51,577 nucleotides of DNA from positions 1 to 51,577 of the forward strand of contig JAMFRN010000244.1 of NCBI GenBank assembly GCA_026224805.1, in the 5' to 3' direction. Made by a program: the position numbers and the translations under genes. The notes under the pieces are model-generated. The model saw nothing but the letters and a program-made list of their open reading frames with translations. It did no database searches and was not told the origin of the DNA. The DNA is from Nevskia soli (GTDB lineage Bacteria > Pseudomonadota > Gammaproteobacteria > Nevskiales > Nevskiaceae). Every line of letters starts with the position of its first letter. The first letter of the stretch is position 1. Below, one piece after another: positions 1 to 51,577 of this stretch.

Positions 1-1773
1 GAGTACGTGCCCTGCTTCGGCCTGACCGAGCCGACTGCCGGCTCCGACGCCGCCTCGATCAAGGCCGAAGGCGTGGTATTCAAGGACAGCGACGGCGAGA
101 CCAAGATCAAGCTCAATTTCCGCAAGCGCTACATCACCCTGGCGCCGATCGCCAACCTCGCCACCATCGCCTGCCATCTGCACGATCCGCAGCAGCTGCT
201 GGGCAAGGAAGAGAACGTCGGCATCACCTGCGTGCTGGTGCACCAGGGCACGCCGGGCTTCAGCAACGGCGATCACCATGACCCCATCGGCGATCCGTTC
301 TACAACGGCCCGCTGATCGGCAAGGACGTGGTGGTGCCGCTGAAGAACATCATCGGCGCCGCGGGCGGCGCCGGCCAGGGCTGGCGCATGCTGATGGAAC
401 AGCTGGCCGGCGGCCGCATGGTCAGCCTGCCTGCCGGCGGCGTCGGCGGCGCCAAGGCGGTGGCCTCCGTGGTCGGCCCCTATTCGATGGTGCGCCAGCA
501 GTTCGGCATCGCCATCGGCCGCATGGAGGGCGTGGAAGAGAAGGTGGGCAAGATCGCCGGCCTCACCTACATGCTCGACGGCGCGCGCATCTTCGGCTGC
601 TCGGCGGTGGACAGCGGCGTCCAGCCGCCGGTGGTCTCGGCGGTGATGAAGGCCTACACCACGGAAATCGCGCGCGAGCTGATCAGCGACGGCATGGACG
701 TGATGTCCGGCGCCGGCGTGATGCAGGGGCCGAACAACATCCTCGGCATGGGCTACAAGTCGGCGCCGGTGGGCATCACCGTGGAAGGCGCCAACATCAT
801 GACGCGCACCCTGATGATCTTCGGCCAGGGCGCCACCCGCTGCCATCCCTATGCGCTGAAAGTGGTGGAAGGGGTGGAGAAGAACGACGTCGCCCTGTTC
901 CGCAACAACCTGGTGAGCTGGATCGGCCACTTCATCCTCAACATCGTGCGCAGCTGGGTGCATTACCTGAGCCGCGGCTTCACCGCCGGCTCGCCGGTCG
1001 ACGGCCCCACCGCCAAGTACTACCGCCGCCTCGGCTGGAGCGCCACGCGCTATGCGGTGCTGACCGATCTGGCCATGTTCACCATCGGCGGCAAGCTCAA
1101 GGTGCGCGGCAAGCTCACCGGCCGCTATGCCGACGCGCTGGCCTGGCAGATCCTGGCCACCGGCGCGCTGCGCCGCTGGGAAGCCGAAGGCCGCAAGGCC
1201 GAAGACCTGCCGCTGCTGCACTACTCGGTGCAATACGCGCTGGCCCGGACGCAGGAAGCCTTCGCCGGCATCTACGCCAACTTCGGCGGCGGCCTGCCCG
1301 GCTTCTGGCTGCGCACGGTCGGCGCCCTGATGCTGCGCCTCAATCCGCTGGGCCATCTGCCCAGCGACAAGCTCAGCCACCAGGCGGCGCAGGCGATCCA
1401 GTCGCCGAGTGAGCAGTACCGCCGCCTGACCCGCGACGTGTTCGTCTCGCCGGACGAGAACCTCGGCGTCGGCCGCCTGCTCAAGGCCTTCAAGCTGGTC
1501 AGCGAAGCCGAGCCGGTGCTGGCGAAAATCCATGCCGCGCAGAAGGGCGGGCAGCTGCCGCGCGGCGCCGCCGACGAACTGGCGCAGGATGCCGCCAACC
1601 AGAAGCTGATCAGCGCCGAGGAAGCCGCCCTGGTGCGCAAGGCCACCACGGCCCGGCTGGAAGCGATCGAGGTGGACGTGTTCACACCGGAGCAGTACTT
1701 CGGCGTGATCGCCAAGAACGGCGGCCTGCAGCTGGGCGGAGCCCCGCAGTTGAAGCGGGCCGCCAACGCCTGA
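1..1773 (+). CDS. fadE: acyl-CoA dehydrogenase FadE (5' truncated by window start)
   Basis: Frame open from base 1 (EYVPCFGLTEPTAGSDAAS); FadE-type acyl-CoA dehydrogenase with the long C-terminal extension. Confidence 0.9.
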   Translation, partial: EYVPCFGLTEPTAGSDAASIKAEGVVFKDSDGETKIKLNFRKRYITLAPIANLATIACHLHDPQQLLGKEENVGITCVLVHQGTPGFSNGDHHDPIGDPFYNGPLIGKDVVVPLKNIIGAAGGAGQGWRMLMEQLAGGRMVSLPAGGVGGAKAVASVVGPYSMVRQQFGIAIGRMEGVEEKVGKIAGLTYMLDGARIFGCSAVDSGVQPPVVSAVMKAYTTEIARELISDGMDVMSGAGVMQGPNNILGMGYKSAPVGITVEGANIMTRTLMIFGQGATRCHPYALKVVEGVEKNDVALFRNNLVSWIGHFILNIVRSWVHYLSRGFTAGSPVDGPTAKYYRRLGWSATRYAVLTDLAMFTIGGKLKVRGKLTGRYADALAWQILATGALRRWEAEGRKAEDLPLLHYSVQYALARTQEAFAGIYANFGGGLPGFWLRTVGALMLRLNPLGHLPSDKLSHQAAQAIQSPSEQYRRLTRDVFVSPDENLGVGRLLKAFKLVSEAEPVLAKIHAAQKGGQLPRGAADELAQDAANQKLISAEEAALVRKATTARLEAIEVDVFTPEQYFGVIAKNGGLQLGGAPQLKRAANA

Positions 1774-1788
1774 GGATCGGCTGGCCGC

Positions 1789-1828
1789 AAAAAGGCCCGT
1801 CGCGGGAATACCCGCGACGGGCCTTTTT
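1789..1828. terminator. bidirectional intrinsic terminator between convergent fadE and kinase gene
   Basis: Perfect 18-bp stem aaaaaggcccgtcgcggg / cccgcgacgggccttttt with AATA loop; U-tract on both strands. Confidence 0.93.
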
Positions 1829-1848
1829 AGTTGGCGTGCCTCAAACTT

Positions 1849-3615
1849 TCAATCACTCAACTTGAAATTGATCGGCATGCTCAAATCGATTTCGGGACTG
1901 TTCGGCAGGTAGTCGGCTGGCAGCGGCGCAAAGCGGCGGATGCGCAGGAACACGTCCAGCGCTTCGCTGTTCAGCGCCGTATAAGCGCTACGCTGCAGCA
2001 GATCGGTCTTGACGACCGAGCCGTCGCGGCGCAGCCTGACCTTGACCATGATGTCGCCTTCCTCTCCAGCCTGCAGGGATCGCTGCGGATAGTGCAGGTT
2101 CTGCCGGATGGTGCTGGTGGCGTCGCGGTACCAGGCGACGGGCCAGTCCTGGGCACTGCGCATCGGTACGGGGGCGCCGGCCACCACCGTGCTCTGTGCG
2201 GCCTGGACCTCCTTCTCCTTGCGCAGCCGGTCCACTTCATCCTGCAGCTGCCTGAGATGCTCGGCGGCGGCGATCTCCTCCTGCGTAGGCGCCGGTGCAG
2301 CGGCGGCGGTCGCGGCGGCAACCGGCGCGGCAGCCGCGGTCCGGTTGCTGGCGGCGGCCGTCCTGGACTGCTCCTGCTGGACGGCCTGGTCCCGTTGCGC
2401 CTGCACTTGGTCACGGGCATCGGCGAGCTTCTTTTCCTTGGCCATCAGGTCCAGCGCCAGGCGATCGAGTCCGCCGTCGTTCTGCACCGGCGCGGGGGCC
2501 GCGCCGGCCGCGGCATCCGCGGCAGCTGGGGCGGCGGGTGCAGCCGCGGCAGCGGCAGGCCGCGCCGGCGCTGGCTGCGATGACGCGGCCTGCTCATTGG
2601 AAACACCGGCCGGGCGCAGCACGAAGTAGCCGCCGGCAGCGGCCGCCACCACCACCACGCCGATCAGCAGGGGCAACCTGGAGCGCGGCCGGGAAGCGGG
2701 CGCGTCCGCGGGCACCCGTTCGAATGGCTGTTCCTGCTCCTGCGTGGCCTCGCCCTGCAGCGCCGCGCGCCAGGCGGCCACCGACTGCGGCCTTTGTTCG
2801 GCGCTGAGGTGCAGCGATTCGTCGATCGCGGCCGTCAGGGACTCGGAGCAGCGCACCCGCGCATTCATCGACACCGGCGCCAGGGCCGGGCCGCTGGCGC
2901 GGCTGCGCGCATCCGGCGGCGCCTGGCCGGTGACGACGCGATAGGCGGTGGCGCCGAGCGCATACAGGTCGGTCCAGGCTCCGTGCGGGCCGGCCATGTA
3001 GAACTCTTCGGGCGCGGCGTAAGGCGGCGTGCCGGCGCTGAATACGGTGCGCGCCTTGAACCGGATCGGCGCCCGCAACACGCCGAAATTGCTCAGCACG
3101 GCGCCGTCGTCCGGCCGCACCAGCAGGTTCTCGGGCCGGATGTCCCGGTGCAGCAGGCCGACCGCGTGAGCCTGCTCCAGCCCTGCCAGTACCGGCGCCA
3201 GCAGCCGGCGCAACTGCGCCTCGCTGAGTACGCCTTCACGCTCGAGGATCGTCGCCAGGGTTTCCCCGGGGACCCGCTCGGTGACGTAGTAGCCGGTGCC
3301 ATTGGCCTCGAACTGCTTGAGCACACGGATCAGCCCGGGGTGATTGAGCTTCTGCAGCAGCGCCGCCTTGTCGAGGAAGCTGCGCAGCCAGAAGCGCAGC
3401 GGCGTTCGGTCCTCAGCGTCGCGCGCCTTGACCACTCCGTCCTCGCGCAGGGCGAACTCCTGCGGCAGGAACTCCTTGACGACCACCTCGCTGCCCGCCG
3501 CATCGCGGGCCAGATAGGTGATGCTGTAACGCCCTTGTTCCAGTACGCCGGCAATTTCAAAAGCATCAAGCCGCGTACCCGCCGCCAGAGGCGGCGCAGT
3601 CTGCACAGTACTCAT
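1849..3615 (-). CDS. Ser/Thr protein kinase-like protein with single TM segment and TonB-like C-terminal domain
   Basis: VVVKEFLPQEFALR (Lys motif), HRDIRPENLL catalytic loop, DFG position reads NFG, TM LLIGVVVVAAAAGGYFVL, C-terminal IMVKVRLRRDGSVVKTDLLQRS...LSMPINFKL resembling TonB C-terminus. Confidence 0.85.
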   Translation of the reverse strand: MSTVQTAPPLAAGTRLDAFEIAGVLEQGRYSITYLARDAAGSEVVVKEFLPQEFALREDGVVKARDAEDRTPLRFWLRSFLDKAALLQKLNHPGLIRVLKQFEANGTGYYVTERVPGETLATILEREGVLSEAQLRRLLAPVLAGLEQAHAVGLLHRDIRPENLLVRPDDGAVLSNFGVLRAPIRFKARTVFSAGTPPYAAPEEFYMAGPHGAWTDLYALGATAYRVVTGQAPPDARSRASGPALAPVSMNARVRCSESLTAAIDESLHLSAEQRPQSVAAWRAALQGEATQEQEQPFERVPADAPASRPRSRLPLLIGVVVVAAAAGGYFVLRPAGVSNEQAASSQPAPARPAAAAAAPAAPAAADAAAGAAPAPVQNDGGLDRLALDLMAKEKKLADARDQVQAQRDQAVQQEQSRTAAASNRTAAAAPVAAATAAAAPAPTQEEIAAAEHLRQLQDEVDRLRKEKEVQAAQSTVVAGAPVPMRSAQDWPVAWYRDATSTIRQNLHYPQRSLQAGEEGDIMVKVRLRRDGSVVKTDLLQRSAYTALNSEALDVFLRIRRFAPLPADYLPNSPEIDLSMPINFKLSD

Positions 3616-3990
3616 CGTGACTCCCTTTCCCCACCGCGCGCCGCCGTATGCTTCGGCGGTCGTGCAGCTGCCGGTATCCCTGTGGAATCGCCGACATCAC
3701 GCTAATGGATGCACCGATGCCACACGGAGGCGCCGCCCTGGCGGGGCCGTTAGCCGGTGTACCGGTACTTGTATGCCTATAGTTCTAGTGTCGCAACAAT
3801 CCTGCCGTCAAGTGGCAAACCGCCTCTGTCAAGTAAAAATTATGGGTAATAGCCAAAAATTTGGGGCTTGCCGCCCGAATCCGAGCGCATTGACGAACGT
3901 TTGGTTAGGATGACGAACTCAGGAGCGGATGTTCAAAAACGCGGGCAGCTCCCCCACTACCCGAAAAGCCTCCAAAAAGCCGAGGAGACG

Positions 3991-5649
3991 ATGAGCGAAA
4001 CGCTGAATCCGGTGCAGATGCTGCTTCATAGGGCACAAACCACTCCGAACGCCCCCTATCTGCACCAGCCCGGCAAGGGCGCGTGGCATAGCTATAGCTG
4101 GGCCGAGGTCGCCGAGCAGTCGCGGCGCATGGCGGCGGCATTGCAGGCGCTGGGCGTGCCGGCGGGGAGCGCCATCGCCATCACCGGCATGAATACCGCG
4201 CACTGGTTCATGGCCGATTTCGCCGCCGGCATCGGCGGCTATGTCGGCGTCGGCCTGTATCCGAAGCAGTCCGAGGACGCGGTGCGCTTCATCATCGGTC
4301 ATTGCGAGGCCAAGGTGGTGTTCGTCGGGCCGATGCCGGACGTGGACAGCTTCATGTCCTGCCTGCCCAAGGACGTGATCCGCATCGCCCTGCCCTATCC
4401 GGGCGTGCCGGCCTGCGAACACAGCTGGGACGACCTGATCGCCGGGCATGCCCCGCTGGCCCAGCCGGCGCCGCGGCAGCCGGATGATCCCTGGAGCCTG
4501 ATCTATACCTCCGGCACCACCGGCAACCCCAAGGGCGTGATCGTCACCGGGCGCAACCTGATGTTCACCATCGACGGCGCTGTGCGCGCCATGCCGGCCC
4601 GCCCGGAGGGTGAGCACTTCCTGTCCTACCTGCCGCTGGCCCACGCTTTCGAGCGCGGCGCGGTGGAAAGCGTCAGCGTCTATCTCGGCGCCCAGGTGTG
4701 GTTCCTGGAAAACCTGGAGAAGCTGGGCGATACGCTGAAGGAAGTGCGGCCGACGCGCTTCTACGGCGTGCCTCTGGTGTGGACCCGCATCCAGGGCCAG
4801 ATCCTCAAGCAGCTGCCGCAGAAAAAGCTCGACAAGGTGCTGCGGATTCCGCTGCTGTCGGGCTACGTCAAGCGCAAGATCCGCAAGGGCCTGGGCCTGG
4901 ACCGCTGCTGGCTGCGGGTCAGCGGCGCCGCGCCGCTGCCGCTGCCGGTGATGAAGTGGTACAGCAAGCTCGGCATCGACATCTACCAGGGCTATGGCAT
5001 GACCGAGAACTCGATCTATGCCACCGTCAACCTGCCCGGCGCCAACCGCATCGGCAGCGTCGGCAAGCCCCAGTTCGACTCGCTGATCCGCATCGGCGAA
5101 GGCGGCGAGATCCAGAACAAACACCCCGGCGTCACTCCCGGCTACTTCAAGGATCCGCAGAAAACCGCCGAATTGTTTACCGCCGACGGCTGGCTGCGCA
5201 CCGGCGACGTCGGCCGCCTCGACCAGGACGGGTATCTCTACATCACCGGCCGCGTCAAGGAAATCTTCAAGACGCTGAAGGGCAAGTACGTCACCCCGGC
5301 GCCGATCGAAGGCGCCTTCAGCAGCAACAGCGACATCGACCAGATGTGCCTGGTCGGTTCCGGCCTGTTCCAGCCGGTGCTGGTGGTGTCGCTGACCGCC
5401 GAGGCGCAGAAGAAGTCGCGCGAGGTGGTGGAAAAGGAACTGCTGGCGACGATGGAACAGGTCAACACCACCCTCGAAGCGCACGAGGCCATCGCCAAGA
5501 TCTTCGTCAGCAAGGATGCGTGGACCATCGACAACAACCTGATGACGCCGACCATGAAGGTGCGGCGCAACGAGGTGGAGAAGCGCTTTGGCGAGGAAGT
5601 GCAGGCTTGCGAGAGCCGGCGGGATGTGAAGGTGGTGTGGGAGGCTTAG
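3991..5649 (+). CDS. AMP-dependent long-chain acyl-CoA synthetase
   Basis: YTSGTTGNPKGV AMP-binding motif, YGMTENS; start ATG 3991 preceded by GAGGAGA. Confidence 0.88.
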   Translation: MSETLNPVQMLLHRAQTTPNAPYLHQPGKGAWHSYSWAEVAEQSRRMAAALQALGVPAGSAIAITGMNTAHWFMADFAAGIGGYVGVGLYPKQSEDAVRFIIGHCEAKVVFVGPMPDVDSFMSCLPKDVIRIALPYPGVPACEHSWDDLIAGHAPLAQPAPRQPDDPWSLIYTSGTTGNPKGVIVTGRNLMFTIDGAVRAMPARPEGEHFLSYLPLAHAFERGAVESVSVYLGAQVWFLENLEKLGDTLKEVRPTRFYGVPLVWTRIQGQILKQLPQKKLDKVLRIPLLSGYVKRKIRKGLGLDRCWLRVSGAAPLPLPVMKWYSKLGIDIYQGYGMTENSIYATVNLPGANRIGSVGKPQFDSLIRIGEGGEIQNKHPGVTPGYFKDPQKTAELFTADGWLRTGDVGRLDQDGYLYITGRVKEIFKTLKGKYVTPAPIEGAFSSNSDIDQMCLVGSGLFQPVLVVSLTAEAQKKSREVVEKELLATMEQVNTTLEAHEAIAKIFVSKDAWTIDNNLMTPTMKVRRNEVEKRFGEEVQACESRRDVKVVWEA

Positions 5650-5708
5650 GCTCCGGCCTCTTCCTCACTCTGTGCCCCTTCGCACAGCACCGCGACGCCC
5701 TGACTTCA

Positions 5709-5950
5709 GTCCCCTCTCCCCCAGGGGGAGAGGGCGTAGGGTAGGGGTGGTTGCGGCGCATGCGGCCAGAACTGGATCCCCGCCTGCGCGGGGATGACGC
5801 TGAGCGCTGAGTGAGCTCTGGTCCCTTCCTCGATACGGCGGGGACATTCGGAACAGCATGCCCGCTGCGCGGGCACTCGGGACGAACGGAGTTCGGTGCC
5901 TGGTCAGGTAAAAAGCGTCCCTCACTCCAGCCCTCTCCCCACTCCGTGGG
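5709..5950. repeat. dispersed mosaic palindromic repeat, copy 1
   Basis: Hairpins cccctctcccccagggggagaggg, atccccgcctgcgcggggat and gcccgctgcgcgggc; similar to 45859..46040 over about 180 nt. Confidence 0.85.
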
Positions 5951-5974
5951 GAGAGGGAGAACATCCGCGACGCC

Positions 5975-6847
5975 TCAATTGAACACGATGGTCTTGTTGC
6001 CGTCGACGATGATGCGATCCTCGACATTCCAGCGCACCGCCCGCGCCAGCACCTGCCGCTCCAGATCCCGCCCCAGCCGCCGCAGGTCGTCGATCTCGTC
6101 GCTGTGCGAAACGTGGGCGGTGTCCTGCGAGATGATCGGCCCCTGGTCCAGCTCGGTGGTTACGTAGTGCGCGGTAGCGCCGATGATCTTGACGCCGCGC
6201 TCGTAGGCCTGCCGGTAGGGATCGGCGCCGACGAAGGCCGGCAGGAAGGAATGGTGGATGTTGATGATGCGGTTCGGATAGCGCGCCACGAACGCCGGGC
6301 CGAGGATGCGCATGTAGCGCGCCAGCACCAGGAAGTCGGCGCTGTCGCCGATCAGCTCCAGCATCCGCGCCTCGGCCTGTTCGCGCTGCGCGGCGGTGTC
6401 TTGCGGCACGTGATGGAAGGGGATGCCGAAGGCCTCGACCGCGACGCGCAGCTTGTCGTGGTTGGAAATGACGCAGGGAATGTCCACCAGCAGCTCGCCG
6501 CGCTGCCAGCGCCACAGCAGCTCCAGCGCGGCATGATCGTGGGCCGACACCAGCACCGCCATGCGCGGCCGCTCCGCGGCGTAGCTGATGTGCCAGTCCA
6601 TGTTGTAGCGGCGGCCGGCGGCCTCTTCGAAGGCGCGCTCCAGCTCGGCGCGGGTCACGTCGAGCTTCGGTGTCTGGAACTCCAGGCGCATGAAGAACAG
6701 GCCGCCGCTGGGATCGGTGGAATGCTGGTCCAGCTCGGTGATGTTGGCGCCGTGCTGGAACAGGAAAGTGGTCACGGCGGCGACGATGCCGGGCTGGTCG
6801 GCGCAACGGATCAGCAGGCGGGCGAAGGATTCAGCAGCCACGGGCAA
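5975..6847 (-). CDS. purU: formyltetrahydrofolate deformylase
   Basis: N-terminal ACT-like region (CADQPGIVAAVTTFLFQHGANI) plus formyltransferase domain (NIHHSFLPAFVGADPYRQAYERGVKIIGATAHYV). Confidence 0.93.
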   Translation of the reverse strand: MPVAAESFARLLIRCADQPGIVAAVTTFLFQHGANITELDQHSTDPSGGLFFMRLEFQTPKLDVTRAELERAFEEAAGRRYNMDWHISYAAERPRMAVLVSAHDHAALELLWRWQRGELLVDIPCVISNHDKLRVAVEAFGIPFHHVPQDTAAQREQAEARMLELIGDSADFLVLARYMRILGPAFVARYPNRIINIHHSFLPAFVGADPYRQAYERGVKIIGATAHYVTTELDQGPIISQDTAHVSHSDEIDDLRRLGRDLERQVLARAVRWNVEDRIIVDGNKTIVFN

Positions 6848-6924
6848 TACTCACATCGGCAAACGGGATCGGACAGAACCGGGGAGCGCCATCCGGGCCA
6901 GGGCTGGAATGGCGCTCCCCGCCT

Positions 6925-8253
6925 TCAATTCAGGGCAACGAGCGCCTTGAGCTTGGCGGCCTGCTCAGGGAACCAGGGGCCGTTGGCCTTGAGCGCATCG
7001 GCCACCGCCTGCTTGGCGTCATCCGGGCGATTGAGCTTGAGCAGCGCCTGCGCCTGCTGTTCGGCCACATTGAGCCGGTTGACGCCATAGGCCTTGGGCG
7101 CGGCCTGCTGCAGATAGATCAATGCCTGCTGGTACTGGCCGCGGGCGGCCAGGCTCTTGCCGAAGCGGTAGTAGTAGACGTAATCGTCCGGATAGGCGGC
7201 AATCAGTTTGGGATAGAGCAGATCCAGTTCGTCGGTCTTGCCGGCGCGGTCGAGGAACACGCGCAGGTTGTCGGCGAGGTTGCGGTCCTTCTTCAGGTTG
7301 CCGCCGAGGCGCTGCTTGACGTCGGCGATGGCGCGCTCGAGCACGTCCTCCCGGGCCTGCGGGTACTTGAGCACCTCGTCCAGGTCGGCGGTGGTCAGCA
7401 CCGCGCTGCGCGCGTCGGCGCAGCTGGGATGTGAAACGAAGATCTGGCCATAAAGCTGATGTGTCATCACCGGCTTCTGCCCGGCCAGCAGGCTGGTCTT
7501 GGCGGCGTCCGGCAGGCTGGCGGTGCATTCCATCACTCGGTCCAGCTCGTAGGCACGATCGCAGCCGAGGTCGCCGGCCAGCACCGCGGGCGCCAGCGCC
7601 GCGCACTGCGCCGCATTCTTGTTCTGGCTGGCCTGCATCAGCTGCAGGCGCTCGCTCCACAGCCTGGCCCGTCCGTCCTTGTCCAGCGCCGCCTGCGCCG
7701 GCTGCGGCAGGGTGCTGCGCCAGGCCAGCCCGCCGTCGGCGTCATTGCGCGCGTAATAGGCCTTGAGCACCTCGTGCGCGGCCTTCAGCGAGGCCGGGCT
7801 GCCGTCCTTGACCTTGCCGCGCACCTCATCCAGCGAAGTGGTGCGGGCCATGATGGCGTCGAGCTGGCGGTAGAACTCGGAGCGGGTCTGCTCGGCCAGG
7901 ATGCGCCCCAGCTCGTCGCCGCTCTCGTTGAGCACGACGTAGCTGGGCAGAGCCTTGACCGTGAGGCGCTGCTCCCAGTAGTTGCCCTCCGGCGCGTCGG
8001 CATCCAAGTCCACCAGCACCGCCTCGCGCTTGACCTTGTCCCACTCGGGGCCGACCAGGACGTTGTGCGCCATGTAGTAGCAGGAGTAGCACCAGGGCGC
8101 ATGGAATTCGATCAGGATCGACGCGTGCCGCGCCGCCGCATCCTTCAGGGCCTCGTCAAGCGGCGGCTGCCAGGTGTCGGCGTGCGCCGCCCCGGCCAGC
8201 AACAGCAGGGAAGCGGCGAGTTCAGTCCAGCGGCGGCAGGTTTTTGGGCGCAT
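6925..8253 (-). CDS. thioredoxin-like protein with C-terminal TPR-like region, exported
   Basis: Start MRPKTCRRWTELAASLLLLAGAAHAD (signal peptide), FHAPWCYSCYYM CxxC motif; overlaps upstream gene by 32 nt. Confidence 0.75.
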   Translation of the reverse strand: MRPKTCRRWTELAASLLLLAGAAHADTWQPPLDEALKDAAARHASILIEFHAPWCYSCYYMAHNVLVGPEWDKVKREAVLVDLDADAPEGNYWEQRLTVKALPSYVVLNESGDELGRILAEQTRSEFYRQLDAIMARTTSLDEVRGKVKDGSPASLKAAHEVLKAYYARNDADGGLAWRSTLPQPAQAALDKDGRARLWSERLQLMQASQNKNAAQCAALAPAVLAGDLGCDRAYELDRVMECTASLPDAAKTSLLAGQKPVMTHQLYGQIFVSHPSCADARSAVLTTADLDEVLKYPQAREDVLERAIADVKQRLGGNLKKDRNLADNLRVFLDRAGKTDELDLLYPKLIAAYPDDYVYYYRFGKSLAARGQYQQALIYLQQAAPKAYGVNRLNVAEQQAQALLKLNRPDDAKQAVADALKANGPWFPEQAAKLKALVALN

Positions 8254-8974
8254 CGTCCGGAGGCTTCGAATAGTAGGCGATGCGCGCATTGTACGGCCTG
8301 CCGGTGGCAGGGTTGATGACATTCGAAATGCCGCGGTATTCGAGCAGGCGCCGCGATTGTGGGTCGTATGTAAGGATCAGCGGGTCGACCAGGTAGCGCA
8401 GCAGGGAATCCGGGTCCACCTTGATCTGGATCGCCGGCTTGCCTTCGAACTGGGTATCGCCGGTCTTGCGGGCGCGGAAGCTGTAGCTTTCGAGCTGGCC
8501 GGCCACGGCAAACTGGAATTTGAGCGTCTTGCCGGCCACCAACTCCGGCATGTGCTGGTAGAGATAGCTGTGGAACCCGCTGTCCGCGGCCATTTCCTGA
8601 AGTTTGGGCACGGTGCCGATCTGACGGCCGCTTTCACGCGATTCCTTGAACATCTCCACGCCATCCGGGCCGACCTTGCTGATGCCCTCGGCATAACCGA
8701 CTCCGGGCAGGCTCAGGGTATAGAGCGGCACATAGGGGTCGGAGGCGAAACTGAGGGTCTTTTCGCCGAGCCGCTTGCCGTCGGCGTCGTAGTAGCTGGT
8801 ATGCCCGCCGGTCCAGCGGCCCTGCTCGATCTCCTCGTGGTACACCTCGGTGTACAGGTATTTGCCGCTGGCAAGATCGTAGGCATAGCCGTAGAAGCGC
8901 TGCACTTCGGGGTCGGCCTGGGCGGCGGACATGGCGAATAGCAGCGGCAACAGCGGCAGGGCGATGCGTTTCAT
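8222..8974 (-). CDS. conserved periplasmic protein of unknown function
   Basis: Signal peptide MKRIALPLLPLLFAMSAAQA; co-oriented and overlapping with the thioredoxin gene. Confidence 0.7.
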   Translation of the reverse strand: MKRIALPLLPLLFAMSAAQADPEVQRFYGYAYDLASGKYLYTEVYHEEIEQGRWTGGHTSYYDADGKRLGEKTLSFASDPYVPLYTLSLPGVGYAEGISKVGPDGVEMFKESRESGRQIGTVPKLQEMAADSGFHSYLYQHMPELVAGKTLKFQFAVAGQLESYSFRARKTGDTQFEGKPAIQIKVDPDSLLRYLVDPLILTYDPQSRRLLEYRGISNVINPATGRPYNARIAYYSKPPDDAPKNLPPLD

Positions 8975-9020
8975 GCGGCGTCCTTGTGAAAGAAAGTCCC
9001 TGAAAATCCCTGATCGTTTC

Positions 9021-10085
9021 TCACCGCGCCGCCCGCGGCGCGAACAGGTAATGCGCCACGCCCCATTCGTTGCCTCCAGCGTAGCCGAACAGTTCCGCCA
9101 CGGCCATGTAGAACATGCGCCAGCGCTGGAACCATAGTGCGGCCTGCTGCTCGCCGTAGCCGGCGCGGAACACTTTCATGATGGTGGCCTTCTGCGCATC
9201 CATGCCGGCAAGCCAATGGTTGGAAGTCTTCTCATAGTGCCGGCCGCTGACCCACCACTGCCGCTCCAGGCACAGATCGTCCTGGAAATTGAGCAGCAGT
9301 TTTTCCGAAGGCATGGTGCCGCCGGTAAAGAAATATCTGGACATCCAGTCGCTGCGCCCATGCACCTCGAAGTGATAGGCCAGCAGCTTGTGCGCGAAGA
9401 TATGCACGAACAGCCGGCCTTCCGGCTTGAGCCAGCGCGCGATCTTGGCCAGCAGCAGGCCGTAATTCTTCATGTGCTCGAACATCTCGATCGACAGCAC
9501 ACGGTCGAATCCGGCAGGGACACTCTGGCCCACGCCCTGGACGGGAAAGTCGAAATTGACGACGTTGCCGGTGAGGATGGTGAGGTTGTCGAAGCCGCGC
9601 TCGGCGGCGCGCCCCTGGATGAATTCGCGTTGCCCATGCGAGTTGGACAGGCCGACGATGCGCGAGTTCGGATATTTCTCCGCCAGCCATAGCGACAGCG
9701 AGCCCCAGCCGCAGCCCAGGTCGAGGATGCGCATGCCGTCGCGCAGGCCGGCGCGCTCGGCATAGAGCGCCAGCATCGCCTCGCCGGCCTGGGCCAGAGT
9801 TTCCGTGCCGGCGGGATAGAGGCAACAGGAGTATTTCAGGCGCGGGCCCAGGTGCAGGTGGAAGAATTCCGCCGGCACTTCGTAGTGCTGCTGGTTGGCG
9901 GTCCTGGTCTCCACCGCGATGGGGCTGGCGCGCAGTTCGTCGAGAAAGCGGTTGAAGCGCTGCGCGCGCACTTCGCCGTCGTGGCTGGCCTCCTCCACCA
10001 GGCGCTGCTGCATCAGGCTGCGCATGCCGGCGCGCGCCAGGATGTCGGGGATGTAGCCATGTTCACACAGGCCAATAACGTTCAT
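9021..10085 (-). CDS. cyclopropane-fatty-acid synthase family SAM-dependent methyltransferase
   Basis: ILDLGCGWGSLSLWLAEKYP SAM motif and CFA-family features; start chosen at ATG 10085 (MNVIGLCEHGYIPD). Confidence 0.85.
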   Translation of the reverse strand: MNVIGLCEHGYIPDILARAGMRSLMQQRLVEEASHDGEVRAQRFNRFLDELRASPIAVETRTANQQHYEVPAEFFHLHLGPRLKYSCCLYPAGTETLAQAGEAMLALYAERAGLRDGMRILDLGCGWGSLSLWLAEKYPNSRIVGLSNSHGQREFIQGRAAERGFDNLTILTGNVVNFDFPVQGVGQSVPAGFDRVLSIEMFEHMKNYGLLLAKIARWLKPEGRLFVHIFAHKLLAYHFEVHGRSDWMSRYFFTGGTMPSEKLLLNFQDDLCLERQWWVSGRHYEKTSNHWLAGMDAQKATIMKVFRAGYGEQQAALWFQRWRMFYMAVAELFGYAGGNEWGVAHYLFAPRAAR

Positions 10086-10187
10086 CAGTGGTTGGTGGTT
10101 AGTGTCGGAGTGGAAGTTGGAGGTTGCGAAAGGATGGGGCTGGATCGAGCGCAAACTAATCACTGACCACTAATCACCAACCACTTC
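10086..10187. repeat. heptad inverted-repeat element A
   Basis: Left arm C-AGTGGTT-GGTGGTT-AGTG, right arm (reverse complement) AGTGGTT-GGTGATT-AGTGGTC-AGTGATT-AGT. Confidence 0.85.
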
Positions 10188-10959
10188 TTTTGGGCGGCCA
10201 GGGAATCAGCATGCTGGTGCTGCGGATGTAGTCGGCGTAGCCAGGCCGGCTCAGGGCGCTCTGCGCTTCAGTCAGCGGCACGCCGGACAGCTTGAGCAGC
10301 AGCCAGGACATGATCAGCGGCGAGGCCAGCGTCAGCCACCAGAAGGAGCTGCCCGCGGCCAGCGGCACATAGGCCAGCCAGTGCAGGCACTCGAAGAAAT
10401 AGTTGGGATGGCGCGAGTAGTACCAGAGACCGCGCCGGCAGACCTGGCCCTTGCTGGTCGGGTCCTTCCTGAACTGTTCCAGCTGCCAGTCGGCCAGGCC
10501 CTCGCCGAACACCGACAGCAGCCAGATCAGCACTGCGGCGGCGCAGCACAAGCTGCCGGGCTCGGCGGGACTCCAGGCCAGCACGACGAAGCTGACCGAC
10601 AACAGCATCGAGAACAGCACCTGGAACTGGAAAAACCAGAACAGGTTGCGGCTGGCCGCCGCGCCCCATTGCTCGCGGAAGCGGCGGTAGCGGCCATCCT
10701 CCGGCTTGCCGTGATTGCGCAGGAACAGGTGGGTGCCGAGGCGCAATCCCCAAGTACCGCCAAGCAGGGCCAGCAGCAGGCGCATTTGCGCCGGGGCCGG
10801 ACCGCGGCAGGCGTACCACACCGCGAGCAGGCCCAGGGTCCAGGCCCACACCGCATCGATCAGGCCGGCATTGCGGGTGCGCAACTGCACCAGCCAGACC
10901 AGGGTGAACAGGATCGCCAGGCCCGCCAGGGCGGCCAGCGCGGCTTCAATCAGGGACAT
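10174..10959 (-). CDS. DUF1295 (steroid 5-alpha-reductase-like) membrane protein
   Basis: Multi-TM protein; motif GLWYYSRHPNYFFECLHWLAY; C-terminal codons lie in repeat A. Confidence 0.83.
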   Translation of the reverse strand: MSLIEAALAALAGLAILFTLVWLVQLRTRNAGLIDAVWAWTLGLLAVWYACRGPAPAQMRLLLALLGGTWGLRLGTHLFLRNHGKPEDGRYRRFREQWGAAASRNLFWFFQFQVLFSMLLSVSFVVLAWSPAEPGSLCCAAAVLIWLLSVFGEGLADWQLEQFRKDPTSKGQVCRRGLWYYSRHPNYFFECLHWLAYVPLAAGSSFWWLTLASPLIMSWLLLKLSGVPLTEAQSALSRPGYADYIRSTSMLIPWPPKRSGW

Positions 10960-11163
10960 GAGGCCCCCGTGGCGTGGTGTTCTTCATCATGGCCTCCCTG
11001 ATACGCAGCCGACGGCATTTCGGATGAACCCCGCGCCGAAGCGCACGCACTTGACTTTAGCGCATCGCCCGGCGTCTGCTAGAGCCCATATCAGTGGCCT
11101 GGCACGAAGCGCCGGGCGCAACATTGGATTGCACCCAGAATGCATCAGAGGGGAAGCCCAATA

Positions 11164-11565
11164 ATGAAAACACCTCTTGCCGTGCGGCAACTGCCGATGG
11201 TCACCGTGCTGGCGCTATGCGCCTGCGCAACTGCGCCCAAGCCGCCGGAAGACGCTCTGCGCGACGCCGCCAACGCCGTCGCCAGCGCCGAGGACGCGCG
11301 CGCGTCCGACTACGCCGCGCCCGAGATGCGCTCGGCCCATGAAAAGCTGCGGGCGGCCCAGGCGCTGGCGCAGCAGGCAACGCCGGACCAGGGCACCCCG
11401 AACGCCATCAAGGCGCGCTGGCTGGCCGAGGAGGCCAGTGCCGATGCGGCACTGGCCGAGGCCAAGGCGCGCGAGGTCCGCACCCAGAGCGTGGTGCGCG
11501 ACTTGCAGAGCAAGGCCGCCGCGCCACCACCGCCCACGGCGGCGCCTTCCGGCAGCGGGAGTTAG
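11164..11565 (+). CDS. DUF4398-like lipoprotein
   Basis: Signal/lipobox VLALCACATAP, Ala/Glu-rich helical region DAANAVASAEDARASDYAAPEMRSAHEKLRAA. Confidence 0.7.
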   Translation: MKTPLAVRQLPMVTVLALCACATAPKPPEDALRDAANAVASAEDARASDYAAPEMRSAHEKLRAAQALAQQATPDQGTPNAIKARWLAEEASADAALAEAKAREVRTQSVVRDLQSKAAAPPPPTAAPSGSGS

Positions 11566-11568
11566 GCC

Positions 11569-11901
11569 ATGATCCGTCCACTGAAATTGTTGCTGCGCGG
11601 CGGCGCCATCGCCGCCCTGCTGGCCCTGGCCTCCTGCTTCCACGGCTCGGTCAAGGACCCGGCGGCCGACCGGGTACGCGCCGACCTCGATCAATTGCAG
11701 GCCGATCCGCAACTGGCCAGCCGCGCGCCGGTGGCGCTGAAGGAGGCACAGGAAGCGGTGGCTGCCGCAGAAGAGCCGCAAAAAGACCCGGCGCTATCCG
11801 CCCACCTGGTCTACATCGCCGACCGCAAGGTGCGGACCGCCAGGGCGCTGGCCGAGGCGCGTGTCGCCGAGGATCAGCTGAAGGCCCTGCAAGGGCAGTA
11901 G
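11569..11901 (+). CDS. second small DUF4398-like lipoprotein
   Basis: Lipobox LALASC; helical region similar in character to the upstream gene; 3-nt gap. Confidence 0.65.
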   Translation: MIRPLKLLLRGGAIAALLALASCFHGSVKDPAADRVRADLDQLQADPQLASRAPVALKEAQEAVAAAEEPQKDPALSAHLVYIADRKVRTARALAEARVAEDQLKALQGQ

Positions 11902-11910
11902 CGGAGAAGC

Positions 11911-11989
11911 TAGTGGTTGGTGATTAGTGGCTAGTGGTTAGTAACAGCAACCGCGAAATTCCGCCGCTTCTACTGACCACTAACCACTG
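11911..11989. repeat. heptad inverted-repeat element B
   Basis: Left arm AGTGGTT-GGTGATT-AGTGGCT-AGTGGTT-AGTA, right arm tactgaccactaaccactg. Confidence 0.85.
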
Positions 11990-11991
11990 TT

Positions 11992-12450
11992 TCAAATCAG
12001 CTGCAGCAGCCGCTGCGCGCTCTCGCGCAGATTGTCCTGCCATTGCAGGCCGACGATGGGCTGGCCGGTGGCGGAGTCGCGGAACGGCATCTCCTCGCCG
12101 CTGCCGATGACCAGGCGGTAGTCGATGGTCAGCTCGGTGCCGGCGGCAAGATCGTCCTGGGCAAAGATGAAACCCAGGTGCCACAGGCCGTTCGGCGTGA
12201 AGGAATGGTTGACGTAACACTCGTCGCTCCACTCCGGCGTCAGCGAAAACCAGTCCTCGAACCAGCGCACGCTGGATTCCACCTCGATCGAATCCTGCGG
12301 AAACTTGCGCAGCTCCCGCTCCGGCATCAGGGTGTGAATCTTGTCGGGGGCAATGATGACCCGCCCGCGCGCCACCGCCTCGTCGAGGAAGAAGCCCTTG
12401 CCGGCGCCGGCGATGCGCGAGGCTTCGATGCGGTAGCGTGGAACGATCAT
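11992..12450 (-). CDS. SET-domain protein
   Basis: GAGKGFF, YVNHSFTPN and AGTELTIDYR motifs typical of SET domains. Confidence 0.78.
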   Translation of the reverse strand: MIVPRYRIEASRIAGAGKGFFLDEAVARGRVIIAPDKIHTLMPERELRKFPQDSIEVESSVRWFEDWFSLTPEWSDECYVNHSFTPNGLWHLGFIFAQDDLAAGTELTIDYRLVIGSGEEMPFRDSATGQPIVGLQWQDNLRESAQRLLQLI

Positions 12451-12490
12451 GGAAGAAGCCGAACCCTAGTTAGTGCCGCTTGTTTGAATA

Positions 12491-12514
12491 GTCCGCGCCA
12501 TGGAGGGCGCGGAC
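12491..12514. terminator. hairpin downstream of hslO (possible terminator or processing stem)
   Basis: gtccgcgcc-atggag-ggcgcggac, 9-bp perfect stem; no clear U-tract. Confidence 0.45.
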
Positions 12515-12533
12515 TTGTCCAGGATGGACACAC

Positions 12534-12579
12534 CCAATACCCGGCACTGAGGCCTGCAGGCCTCAGTGCCGGGTATTGG
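12534..12579. repeat. perfect 46-bp palindrome overlapping the hslO stop codon
   Basis: ccaatacccggcactgaggcctg|caggcctcagtgccgggtattgg, no spacer. Confidence 0.95.
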
Positions 12580-13429
12580 ACGGCACGCTACCGGCAGCCA
12601 CGAACAACTCCGCCGTCTCAACCGGGTTGAAAACGTAGTCCTTGCCGCAGAACTCGCAGGTGATGGAGATGCGGCCCTGCTCGGCGATGATGGAATCGCA
12701 CTCCTCCCGCCCGAGCGACAGCAGCAGGCGCGCAATGCCGGCGCGCGAGCAGCGGCAGGCGACGTTGACCGGGCGCGGCTCGAACAGGCGCAACTCCTCT
12801 TCGGCGAACAGGCGCCCCAGCAGCGTGGCGGGATCGGCCTGCAGCAATTCTTCCGGCTTGAGCGTCGCGGCGAGAATGGAGACGTGCTCCCAGTCCTCCT
12901 CGCTGCCCTGGGCGTCTTCCAGCGGCAGGCGCTGCAGCATGAAGCCGCGCAGGCGGTCGCCGTCGGCGGCCAGGCGGATCAGCGTCGGCAACTGTTCGGA
13001 CTGCACGAAATAGGCTTCCAGCGACTGCGCCAGCGAGGCGCCCTCGATCGGCACCAGGGCCTGGCTGGCCTCGCGGCTCTGGCCGTGCGGCTCCAGCATC
13101 AGCGCCAGCACACCGCCGTGCAGCAGGCCGGTAAAAGTGCCTTGCAGCTCGGCCGGGGCCTTGGCCATGGCGCGCACCTCGAGGTGATGATCGACCTGGG
13201 CCACCAGCAGCTTCATCGCATCCTCGCCCTGGAACTGCAGGTTGATGCGTCCCTCGAAACCCAGGTGGGTAGCGAGCAGCGGCATCGCCGCCATGGCCTG
13301 CCCGATCAGGCCGCGCACGTCGGCGCTGTAGACGCGATGGCCGAGCATCTCGGCCACGCCTTCGGAAATCTCGACGAAGGCGCCGTGCGCAACCTTGTTC
13401 TCGAACAGGAAGCCAGTCAGAAGATTCAT
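12563..13429 (-). CDS. hslO: redox-regulated chaperone Hsp33
   Basis: C-terminal Zn motif CRCSR...CEFCGKDY; typical length. Confidence 0.93.
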   Translation of the reverse strand: MNLLTGFLFENKVAHGAFVEISEGVAEMLGHRVYSADVRGLIGQAMAAMPLLATHLGFEGRINLQFQGEDAMKLLVAQVDHHLEVRAMAKAPAELQGTFTGLLHGGVLALMLEPHGQSREASQALVPIEGASLAQSLEAYFVQSEQLPTLIRLAADGDRLRGFMLQRLPLEDAQGSEEDWEHVSILAATLKPEELLQADPATLLGRLFAEEELRLFEPRPVNVACRCSRAGIARLLLSLGREECDSIIAEQGRISITCEFCGKDYVFNPVETAELFVAAGSVPSNTRH

Positions 13430-14883
13430 CAGCCCGCCAGTTTTTCCTTGAGCAGCCGGTTCAGCACATCCGGATTGGCCTTGCCCTGCGTCGCCTTCAT
13501 CGCCTGGCCGACGAAGAAGCCGAACAGCTTGTCCTTGCCGGAACGGTACTCGGCCAGCTGGCCGGGATTCTTCGCGATGACATCCTCGATGGCCTTGACG
13601 ATGGCCGACTCGTCGGTGATCTGCACCAGGCCCTTGGCCTTGATGATGGTGTCGGCATCGCCTTCGCCGGCCAGCATGGCCTCGAACACTTCCTTGGCGA
13701 TCTTGCCGGAAATGGTCTTGTCTACGATGCGCTTGAGCATGCCGGCCAGCGCATCCGAACTGATCGGCGAGGTATCGATGTCCTTGCCGATCTTGTTCAG
13801 CGCACCAAGCAGGTCGGTGGCAACCCAGTTGGCGCAGAGCTTGGCTTCGGCGCCGGAAGCCTTGACCACCGCTTCGTAATAGGCAGCCAGTTCGCGCGAG
13901 CTGGTCAGGGTCCGGGCATCGTAGGCGGACAGGCCGTAATCCTTTTCGAAGCGCGCGCGCTTGGCTTCCGGCAGTTCCGGCAGCTTGCCGCGGATGTCGG
14001 CGATGTACTCCGGCGTGCAGACGATGGGCAGTAGGTCGGGATCGGGGAAGTAGCGATAGTCGTTGGAGTTTTCCTTGACGCGCATCGACTTGGTCTCACC
14101 GGTATCCGGGTTGAACAAGCGCGTTTCCTGGATGATCTCGCCGCCGCTTTCAATCTCTCGAATCTGGCGATCGATCTCAAATTCGATGGCCTTCTCAACA
14201 TAGCGGAAGGAGTTGACATTCTTGGTTTCGGTGCGGGTGCCAAAGGGCTCGCCCTTGCGCCGCACGGAGACGTTGGCGTCACAGCGGAAGCTGCCTTCCT
14301 GCATGTTGCCGTCGCAGATGCCCAGGTAGACCACCAGCTGATGCAGCTTCTTCAGGTAGGCCACCGCTTCCTGCGCGGTGCGGATGTCCGGCTCGGACAC
14401 GATCTCGATCAGCGGCGTGCCGGCGCGGTTGAGGTCGATGCCGGTGGCGTCCGAGTAGTTCTCATGCAGGGACTTGCCGGCGTCCTCTTCCATGTGGGCG
14501 CGGGTGATGCCGATGGTCTTGTGGATGACGCCGCCATGGCCGTCATCCAGCTCGATGTCGAGCTTGCCCTTGCCCACGATCGGCAACTCGAACTGCGAGA
14601 TCTGGTAGCCCTTGGGCAGGTCCGGGTAGAAGTAGTGCTTGCGCGCGAACACGCAGCGCTCGGCTACTTCCGCGCCGACCGCCAGGCCGAAAGTCACCGC
14701 CATGCGCAGGGCATCGCCGTTGAGCACCGGCAGCACGCCGGGGAAGCCCAGCGTCACGCCGTCGGCCTGGGTGTTCGGCTCGGCGCCGTAGGCGGTGGCC
14801 GCGCCGGAGAAGATTTTCGATTTGGTCATGAGCTGGCAATGCACTTCCAGCCCGATGACGGCTTCCCACGTCGTGCTGCTCAT
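13429..14883 (-). CDS. gatB: Asp-tRNA(Asn)/Glu-tRNA(Gln) amidotransferase subunit B
   Basis: [23 protein letters not shown]; adjacent gatA and gatC. Confidence 0.97.
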
Positions 14884-16340
14884 GCAAACCCCTTCGGCCA
14901 GCGCTTGTGGAAGTCGGTGGCCTGCTGATACTGGTGGGCGGCATTGAGCATGCGGCCCTCGTCGAAGAAATTGCCCATCAGCTGCAGGCCGATCGGCAGG
15001 TCCTGGTGGAAGCCAGCCGGCAGGCTCATAGCCGGGATGCCGGCGAGGTTGGCGGCGATGGTGTAGATGTCGTTGAGGTACATCGCCACCGGGTCGTCAC
15101 TCTTGTCGCCCAGCTTGATGGCCACGCTCTGCGCCGTGGGCCCCAGGATCAGGTCCACTTCGCCAAAAGCGCGGCGGAAGTCGTCGTAGATCAGCCGGCG
15201 CACTTTCTGCGCCTTGAGATAGTAGGCGTCGTAATAGCCATGGCTCAGCACATAGGTGCCGATCATGATGCGGCGCTGCACTTCGGCGCCGAAGCCTTCG
15301 CCGCGGCTGCGCTTGTACAGCTCTTCCAGGGTGTGCACGCCTTCGGCGCGGTGGCCGTAGCGCACACCGTCGAAGCGGGCCAGGTTGCTGGATGCTTCCG
15401 CCGGCGCCACCACGTAGTAGGTCGGCACCGACAGCGGTGCATTGGGCAGCGACACTTCACGGACGCTGGCGCCCAGGCCCTCGAACACCTTGACCGCCGC
15501 CTCGATGCAGGCGCGCGCGCCGGGGTCGAGCCCTTCGGCGAAATACTCCTTGGGCAGGCCGATGCGCAGGCCGCGAATGGAAGCGCCCAGCGCCCCGACG
15601 TAATCGTCCACCGGCCGCTCGACGCTGGTGGAATCCAGCGGGTCGAAGCCGGACATGGCCTGCAGCACCACGGCGGCATCCTCGGCGCTGCGCGCCACCA
15701 CCCCGGCCTGATCCAGGCTGGAGGCGAAGGCGATCATGCCGTAGCGCGAGACGCGGCCGTAGGTGGGCTTGATGCCGGTGAGATTGGTCAGCGCCGCGGG
15801 CTGGCGGATGGAGCCGCCGGTATCGGTGGCGGTGGCCACCGGCGCCAGGCCGGCCGCCACTGCGGCCACCGAGCCGCCGGAGGAGCCGCCGGGCACGCGC
15901 TCGACGTCCCAGGGATTCTTCACCGGACCGTAGAACGAGGTCTCGTTGGACGAGCCCATGGCGAATTCGTCCATGTTGGCCTTGCCCAGCATGACCATGC
16001 CGGCGCCGTCGAGCTTGCGCACGATGGTGGCGTCGTAAGGGGCGATGAACTTGTCCAGCATCTTCGAGCCGCAGGAGGTCCGCACCCCAGAAGTGCAGAA
16101 AATATCCTTCTGCGCCAATGGGATACCGGTCAGGGCCGAGCCTTGGCCGGCGGCCAGCCGGGCATCGGCGGCGTCGGCCTGGGCCAGGGCGCGGTCGGCG
16201 GTGACGGTGATGTAGCTGTTCAGCGCCGGGTCGTGCCGGCCGATGCGGCCCAGGTAGTGCTGGGTAAGCTCACGACTGGAGAATTTCTTGGCGCGCAGGC
16301 CTTCACCCAGTTCGCGCAGGGACAGTTCGTGCAGGCTCAT
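14880..16340 (-). CDS. gatA: Asp-tRNA(Asn)/Glu-tRNA(Gln) amidotransferase subunit A
   Basis: Amidase signature [32 protein letters not shown]; start chosen at ATG 16340. Confidence 0.97.
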
Positions 16341-16624
16341 TCGATGACCTTGGGCACCAGGTAAAGGCCATTTTCCACGGCGGGGGCGATGGCCTGGAAG
16401 GCATCGCGGCGGTTTTCCTCGCTGACCGCATCCGGACGCAGGCGCTGTACCATGTCCAGCGGGTGCGCCATCGGCTGCACGCCGTCGGTGGCGGCGCCGG
16501 ATAACTGGCCCACCATCTCCAGAATGTTGGACAACTGCCGCGCATAAGGTTCTACTTTCTCGGGCGGCAGCGACAGTCGCGCAAGATGCGCGACCTGTTT
16601 GACTTGTTCCGGGCTCAGGCTCAT
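16337..16624 (-). CDS. gatC: Asp-tRNA(Asn)/Glu-tRNA(Gln) amidotransferase subunit C
   Basis: 95 aa, [28 protein letters not shown]; overlaps gatA. Confidence 0.95.
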
Positions 16625-16739
16625 CGGGCGATTCAGTCGAAAGGAATTGGCTGGATTGGAAATCGGACAGACTGTCGCGGGCTGGTCGAGAACGGTGCAA
16701 AACCGGCCAAACGGCAGACTTTCACGGAAGAAAATGCGC

Positions 16740-16754
16740 TATCATGAAATGATA
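16740..16754. promoter_or_regulatory. candidate divergent promoter element between gatC and mreB
   Basis: Symmetric tatcat-gaa-atgata in an AT-rich patch; gives a TATCAT -10-like hexamer on both strands. Confidence 0.3.
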
Positions 16755-16838
16755 AACGATTTACAAGTTCCCTACGCCTGCCGCACTGCGCCCGGGCCCG
16801 CCCCGAGGCGGCTCCCGTAGCGCCAAAATCCCGAATAA

Positions 16839-17951
<1,113 letters not shown>

Positions 17952-17955
17952 ACAA

Positions 17956-18121
17956 GCAGTTTCCAGTTATTGGTGGCCAGTTTCCAGTAAAAGCGGGGTC
18001 GCTCGGCAGGTGTCGGGCAGCTGTTTTTCCTTGTAGCCAGCGGGCCACGGTAAGGGCAAAATCAGTGCGCCGGTTGCGGCGCAACGAAACTGGAAACCGG
18101 CAACTGGAAACCGACCACTGC
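17956..18121. repeat. heptad inverted-repeat element D
   Basis: Left arm GC-AGTTTCC-AGTTATT-GGTGGCC-AGTTTCC-AGT, right arm (reverse complement) GC-AGTGGTC-GGTTTCC-AGTTGCC-GGTTTCC-AGT. Confidence 0.75.
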
Positions 18122-18122
18122 T

Positions 18123-19172
18123 TTGAACACGCTTAGCGACGCAGCCCGCAAAACGCTGTTTCCCCGTGGCATCGGCCTGGGGCTGAAATACCTACTCTTC
18201 GCCGTCCTGTCGATCGGCCTGATGGTCACCGATCACCGTGGCGACGCGCGCCTGCGGCCGATCCGGGATTGGACTGCGCGCGCCCTGCAGCCAATTCTAT
18301 GGCTGACTTCGCTGCCGCAGGCCACCTTCAATCTTGGCGACCATTTCCGCAGCCGCGAAGCGCTGCTTATCGAAAACCAGGCCCTGCATCAGAAGCAGCT
18401 GGAGCTGGAAGGTCGGCTGCTGCGCCTGGACGCGCTGGAAGCCGAGAACGCGCGCATCCGCGAACTGCTGTCTTCCGCCGCCTCGCTGCAGACCCGCGTG
18501 CTGATCGCGGAGATCATGCAGGTGAGCCAGGAGCCCTACCGGCAGATCGTGCTCAACAAGGGCGAGCGAGACGGCGTCTACAAGGGCCAGGCCCTGGTCG
18601 ATGCCGACGGCATCATGGGCCAGGTGATGCAGGTCAACCCCGGCAGCAGCGTGGCCCTGCTGGTCACCGACCTGGACAACAGCGTACCGGTGGAGATCAA
18701 TCGCACCGGCCTGCAGACCATCGCGCGGGGCCGCGGCGACGGCCAGACCCTGTCGCTGCCCTTCCTGCCCGGCAATGCCGACATCAAGGTGGGCGACCTG
18801 CTGGTGTCCTCCGGGCTTGGTGGGCGCTTCCCGCCCGGCTACCCGGTGGGCAAGATCAACGAACTGCGCCATCCGGCCGGCGAAAGCTTCATGGAAGGCA
18901 TCGCCTACCCCACCGCCCGGCTCAATCAAGGCCACCAGGCCCTGCTGGTGTGGTCGGAACGCCCGGCGCTGGCGGCGGAGCCGGAACCCGCGGTCGAGCG
19001 CCCCGCCGACGCCAGCGGCAATACCGCCGCTAACGCCAAGGCAGCGGCGGCTGCGCCGAGCAAGCGCGACACCACGGCCGCGCACAAGCTCGAGACCCCG
19101 CAGAAGACCCCCGCACCGGCAGCAGCGCCCGCGCCGGCCAAGCCCGCCACTCCAGCCGTGCCGCACCGATGA
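18123..19172 (+). CDS. mreC: rod shape-determining protein MreC
   Basis: Position after mreB, N-terminal TM then coiled coil, MreC-like core; TTG start inferred. Confidence 0.92.
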   Translation: MNTLSDAARKTLFPRGIGLGLKYLLFAVLSIGLMVTDHRGDARLRPIRDWTARALQPILWLTSLPQATFNLGDHFRSREALLIENQALHQKQLELEGRLLRLDALEAENARIRELLSSAASLQTRVLIAEIMQVSQEPYRQIVLNKGERDGVYKGQALVDADGIMGQVMQVNPGSSVALLVTDLDNSVPVEINRTGLQTIARGRGDGQTLSLPFLPGNADIKVGDLLVSSGLGGRFPPGYPVGKINELRHPAGESFMEGIAYPTARLNQGHQALLVWSERPALAAEPEPAVERPADASGNTAANAKAAAAAPSKRDTTAAHKLETPQKTPAPAAAPAPAKPATPAVPHR

Positions 19173-19663
19173 ACCGCGACAGCAATCCACTGGTCTTCAT
19201 GTTCAGCCTGCTGCTGGCACTGGGTCTGCAGGTCCTGGCGCTGCCGGACTTCATCGCCTCGTTCCGGCCGCTGCTGCTGGCGCTGACCCTGGCCTACTGG
19301 GCGGTGTATGCACCGGAAATGCCGGCGCTGCTGGCGGCCTGGCTGCTGGGACTGTGCTGCGACGTGCTCTACGGCGCGCCATTGGGGCAGTACGCACTGG
19401 GCCTGGTGACGGTGGCTTACGCGACGCGGCGCCTGAGCGGCACGCTGCTGGCGTTCCCGCTGTGGCAGGCGACGCTAACGCTGGTGCCGGTATGGGCGAT
19501 CTACATCTTCCTGATGTTCTGGATCGACGGCCTGACCCATCATCAGGCCGATCCCCTGCACCGCTGGCTGCCCCTGCTCAGCACCAGCCTGCTGTGGCCG
19601 CTGATCGCCGGCATGCTGGGCGACATGCGCGGCCGCCGCAGCCGCCGCGGCATCCTGCCTTGA
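19169..19663 (+). CDS. mreD: rod shape-determining protein MreD
   Basis: Small multi-TM protein overlapping mreC by 4 nt. Confidence 0.92.
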   Translation: MNRDSNPLVFMFSLLLALGLQVLALPDFIASFRPLLLALTLAYWAVYAPEMPALLAAWLLGLCCDVLYGAPLGQYALGLVTVAYATRRLSGTLLAFPLWQATLTLVPVWAIYIFLMFWIDGLTHHQADPLHRWLPLLSTSLLWPLIAGMLGDMRGRRSRRGILP

Positions 19664-19675
19664 ACGGATCATTAA

Positions 19676-19799
19676 GGCCATGTCGGATAGCACACCCCGG
19701 AAGATGAATTTAGCTATGGACATGGCCGCCCTCACCCCACCAATCGCTCCGCGATTGCCCCCCCCCTCTCCCGCTGCACGGGCGAGGGACGCAAGCGTC
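19676..19799. repeat. hairpin cluster between mreD and rodA
   Basis: ggccatgtc.gg.atagc / gctat.g.gacatggcc (19676..19727); caatcgc-tcc-gcgattg (19741..19757); ccctctccc / gggcgaggg (19764..19788); gacgc-aa-gcgtc (19788..19799). Confidence 0.7.
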
Positions 19800-19819
19800 G
19801 CTGCGCGACATTCACGTCA

Positions 19820-20956
19820 ATGACAGTCAACGTAAGCGTCATCAGTTCCGCCCCCAAGCCCGTCAACAGCTGGGGCGCCTGGTTCGCGCGCTGGCACTTC
19901 GACCTGGTGCTGGGCGTGCTGCTGCTGCTGGTGTCGGCGGTGGGCCTGTTCGTGTTGTATTCGGCCACCGGGCAGTCGCTCGGCATGGTCATCAGCCAGG
20001 CGCAGCGCCTGGTGCTGGGCCTGGTGGTGATGATCGTGCTGGCGCAGGCGCCGCCGGAGTTCTACCGCGCCGCCGCGCCCTGGTTCTACGGCTTCTCGAT
20101 GCTGCTGCTGGTGGCGGTGGCGGTGCTGGGCCAGCACGCCAAGGGCGCGCAGCGCTGGCTCGACCTGGGAGTGATGCGCTTTCAGCCGTCGGAGCTGATG
20201 AAGCTGGCGGCGCCGATCGCGGTGGCCGCCTATCTGCAAAGCCGGCATCTGCCGCCAAGCCTGGGCACCCTGCTGGTCAGCCTCGGCCTGATCATGGTGC
20301 CGACCGGCCTGATTGCGATCCAGCCGGACCTCGGCACCGCCCTGCTGGTGGTCACCGCCGGCGTGCTGGCGCTGTTCTTCGGCGGCCTGCGCTGGCGCTG
20401 GATCTTCCTCGCCGTGGGCGCGGTGGCGGCGGCGGCGCCACTGCTGTGGCTGAAGCTGCACGACTACCAGCGCAACCGCCTGCTCACCTTCCTCGACCCG
20501 GAGCGCGATCCGCTCGGCGCCGGCTACCACATCACGCAGAGCAAGATCGCCATCGGCTCGGGCGGCCTGTTCGGCAAGGGCTGGCTGATGGGCACCCAGG
20601 CCAACCTCGACTTCCTGCCGGAAGCGCATACCGACTTCATCTTCGCGGTGTATTCGGAGGAGTTGGGCCTGATCGGCGTGCTGCTGCTGCTGCTGCTCTA
20701 TACCGCCATCGTCATCCGCTGCCTGGTCATCTCGATGCGCGGCCAGGACACCTTCCAGCGCCTGCTTGCCGGCAGCCTTGGCCTGACCTTCTTCATCTAC
20801 GTCTTCATTAACTGCGGCATGGTCATCGGCCTGGTGCCGGTGGTGGGCGTGCCGCTGCCCTTGGTCAGCTACGGCGGCACCTCCGCGGTGACCCTGCTGG
20901 CCGGCTTCGGCATCCTCATGTCGGTGCAGACGCATCGCAAGCTGTTGACCAGCTAG
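19820..20956 (+). CDS. rodA: peptidoglycan glycosyltransferase RodA (SEDS)
   Basis: SEDS family; GIGVLLLLLLYTAIVIR, VGVPLPLVSYGGTSAVTLLAGFGILMSV. Confidence 0.95.
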   Translation: MTVNVSVISSAPKPVNSWGAWFARWHFDLVLGVLLLLVSAVGLFVLYSATGQSLGMVISQAQRLVLGLVVMIVLAQAPPEFYRAAAPWFYGFSMLLLVAVAVLGQHAKGAQRWLDLGVMRFQPSELMKLAAPIAVAAYLQSRHLPPSLGTLLVSLGLIMVPTGLIAIQPDLGTALLVVTAGVLALFFGGLRWRWIFLAVGAVAAAAPLLWLKLHDYQRNRLLTFLDPERDPLGAGYHITQSKIAIGSGGLFGKGWLMGTQANLDFLPEAHTDFIFAVYSEELGLIGVLLLLLLYTAIVIRCLVISMRGQDTFQRLLAGSLGLTFFIYVFINCGMVIGLVPVVGVPLPLVSYGGTSAVTLLAGFGILMSVQTHRKLLTS

Positions 20957-20973
20957 ACCAGGGCTCCGCGACC

Positions 20974-21969
20974 ATGCGCATCTTCCTCGCTGCCCTGCTA
21001 TGCCTGTGCGCCGGTGCCGCCGCCGCTGACTACAGCGACAACGCCAAGACCCCGGAGCTGCTGCAGACGCTGAAAACCCAGTACAGCTTTTCCGCGGACG
21101 ATCTCGACGACGTCAAGGCCGCCCTGAAGCAGGCGCAGCTGCTGCCGCAGCTGATCCACAGCGAGCAGACCAACAAGGAAAAGACCCTGACCTGGGAGGA
21201 CTACAAGCCGCTGCACGTCACTCCGCTCAACATCGCCAACGGCCTGCGCTTCATGCAGGAGCAGAAGAAGTGGCTGGACAAGGCCCAGCAGCAGTACGGC
21301 GTGCCGCCGGAAGTGATCACCGCCCTGCTCGGCGTGGAAACCAAGTACGGCGCCTACACCGGCAAGTTCCGCGTACTCGACTCGCTCGCCACCCTGGGCT
21401 TCGATCATCCGACACGGGCGCCGTTTTTCTTCGACCAGCTGGCGCAATTCTTCGTGCTGTGCCGCGACGAGCGCTTCCAGCCGACCGATCTGCGCGGCTC
21501 CTACGCCGGGGCGATGGGACTGGCCCAGTTCATGCCGAGCAACTACCGCACTCTCGCGGTGGATTTCGACGGCGACGGCCGCGCCGACCTGTGGTCGCCG
21601 GCCGACGCCATCGGCAGCGTCGCCAACTACCTGGTGAACTACGACCCGCAGCGCAGCTGGCAACGCGGCCAGGCCCTGCTGGCCGGCGTCGCCTCCACCG
21701 CGGCGCCGCCGGACTCGGTGATGCGCAACGCCAAGCTGCCGGGGCAGACCATCGCCACGCTGCGCCAGGCCGGGGTGGCCGCGCCGGCGGCATTGCCGGG
21801 CGACATGCCCGCCGGCCTGCTGGAGCTGAGCCACAACGCCGGCGCCCCCGAATACTGGATCGCGCTGCCCAATTTCTACGCGGTGATGTCGTACAACCCG
21901 CGGGTCTTCTATGCGATGGCAGTGACGTCACTGGCATATGAACTGAAACTGGCGGAAGATAGTCAGTGA
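20974..21969 (+). CDS. mltB: lytic murein transglycosylase B
   Basis: YGVPPEVITALLGVETKYG, GSYAGAMGLAQFMPSNY. Confidence 0.93.
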   Translation: MRIFLAALLCLCAGAAAADYSDNAKTPELLQTLKTQYSFSADDLDDVKAALKQAQLLPQLIHSEQTNKEKTLTWEDYKPLHVTPLNIANGLRFMQEQKKWLDKAQQQYGVPPEVITALLGVETKYGAYTGKFRVLDSLATLGFDHPTRAPFFFDQLAQFFVLCRDERFQPTDLRGSYAGAMGLAQFMPSNYRTLAVDFDGDGRADLWSPADAIGSVANYLVNYDPQRSWQRGQALLAGVASTAAPPDSVMRNAKLPGQTIATLRQAGVAAPAALPGDMPAGLLELSHNAGAPEYWIALPNFYAVMSYNPRVFYAMAVTSLAYELKLAEDSQ

Positions 21970-21989
21970 TCGGGCTAGACGTCGCTGCC

Positions 21990-23117
21990 ATGCGCAGCCT
22001 CGCCGCTATTGTGTTGTGCAGCCTTGCCGCACTGCTTGCAGGTTGTGGCAGTGAGGCGGTGCGCCCGACCGCGTCCGCTCATGCTCACACCCATGCCGCC
22101 ACAGCCTCAGCTGCCGCTGCGGCCACGCCGGACAATCCCAGCCAGGACGGCCCGCCGGCGGCAGAAGAGATTCCGGCGAACGTGGCGCAGATCCCCGACG
22201 CGGTACCCCAGGCCGAGCCCAGGAGCAACTTCGGCAATCCCGATTCCTATGAGGTCTACGGCGATCATTACGTCATCCTCAAGGACACCCGCGGCTACAA
22301 GGAGCGCGGCTATGCCTCCTGGTACGGCAAGAAATTCCAGGGCAAGCGCACGTCCAGCGGCGAGCCCTACGACATGTTCAAGATGACGGCGGCGCATAAG
22401 ACGCTGCCGATCCCCTGCTATGCCCGCGTCACCAACCTGGACAACGGCCACAGCGTGGTGGTGCGCATCAACGACCGCGGCCCGTTCCACGAGGGCCGCA
22501 TCATCGATCTGTCATATACCGCTGCGGTGAAGCTCGGCAGCCTCGGCAAGGGCTCGATTCCGGTGGAAGTGGAAGCCATCGACCCGAGCATGCCGAACCC
22601 GACCACCCAGTTCGCCGGCAACCGTCCGCCGGCACCGTTGCCAATGCCGCCCCCCATTCAGGTTGCGGCGCCAGCCCCCGCGCCGCCACGGCTACCCACT
22701 CCGACGATGTCCGTTGCGCTGGCGGCGGCGCCCCCGGCGCAGATGGCAGTGCCGCAGCCGGCGGCGCCCTCACCCCAGCCTGCGGCCGCTGTGCCTGCAC
22801 CAACCCGCCTGGAGGTGGCCAGCGCACGTCCCGTCGCGGCGTCCGGCCCACCGGTGCTGACGGTTCCGGCGCAGGCGGTGGCGCCCACCGTGCGCTACCT
22901 GCAAACCGGCCTGTTCAACGACCCGATCAATGCGGTGACCATGCGCGAGCAGCTCAACGGCCTGGGCATCTCCAACGTGCAGCTGAAGAACGATGTGCGC
23001 AACGGCAACAGCGTCAGCCGGGTGCTGATCGGCCCGTTTGTCGACGACGACATGCTGGCCGTGGTGCGCAAACACCTCAGCGAGCTGCAAATGCCCGCGG
23101 TTCCGGTGATGGAATAG
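21990..23117 (+). CDS. rlpA: septal ring lytic transglycosylase RlpA family lipoprotein
   Basis: Lipobox LLAGC, ASWYGKKFQGKRTSSGEPYD, VRINDRGPFHEGRIIDLSYTAAVKLG, C-terminal SPOR-like domain. Confidence 0.92.
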   Translation: MRSLAAIVLCSLAALLAGCGSEAVRPTASAHAHTHAATASAAAAATPDNPSQDGPPAAEEIPANVAQIPDAVPQAEPRSNFGNPDSYEVYGDHYVILKDTRGYKERGYASWYGKKFQGKRTSSGEPYDMFKMTAAHKTLPIPCYARVTNLDNGHSVVVRINDRGPFHEGRIIDLSYTAAVKLGSLGKGSIPVEVEAIDPSMPNPTTQFAGNRPPAPLPMPPPIQVAAPAPAPPRLPTPTMSVALAAAPPAQMAVPQPAAPSPQPAAAVPAPTRLEVASARPVAASGPPVLTVPAQAVAPTVRYLQTGLFNDPINAVTMREQLNGLGISNVQLKNDVRNGNSVSRVLIGPFVDDDMLAVVRKHLSELQMPAVPVME

Positions 23118-23207
23118 TCCCTTGCCATCTGCCGTACAGTAAAATGCCGCTGCCATCCGAATCCTTCCTGGCCTTATCTCCCCCACGTTGAACACGGCTC
23201 CCAGTCG

Positions 23208-24362
23208 ATGAATCTGAAATCCGGCCTGCTCGGTCTCGCTGTTTCCCTCTTCTCCATTTCCGGCGCCGCCTTCGCCGCCGCGCCCGATCCGCCGCCGATC
23301 GACGGCAAGAGCTATGCCCTGCTCGATTTCCAGAGCGGCGACATCATCGCCAGCCTGAACCCCGACATGCACGTCGAGCCGGCCAGCATCACCAAGGTGA
23401 TGACGGTCTACATCGCCTTCGACATGATCAAGCAGGGCCGCCTCAAGCTCACCGACACCGCAGTGGTGAGCCAGAAAGCCTGGTCCGAAGGCAAGGATTC
23501 CAGCGAATCGCGCATGTTCCTCGACCTGGGCAGCAGCGTCACCATCGAGAACCTGCTGCGCGGCATCATCATCGTCTCCGGCAACGACGCCAGCGTGGCG
23601 CTGGCCGAGCACATCGCTGGCAGCGAAGATGCCTTCGCCCAGATCATGAACCAGTATGCGAAGAAGCTGGGCATGAACAACACGCATTTCGTCGACGCCA
23701 GCGGCATGCCCAACGAGCAGCACTACACCAGCGCGCACGACCTGGTGACGCTGGCCAGCGCCCTGATCCGCAATTTCCCGGAGGACTACAAGTATTTCTC
23801 CGAGCGCGAGTTCAAGTACGGCGTGGCCAAGCCGCAGCCGAACCGCAACGGCCTGCTGGAAAAGGACCCCTCGGTGGACGGCATCAAGACCGGCCACACC
23901 GAAGCCGCCGGCTACTGCCTGCTGGCCTCGGCCAGGCGCGACGGCCGCCGCCTGATCTCGGTGGTGATGGGCGGCAAGACCTGGGCCTACCGCGAGCAGG
24001 CCAACCTGGAACTGCTCAACTACGGCTTCCGCAATTTCGACACCGCCAGCGTGCTCGGCAGCGCAGCGCCGATCCAGAACGCCCGCGTCTACAAGGGCGC
24101 GGAGACGGAAGTCGGCATCGGCACGCTGGAGCCGATCTACCTGTCCCTGGCCGCCGGCGAAAAGGATCAGCTGCAGGTGCAGCCGCAGATCAACGGCAAG
24201 CTGGTCGCGCCGCTGAGCGCCGGCCAGCAGGTGGGCCAGGCGACGATCCTGGTGGCGGGCAAGGTGGTGAAGACGGTGCCGCTGGTGGCGCTCAAGGACG
24301 TCCCGGCCGGCGGTTTTCTGCACCGCCTGATCGACCAGATCAAGCTGTGGCTGGGGCTTTGA
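23208..24362 (+). CDS. dacA: D-alanyl-D-alanine carboxypeptidase
   Basis: SITKVM (SxxK), SGND (SxN), KTGHT; C-terminal amphipathic helix. Confidence 0.94.
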   Translation: MNLKSGLLGLAVSLFSISGAAFAAAPDPPPIDGKSYALLDFQSGDIIASLNPDMHVEPASITKVMTVYIAFDMIKQGRLKLTDTAVVSQKAWSEGKDSSESRMFLDLGSSVTIENLLRGIIIVSGNDASVALAEHIAGSEDAFAQIMNQYAKKLGMNNTHFVDASGMPNEQHYTSAHDLVTLASALIRNFPEDYKYFSEREFKYGVAKPQPNRNGLLEKDPSVDGIKTGHTEAAGYCLLASARRDGRRLISVVMGGKTWAYREQANLELLNYGFRNFDTASVLGSAAPIQNARVYKGAETEVGIGTLEPIYLSLAAGEKDQLQVQPQINGKLVAPLSAGQQVGQATILVAGKVVKTVPLVALKDVPAGGFLHRLIDQIKLWLGL

Positions 24363-24424
24363 GACCCGCCTGATGTCAATTGAAAGGAATTGAAAGAGAC
24401 CCCGCCGGCCGTATATTGAAACGC

Positions 24425-24700
24425 ATGGAACCCAAGCCCAGCGAAGTCGTCGGCCTCGTCTATCCCTGCTCCTTCCCGGTGAAGGTCTTCGTCCGCCCCG
24501 AGGACGGGGTGGAGGAAAGGCTGCAAAGCCTGGTGCGCAGCCACCTCCAGCCCGAAGCCGGGCTGGAGGTGGAGCGCCGCGCCTCGGCCAATGGCAAGTA
24601 TCAGTGCCTGACCCTGATCTTCGTCGCCGAGGATGAGGCGCACCTGACCCGCATCACCAAGGCCATCAGCGCCGATCCAGCCGTAGTACTGTCCCTGTAA
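24425..24700 (+). CDS. ybeD: DUF493 family protein YbeD
   Basis: [16 protein letters not shown]; located between dacA and lipB. Confidence 0.88.
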
Positions 24701-24710
24701 CAGGGCGGTC

Positions 24711-25364
24711 ATGGCACAGAGCGCAACGCGGATCCGCCAGCTCGGCCAGCGCGACTACAGCGAAACCTACGCCCTGATGCGCGATTTCACCGCCGCGCGC
24801 GGCGCCGACGCGGCAGACGAGCTGTGGTTTCTGCAACATCCCCCGGTATTCACCCAGGGCCAGGCCGGCAAGCCCGAGCACGTGCTGGCACCGGGCGACA
24901 TTCCCATCGTGCAGAGCAACCGCGGCGGCCAGGTGACCTATCATGGGCCCGGCCAGGCGGTGGTGTATGTGCTGCTCGATCTGCACCGCCTCGGCTACGG
25001 GCCGCGCGAGCTGGTGCGGCGGCTGGAGCAGGCGATGGTGGATACCCTCGCCGGCTATGGCATTGCGGCGCGGGCGCGGGCCGATGCGCCGGGGGTTTAT
25101 GTCGAGCGCCAATGGCCGGACGGTGTCACCGAAATGCGCAAGATCGGTTCGCTTGGACTGCGCGTCAGCCGCGGCTGCAGCTATCACGGCATCGCGCTGA
25201 ACGTGAACATGGACCTGGAGCCGTTCGGCCGCATCAATCCCTGCGGCCTCAGCGGCATGCGCATGACCCAGGTGGCCGAACTCGGCGGCCCAGCCGCTGT
25301 GGCCGAGGTGGAGCGCGACCTCGAGCCTATCTTGCTGAATAATCTAGGCCCTGCGTCAGGTTAA
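24711..25364 (+). CDS. lipB: octanoyltransferase
   Basis: [47 protein letters not shown]. Confidence 0.95.
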
Positions 25365-25507
25365 GATTTATTTCAAGGCGGAACCAAGCGACTCGCCGCG
25401 CCTCCAAAGTGGCGTCAATCGCGTAGAATGGAGACGCTACGGTAGTTTCGCATCCACGGCCCGCATACCCAGCCTCGCGTATTCAACTATCACGGCTTCC
25501 CCCTGCC

Positions 25508-26329
25508 ATGACCCCCACCGGCCAAGATATCCTGGTGCGCGTGCGCGACCTGCGCTTTGCGTTCGGTCCGCGCGTGATCTACGACGGCGTCGACATCGAC
25601 ATCCCGCGCGGCAAGGTCACCGCCATCATGGGGCCGAGCGGCACCGGCAAGACCACCCTGCTGCGGCTGATCGGCGGGCAGTGGCGGCCGCAGGCCGGCT
25701 CGGTGCAGTTCGACGGCGCCGATGTGCATAAGCAGTCGCGCGCGCAGCTATTCGAGATGCGCAAGCGCATGGGCATGCTGTTCCAGAATGGTGCGCTGCT
25801 GACCGATCTGACGGTGTTCGAGAACGTCGCCTTCCCCCTGCGCGAGCACTCCGGCCTGCCCGAGAGCATGATCCGCGACGTGGTGCTGATGAAGCTGGAA
25901 GCGGTCGGCCTGCGCGGTGCGGCGGCGCTTTATCCGGAGCAGATTTCCGGCGGCATGGCGCGGCGCGTGGCGCTGGCGCGCGCGGTGGCGCTGGAGCCGG
26001 CCCTGGTGATGTATGACGAGCCCTTCACCGGCCAGGACCCGATCTCGATGGGCGTGCTGATGCGCCTGGTCCGCACCCTCAACGAAGCCCTCGGCCTGAC
26101 CTCGATCCTGGTCTCGCACGACGTCGAGGAAGTGCTGTCGATCTCCGACTACGCCTACGTCGTCGCCGGCGGCAAGGTGCTGGAGCGCGGCACGCCGGAG
26201 GCGATCCGCACCAGCCAGTCGCCGATGGTGCGGCAGTTCCTCGACGGCAAGCCGGACGGGCCGGTGGCCTTCAACTACAAGACTTCCCGCGACTACGCCA
26301 CGGACCTGCTCGGGGGCGCCGCCGCATGA
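25508..26329 (+). CDS. mlaF: phospholipid ABC transporter ATP-binding protein MlaF
   Basis: GPSGTGKTTLL Walker A, ISGGMARRVALARA signature, followed by mlaE. Confidence 0.95.
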   Translation: MTPTGQDILVRVRDLRFAFGPRVIYDGVDIDIPRGKVTAIMGPSGTGKTTLLRLIGGQWRPQAGSVQFDGADVHKQSRAQLFEMRKRMGMLFQNGALLTDLTVFENVAFPLREHSGLPESMIRDVVLMKLEAVGLRGAAALYPEQISGGMARRVALARAVALEPALVMYDEPFTGQDPISMGVLMRLVRTLNEALGLTSILVSHDVEEVLSISDYAYVVAGGKVLERGTPEAIRTSQSPMVRQFLDGKPDGPVAFNYKTSRDYATDLLGGAAA

Positions 26330-27090
26330 AGCTGGTGGGCATCGTCAGCGAATTCCTGCGCGGCCTTGGCGAGGCCACGCTGTTCCTGTTCACCATGATC
26401 GCCGCGCTGCCGGCGGCGCTGCTGCGGCCGCGCCTGGTGGTGCAGCAGATCTACTCGATCGGCATGCTGTCGCTGATCATCGTGGCCATCTCCGGCTCCT
26501 TCATCGGCGCGGTGCTGGCGCTGCAGGGCTATCGCACCCTGGCGCAGTTCGGCGCCTCCTCGGCGCTGGGAGTGGTGGTGGCTTTCGGCGTGATCCGCGA
26601 GCTCGGCCCAGTGGTCACGGCACTGCTCTTCGCCGGGCGCGCCGGCTCCTCGCTGGCCGCCGAAATCGGCCTGATGAAGGCCACCGACCAGCTGTCCGGC
26701 ATGGAAATGATGGCGGTGGACCCGATCAAGCGGGTCATCGCGCCGCGCTTCCTCGCCGGCCTCATCGCCATGCCGCTGCTGGCCTCGATCTTCTCGTTGA
26801 TGGCGATCGGCGTCGCCGGCGGCCACCTGGTGGGCGTAGTGATGCTGGGCGTGGACGACGGCTCCTACTGGTCGCAGATCCACTCCGGCCTGCACCCGCA
26901 CGACATTATCGAGAGCCTGATCAAGAGCATGGTGTTCGGGGTGGCGGTGAACTGGATCGCCCTGTACCAGGGCTACCATGCGGCGCCCAATTCGGAAGGC
27001 GTCGCGCGCGCCACCACTTCCACCGTGGTGGTGTCCTCGCTGGTGGTGCTGGCGCTGGATTTCATCCTGACCGCGTTCATGTTTCGGTAA
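26326..27090 (+). CDS. mlaE: phospholipid ABC transporter permease MlaE
   Basis: MlaE family; ALQGYRTLAQFGASSALGVVVAFGVIRELGPVVTALLFAGRAGSS. Confidence 0.95.
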   Translation: MKLVGIVSEFLRGLGEATLFLFTMIAALPAALLRPRLVVQQIYSIGMLSLIIVAISGSFIGAVLALQGYRTLAQFGASSALGVVVAFGVIRELGPVVTALLFAGRAGSSLAAEIGLMKATDQLSGMEMMAVDPIKRVIAPRFLAGLIAMPLLASIFSLMAIGVAGGHLVGVVMLGVDDGSYWSQIHSGLHPHDIIESLIKSMVFGVAVNWIALYQGYHAAPNSEGVARATTSTVVVSSLVVLALDFILTAFMFR

Positions 27091-27116
27091 AGCTGTCGCT
27101 GGTTTCCCGCTGAGCG

Positions 27117-27155
27117 CCGGATCTTCGGATCCGGTTAATGCCTCGGAATCGAGGC
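27117..27155 (+). promoter_or_regulatory. tandem hairpins in the mlaE-mlaD gap
   Basis: ccggatc-ttcg-gatccgg (UUCG tetraloop) and gcctcg-gaat-cgaggc; no U-tract. Confidence 0.65.
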
Positions 27156-27177
27156 GGAGAGTTGAGGATTCGGGTTT

Positions 27178-27705
27178 ATGCAATCGAGAGCACTGGAAAT
27201 ACTCGTCGGATTTTTCGTCTGCCTCGGCGTGGCGGCGATCTTCCTGCTGACCTTCCGCGTGGCCAGCCTGGATACGGTGGGCACCGGCAGCAACAACTAC
27301 AAGGTCACCGCCCGGTTCGATACCATCGGCGGCCTGGCCATGGGCGCTTCGGTGAGGATGGCCGGCGTCAAAATCGGGCGGGTCAAGGGCATCAGCATCG
27401 ACCCCACCAGCTTTCAGGCGGTGACCACCCTTGAAATCGAGGGCAGCCAGTCCAATATTCCCCAGGATTCAACCGCCAAGATCCTGACTTCCGGCCTGCT
27501 CGGCGAGCAGTATGTCGGTCTGGAACCCGGTGGTGACGACAAGCCGTTGAAGAACGGGGACGAGATCAAGTTCACCCAGTCGGCCTTTGTGCTGGAGAAC
27601 CTGATCGGCCAGTTCCTGACTTCGATGACGCAGAAGGACAACAACAGCTCGCAGTCCCAGAATGCCGCGCAGCCGGCGCCGGCAGCGGCGCCGAAATCAA
27701 AGTAA
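27178..27705 (+). CDS. mlaD: outer membrane lipid asymmetry maintenance protein MlaD (MCE domain)
   Basis: ARFDTIGGLAMGASVRMAGVKIGRV; MCE domain. Confidence 0.95.
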   Translation: MQSRALEILVGFFVCLGVAAIFLLTFRVASLDTVGTGSNNYKVTARFDTIGGLAMGASVRMAGVKIGRVKGISIDPTSFQAVTTLEIEGSQSNIPQDSTAKILTSGLLGEQYVGLEPGGDDKPLKNGDEIKFTQSAFVLENLIGQFLTSMTQKDNNSSQSQNAAQPAPAAAPKSK

Positions 27706-27718
27706 GGAGTCGTCACCC

Positions 27719-28384
27719 ATGATCAAGTTTCTGACCCGCCCCGTTGTGGCCCTGGCCCTGGCAGTCACGGTGTCCATGGGCATGTCCGCCGCCCGGGCGG
27801 ATACGGCGCCGGCCCAGGCTCCGGACGTGGCGCTGAAAACCACCACCGACCAGATCCGCGGCATGATCAAGGACCACTACGCCGAGTACAAGGCCGACCA
27901 GCCCAAGTTCTACCAGGCGGTGAACGATGTAGTGGTGCCGCGCTTCGACGTGCCGGGCATCGCCAAGCTGGTGCTGGGCGCCAACTACAGGACTGCCACG
28001 CCGGACCAGCGCACGCGCTTCGCCACGGCATTCAAGGACATGCTGGTGCACAGCTACGCCAATGCCATGCTGGACAACTACAAGTCGGCCACCATCAACT
28101 GGATGCCGCCGCGCCTGGCGCCCAATGCCACGGACGCGGCGGTCAACACCTCGCTGTCGCGCGACAATGGGCAGTCCTACGCCATCGGTTTCCGGGTGCA
28201 CGTGGTCGACGGCGACTGGAAGATCTACGACATTACCGTCGAAAACGTGTCGCTGGTGCTGAATTTCCGGACCCAGCTCAATTCCGAGATCAAGCGCACC
28301 AGCCTTGACGACGTGATCTCGCGGATGCAGAACGGGCAGTTCAAGTCCGATTCGAGCAGCAACTCGCAGCAGAAAGCCAACTGA
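27719..28384 (+). CDS. mlaC: phospholipid-binding protein MlaC
   Basis: Signal peptide; VVPRFDVPGIAKLVLGANYRTATPDQRTRFATAFKDMLVHSYANAML. Confidence 0.94.
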   Translation: MIKFLTRPVVALALAVTVSMGMSAARADTAPAQAPDVALKTTTDQIRGMIKDHYAEYKADQPKFYQAVNDVVVPRFDVPGIAKLVLGANYRTATPDQRTRFATAFKDMLVHSYANAMLDNYKSATINWMPPRLAPNATDAAVNTSLSRDNGQSYAIGFRVHVVDGDWKIYDITVENVSLVLNFRTQLNSEIKRTSLDDVISRMQNGQFKSDSSSNSQQKAN

Positions 28385-28414
28385 GCGGCCAGTGAGCCGC
28401 CAGGGAAATTTGCA

Positions 28415-28681
28415 GTGAACACGGCCCAGGGAACTCTTCAAGGCGAACTGAGCTTCGCGCGGGTGCCGCAATTGCTGGCACAGGCGGAAGCGCTGGGCGC
28501 GACGGGAGTGCTGGACCTGAGCGGCATCAGCAAGGCCGATAGCGCCGGCTTGGCCCTGCTGCTGGAAGTGAGCCGGCGCAGCAAGGCCAAGGGCCGGCAA
28601 TTGAGCATCCGCGGCGCCAACGGGCAGATCACCCAGCTCGCCAGGTTCTTCGGCCTCGACCAAATTTTGCGTTTCGAATAA
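28415..28681 (+). CDS. mlaB: STAS-domain protein MlaB
   Basis: GVLDLSGISKADSAGLALLLEVSR; GTG start. Confidence 0.9.
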   Translation: MNTAQGTLQGELSFARVPQLLAQAEALGATGVLDLSGISKADSAGLALLLEVSRRSKAKGRQLSIRGANGQITQLARFFGLDQILRFE

Positions 28682-28694
28682 ACAGGGAGCCTGT

Positions 28695-29480
28695 ATGGGC
28701 AGATTGCAACGTTGCTGCTCCATCGCCGCCGCCGTACTGCTGGCCAGCTGCGCCCACCACCCGGCGGACGATCCGTCCGATCCGCTCGAACCGGTCAACC
28801 GGGCGATGTGGACCTTCAACTCCAAGGCCGATCAGTACGTGCTCAAGCCGGCAGCCAAGGGCTATGTCGCCGTTACCCCGGGCTTGGCACGCGAAGGCGT
28901 CACCAATTTCTTCTCCAACCTGATCTACCCGACCACCATCGTCAACGATTTCTTCCAGGCCAAGTTCACCCAAGGCGCCGCCGACACCGGGCGCTTCGTG
29001 GTCAACAGCATCTGGGGTATCGGCGGACTGGTCGATGTCGGCACCCGCGTCGGCCTGGTCAAGCACGACGAGGACTTCGGCCAGACGCTGGGCTACTGGG
29101 GCATGGGTGAAGGCTGGTACCTGATGATTCCGTTCCTCGGGCCCAGCGACAACCGCGATCTGCTCGGCAGGGGTGTGGACATGTTCAGCAATCCCACCTA
29201 TTACCTGCCGGGACGCTACGACCTGCCGCACTATCTCGCCACCTACGTCCTCGACAGCGTCAATCGCCGCGCCAACGCGCTGCCCTCGGACAGCCTGCTG
29301 GAATCGCAGTTCGATACCTACCTGTTCGTTCGCACCGCCTATCTGCAGCATCGCCAGGCGCTGGTCTACGACGGCAATCCGCCTCCCGACGACCTGGGCC
29401 TGAGCGACTACGGCGACGACAGCTCCACGCCGTCGGCCACGCCGGGCAATCCGGCTCAGCCGCCGCCGAAGACCAAGTAG
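28695..29480 (+). CDS. mlaA: MlaA/VacJ lipoprotein
   Basis: Lipobox LLASC, DPLEPVNRAMWTFNSKADQYVLKPAAKGY. Confidence 0.94.
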   Translation: MGRLQRCCSIAAAVLLASCAHHPADDPSDPLEPVNRAMWTFNSKADQYVLKPAAKGYVAVTPGLAREGVTNFFSNLIYPTTIVNDFFQAKFTQGAADTGRFVVNSIWGIGGLVDVGTRVGLVKHDEDFGQTLGYWGMGEGWYLMIPFLGPSDNRDLLGRGVDMFSNPTYYLPGRYDLPHYLATYVLDSVNRRANALPSDSLLESQFDTYLFVRTAYLQHRQALVYDGNPPPDDLGLSDYGDDSSTPSATPGNPAQPPPKTK

Positions 29481-29556
29481 GGATCGAGAGCCGGCCCCTC
29501 GCGCCCATTGGGCGGGGGGGCCGATGCTGCGGCGGCTTGAGCGGTTCCGCCGCGGA

Positions 29557-30045
29557 TTACTTCTTGCGCCCGAAGCGCTCCAGCAGCAGCGGCATCACCG
29601 CCTTGGGCACCAGCTTCTTCACCGGCGCCCCCAGACTGGCCAGCTCGCGCACCAGGCTTGAGGACAGGTGCGCGAACTGCGGCGAGGGCGCCAGCAACAC
29701 CGTATCCAGCTCCGGGTACAGGTCGCGATTCATCACCGCCATCTGCTTTTCGTAGTCGACGTCGCCGACGGTGCGCACACCGCGCACCAGCACGGTGACG
29801 CCATGCTCGCGGGCGAAATCCACCACCAAGCCGGTGAAGCCGATCACCTCGACGTTACCGAGATCCTGCACCGAGGCCTGGATCAGCGCAATGCGCTCGT
29901 CGATGGTGAACTTGGGGTTCTTGGTGATATTGAGGCCGACCGCGACGATCAGCCTGGGGAACATGCGCGAGGCGCGGTGGATGATGTCGTTGTGGCCCAG
30001 CGTGATCGGATCGAAGGTACCCGAATAGGCGGCGATGACGCTCAA
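29557..30045 (-). CDS. coaD: phosphopantetheine adenylyltransferase
   Basis: AAYSGTFDPITLGHNDIIHRASRMF; LVRGVRTVGDVDYEKQMAVMNRDLYP. Confidence 0.96.
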   Translation of the reverse strand: MSVIAAYSGTFDPITLGHNDIIHRASRMFPRLIVAVGLNITKNPKFTIDERIALIQASVQDLGNVEVIGFTGLVVDFAREHGVTVLVRGVRTVGDVDYEKQMAVMNRDLYPELDTVLLAPSPQFAHLSSSLVRELASLGAPVKKLVPKAVMPLLLERFGRKK

Positions 30046-30061
30046 GTTGTTCTCCCTTGCT

Positions 30062-30637
30062 TCAGGTCCCGGCGGCTGCGGCGTTGAAAACGGCGAGCCC
30101 GTAGCTTACCTGACCGGCGTTCTTTTCCTTCAACAGGCTGTAGCCCGGCGGCAGCTCGGGCGGCTGTCCCTGCGGCCACTCCAGATACACGCGGTGCATG
30201 CCCTTCAACACCCGCGGCAGGGCCGCCAGCGCCGGCGCCAGCAGCCCGGCGCCGTAAGGCGGATCGAGGAACACCACGTCATAACGGCTCGCCGTGTTGC
30301 GCAGCCACGACAGGCCGTCGCCCGGCACGATTTCGGCGCGGTCGCCGGCGGCGAGCTTGAGGGCGGCGGCACGCAGCCCCGCTGCCTGCTGCGTACCCTG
30401 CTCGATGAAGCTGGTGCGGGCAGCGCCGCGCGACAGGGCCTCGAAGCCGAGCGCGCCGCTACCGGCGAACAGGTCCAGGCAAGTGGCACCGGCGATCAGC
30501 GGCGACAGCCAGTCGAACAGCGTCTGCCGCACCCGGTCCGGCGTGGGCCGCACACCGGCGTCGGCATCGAATTCGATCAGCCGGCTGCGCCATTCGCCGC
30601 CGATGATGCGCAAGGTGCCCAGCGCGCGCCGGCTCAT
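30062..30637 (-). CDS. rsmD: 16S rRNA (guanine(966)-N(2))-methyltransferase RsmD
   Basis: LRIIGGEWRSR, LDLFAGSGALGFEALSRGA, DVVFLDPPYG. Confidence 0.94.
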   Translation of the reverse strand: MSRRALGTLRIIGGEWRSRLIEFDADAGVRPTPDRVRQTLFDWLSPLIAGATCLDLFAGSGALGFEALSRGAARTSFIEQGTQQAAGLRAAALKLAAGDRAEIVPGDGLSWLRNTASRYDVVFLDPPYGAGLLAPALAALPRVLKGMHRVYLEWPQGQPPELPPGYSLLKEKNAGQVSYGLAVFNAAAAGT

Positions 30638-31164
30638 GGAGTCTTGGGCAGTTTTGCCGGCGCGCCGCCGTTCAGCTTCACGGCCGGAGCCGCCTGCTGG
30701 AACAGGATAGGGTGCTCACTGGCGATGCGCCGCGGCAGAACCACCGCAGTGCCCAGCAATACCGCCGCGCCGACCATGGCGGCGATGGCCGACTGGCGCG
30801 CCCGCCGCGCCTGCCTGCGCTTGGCTTCGCCGCGCACGATGCGCATGTCATGGAACAGGCGCATCTGCGGCATCGGGTATTGCGGCGCGGCGTCGATACG
30901 GCGGCCAAGTCGCAACCAGTAGATGGCGAGCAGGCCCAGCAAGACGGCACTGCAGTAAAGCGCATGGGTAAAGTTGTCGATCACTTCGAAGGTCGATTCC
31001 TTCAACTGTTCCGTCGTATCCACTGACAGGTTGTCGAGGTGACCCTGAAACCACCAGGCGAGAGTCAACAGCAGCCCTATCCCGACCGGTGCCAGCAACA
31101 GCAGCTTGCGGCGTGCGGCGGGATCGGCTTGGTGAACGGCCGGGCCTGCCTCCGCCTCAGACAT
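30634..31164 (-). CDS. hypothetical membrane protein
   Basis: Three predicted TM segments; overlaps rsmD by 4 nt. Confidence 0.6.
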
Positions 31165-32599
31165 GCGTGCCGCCCACGGTCATCGCGTCGATCTTCAGGG
31201 TCGGCTGGCCCACGCCCACCGGCACGCTCTGCCCATCCTTGCCGCAGACGCCGATGCCGCTGTCGAGCTTCATGTCGGTGCCCAGCATCGACACCCGCGA
31301 CAGCGACTCCGGGCCGTTGCCGGTGAGGGTAGCGCCCTTCACCGGGCGGGTCACCTTGCCGTCCTCGATCAGGTAGGCCTCGCTGGCCGAGAAGACGTAG
31401 TTGCCGTTGGTGATGTCGACCTGGCCGCCGGCGAAGTTGACCGCGTAGAGGCCCTTCTTCACCGAGCGGATGATCTCCTCAGGATCGTGCGGACCGGCCA
31501 GCAGGTAGGTGTTGGTCATGCGCGGCATCGGCAGGTGGGCGAAGGATTCGCGGCGGCCGTTGCCGGTGGGCTGCATGCCCATCAGGCGCGCGTTGAGCTT
31601 GTCCTGGATATAACCCTTGAGGATGCCGTTCTCGATCAGGGTGGTGCACTGGGTCGGCGTGCCCTCGTCGTCGAGGGTCAGCGAGCCGCGGCGGTTCGGC
31701 AGGGTGCCGTCGTCAACCACGGTGCACAGCGGGCTGGCCACCTTCTGGCCGATGCGGCCGGAATAGGCCGAGGTGCCCTTGCGGTTGAAATCGCCTTCCA
31801 GGCCGTGGCCCACCGCCTCGTGCAGCATCACGCCGGGCCAGCCCGGGCCCAGCACCACCGGCATCGAGCCGGCCGGCGCGGCAATCGCCGAGAGCAGGGT
31901 GATGGCCTGGCGCACCGCTTCCCGCGCATACTGCTCGGCGGTATCGCCGCCGAAGAAATCGGCGTAAGCGCCGCGGCCGCCACCGCCGGTGCTGGACTGC
32001 TCGCGGCGGCCCTTGTCCTCCGCGATCACCGAAACATTCAGGCGCACCAGCGGCCGCACATCGGCGGCCAGGGTGCCGTCGGTGGCGGCCACCAGCACCA
32101 CTTCATGGCTGCCGGCCAGCGTCACCATCACCTGGGTGACGCGCGCATCGGCGGCGCGTGCCGCGGCGTCGGCGCGCTTGAGCAGGTCGAGCTTCTTCTC
32201 CACCGGCCAGGAATCGAGCGGATTGGCCGCGCCGTACAGGGCCGGCGTGGCCGTGGCCTGCTTCACCGCCAGGCTGCCGCTCTGGCCCTGGCGGACGATA
32301 GCGCCGGCGGCGCCGGCGGCATCGGTCAGCGCCGGCAGCGCGATCTCGTCGGAATAGGCGAAGCCCTGCTTCTCGCCGGCCATGGCGCGCACGCCCACGC
32401 CCTGCTCGGTGTGGTGGCTGCCCTGCTTGACGATGCCGTCTTCGAAGAACCAGCTCTCCGTCACCGCATGCTGGAAGTACAACTCGGCGGCATCGACACC
32501 GGGCTTCATCAGGCCGCCGAGCACGCGCTGGATGCGCGACTCGTCGAGTTCGGCCGGCGCCAGCAGGGTGCGGCGGGCTAGGTCTAGGGATTGGCTCAT
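31157..32599 (-). CDS. tldD: metalloprotease TldD
   Basis: [37 protein letters not shown]. Confidence 0.95.
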
Positions 32600-32654
32600 A
32601 GGGGAATTATGGGGGAAAAGCGGGCGCTTCCAAGATTATGGGCATTATGGGCCC

Positions 32655-32741
32655 GTAGGATGTGCTGAGCGTAGCGAAGCGCATCGTTTACCGCGATACG
32701 GTACTCGATTGATGCGCTTCGCTACGCTCAGCACATCCTAC
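32655..32741. repeat. long inverted repeat, perfect 31-bp arms
   Basis: gtaggatgtgctgagcgtagcgaagcgcatc ... gatgcgcttcgctacgctcagcacatcctac, with inner hairpin taccg-cgata-cggta. Confidence 0.95.
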
Positions 32742-32754
32742 TCCGACAGGAGAA

Positions 32755-33606
32755 TCAGACGCCCATGCGGCGGTGACTCAACGCCGGGAAACTGCTGCGC
32801 ACCTGCTCCAGCCGCTGGCGCGGCAGCGGCGCCCCCACCACGCCGTCGCCGTCCGCCTGCTGCGCCAGGATCTCGCCCCAGGGGTCGAGGATTAGGCTGT
32901 GCCCGTGGGTGGAGCGGCCGCCCGCATGGGTGCCGTGCTGGCCGGGGGCGATAAGGAAGCACTGGTTCTCGATGGCGCGGGCGCGCAGCAGGGGTTCCCA
33001 GTGGGCCTGACCGGTACGGGCGGTGAAAGCCGCCGGCACACACAGGACTTCCGCGCCCTGCGCCGCCAGCGCCCGGTACAGCTCGGGAAAACGCAGGTCG
33101 TAGCAGACGCTCAGGCCGAGGCGCCCAATGGGCGTGGGCACCACCACCGGATTCAACTCGCCGCGGGCGATGGTGGCGGACTCGCGATAGCGTTCCCCGC
33201 CCGGCACCTCGACATCGAACATGTGGATCTTGTCGTAACGCGCGGCGCGCCGGCCTTGTGCGTCATACACCAGGCAGGCGGCGTAGACCTTGTCGGCGTC
33301 GCCGGGCACCGCCAGCGGCACGGTGCCGGCGACGATCCAAAGCTTCAACTCGCGCGCCGTGGCGGCAAGGAACTCCTGGATCGGGCCCTGCCCGTCGGCT
33401 TCCGCGATGGCCAGCTTGTCGCGCTCCTTCGCGCCCATGAAGGCGAAGTTCTCGGGCAGCACCGCCAGCGCGACGCCGGCGGCCGCGGCCTGGCGCAGCA
33501 GCCGCCCGGCGGTGGCGAGATTGGCGTCGCGGTCGGCGACGGAACTGAGCTGGATGGCGGCGGCAATCGGCGCCGCGGAATCGATTATTTTGGGCATGTC
33601 GGTCAT
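32755..33606 (-). CDS. carbon-nitrogen hydrolase (nitrilase/Nit family)
   Basis: LPENFAFMG, RYDKIHMFDVEVPGGERYRES, GLSVCYDLRFPELYR; located between yhdP and tldD. Confidence 0.9.
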   Translation of the reverse strand: MTDMPKIIDSAAPIAAAIQLSSVADRDANLATAGRLLRQAAAAGVALAVLPENFAFMGAKERDKLAIAEADGQGPIQEFLAATARELKLWIVAGTVPLAVPGDADKVYAACLVYDAQGRRAARYDKIHMFDVEVPGGERYRESATIARGELNPVVVPTPIGRLGLSVCYDLRFPELYRALAAQGAEVLCVPAAFTARTGQAHWEPLLRARAIENQCFLIAPGQHGTHAGGRSTHGHSLILDPWGEILAQQADGDGVVGAPLPRQRLEQVRSSFPALSHRRMGV

Positions 33607-33615
33607 GGGGTAATC

Positions 33616-36600
33616 CTACTGGTCATCCTGCGGCGCCACCGGCGGCGGTTGCGTCGCCGCACCTGGGGCAGGCGTTACCGCCGGCGCGGGCGGCTGATCG
33701 CGCGGCATGTCCTTGTTGTCGCCGCCCTTGACCTGCGGATTGTCCCAGCTGCCGGTGACGCGGTAACTGAACTGGCTGAGCGTGCTGAACGGCTTGTTGA
33801 ACACCTGCTGCGCGATCAGGGCGACGCCGCCGGCGATCGGATTGACCAGGGTGGCGCCGACGATCACCTCGGTCGACAGGTCGGGGTGAACGGTGATTTT
33901 CTGGTCGTAGTCGCGCGCGGCGAGGCCGATGCGGCCGTTGATTTCCATCCTCATCGAGGGCGACACCAGCTGCAGATCGCTGCTCTGGGCCTGGCCGTCG
34001 GCCAGCTTGAAGCTGCCGATGAGGGTGTCGAAACCCAGCCCCTTCGACACCACGTCGTGGAAATCGAAAGTCAGGCGCCGCGGCAGGGCATACAGATTGA
34101 GCAGGCCGAGCACGCGCCCGGCGCCCGGCTTGACCGTCTTCAGCGTGCCCTTCTCCACCACCAGCGACACCGTGCCGCGCGCCTGCGCCAGGTCGAGCCC
34201 GGCGGGATCCTGCGGCCAGATCAGGGTGCCGGAGAAGCGGGCTTTTTTGGCGTCCATGGTCTCGGCATAGCCGAAGGCCTGCAGCACATTGCCCAGATCG
34301 CGCGCGTCGAACTCGAACGACAGGTCGCCGTAGGAGCTGCCGTTGCGGCGCAGCCAGGTGCCGCGCGTGTTGGTCTGCAGCTGGCCGCCTTCGAGCTTGA
34401 GCTGATCCAGGTTCTGACCGCCATCGGCGCGCGAGGTAAGCAGGGTGAAGTGCCCGAGATCGGCGCTGCCGAGCTTGAGCGAATCGCAGCTCAGATCGAG
34501 CAGCGGCGACTGGGTGGGATCGAACGGCGCTCCCTGCGCATCGTCCCCGCCCGCCGGCGACATATCGGTCAGTGGCTGCACCTGCAGCCGCTGCAGGCGC
34601 GCCTGCAAGCGTCCGCCGTTGGCGCGGCTGAAGTCGATGCGCCCCTGCGCAGCGGGGCCATCGAGCTGCACGCTCCAGCCGCCGGGAACCGGGCCGCCCT
34701 GCAGATGCGCCTGCAGCAGCGCTGCGCCGCGGTATACCAGCCGCTGCGGTGTCAGGTCGAAGCCGCGCACTGCGAGGCCGTCGGCGGGGGCTTGCGGCGA
34801 TGACTTGGCCGATGCCACGTCCGCGGCATCGATCGAGCTGAACAGGTCCATCCATGGGCCGACTTCCAGCAGCGCCGGCGTGCCGGAAACGAACAGGCCT
34901 TCGCCGTCGCCGCGCGGCATAACGCCCGGGCCCAGACGCACTTCGATGCCGCGCGTACGCAGCGCGTCGCCCGGCGGCTTCGCCACTCGGGCAAAACGCA
35001 AGCCCACGCCGAAGCGATCGCCGCCGTCGATGCGTATCCGCAGGGCATCGGCATCACTGGTTTTGGCGGCGCCGCCTTCCCCCACCGTCACCGTCACCGG
35101 CATGCTGTCGCCGGCACTTTTGGCCACCGGCTGCGGCAGCCGCGTGGCGACGCCACGCAGGTCGCTGCTCAGGGTAAGCTGGCCGCTGTGCGGCCCGCCG
35201 AAGGGCAGCCGCGCGGCGATGTGGGCGGTGCCGCTGAGCTGTTGCCGCAGCCAGTCCGGTGTGTAGGCCGCGAACAGGCCATCGGCCAGTTGCACCGGCG
35301 CATCGGTCTGCACCAGCAGCACGCCATCCGGGTTGTCCGGCTCGCCGCGAATGGTGGCATTGAGCGTAGAGCCGTAAAGCTGTCCGCTCAGGCCGTCGCT
35401 GGTCACGCCGTTATCACCGAAGACCAGGCTGCCGCGCAGGCCGGTGATCGGCGGATCGAGGCCGCGCACCTTGATCGTGCCGCCGTCGAAGCGCGCCGTG
35501 CCGGCAACATGCAGCGGCGGCTCGCCGTCGTCCAGCGGAACCTCCAGGTGCAGGTTGACCGCCGCCGGGCCGGCGGCGTCGGTCTGGGTCAGCAGGCTGT
35601 CCAGCTTCTTGCTGATCGGACTGTTGCGCAGCAGATCGTAGTAACGCGCGGCGTCGCCGTGGGTGCTGCCGTCGACGGTCAGGCGCGCCTTGCGAAAGTC
35701 CGGAATCTGCGCCTCGATATGGTCGACGGCATTGCCGCTGATCTGCGCGCCGCTGGAGCTGATGGCCAGGCCGTGACCGCGAAAATGCAGCTGGGCCTGC
35801 AGCTTCTCCGCCTGCGGCCAGCCCGGCGAATAAGCCAGGGTGCCGTCGGCTACGGTCAGGTCGAGTATCCAGTGTCCGCTGGGCTTTTCGACGAAGGGAT
35901 AGTCGGCCAGCGGCCCGTCGAGCTGCAGATGGCCCTGCGACACATGCCCATGCAACAGGGAGCGATTGAGCCAGTCGCGCGCGCCGGCGCCCCAGCCTTT
36001 CGGCATCCAGGGCTTCAGCGCCACCGGATCCTCCACGGCGAAATCGGCGGTGAGCTGCAACACCGGCGAAGCATCGGCCTGGCTCGGCAATAGCAGGCTG
36101 AGCTGGCCATGGCCGCTACTGCCGAGCAGCTTCCAGTCGAACGGCTGCGCGCCGATGCGCCAGCCGGCGGGATCGCGCTTCCAGGTGAAGTCGCCGCTGA
36201 GCGATGCAACCGGCAGCGGCTGCTAGAAGGCATCCGGTAACTGCACCTGCATCGCGGCCTGATGCAATTGCAGATGGCCGCCGTCCTGGTCCGCCTCGAC
36301 CACGCCGTCGAGGCCGGAGAAGCCGGGCTGCGTTGGCTGCGCCGCCAGCCCGGCGCCGGCCAGCCGCGCATGCAGGCTGTAGTGCGCGGCAGGCGCGGTT
36401 CCGGCCGCGGCGCCAGCCGCGGGTGCCGCCTGCTCGTAATGCAGGGCCAGATCGTGCACATCGCCGCGCACATCGCGCAGCCGCGCGGCGCCGGCCGGCA
36501 GGTCCCGCCACAGCGCCAGCCAGGGCGCGAGATCGTCGAGACGCAGTCCGTCGGCGCCGGCATCGAGCGTGACGCCCTGCGCCGTCGAGGCGAAGCGGAA

Positions 36601-37587
36601 GTGTCCTTGCGCGCTGCTGAGGCCGCGTGCGCCATTCACCGCCAGCTTGCGGATCTCGGTGCGCCAGGCATCCGGCTCCGGCCACGCCGCAACATCCAGC
36701 TGCAATTGACTGACCTGCGCCAGCGTCTCCTTGCCGCGCACCGCGGCGACGACGGCGGCGCCGGCCTGGGCATCGACTTCGGCGATGCGGCCGGCTTCGA
36801 TGCGGCCGGCAAAATCCAATTGCGCCTGCTGCAGTGCCAGCCGCACGCCCTGCCCCAGCGTGCCAGCCAGCCAGGGCCAGCCTTCGACGTTGTCGAGCGA
36901 CAGCTTCCAGCTGCCCTGCCAGGTTTCCGGCTTGAGCGGATCGCCTTGCACGGTGGCGGATGCGTTGGCCGCGGCGGCCAGCTCTGGCGGCGGCAGCAGG
37001 CGCGCCGCCAGGGTGTAGCGTTGCCCGGCGCGGCGCACATCGGCATCGGCCATGCCGATGCTGAGGGTCTGCCGGCTGAATTGGGGATCGTGCACCAGCA
37101 GGCGGCAATCGCGCAGGCGCACCCGGTCGAGGCTGGCGATGCGCTGGATTTCCGCATCGGTGAGCTTGCCGCCGCTGCCGCCATTGAAGCCGCGCATCGA
37201 CCAATGGCCCATATAGTCGACATCGGCTTCCAGCTGCAGGCCATAGACTTCGATGGTGCCGGGCATCCAGTCGCCGCCGGACAACCGCTGCAGGCTGAAG
37301 CCGAGGCGCAGCCGCGTGGCCTGCAGCAGCGGCTTGCCCTGCGCGTCGAGCAGGGCCACGTCGCGCAGGTCGAGGCTGGGCTGCAGATGCTCCCAGGTCA
37401 GGGCCATCGAGCCGATGCGGGTGGGATGGCCGGCGGCCTGCGCCACCAGGTTCTGCAGCTTGTCGCGATAGCCCGGAACCGCGTCGATCGCCAATCGGAA
37501 AACCAGGCTCAGAGTGGCGGCCAGCACCACCAGTGCCGCGACCGTGCTCAGACCCCAGGTCCACCAGCGCCGACTCTTACGCTCCAT
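33616..37587 (-). pseudogene. yhdP: YhdP family (AsmA-like) envelope protein interrupted by one in-frame amber codon
   Basis: Two ORFs in the same frame (37587..36223 and 36090..33616) separated by TAG at 36225..36223; sequence between stop and downstream ORF reads on as QPLPVASLSGDFTWKRDPAGWRIGAQPFDWKLL. Confidence 0.8.
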
Positions 37588-37644
37588 GCGGCGCGCCTCC
37601 GGCGCGCAGGGTCACCATGCACAGGATCGGCAGGCTGGAGCGCC

Positions 37645-39098
37645 TCACACCGGAACCACGTCGAAGGTTTCCTGCTGGTAATGCGCCTCGGGCTGCAGCT
37701 TGATCGGCCGCTTCAGGCTGGCCTCGAGTTCGGCCAGGCCGCCGGACTGCTCTTCCTGCAGGCGCGCCACCACGCCCGGCGCCGCCAGCACCAGGAAGGA
37801 TTTGGAGTCGTACATGCGCGCGGCGCGCTGCACTTCGCGGGCGATTTCGTGACACACGGTTTCCACCGTCTTGACGCAACCCTTGCCGCCGCAGGCTGTG
37901 CACGGCTCGCACAGGATGTGGCCGAGGCTTTCGCGGGTGCGCTTGCGCGTCATCTGCACCAGCCCCAGCTCGGAGAACGGGTAGATGCGGGTGCGCGCCG
38001 AATCGCGCGCGATGTCCTTTTCCAGGGTGCGCAGCACCTGGGCGCGGTGCTCCTCGCTGCGCATGTCGATGAAATCGAGAATGATGATGCCGCCCAGGTT
38101 GCGCAGGCGCAGCTGGCGCGCGATGGCCGAAGCGGCTTCCAGATTGGTCTTGACGATAGTTTCTTCAAGATTGCGGTGGCCGGTGAAGGCACCGGTGTTG
38201 ACGTCGATGGTAGTCATGGCTTCGGTCTGGTCGATCACCAGATGTCCGCCCGACTTCAGTTCGACCTTGCGTTCCAGGGCGCGGTTCAATTCGTCTTCGA
38301 CGCCGTACAGGTCGAAGATCGGCGCCTGGCCGCAATAGGCTTCGATCTTCGCCGCCGCCTGCGGCACGAAGACGCGGGCGAACTGCTGCACCCGGCGCGC
38401 TTCCTCGGCGCTGTCGATGCGGACCCGCTCGACCGCGGTGCCGAGCAGGTCGCGCAGGATGCGCATCGACAGCGGCAGGTCGCCATGCACCAGCTGCCCC
38501 GGCTTGGCCTGCTGTACCTGCTGGCTGACCGAACTCCACAGCCGTGTCAGGAACAGCAGGTCCTGCTGCAGCGCCTCGGCATCGGCGCCTTCCGCCGCGG
38601 TGCGCGCGATCACGCCCCACTCCGGCGCCAGCGCCGGCACCAGGCCTTCGAGGATGCCCTTGAGGCGGGTGCGCTCGGCTTCATCCTCGATCTTGGCGGA
38701 GACGCCGACGTGCTTCTCGAACGGCATCAGCACCAAGTAGCGCGACGGAATCGACAGCAGCGTGGTGAGGCGCGCGCCCTTGCTGCCGAGCGGATCCTTG
38801 AGAATCTGCACCAGCACTTCCTGGCCTTCGTGCAGCAGGCGCTCGACCGCGGGCAGCGGCGCCGTGTGCGTCTCGGTGTTGAGCATGTCGGCGACGTGCA
38901 GGAAGGCGGTGCGCTCCAGGCCGATGTCGATGAACGCCGCCTGCATGCCGGGCAACACCCGCTTCACCGTGCCCTTGTAGATGTTGCCGACCAGTCCATG
39001 CCGGGCGGCGCGCTGCACATAGATTTCCTGCGCCGCGCCGCCCTCGACCAGGGCCACCCGCGTTTCCTGCGTGCCGATGTTGACCAGGATCTCGGTGC

Positions 39099-39102
<4 letters not shown>
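37645..39102 (-). CDS. rng: ribonuclease G
   Basis: EILVNIGTQETRVALVE, GNIYKGTVKRVLPGMQAAFIDIG, CxxC motif CEPCTACGGKG. Confidence 0.94.
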
Positions 39103-39689
<587 letters not shown>

Positions 39690-39714
39690 GGGCTGATTGT
39701 CCGCGATTCGCACT

Positions 39715-39790
39715 GCGGGAGGCGAGAGGGGCGAGGCGGGAGGCGAAAAAACCCGAACTTCCGGCTGTAACGCCTCTTCCCTCTCCCTCA
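39715..39790. repeat. possible heptad inverted-repeat element E (G/A-rich variant)
   Basis: gcgggag-gcgagag-gggcgag-gcgggag-gcg ... cgcctcttccctctccctca. Confidence 0.5.
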
Positions 39791-40528
39791 GGGCTTGGGA
39801 GCCAAGGCCGGTGCGGGTGCCTGCGGGGTTGGTGCCGCCACCGGGGTGGGCAGCGGCGCCGGGGTGGCCACGCCGCGCAGTTCTTGGTAACGCCGGATGT
39901 CGCGATCGAAGCGGGTTGCGGCGGCCTCGCGATCCTGCTTGAGCTGGGCCAGGGCGCGGATGTTGTCGGACTGCGAGCTTTCAAAACTCTTGATCTGGTT
40001 GAGCAGCTCGGGATTGGCGTCCTTGCCGGCGGAGCCGTCGGCATCGGCGCGATCCTGCAGGTCCTTCAGGGTGGCGCTACCGTCGCGCACCGCCTTTTCG
40101 CCCAGATCGATGCGCGTATCGAGGGACTGCAGGCGGCTGTCGCGCACCGCCTTGAGGTCGTCGACGTTGCGATAGGTCTGCAGCATGAAGCTGTCGTTCT
40201 GCTGCTGTTGCTGCACCTGCTGCTGGGCCTGCTGCGCCTCGCGCTGCTTGCGCTCGTTTTCGGCGCGCTGTTCCGGGGTTTCCTCGGCCTTGAAGGTCTG
40301 CACCAGCATGCCGCGGTCGTTGTAGAGGTCGCGCTGCTTGCGGGCGTATTGCGGCGGCACGTGATCGCCGCAGGCACGCACGCCATGGTCGTCGGTCCAG
40401 CAGACGATGCCGGGCCCGGCGGAATCGTCAGCCGTAGCGGACAGGGTGGCCGCCGCTCCCCCGAGCAGACCGGCCACCCCGACCAACACCCTCGTATGCG
40501 CCTTCAAACGACGCCAGCCTCCCCCCAA
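39788..40528 (-). CDS. periplasmic DUF4124-like coiled-coil protein
   Basis: IVCWTDDHGVRACGDHVPPQYARKQRDLYNDRG then Q-rich coiled coil. Confidence 0.6.
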   Translation of the reverse strand: MGGGWRRLKAHTRVLVGVAGLLGGAAATLSATADDSAGPGIVCWTDDHGVRACGDHVPPQYARKQRDLYNDRGMLVQTFKAEETPEQRAENERKQREAQQAQQQVQQQQQNDSFMLQTYRNVDDLKAVRDSRLQSLDTRIDLGEKAVRDGSATLKDLQDRADADGSAGKDANPELLNQIKSFESSQSDNIRALAQLKQDREAAATRFDRDIRRYQELRGVATPAPLPTPVAAPTPQAPAPALAPKP

Positions 40529-40549
40529 AAAATCCCCCGAAAATCATGG

Positions 40550-41197
40550 TCATGCAGGGACGCCGTAGCGTGCCTGATAGGCCTGAATCGCAGCGATGGT
40601 GGCGTTGTCGCCGCCGCTGCTCTGCAGGTACTGGAGCAAATCCTGTACCGTGACCAGGGAAATGACAGAAATATTAATATTTTCAGTCAGTTCCGCGACA
40701 GCGCCGCGTCCGTTTGGGCCAATTTCCTGACGATCTAGGGCAGTTATTGCCGCAATCGGCAGTGCGCTGGCGCGGGTCAGCAGGCCATGCGACTCGCGCA
40801 GGGCGGTGCCGGCGGTGAGCACGTCGTCGACGATCAGCGCCCGTTTGCCGGCGACGTCCGCGCCGACCAGTACCCCGCCCTCGCCGTGGTCCTTGGCCTC
40901 CTTGCGGTTATAGGCGAACGGCAGATCGCGGCCGCGCTCGGCCAGGGCGCAGGCCACCGCCGCCGCCAGCGGGATGCCCTTGTAGGCCGGGCCGAACAGC
41001 AGGTCGAACTGCAGGCCGGATTCGAGGATGGCGTCGGCGTAGGCATGCGCCAGCTCGCGCAGGGCGCTGCCGCTGGCGATGCGGCCGAGGTTGAAGAAGT
41101 AGGGGCTGATGCGTCCGGACTTGAGGGTGAAGGAGCCGAAGCGCAGCACTTCGCAGCGCAGGGCGAGCTTGAAGAAGGTGGTCTTGTAGGTTTGCAT
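40550..41197 (-). CDS. pyrE: orotate phosphoribosyltransferase
   Basis: LRFGSFTLKSGRISPYFFNLG, ALIVDDVLTAGTALRES. Confidence 0.96.
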   Translation of the reverse strand: MQTYKTTFFKLALRCEVLRFGSFTLKSGRISPYFFNLGRIASGSALRELAHAYADAILESGLQFDLLFGPAYKGIPLAAAVACALAERGRDLPFAYNRKEAKDHGEGGVLVGADVAGKRALIVDDVLTAGTALRESHGLLTRASALPIAAITALDRQEIGPNGRGAVAELTENINISVISLVTVQDLLQYLQSSGGDNATIAAIQAYQARYGVPA

Positions 41198-41271
41198 GGC
41201 AATAGGCGTCAGACAGTCCTTTATTGTGCAAGACTAATTGGCAATTCAGACAGCTTTTTTCAGGGGTTCGT

Positions 41272-42048
41272 GTGCGCATCATCTCACTCAATGCCAACGG
41301 CATCCGTTCCGCGGCAAAAAAGGGCCTGTTCGACTGGCTGCCCGAGCAGAAAGCCGACTTTCTCTGCCTGCAGGAGATCAAGGCGCAGCTCAGTGATCTG
41401 GAAGGCGATGCCACTTTTGCGCCGAAGGGCTGGCATGCGCATTTCAACCATGCGCAGAAGAAGGGCTACGCCGGCGTCGGGGTGTTCTCGCGCAAGCAGC
41501 CGGACCAGGTTCTGGACAAGCTCGGCGAGAAGGAATTCGACGACGAGGGCCGCTACCTGGAGCTGCGCCACGGCAATCTTTCGGTGATCTCGCTGTATCT
41601 GCCGTCCGGCTCGGCCGGACCGGAACGGCAGGCTTCCAAAAACCGCTTCCTGGAATTCTTCCTGCCCAAGCTGCGCGAGTGGAAGGCCAATGGCCGCGAC
41701 TATGTGGTCTGCGGCGACTGGAATATCGCGCACAAGAATATCGACCTGAAGAACTGGCGCGGCAACCAGAAGAATTCCGGCTTCCTGCCGCACGAGCGGG
41801 CCTGGCTCGACACCCTGTTCAACGAGGTCGGCTGGGTCGACGGCTACCGCGCGCTCCACCCCGAGCTGGAAGGCGAGGCCTACACCTGGTGGAGCAACCG
41901 CGGCAACGCCTACGCCAACAACGTCGGTTGGCGCATCGACTACCACATCGTCACGCCGGGCCTGCGCAGCAAGATCAAAGCGGCCGCGGTATACAAGGAA
42001 CAGAAGTTTTCCGACCATGCGCCGCTGACGCTGGACTACAAGCTTTGA
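41272..42048 (+). CDS. exodeoxyribonuclease III
   Basis: RIISLNANGIRSAAKKGLFDWLPEQKADFLCLQEIKAQ; SDHAPLTLDY; GTG start; divergent from pyrE. Confidence 0.92.
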   Translation: MRIISLNANGIRSAAKKGLFDWLPEQKADFLCLQEIKAQLSDLEGDATFAPKGWHAHFNHAQKKGYAGVGVFSRKQPDQVLDKLGEKEFDDEGRYLELRHGNLSVISLYLPSGSAGPERQASKNRFLEFFLPKLREWKANGRDYVVCGDWNIAHKNIDLKNWRGNQKNSGFLPHERAWLDTLFNEVGWVDGYRALHPELEGEAYTWWSNRGNAYANNVGWRIDYHIVTPGLRSKIKAAAVYKEQKFSDHAPLTLDYKL

Positions 42049-43400
42049 AGGACCGCATTAGGGGCTGGCGCGAGTCGCTGGCCGCCTACGCCCATCCGCG
42101 CGTGCTGGCGATGCTGTTCCTCGGCTTTTCCGCCGGCCTGCCGTTTCCGCTGGTGCTCACCACATTGTCGGCGCGGCTGCGTCAGGCCGGCATCAACCGC
42201 ACCACCATCGGCTATTTCAGCCTGGTGGGGCTGGCCTACTCGCTCAAGTATTTCTGGGCGCCCATCGTCGATCGCCTGCGCCTGCCGCTGCTGCACCGCA
42301 TCGGCCGCCGCCGCAGCTGGATGCTGCTGGCGCAATGCGGCATCGCCGCCGGCGTGGTCAGCATGGCGCTGCACGACCCGGCGGCGGGCGCGGTGCAGTT
42401 CGCCTGGCTCGCGGTATTCACCGCCTTTTCCTCCGCCACGCAGGACATCGCACTGGATGCTTATCGCATCGAGGCGGTAGGCATGGAATGGCAGGGCGCG
42501 ATGGCCGCGGCCTACCAGACGGGCTATCAGCTGGCGCTGATCTGCGCCGGCGCCGGCGCGCTGCTCGCCGCCGCCCAATATGGCTGGCACACGGCTTACC
42601 TGGTGATGGCCGGCTGCGTCGGGGTAGGCCTGCTCACCACGCTGCTGATCGCAGAACCGGAAGCGCACATCAACCGGGCCACGCTGGCGCAGGAAGCGCG
42701 GGTGGTGGCTTTCCTGGAACGTTCGGCGCACTGGCCGGGCAGCCTGCGCAGCGTGGTCGCCTGGCTGCTCGGTGCGGTGGTCTGTCCCTTCGTCGATTTC
42801 TTCTCGCGCAACGGTCTGCGCGCGGGCCTGCCGGCGCTGGCCCTGATCGTCACCTTCCGCCTCAACTACACCACCATGGGTGTGGCGGCCAACAGCTTTT
42901 ATATCGACATGGGTTTCACACTCGATCAGATCGCCCTGGTATCGAAGGTCTATGGCGTGATCATGACCCTGGCCGGCGCGCTCATCGCCGGCCTGCTGGT
43001 GAAGCGCTACGGCATTGCGCGGACGCTGCTGACCGGCTGGGTGCTGCTGACCATCGCCAACCTGTTCTACGCCTACCTCGCCGGCCTGCACAATCCCGGC
43101 CTGAACTTGCTGGCCACGGCGGTGAGTTTCGACAACCTCGGCAACGGCATCGCCGGCACCGCTTTCATCGCCTACATGTCCTCGCTCACCAATACCGCCT
43201 ACACCGCCACGCAGTACGCCCTGTTCGGCACCTTGTGGAGCCTGCCGGCGAAGAGCATCGCCAGCCAGTGGGGGCGCATCGTCGATGCCTTCGGCTATCC
43301 GCCGTTCTTCATCTACACCGCGCTGATTGGCCTGCCCTCGCTGCTGCTGATCCTGTGGCTCATGCGGCAAGCGGCTTCGCCCGCTCCAGAGCGCGCATGA
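42045..43400 (+). CDS. AmpG-like MFS permease
   Basis: MLFLGFSAGLPFPLVLTTLSARLRQAGI, YSLKYFWAPIVDRL; TTG start overlapping exoIII stop. Confidence 0.87.
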   Translation: MKDRIRGWRESLAAYAHPRVLAMLFLGFSAGLPFPLVLTTLSARLRQAGINRTTIGYFSLVGLAYSLKYFWAPIVDRLRLPLLHRIGRRRSWMLLAQCGIAAGVVSMALHDPAAGAVQFAWLAVFTAFSSATQDIALDAYRIEAVGMEWQGAMAAAYQTGYQLALICAGAGALLAAAQYGWHTAYLVMAGCVGVGLLTTLLIAEPEAHINRATLAQEARVVAFLERSAHWPGSLRSVVAWLLGAVVCPFVDFFSRNGLRAGLPALALIVTFRLNYTTMGVAANSFYIDMGFTLDQIALVSKVYGVIMTLAGALIAGLLVKRYGIARTLLTGWVLLTIANLFYAYLAGLHNPGLNLLATAVSFDNLGNGIAGTAFIAYMSSLTNTAYTATQYALFGTLWSLPAKSIASQWGRIVDAFGYPPFFIYTALIGLPSLLLILWLMRQAASPAPERA

Positions 43401-43983
43401 CGGCGTAAAAGCGCCGGCCGGCAGCGGTGCTGCGCGGCACCCGGCAGGCACGCCCGTACACCGGCATTTCCAGCCGCACCACGTGGCTCTCGGTTTTGCA
43501 GCGCACCGCGCCAAGCTCGCGCAGGTGGCGCAGGAAGCGCGGATTGTCCTCGCTGACGTCGTAGAGGAAGCGGCAGACCTGGTTGCTGGCGGCGCAGCGG
43601 TGCAGGCAGGCATGCAGCAGGATGCCGACGCCACGGCTCTGCCAGGGATCGAGCACGGTGATCGCCACCTCGGCGGCATCGGTTTCGGGCGCGCTGCGCA
43701 CATAGCGGGCAATGCCCATGAACACACCGTCCGGTGCCATGGCATCGAGCGCGCCCCAGGCGACATGGTCTTTCGCGTCGAGCTGATCGAGGAAGCCCAG
43801 CCGCGGCTCGCTGGCCTGGTCGAAGAAGCGCAGCCGCCGCGATTCCTCCGACAGCAGGATGTAGCCGGTGCGCAGGCGCTCGGCGTCGTCCGCGCGCAGC
43901 CGGCGCAGCAGCGCGCAGCTGCCGTCCGCCAACCCGAATTCGCAGGCAGCGGGCGATGCGACCGGTCGGAAGAGGCCGAGCAT
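43360..43983 (-). CDS. GNAT-like acetyltransferase
   Basis: Region VAITVLDPWQSRGVGILLHACLH resembles GNAT motif A; convergent overlap of 41 nt with ampG-like gene. Confidence 0.6.
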   Translation of the reverse strand: MLGLFRPVASPAACEFGLADGSCALLRRLRADDAERLRTGYILLSEESRRLRFFDQASEPRLGFLDQLDAKDHVAWGALDAMAPDGVFMGIARYVRSAPETDAAEVAITVLDPWQSRGVGILLHACLHRCAASNQVCRFLYDVSEDNPRFLRHLRELGAVRCKTESHVVRLEMPVYGRACRVPRSTAAGRRFYAVMRALERAKPLAA

Positions 43984-44084
43984 GAATCGAGTCTAGCATC
44001 GGCCTGCTGGCATCGGTCTGGGCCGGGCTGGCACACTGCGCCCGGACCAGAGGATACCGTCGCCATGCCGGGAGTACCGGGGCC

Positions 44085-44789
44085 TTGAACTTCGCCGCAC
44101 TCAGCCCCGAGCTGTGGGCCTCGCTGTGGCTGACGGTACGGCTAGCAGGCACTTCGACTCTGATCCTGCTAGCGCTCGGCCTGCCGCTGTCCGGCTGGCT
44201 CAACCGCTCGCGCTCGCACGCGGCGCCGCTGGTGGAAGCGCTGGTGACCCTGCCGATCGTACTGCCGCCGACGGTGATCGGCTTTTACGTGCTGCTGCTG
44301 CTGGGCAGCCACAGCCCGATCGGGCGCGGCTGGCTGGCGCTATTCGGCACCTCGCTGGCGTTCAGTTTTTCCGGGCTGGTGGTCGGCTCGGTGATCTACA
44401 GCCTGCCCTACGCGGTGCAACCGATGCAGTCGGCGCTGCGCGAGGTCGACCGGAATCTGATCGAGGCCGCCTTCTCCCTCGGCGCGCGCACCCGCCAGGT
44501 GTTCTGGAAGATCATGGTGCCGGTGGCGCGTAACGGGATCATCACCGGCGGCGCGCTATCCTTCGCCCACACCATGGGTGAGTTCGGCGTGGTGCTGATG
44601 CTCGGCGGCAACATTCCCGGCGTAACCCGCGTCGCCTCCATTGCACTGTATGACGAGACGCAGAAACTCAACTACAGCGTGGCGCACACCTACGCGCTGC
44701 TGCTGCTCTGCTCATCCCTGGTCATGCTGCTGTTCATCGCCTGGCTCCGCCAGCGCACGCCCGCGCCGGCCCGGCCGCAGCCGCGGTGA
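44085..44789 (+). CDS. modB: molybdate ABC transporter permease ModB (orphan)
   Basis: LPIVLPPTVIGFYVLLLLG, ARNGIITGGALSFAHTMGEFGVVLMLGGNIPG; TTG start. Confidence 0.87.
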   Translation: MNFAALSPELWASLWLTVRLAGTSTLILLALGLPLSGWLNRSRSHAAPLVEALVTLPIVLPPTVIGFYVLLLLGSHSPIGRGWLALFGTSLAFSFSGLVVGSVIYSLPYAVQPMQSALREVDRNLIEAAFSLGARTRQVFWKIMVPVARNGIITGGALSFAHTMGEFGVVLMLGGNIPGVTRVASIALYDETQKLNYSVAHTYALLLLCSSLVMLLFIAWLRQRTPAPARPQPR

Positions 44790-44791
44790 AG

Positions 44792-44878
44792 CAGTGGTTA
44801 GTGGTTAGTGGTTAGTGGTTAGTCGGTAGAATCCCGTCAAGCTTTTACTAATCACTAATCACTGGTCACTAACCACTG
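44792..44878. repeat. heptad inverted-repeat element C
   Basis: Left arm C-(AGTGGTT)x4-AGT; right arm actaatcactaatcactggtcactaaccactg; 32-nt arms, 23-nt core. Confidence 0.95.
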
Positions 44879-44892
44879 AACCGGAGCGCCCG

Positions 44893-45720
44893 ATGCCTCT
44901 CAAGATCCATCACCTCAACTGCGGCACCATGTGTCCGCACGGCAAGCGCCTGATCAACGGCCACGGCGGCCTGTTCGAGAGCGGCGAGATGTGCTGCCAC
45001 TGCCTGCTGATCGAGAGCGCCGACGGCCTGGTGCTGGTGGACACCGGTCTGGGCACCGGCGATGTGCGCAATCCGGCCCACCTCGGCGCCGCCTTCGCCG
45101 CCATCACCCGGCCGCGGCTGGTGATGGAAGAGACTGCCCTGCACCAGGTGCAGGCGCTGGGCTTCAAGCCGGCAGATGTGCGCCATATCGTCGTCACCCA
45201 CCTCGATCTCGACCATGCCGGCGGCCTGCCGGATTTCCCCGAAGCGCAGGTGCACGTGTTCAAGCCCGAGCATCACGCCGCGATGGCGCGCCCCAGCCTG
45301 GGCGAGAAAGGCCGCTACCGGCCGGCCCACTTCGCCCACCGGCCGAAGTGGGTGATGCACGAGACTCAGGGCGAGAAGTGGAACGGCTTCGACAGCATCC
45401 GCACCCTGCCCGGCAGCCGCGACGAAATCCTGCTGGTGCCGCTGATCGGGCACACGCGCGGGCATTGCGGCGTGGCCGTCAACACCGGCAATGGCTGGTT
45501 GATGCACTGCGGCGACTCCTACTTCTTCCGCGAAGAGGTCAATCCCCAGCATCCCCACTGCACGCCGGGACTGCGGCTGTTCCAGAATCTGGTGCAGATC
45601 GACGGCAAGCAGCGGCGGGCCAACCAAGTGCGGCTGCGCGAGCTGGTGGCCGCCAAGGGCAAGGAAGTGGAGCTGTTCTGCGCGCATGATCCGGTGGAGT
45701 TGGCGCGGTACGCCGCTTAG
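44893..45720 (+). CDS. MBL-fold metallo-hydrolase
   Basis: VVTHLDLDHAGGLPDFPEAQVHVF, IGHTRGHCGVAV, MHCGDSYF. Confidence 0.85.
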   Translation: MPLKIHHLNCGTMCPHGKRLINGHGGLFESGEMCCHCLLIESADGLVLVDTGLGTGDVRNPAHLGAAFAAITRPRLVMEETALHQVQALGFKPADVRHIVVTHLDLDHAGGLPDFPEAQVHVFKPEHHAAMARPSLGEKGRYRPAHFAHRPKWVMHETQGEKWNGFDSIRTLPGSRDEILLVPLIGHTRGHCGVAVNTGNGWLMHCGDSYFFREEVNPQHPHCTPGLRLFQNLVQIDGKQRRANQVRLRELVAAKGKEVELFCAHDPVELARYAA

Positions 45721-45815
45721 GAGCCACGTTGCCGGGCTCCAAGGCTGCACTATGAAACTTTCGCGTGCGCGCAAGCGCGCATGCAGAAGTGTCAGAGCGA
45801 GAAAAAAGAAGACCG

Positions 45816-45851
45816 CGATTGATGCGCTTCGCTACGCTCAGCACATCCTAC
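45816..45851. repeat. solo half-copy of the 32.7-kb inverted repeat
   Basis: cgattgatgcgcttcgctacgctcagcacatcctac, 36 nt identical to 32706..32741. Confidence 0.93.
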
Positions 45852-45858
45852 GCAGCTA

Positions 45859-46040
45859 GTCCCCTCTCCCCTTGGGGGAGAGGGTTAGGGTGAGGGGTGG
45901 TTGCGGTGCGTGCGGCTAGAACTGGATTCCCGCCTGCGCGGGAATGACGATGGGGGTAGGTGTGCGCTGGTCCCTCGATACGCCCGCCAAGGCGGGCACT
46001 CGGGATGAACGGAGTTCGGTGCTGCTCATGTAAAAAGCTG
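45859..46040. repeat. dispersed mosaic palindromic repeat, copy 2
   Basis: cccctctccccttgggggagaggg ... agaactggattcccgcctgcgcgggaatgac ... ctcgatacgcccgccaaggcgggcactcgggatgaacggagttcggtg. Confidence 0.88.
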
Positions 46041-46052
46041 CCCGCTGCCCTA

Positions 46053-48455
46053 CTACAGATTCCCATACCGGCTCAGGTCGAGCAGGCCGGCCTGGATCGG
46101 ATCGGTCTGCTCGATATAGGCGCTGAGATCGTGGAACACCGCCCAGAAATCCGGACGGGTGCGGCGCACGCCCCAGCTCTGCGCCACGGCTTCCAGCTGC
46201 GCTGCATTGGTCACGCCGGCCAGCGCTCCGGCAAAGGTCTCGATATCGGTGAGCGGCACATCGAAGATGAAGTTCGGATAGCTGCCGATGACGCCGGGCA
46301 CCATGGTAAGGGTGTCCTTCTCCGGCTCCAGCCGCAGATCCTCGCCGATCAGGAAGGCCACATTGCTGTGCGCGCGGTTGTGCGCCAGCGAATACACCAG
46401 CCGCTGGCCATCGGGTGCGGTGACGCGCAGGTACACCAGCTGCGGCAGCAGCTTGATCACCGGCAGCGTCGCGGCGGGAACGCCGGCGAAGCGCCGCAGC
46501 GCGCGATTGGTCCGCTGCGCTGCCTCGCTTTCGCCGGGCAGCACGCAATCGCCCTGCGCGCACCGGTTGATCACATCCGCCGGCCCCATCACCTTGCTCA
46601 TGTGGCGGTAAATCTTGCGGGCGAATTCAGCCTTGGGATCGCTGCTCTTGTAGACGATGCGCGTAGGCACGCTGTCGTCCGGCTTGGCATAGGTCGTGAA
46701 CAGCTTGATCTTGCCGGCGTCCGCATACCAGGCACTGCGCAGCTTGCCGCGCGCCGGGCCCGGCAACAGCCGCAGGAAGTCGTTTTCCCCTTCGTTGCGG
46801 ATCAGGTCGAAATACAGACGCGTGTTGAGCTGATGCGAGACATTGCCGAACACGTTGAAGTTGACCACCAGCTGGTAATAGCTGCGCTCCAGCAGCGGAT
46901 AGTCCATCACCCACAGGGTTTCCGGAACATTGCCGATCCAGCCGCGGTTGACCGAGGCATTGTCGAAATGCCGGAAGATGGTCAGCAGGGCGTTGCGGTT
47001 CCAGCCCTCACCATCCCACAGATCATTCAAATTCGGCCCCTGCGGCTCGGCCTGCGCATATTCCGCCTGGCGCAGTTCGACATAGTGGTTGCGCTGGTCG
47101 CGGTATTTCTCCCACTGCGAATGCGTCGCCAGCAAATCCGAGTCTTGCCCCGGTACGCCGATCAGCGGCGTCACCTGCTGCCGGTACGCCGCATCGCTGA
47201 CGTAACGCTCCGTCGCCGGATTCTCGAACAGCACCCAGAAATGATCGCGGATCACATCGGTGGCAATCTGCCCGGCGCATACCGGCCCGCGGATGAAAGT
47301 GCGGATGAAATATTCCGCCTCGTCCAGCATGAACTGATAGCGCGCCTTGGCCGGAATCGCCGCGAAAGTGGCGAAGGCATTGGCCCGGTCTTCCGGCGTA
47401 TAGCCCGGCGCCGCGCCCGCCTCCCAGTCGCTGCCGAAGAACAGGCTGTTGTAACGCTCCATCCGCTGATCGTTCAGCGCATAGGTGATATGCGTCTTGT
47501 GGACGATGGTCTCGGTGATCAGGCGGAAGCGATAGTAAAACACCCCGCCCGGATCGTCGTTCGGCCGCGCCGTGGCGATCGGGATCAGCTCCTGCCCGGC
47601 GGGCGTGCGCGAGCGCAGCAGCTCGAAGAAATGCGGCTGCTTCTCGTCCGAAAAATACAGGTGCGCCAGGAACAGGTGCTCGAACAGGTAGCGCGCCACC
47701 AGCTGCTCGCGCGCGCCGGACCGGTTCAGATAACGCTCCCACTTCTCCACCGCCTGCTGCTCGCCGGCCGTGGCCTGAAGCTGCGAAGGCTCCACCACCG
47801 CGCCCTCGGCCACCCAGGTTTGCAGGGTCTGGAACTGCTGATCTGTCAGGCCGGCAACCGCCCAGGGCATCCCTTGCTGCGGCCGCTCCTTGGCGTAACC
47901 GGGGAACTCCTCCATCACCGGGCAGCGATTGTCGCGGGCGCGGGACAGGTCGATCCCATCCGGAATTTTCGCGTTCGGCACCCATTGATGCTCGTGCCCG
48001 AGCTCCACCATGCTGAAGAGCAGCGAGGATTGCAGCGGCGCCGCATTGCTCCCCTTGGGCGCGTAAAGCGTCGAGAAAAATCCCTTCTTGCGCCAGTCCG
48101 CCGTATTCAGCGCATCGATGCCCAGCCGCGTCGGCTCCAGATCCTTCGGCCGCGTTCCGTCATACACCTCCAGCTTGCTCGCCCCACGATCGACTCCATC
48201 CCAGCTGGTCAGCTTGAGCTGGCAGGGCGCGTCGTTGCAGGAATGGCAGGCTGCACACTTGTCGTCGAAGATCGGCTGCACATCGCGCTGGTAATGCACC
48301 GTCTGCTGCGCCACCACCGGGGGCGCCACGTCCTTGTAAGCGACGATGTGACTACAGGCGTACGCGATCCACAGCAGGGGAATGATCAGGGAAAACTTGG
48401 CGACGCGCGATAAGACCGATTTCCGGGTTTTCATGCCAGCTGCAGGGTGTCCCAT
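46053..48455 (-). CDS. cti: fatty acid cis/trans isomerase
   Basis: N-terminal signal, heme c motif KCAACHSC, Cti-type length and sequence (QRDVQPIFDDKCAACHSCNDAPCQLKLTSWDG). Confidence 0.9.
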   Translation of the reverse strand: MGHPAAGMKTRKSVLSRVAKFSLIIPLLWIAYACSHIVAYKDVAPPVVAQQTVHYQRDVQPIFDDKCAACHSCNDAPCQLKLTSWDGVDRGASKLEVYDGTRPKDLEPTRLGIDALNTADWRKKGFFSTLYAPKGSNAAPLQSSLLFSMVELGHEHQWVPNAKIPDGIDLSRARDNRCPVMEEFPGYAKERPQQGMPWAVAGLTDQQFQTLQTWVAEGAVVEPSQLQATAGEQQAVEKWERYLNRSGAREQLVARYLFEHLFLAHLYFSDEKQPHFFELLRSRTPAGQELIPIATARPNDDPGGVFYYRFRLITETIVHKTHITYALNDQRMERYNSLFFGSDWEAGAAPGYTPEDRANAFATFAAIPAKARYQFMLDEAEYFIRTFIRGPVCAGQIATDVIRDHFWVLFENPATERYVSDAAYRQQVTPLIGVPGQDSDLLATHSQWEKYRDQRNHYVELRQAEYAQAEPQGPNLNDLWDGEGWNRNALLTIFRHFDNASVNRGWIGNVPETLWVMDYPLLERSYYQLVVNFNVFGNVSHQLNTRLYFDLIRNEGENDFLRLLPGPARGKLRSAWYADAGKIKLFTTYAKPDDSVPTRIVYKSSDPKAEFARKIYRHMSKVMGPADVINRCAQGDCVLPGESEAAQRTNRALRRFAGVPAATLPVIKLLPQLVYLRVTAPDGQRLVYSLAHNRAHSNVAFLIGEDLRLEPEKDTLTMVPGVIGSYPNFIFDVPLTDIETFAGALAGVTNAAQLEAVAQSWGVRRTRPDFWAVFHDLSAYIEQTDPIQAGLLDLSRYGNL

Positions 48456-48627
48456 TGCGGTTTGTCCATACGACGTCCGGCGCTAGCTTACTCGTGCGCC
48501 GGATCTCGTGTTTATGCGCTGCTACACAGGCCAGGAACGGAGGCGCCGGGATCTGGGCGGTTCAGCCCGGCCTGCACTCCGCCCCCTCTTCGCCCATTCG
48601 CCGCTCCTCGGGAAAGGCCGGCCAGGT

Positions 48628-49662
48628 TCAGGGGCAGGGAATCGTATAACGCTTGTGAATCGTCTCGATGCCCTGCAACACCTCATCCGACAGCTTGATC
48701 TCGCTCGAGGCGATATTCGACCGCAGCTGCTCCATCGTGGTGGCGCCGATGATGGTGGAGACGGTGAACGGCCGCGAGGTGACGAAAGCCAGGGCCATCT
48801 GCGCCGGATCGAGACCATGTGCCTGCGCCAGCGCCAGGTATTCGCCGGTGGCGCGATCAGCCTGTTCGCCGTTGTAGCGGCCGAAGCGCGGAAACAGGGT
48901 GATGCGCCCCTGCGGCGGCCGCGCGCCATTCAGGTACTTGCCGGCCAGCACGCCAAAGGCCAGCGGCGAATACGCCAGCAGGCCGAGCTTGTCGCGGTGC
49001 GCGAACTCGGACAGGCCGACCTCGAAGCTGCGGTTGAGCAGGCTGTAGGGGTTCTGGATCGACACCGGCCGCGGCAGGTTCTTCTCGCGCGCCAGCCGGA
49101 AGTATTCGGCCACGCCCCAGGGCGTTTCGTTGGAGATGCCGATGTGCCGCACCTTGCCCTGGGCCACCAGCTCGGCCATGGCGCTGAAGGTTTCCTCGAT
49201 CGGCGTGGCGGCGCGGTCGTTGGTGGCGCGGTAGTTGAGCTGGCCGAAGTAATTGGTGCTGCGCGCCGGCCAGTGCACCTGGTACAGGTCGATGGTGTCA
49301 GTCTGCAGGCGCTGCAGGCTGGTGTCGCAGGCGGCGAGCACGCTGGCGCGGTCCAGCCGCGGGCCACCGCGAATCCAGGGGAATTCGCCGGGGCCGATGA
49401 CCTTGGTGGCGATGACCAGCTTGTCGCGCCCGCCGCGGGCCTTGAGCCAGCTGCCGAGGTATTGCTCGGTGCGGCCCTGCGTCTCGGCCTTGGGCGGCAC
49501 CGGGTACATCTCGGCGGCGTCGATGAAGTTGATGCCCTGCGCCACGGCGTAATCGAGCTGCTGGTGCGCCTCGGCTTCGCTGTTCTGCTCGCCCCAGGTC
49601 ATGGTGCCGAGGCAGATGCGGCTGACTTCGAGTTCGGTGGGGCCGAGCTTGCGGGTGCGCAT
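48628..49662 (-). CDS. aldo/keto reductase (Tas-like)
   Basis: RKLGPTELEVSRICLGTMTWGEQNSEAEAHQQLDYAVAQGINFIDAAEMYP. Confidence 0.9.
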   Translation of the reverse strand: MRTRKLGPTELEVSRICLGTMTWGEQNSEAEAHQQLDYAVAQGINFIDAAEMYPVPPKAETQGRTEQYLGSWLKARGGRDKLVIATKVIGPGEFPWIRGGPRLDRASVLAACDTSLQRLQTDTIDLYQVHWPARSTNYFGQLNYRATNDRAATPIEETFSAMAELVAQGKVRHIGISNETPWGVAEYFRLAREKNLPRPVSIQNPYSLLNRSFEVGLSEFAHRDKLGLLAYSPLAFGVLAGKYLNGARPPQGRITLFPRFGRYNGEQADRATGEYLALAQAHGLDPAQMALAFVTSRPFTVSTIIGATTMEQLRSNIASSEIKLSDEVLQGIETIHKRYTIPCP

Positions 49663-49664
49663 AT

Positions 49665-50561
49665 TCAATCCTTGTCTTTCTCTTTGAGCGCCTTGCGCCG
49701 CGCGGCGGCGAGGCGCTTCACCGCCGGGCGCAGCGTCGCCTCCATCGCCACTTCCATGGCGGTACCGGGCACCACCACGGTGGTGGAACGCGACAGGAAG
49801 GCGTCGGGAATGCCGTCGACCAGCTTGCCGATGTCGGCCTCGACGCGCGAGTTGAGGCGGAAGCTGATCACCACCAGGCTTTCCTCGGCGGTGGGGATGT
49901 CGCGCTCGACGAAGGGGTTGCTGGTATCCACCAGCGGCACGCGCTGGAAGTTGACGTCGGTGCGCGAGAACTGCGGCGTGATGTAGGTAACGTAGTCCGG
50001 CAGGCGGCGCAGGATGGTGCCCGTGACGTCGTCCACCGTCTGGCCGCGCTCGTCGCGGTCGCGCTTGATCTTCTGGATCCACTCCAGGTTGACGATCGGC
50101 GTCACTCCGATCAGCAGGTCGACATGGCGCGCCACGTTGACCTCGGAGGTGACCACGCCGCCGTGCAGTCCCTCGTAGAACAGCACGTCGGTGTCCGCCG
50201 GCAGCTTGGCCCAGGGCGTGAAGGTGCCAACCGACTGCTCCGCTTCCTGAGCCTCCGCCTCGGTATGCAGGTAGCTGCGCACCATGCCGGTACCGCGCGC
50301 GCCGTAATCGCGGAACAGGCGCTCCAGCTTGTCCAGCAGGTTGGCGCCGGGACCGAAGTGGCTGAAATTCTCGCCGCGAATGCGCGCCTTCTCGACCAGG
50401 GCACGCATCTGCTCGCGGTCGTAGGCGTGGAAGCTGTCGCCCTGGATGTAGGCGGCTTCCAGGTTGAGGCTGTCGAAAATGCGCTTGAACACCCGCCGCG
50501 CGGTGCTGGTGCCGGCGCCGGAGGAGCCGGTGACCGCGATGATGGGATGCTCGACGGACAT
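49665..50561 (-). CDS. phosphoribulokinase family protein (PrkB-like)
   Basis: IIAVTGSSGAGTSTARRVF, VLFYEGLHGGVVT; TGA/ATG coupled to trmB. Confidence 0.88.
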   Translation of the reverse strand: MSVEHPIIAVTGSSGAGTSTARRVFKRIFDSLNLEAAYIQGDSFHAYDREQMRALVEKARIRGENFSHFGPGANLLDKLERLFRDYGARGTGMVRSYLHTEAEAQEAEQSVGTFTPWAKLPADTDVLFYEGLHGGVVTSEVNVARHVDLLIGVTPIVNLEWIQKIKRDRDERGQTVDDVTGTILRRLPDYVTYITPQFSRTDVNFQRVPLVDTSNPFVERDIPTAEESLVVISFRLNSRVEADIGKLVDGIPDAFLSRSTTVVVPGTAMEVAMEATLRPAVKRLAAARRKALKEKDKD

Positions 50562-51295
50562 CAGGACTTGATCCGGATGAATTCGAAGTCGGCGACTTCG
50601 TGCCCGAGGCGTAGGCCGCGCGACTCGAAACGGGTCAGCGGACGGTCGGCCGGGCGCGGGATGGCACCGCCCTCGGCGGAGGCATTGGCAAACTGGGACG
50701 CAGCGCTCATCACTTCCAGCATGTGGCGGGCATAGTCGGCCCAGTCGGTGGCCAGCCGCAGCCGGCCGCCGGGACGCAGGGCGCGCGCCAGCCCCGTGAC
50801 GAAGGCGGGTTGGATCAGGCGCCGCTTCTGGTGGCGCTTCTTCGGCCAGGGATCGGGGAAGAAAATCACCACCTCGTCGATACAGCCTTCGGGGAGGCGC
50901 TCGCGCAATATCTCCACCGCATCGGCGCAGACCACGCGCAGATTGTTCAGCCCCAGCTTGTCGGCCTGTTGCAGCACGCGGCCGGCGCCGGGGCGATGCA
51001 CCTCGATGCCGATGAAGTCGGTATCGGGCCGCGCCTGGGCGCTGGCCAGCAGGTGGTCGCCGCTGCCAAAGCCGATCTCCACCGCCAGCGGCGCGCGGCG
51101 GCCGAAGATCGCGGCCGGATCGAGCTGGGCGCCGGCCGGATCGATGCCGTAACGCGGCCACAGCCGCTCCAGCGCTTCTTCCTGCGCCCCGGTGATGCGG
51201 CCCTCGCGGCGCACATAGCTGCGGATGTGCGGCATCGGCGCGCCCTCGGCGGGGGCACCGGGTTCGGCGGCATCGTGGCGGGCAGCTTCAGTCAT
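50561..51295 (-). CDS. trmB: tRNA (guanine-N7)-methyltransferase
   Basis: VEIGFGSGDHLL, VVIFFPDPWPKKRHQKRRLIQP. Confidence 0.95.
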   Translation of the reverse strand: MTEAARHDAAEPGAPAEGAPMPHIRSYVRREGRITGAQEEALERLWPRYGIDPAGAQLDPAAIFGRRAPLAVEIGFGSGDHLLASAQARPDTDFIGIEVHRPGAGRVLQQADKLGLNNLRVVCADAVEILRERLPEGCIDEVVIFFPDPWPKKRHQKRRLIQPAFVTGLARALRPGGRLRLATDWADYARHMLEVMSAASQFANASAEGGAIPRPADRPLTRFESRGLRLGHEVADFEFIRIKS

Positions 51296-51577
51296 CAAAC
51301 GATGGTGCCGTCGAGCGGCGAGGACGCCGAGGCATAGCGCCGCCGCGGCATGCGCCCGGCGCGGAAGGCCTCGCGGCCGGCGATGACGGCGTGCTTCATG
51401 GCGCTGGCCATCAGCAGCGGGTCTTTGGCCTCGGCGATGGCGGTGTTCATCAATACGCCGTCGCAGCCCAGCTCCATGGCGATGGCCGCATCCGAGGCCG
51501 TGCCAACGCCGGCGTCGACGATGATCGGCACGCGGGCGTTCTCGATGATGCTGAGGATGTTGTAGCGGTTCTGCACC
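51295..51577 (-). CDS. thiG: thiazole synthase ThiG (truncated by window end)
   Basis: [38 protein letters not shown]. Confidence 0.93.

Follow-up and report, generated by a model that had tools for sequence, protein, structure and literature searches.

Inverted heptanucleotide arrays behind bacterial stop codons as a possible class of inserted DNA hairpins with interchangeable words

Among the repeats described between bacterial genes, REP / BIME elements and the GTAG- and CGTC-tagged repeats have a sequence that is common to the whole repeat and are linked to a Y1 transposase family (RAYT), and cyanobacterial STRR repeats consist of 7-nt tandem units that generally lie in direct arrays. Rehm et al. 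2015 (PMC4692102) described heptamer repeats in Xanthomonas (GGGAATC) and Nostoc (GGGGAYT). Xanthomonas has 70 and 75 closely spaced convergent GGGAATC pairs that form inverted repeats, and the repeats are intergenic, lie between aligned ORFs less than 50 bp from stops, are under-represented between divergent ORFs, and are described as quadruplex-forming sequences defined by their G-tracts. Another heptamer, TAACTGA, was described in marine Beggiatoaceae, Cyanobacteria and Bacteroidetes (MacGregor 2015, PMC4679880), where it is intergenic and close to gene boundaries and repeats 2-6 times in direct orientation, only a single case in the genome described there being inverted; it is reported from a few lineages only. 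Heptad words have so far been reported singly and explained by properties of the word itself, such as quadruplexes or a start-codon regulator.

The window analyzed here, a 51,577-nt stretch of Nevskia soli DNA, contains an inverted heptad array that we call element C. Its 5′ arm (44792..44823, plus strand) reads C-(AGTGGTT)x4-AGT over 32 nt and is a 100% repeat in TRF with a score of 62. The loop (44824..44846, 23 nt, no strand) ends at its 3′ side in AAGCTTTT, which bears a GCTTTT motif common to other copies, and the 3′ arm (44847..44878, minus strand, 32 nt) reads (C)AGTGGTT AGTGACC AGTGATT AGTGATT AGT on the minus strand. An earlier note, made from the same DNA, had described 32-nt heptamer arms around a 23-nt core, and we confirm its coordinates as well as the pairing of 27/32 positions (84%), with all five of the five mismatches being G.U or U.G in the plus RNA. 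It had also placed the element 3 nt behind modB and 14 nt ahead of an MBL gene. These gaps match the ORF ends at 44789 and 44893: upstream is the stop codon of an ABC transporter permease gene (44085..44789, plus strand; PF00528, consistent with ModB), and downstream the ATG of a gene for a metallo-beta-lactamase fold protein (44893..45720, plus strand; PF00753). The minimum free energy is -48.2 kcal/mol for the plus strand and -36.6 kcal/mol for the minus strand, with z-scores against shuffled sequence of -6.4 and -5.2. At one and the same stringent threshold, the real window yielded one inverted period-7 array and 40 dinucleotide-shuffled windows yielded none. Rfam models searched against the whole window gave no match at the gathering threshold.

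Element C and its relatives share features with each described system. The Xanthomonas GGGAATC repeats have the same layout and gene-boundary preference, with convergent inverted pairs near stops that are rare between divergent genes, and GGGAATC elements also occur in the genus and family of Nevskia soli. However, AGTGRYY heptads have at most GG and so lack the G-tract of at least three that defines the GGGAATC repeats. Element C differs from the TAACTGA repeats in its AGTGGTT word and in its paired inverted arms, as opposed to direct arrays, yet the word class overlaps, as TAACTGA is the reverse complement of TCAGTTA, that is, the heptad AGTTATC, which fits the AGTKDYY class. Cyanobacterial STRR repeats and the heptad hairpins both have 7-nt tandem units, a likeness assessed through the Nostoc GGGGAYT case of PMC4692102. 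Like REP / BIME elements (for the REP / RAYT system, see PMC2817692, PMC3733652), the heptad elements are short, dispersed and palindromic, lie between genes after stops, and have many copies per genome; unlike them, their loops vary from copy to copy, and we found neither a Y1 gene in the element's own genome nor one flanked by heptad arrays. Like MITEs, they are short and non-coding, end in inverted repeats and have relatives in which the site is empty, but their interiors are not shared, and we found no autonomous partner and, in the flanks considered, no target-site duplication. The claim of the earlier note that element C is not a named element stands only in part: the inverted GGGAATC pairs of Xanthomonas (PMC4692102) have the same layout, and TAACTGA (PMC4679880), in direct arrays, fits the same heptad class. 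In the literature searched, which lay mostly outside subscription journals, we found neither AGTGGTT, GAGAGGC or AGTTTCC arrays as bacterial repeats nor a report of word replacement at orthologous sites, and the part of PMC4692102 considered does not mention word replacement, an arm-length rule or a cross-phylum class. Inverted heptad arrays are partly known already; what is new is an unexpected unifying property across words.

Three further elements in the window, proposed by the earlier note as members of the same family, are all real. Elements A (10087..10185) and B (11912..11990) are inverted AGTGRYY heptads, and in element D (17950..18125), where both AGTTTCC and AGTGGYC heptads occur, the loop is ~100 nt long and partly consists of intergenic sequence found in congeners too; none of the three is assigned a strand. 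A degenerate heptad pattern search extended the family to ~18 AGTGRYY-heptad elements in the window's genome (G000), nearly all of them facing pairs, with more in relatives and across phyla. The backwards-pattern control of this genome search was uninformative because the heptad reads alike backwards. In a word-free scan for inverted arrays by period over 665 kb of congener G011, period 7 gave 17-20 arrays, whereas periods 5, 6, 8, 9 and 11 gave 0-1 each, and the 4-7 entries at period 10 represent a separate decamer family with arms near 30 nt. These decamer arms, GGTC-CGCAAATGAA-CGCAAATAAA-CGCGAAT (~30 nt), face each other as the heptad arms do, often have an inner AAAAGC-like motif, and are found in G011 at L340:582-656, L371:2446-2531, L375:9890-10010 and other places.

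The period-7 pairs have a strict polarity and a preferred length. Facing order was forward-first in 26 pairs and reverse-first in none, with GGGAATC, AGTTTCC, GAGAGGC or AGTGGTT as the word standing first. Four heptads make up 72 of 131 AGT-type 5′ arms across phyla and 19/21 of the GGGAATC type. Variation between heptads is almost entirely limited to transitions at positions 5-7 with AGT kept, which is partly a product of how the search was constructed. In the genus of Nevskia soli, AAGC often adjoins the arms on the outside and AAAAGC on the inside, and the flanks carry AAGC/GCTT as an inverted and not a direct repeat. A peculiarity of the GGGAATC arms is their third heptad, which is GGGGAAT or GGAGAAT in 14/33 arms, suggesting that arms are copied as units. 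Apart from their motif ends, loops are mostly unrelated between copies, and simple copying of whole elements is therefore unsupported.

Position relative to genes, based on gene calls from a longest-ORF heuristic, is also constrained. Between co-directional genes an element lies at a median of 5 nt from the stop codon, with 80% of elements within -17..+16 nt and the stop codon inside the array in 27%. Convergent pairs are well represented, with a median of 7 nt from either stop, and none of the divergent gene pairs had an element in G011 (0/87) or G000 (0/43). Among the cross-phylum matches listed, divergent genes flank 13 of the 108 elements that were classified. Such a placement, with convergent pairs well represented and, in the genus of Nevskia soli, inner AAAAGC...GCTTTT and outer AAGC...GCTT motifs, might be expected of a bidirectional intrinsic transcription terminator. 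We consider this very improbable: the element is followed by TTTT in just 6% of flanks between co-directional genes and 15% of those between convergent ones, and elements are found within ribosomal-protein operons and phage morphogenesis regions. The low frequency in co-directional flanks in particular argues that most elements are not intrinsic terminators. A supply of stop codons in all frames was also rejected as a common rule, since many AGTG words provide them but GCGAGAG-type words contain none.

To compare orthologous sites, the flanks of element C and 17 further G000 elements were located in four congeners (G001, G006, G008 and G011). Nine of the 53 comparisons gave an empty site, defined as a spacer of <45 nt, and 17 gave an inverted heptad array, with a different word in most. 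The element C site is empty in G006, where the spacer is 25 nt; site C5a is empty in G001, G006 and G008 (8, 26 and 6 nt), and G008 also has empty sites at C101 (8 nt) and C153 (26 nt). Words found at the congener sites included GGGAATC, GAGAGGC, GTGAGAC and AGTTTCC, and a different word was present in at least one congener for A, C5a, C5b, C56, C153, C181 and C190. At the element A site, for example, G008 has GTGAGAC heptads and G011 GAGAGGC heptads, and site C121 carries AGTGGTT in G000, GCGAGAG in G001, GGTGAGG in G008 and CGGGAAT in G011. The AGTG word and part of the loop are kept at C190 in G001 and C265 in G006. In G011, 8/13 sites were occupied (7 without a borderline case) as opposed to 12/488 ordinary gene pairs (Fisher p = 5e-8; 8e-7 with a base rate of 20/488). 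Because the C5a words differ between G000 and G011 and the site is empty in the three other congeners, we favor independent arrival at a favored site over common descent. The presence of unrelated words in one architecture at shared orthologous sites argues that the choice of word is unimportant.

Sites were also compared in another genus of the family, where G034 and G077 have 7/9 GGGAATC elements in common and most coding flanks are 93-97% identical. In G076 and G023, which gave no matches to the GGGAATC pattern, sites E2, E3 and E9 are short empty spacers where checked. At site E7, G023 and G076 have a canonical terminator (GGGGCGGCTGAAAAGCCGCCCCGTTTTTTT), whereas G034 and G077 have the heptad element (L439 vs L461, L472).

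AGTG-type pairs are present in 3/17 congeners, and a search of 43 more genomes from the family and order gave none, with a reversed-order control near zero. With one genome per species, the same heptad pattern gave at least 119 stretches over many phyla, including Bacteroidota, Planctomycetota, Acidobacteriota, Chloroflexota, Cyanobacteria, Armatimonadota, Gemmatimonadota, Firmicutes, Nitrospirota, Patescibacteria and others. Viral contigs contained 55 stretches in heptad order versus 0 reversed, and genes for terminase, portal, head-tail connector or tape-measure proteins mark some of the element-bearing contigs as real phages. One viral contig (L378:343-6447) has 8 elements in 6.5 kb, with nearly every gap filled. 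On L378, L391 and L427, AGTG-type hairpins occupy nearly all gaps of a morphogenesis region and neighboring elements carry differing sub-words (AGTGGCG/AGTGGTG), and in an Acidobacteriaceae contig (L163:304-7248) four gaps in a row within a ribosomal-protein/rpoA operon region each have an AGT-type element.

The earlier note had read element C as a strand-asymmetric RNA stem, a description that holds for element C itself but fails for the family. Among co-directional gene pairs, the 71 elements had 81 G.U versus 88 A.C mismatches on the sense strand (20 elements versus 29, p = 0.25), and the one-sidedness within elements was at chance level, so that a sense-strand G.U preference is not supported as a family trait. 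Covariation was likewise not significant, as heptads in 40 equal-arm elements were no closer to their pairing partners than to other opposite-arm heptads (z = 1.5). The G.U pattern of element C is best read as chance, because its uniform AGTGGTT 5′ arm puts all transition mismatches, which fall at positions 5 and 7, on the same side. Selection for an intercistronic stem nevertheless remains the main rival explanation, although we judge it unlikely. It holds that a hairpin between cistrons or at the 3′ end is kept at the RNA level to block an exonuclease, to be cut by a double-strand-specific RNase, or to uncouple translation, and the word would be irrelevant provided that a ~30 bp stem forms. 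The location straight after stops, even inside ribosomal-protein operons, is consistent with this, as are the very stable stem, the orthologous sites that keep elements despite different words, and the plain terminator in place of an element at E7. Against it, in addition to the missing partner matching and G.U preference, many sites are plainly empty in relatives, and heptad-free orthologous sites are only slightly enriched for other stable hairpins (p = 0.036), which makes the proposal that any hairpin will do at these sites a weak one.

A role for each heptad as the site of a DNA or RNA regulator, of the kind suggested for the TAACTGA repeats, with the inverted pairing arranging the bound protein, would explain arms that are near-constant at ~30 nt and the preservation of AGT with transitions at positions 5-7 that vary independently of the partner arm (partly by search construction), and the published TAACTGA arrays do lie just upstream of start codons (PMC4679880). 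We think this protein-binding reading improbable, since the unrelated words at the same congener sites would require a conserved regulator to shift specificity repeatedly and no protein family is linked to the elements. We give very little credence to a writing mechanism, in which heptads would be added by telomere-like, template-directed synthesis at a break, on both of its 3′ ends, before the break is closed. This would account for the strict facing polarity, the unique loops, the fixed arm length, the genome-specific words and the transition-type variation, but there is no candidate enzyme, reverse transcriptases do not track the presence of elements, and the third heptad of GGGAATC arms points to copying of arms.

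Candidate enzymes were sought and none was linked to the arrays. Reverse transcriptases show no correlation with the elements and none was found in G011, G015, G001 or G077. A Y1 transposase was rejected because PF01797 is not found in G000 (84% complete) and Y1 is present in genomes without these elements; in addition, none of 32 Y1 loci of relatives was flanked by heptad arrays. A four-helix-bundle/S23 protein was set aside as PF05635 had no match in G000, a weak result given that the search matched nowhere at all. ORFs within 3 kb of the 119 listed elements comprise only common families, such as ABC ATPases, and no autonomous copy of the element was found.

We propose, at about even chance, that element C belongs to a widespread class of inserted, non-coding DNA hairpins that is REP/MITE-like in behavior and built from interchangeable heptads. 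Such a hairpin would consist of two ~30-nt arms, usually of four 7-nt words plus 2-3 nt, facing across a variable loop, and would be confined almost entirely to positions behind stop codons, where ~80 bp of extra DNA is presumably least harmful. Each genome would use one or a few words, and different words would colonize, or displace each other at, the same few 3′-end sites with arm length and orientation kept. Spread would occur at the DNA level, with the arms as recognition or pairing units for a putative host or mobile activity, and the mRNA stem would be mainly a by-product that may have been recruited locally. The presence and absence of elements at sites, the phage copies, the fixed polarity and arm length, the genome-wide words and the repeated use of particular post-stop sites agree better with a class of DNA insertions than with an RNA element maintained by its pairing. 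The mobilizing step is something we infer, as loops are not common to copies and neither a linked enzyme nor a target duplication was found; the lack of a general RNA role is likewise inferred. Re-use of one site by different words could alternatively reflect in-place rewriting or selection for a hairpin there. The occurrence of unrelated words at shared sites points to a common and very widespread process that makes or spreads inverted heptad hairpins behind bacterial genes, phages included. A stronger version, which we regard as unlikely, is that one kind of DNA activity, common to many phyla, puts inverted arrays of 7-nt words in place or rewrites them at fixed sites after stops; arms would always be ~30 nt long and always face each other, and the lineage-specific word could be replaced in place. 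If true, GGGAATC, TAACTGA, AGTGGTT, GAGAGGC and GTGAGAC would be words of one system and not separate repeat families.

Several additional observations concern the loops and neighboring palindromes. Orthologous GGGAATC loops of two close species align better when one is inverted (L436/L479, L437/L491, L443/L495); between G034 and G077 the inverted match is seen at E6 and E9 and is weaker at E2, with loops that are short. This is suggestive only, and inverted loops would indicate strand exchange between arms in DNA, with the loops flipping. An inverted repeat, TCATTCCGAGCGCAGCGAGGAATC, is nested in the loops of GGGAATC elements at L290 and L351:7773-7969, from which it appears that different palindromic families gather at the same sites. 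At the site of C132, which has heptads in G000, G001 has an inverted array of ~8-nt units (GCAAAGCC/GCAGAGCC; L291). In the window itself, a 31-nt sequence, GTAGGATGTGCTGAGCGTAGCGAAGCGCATC, is repeated perfectly in inverted orientation across a 25-nt loop at 32655-32741; it looks like a GTAG-tagged palindromic (REP-type) repeat of a family other than the heptads. The window also has a perfect 18-nt hairpin at 1789-1828 (AAAAAGGCCCGTCGCGGG/CCCGCGACGGGCCTTTTT) that is a typical bidirectional terminator.
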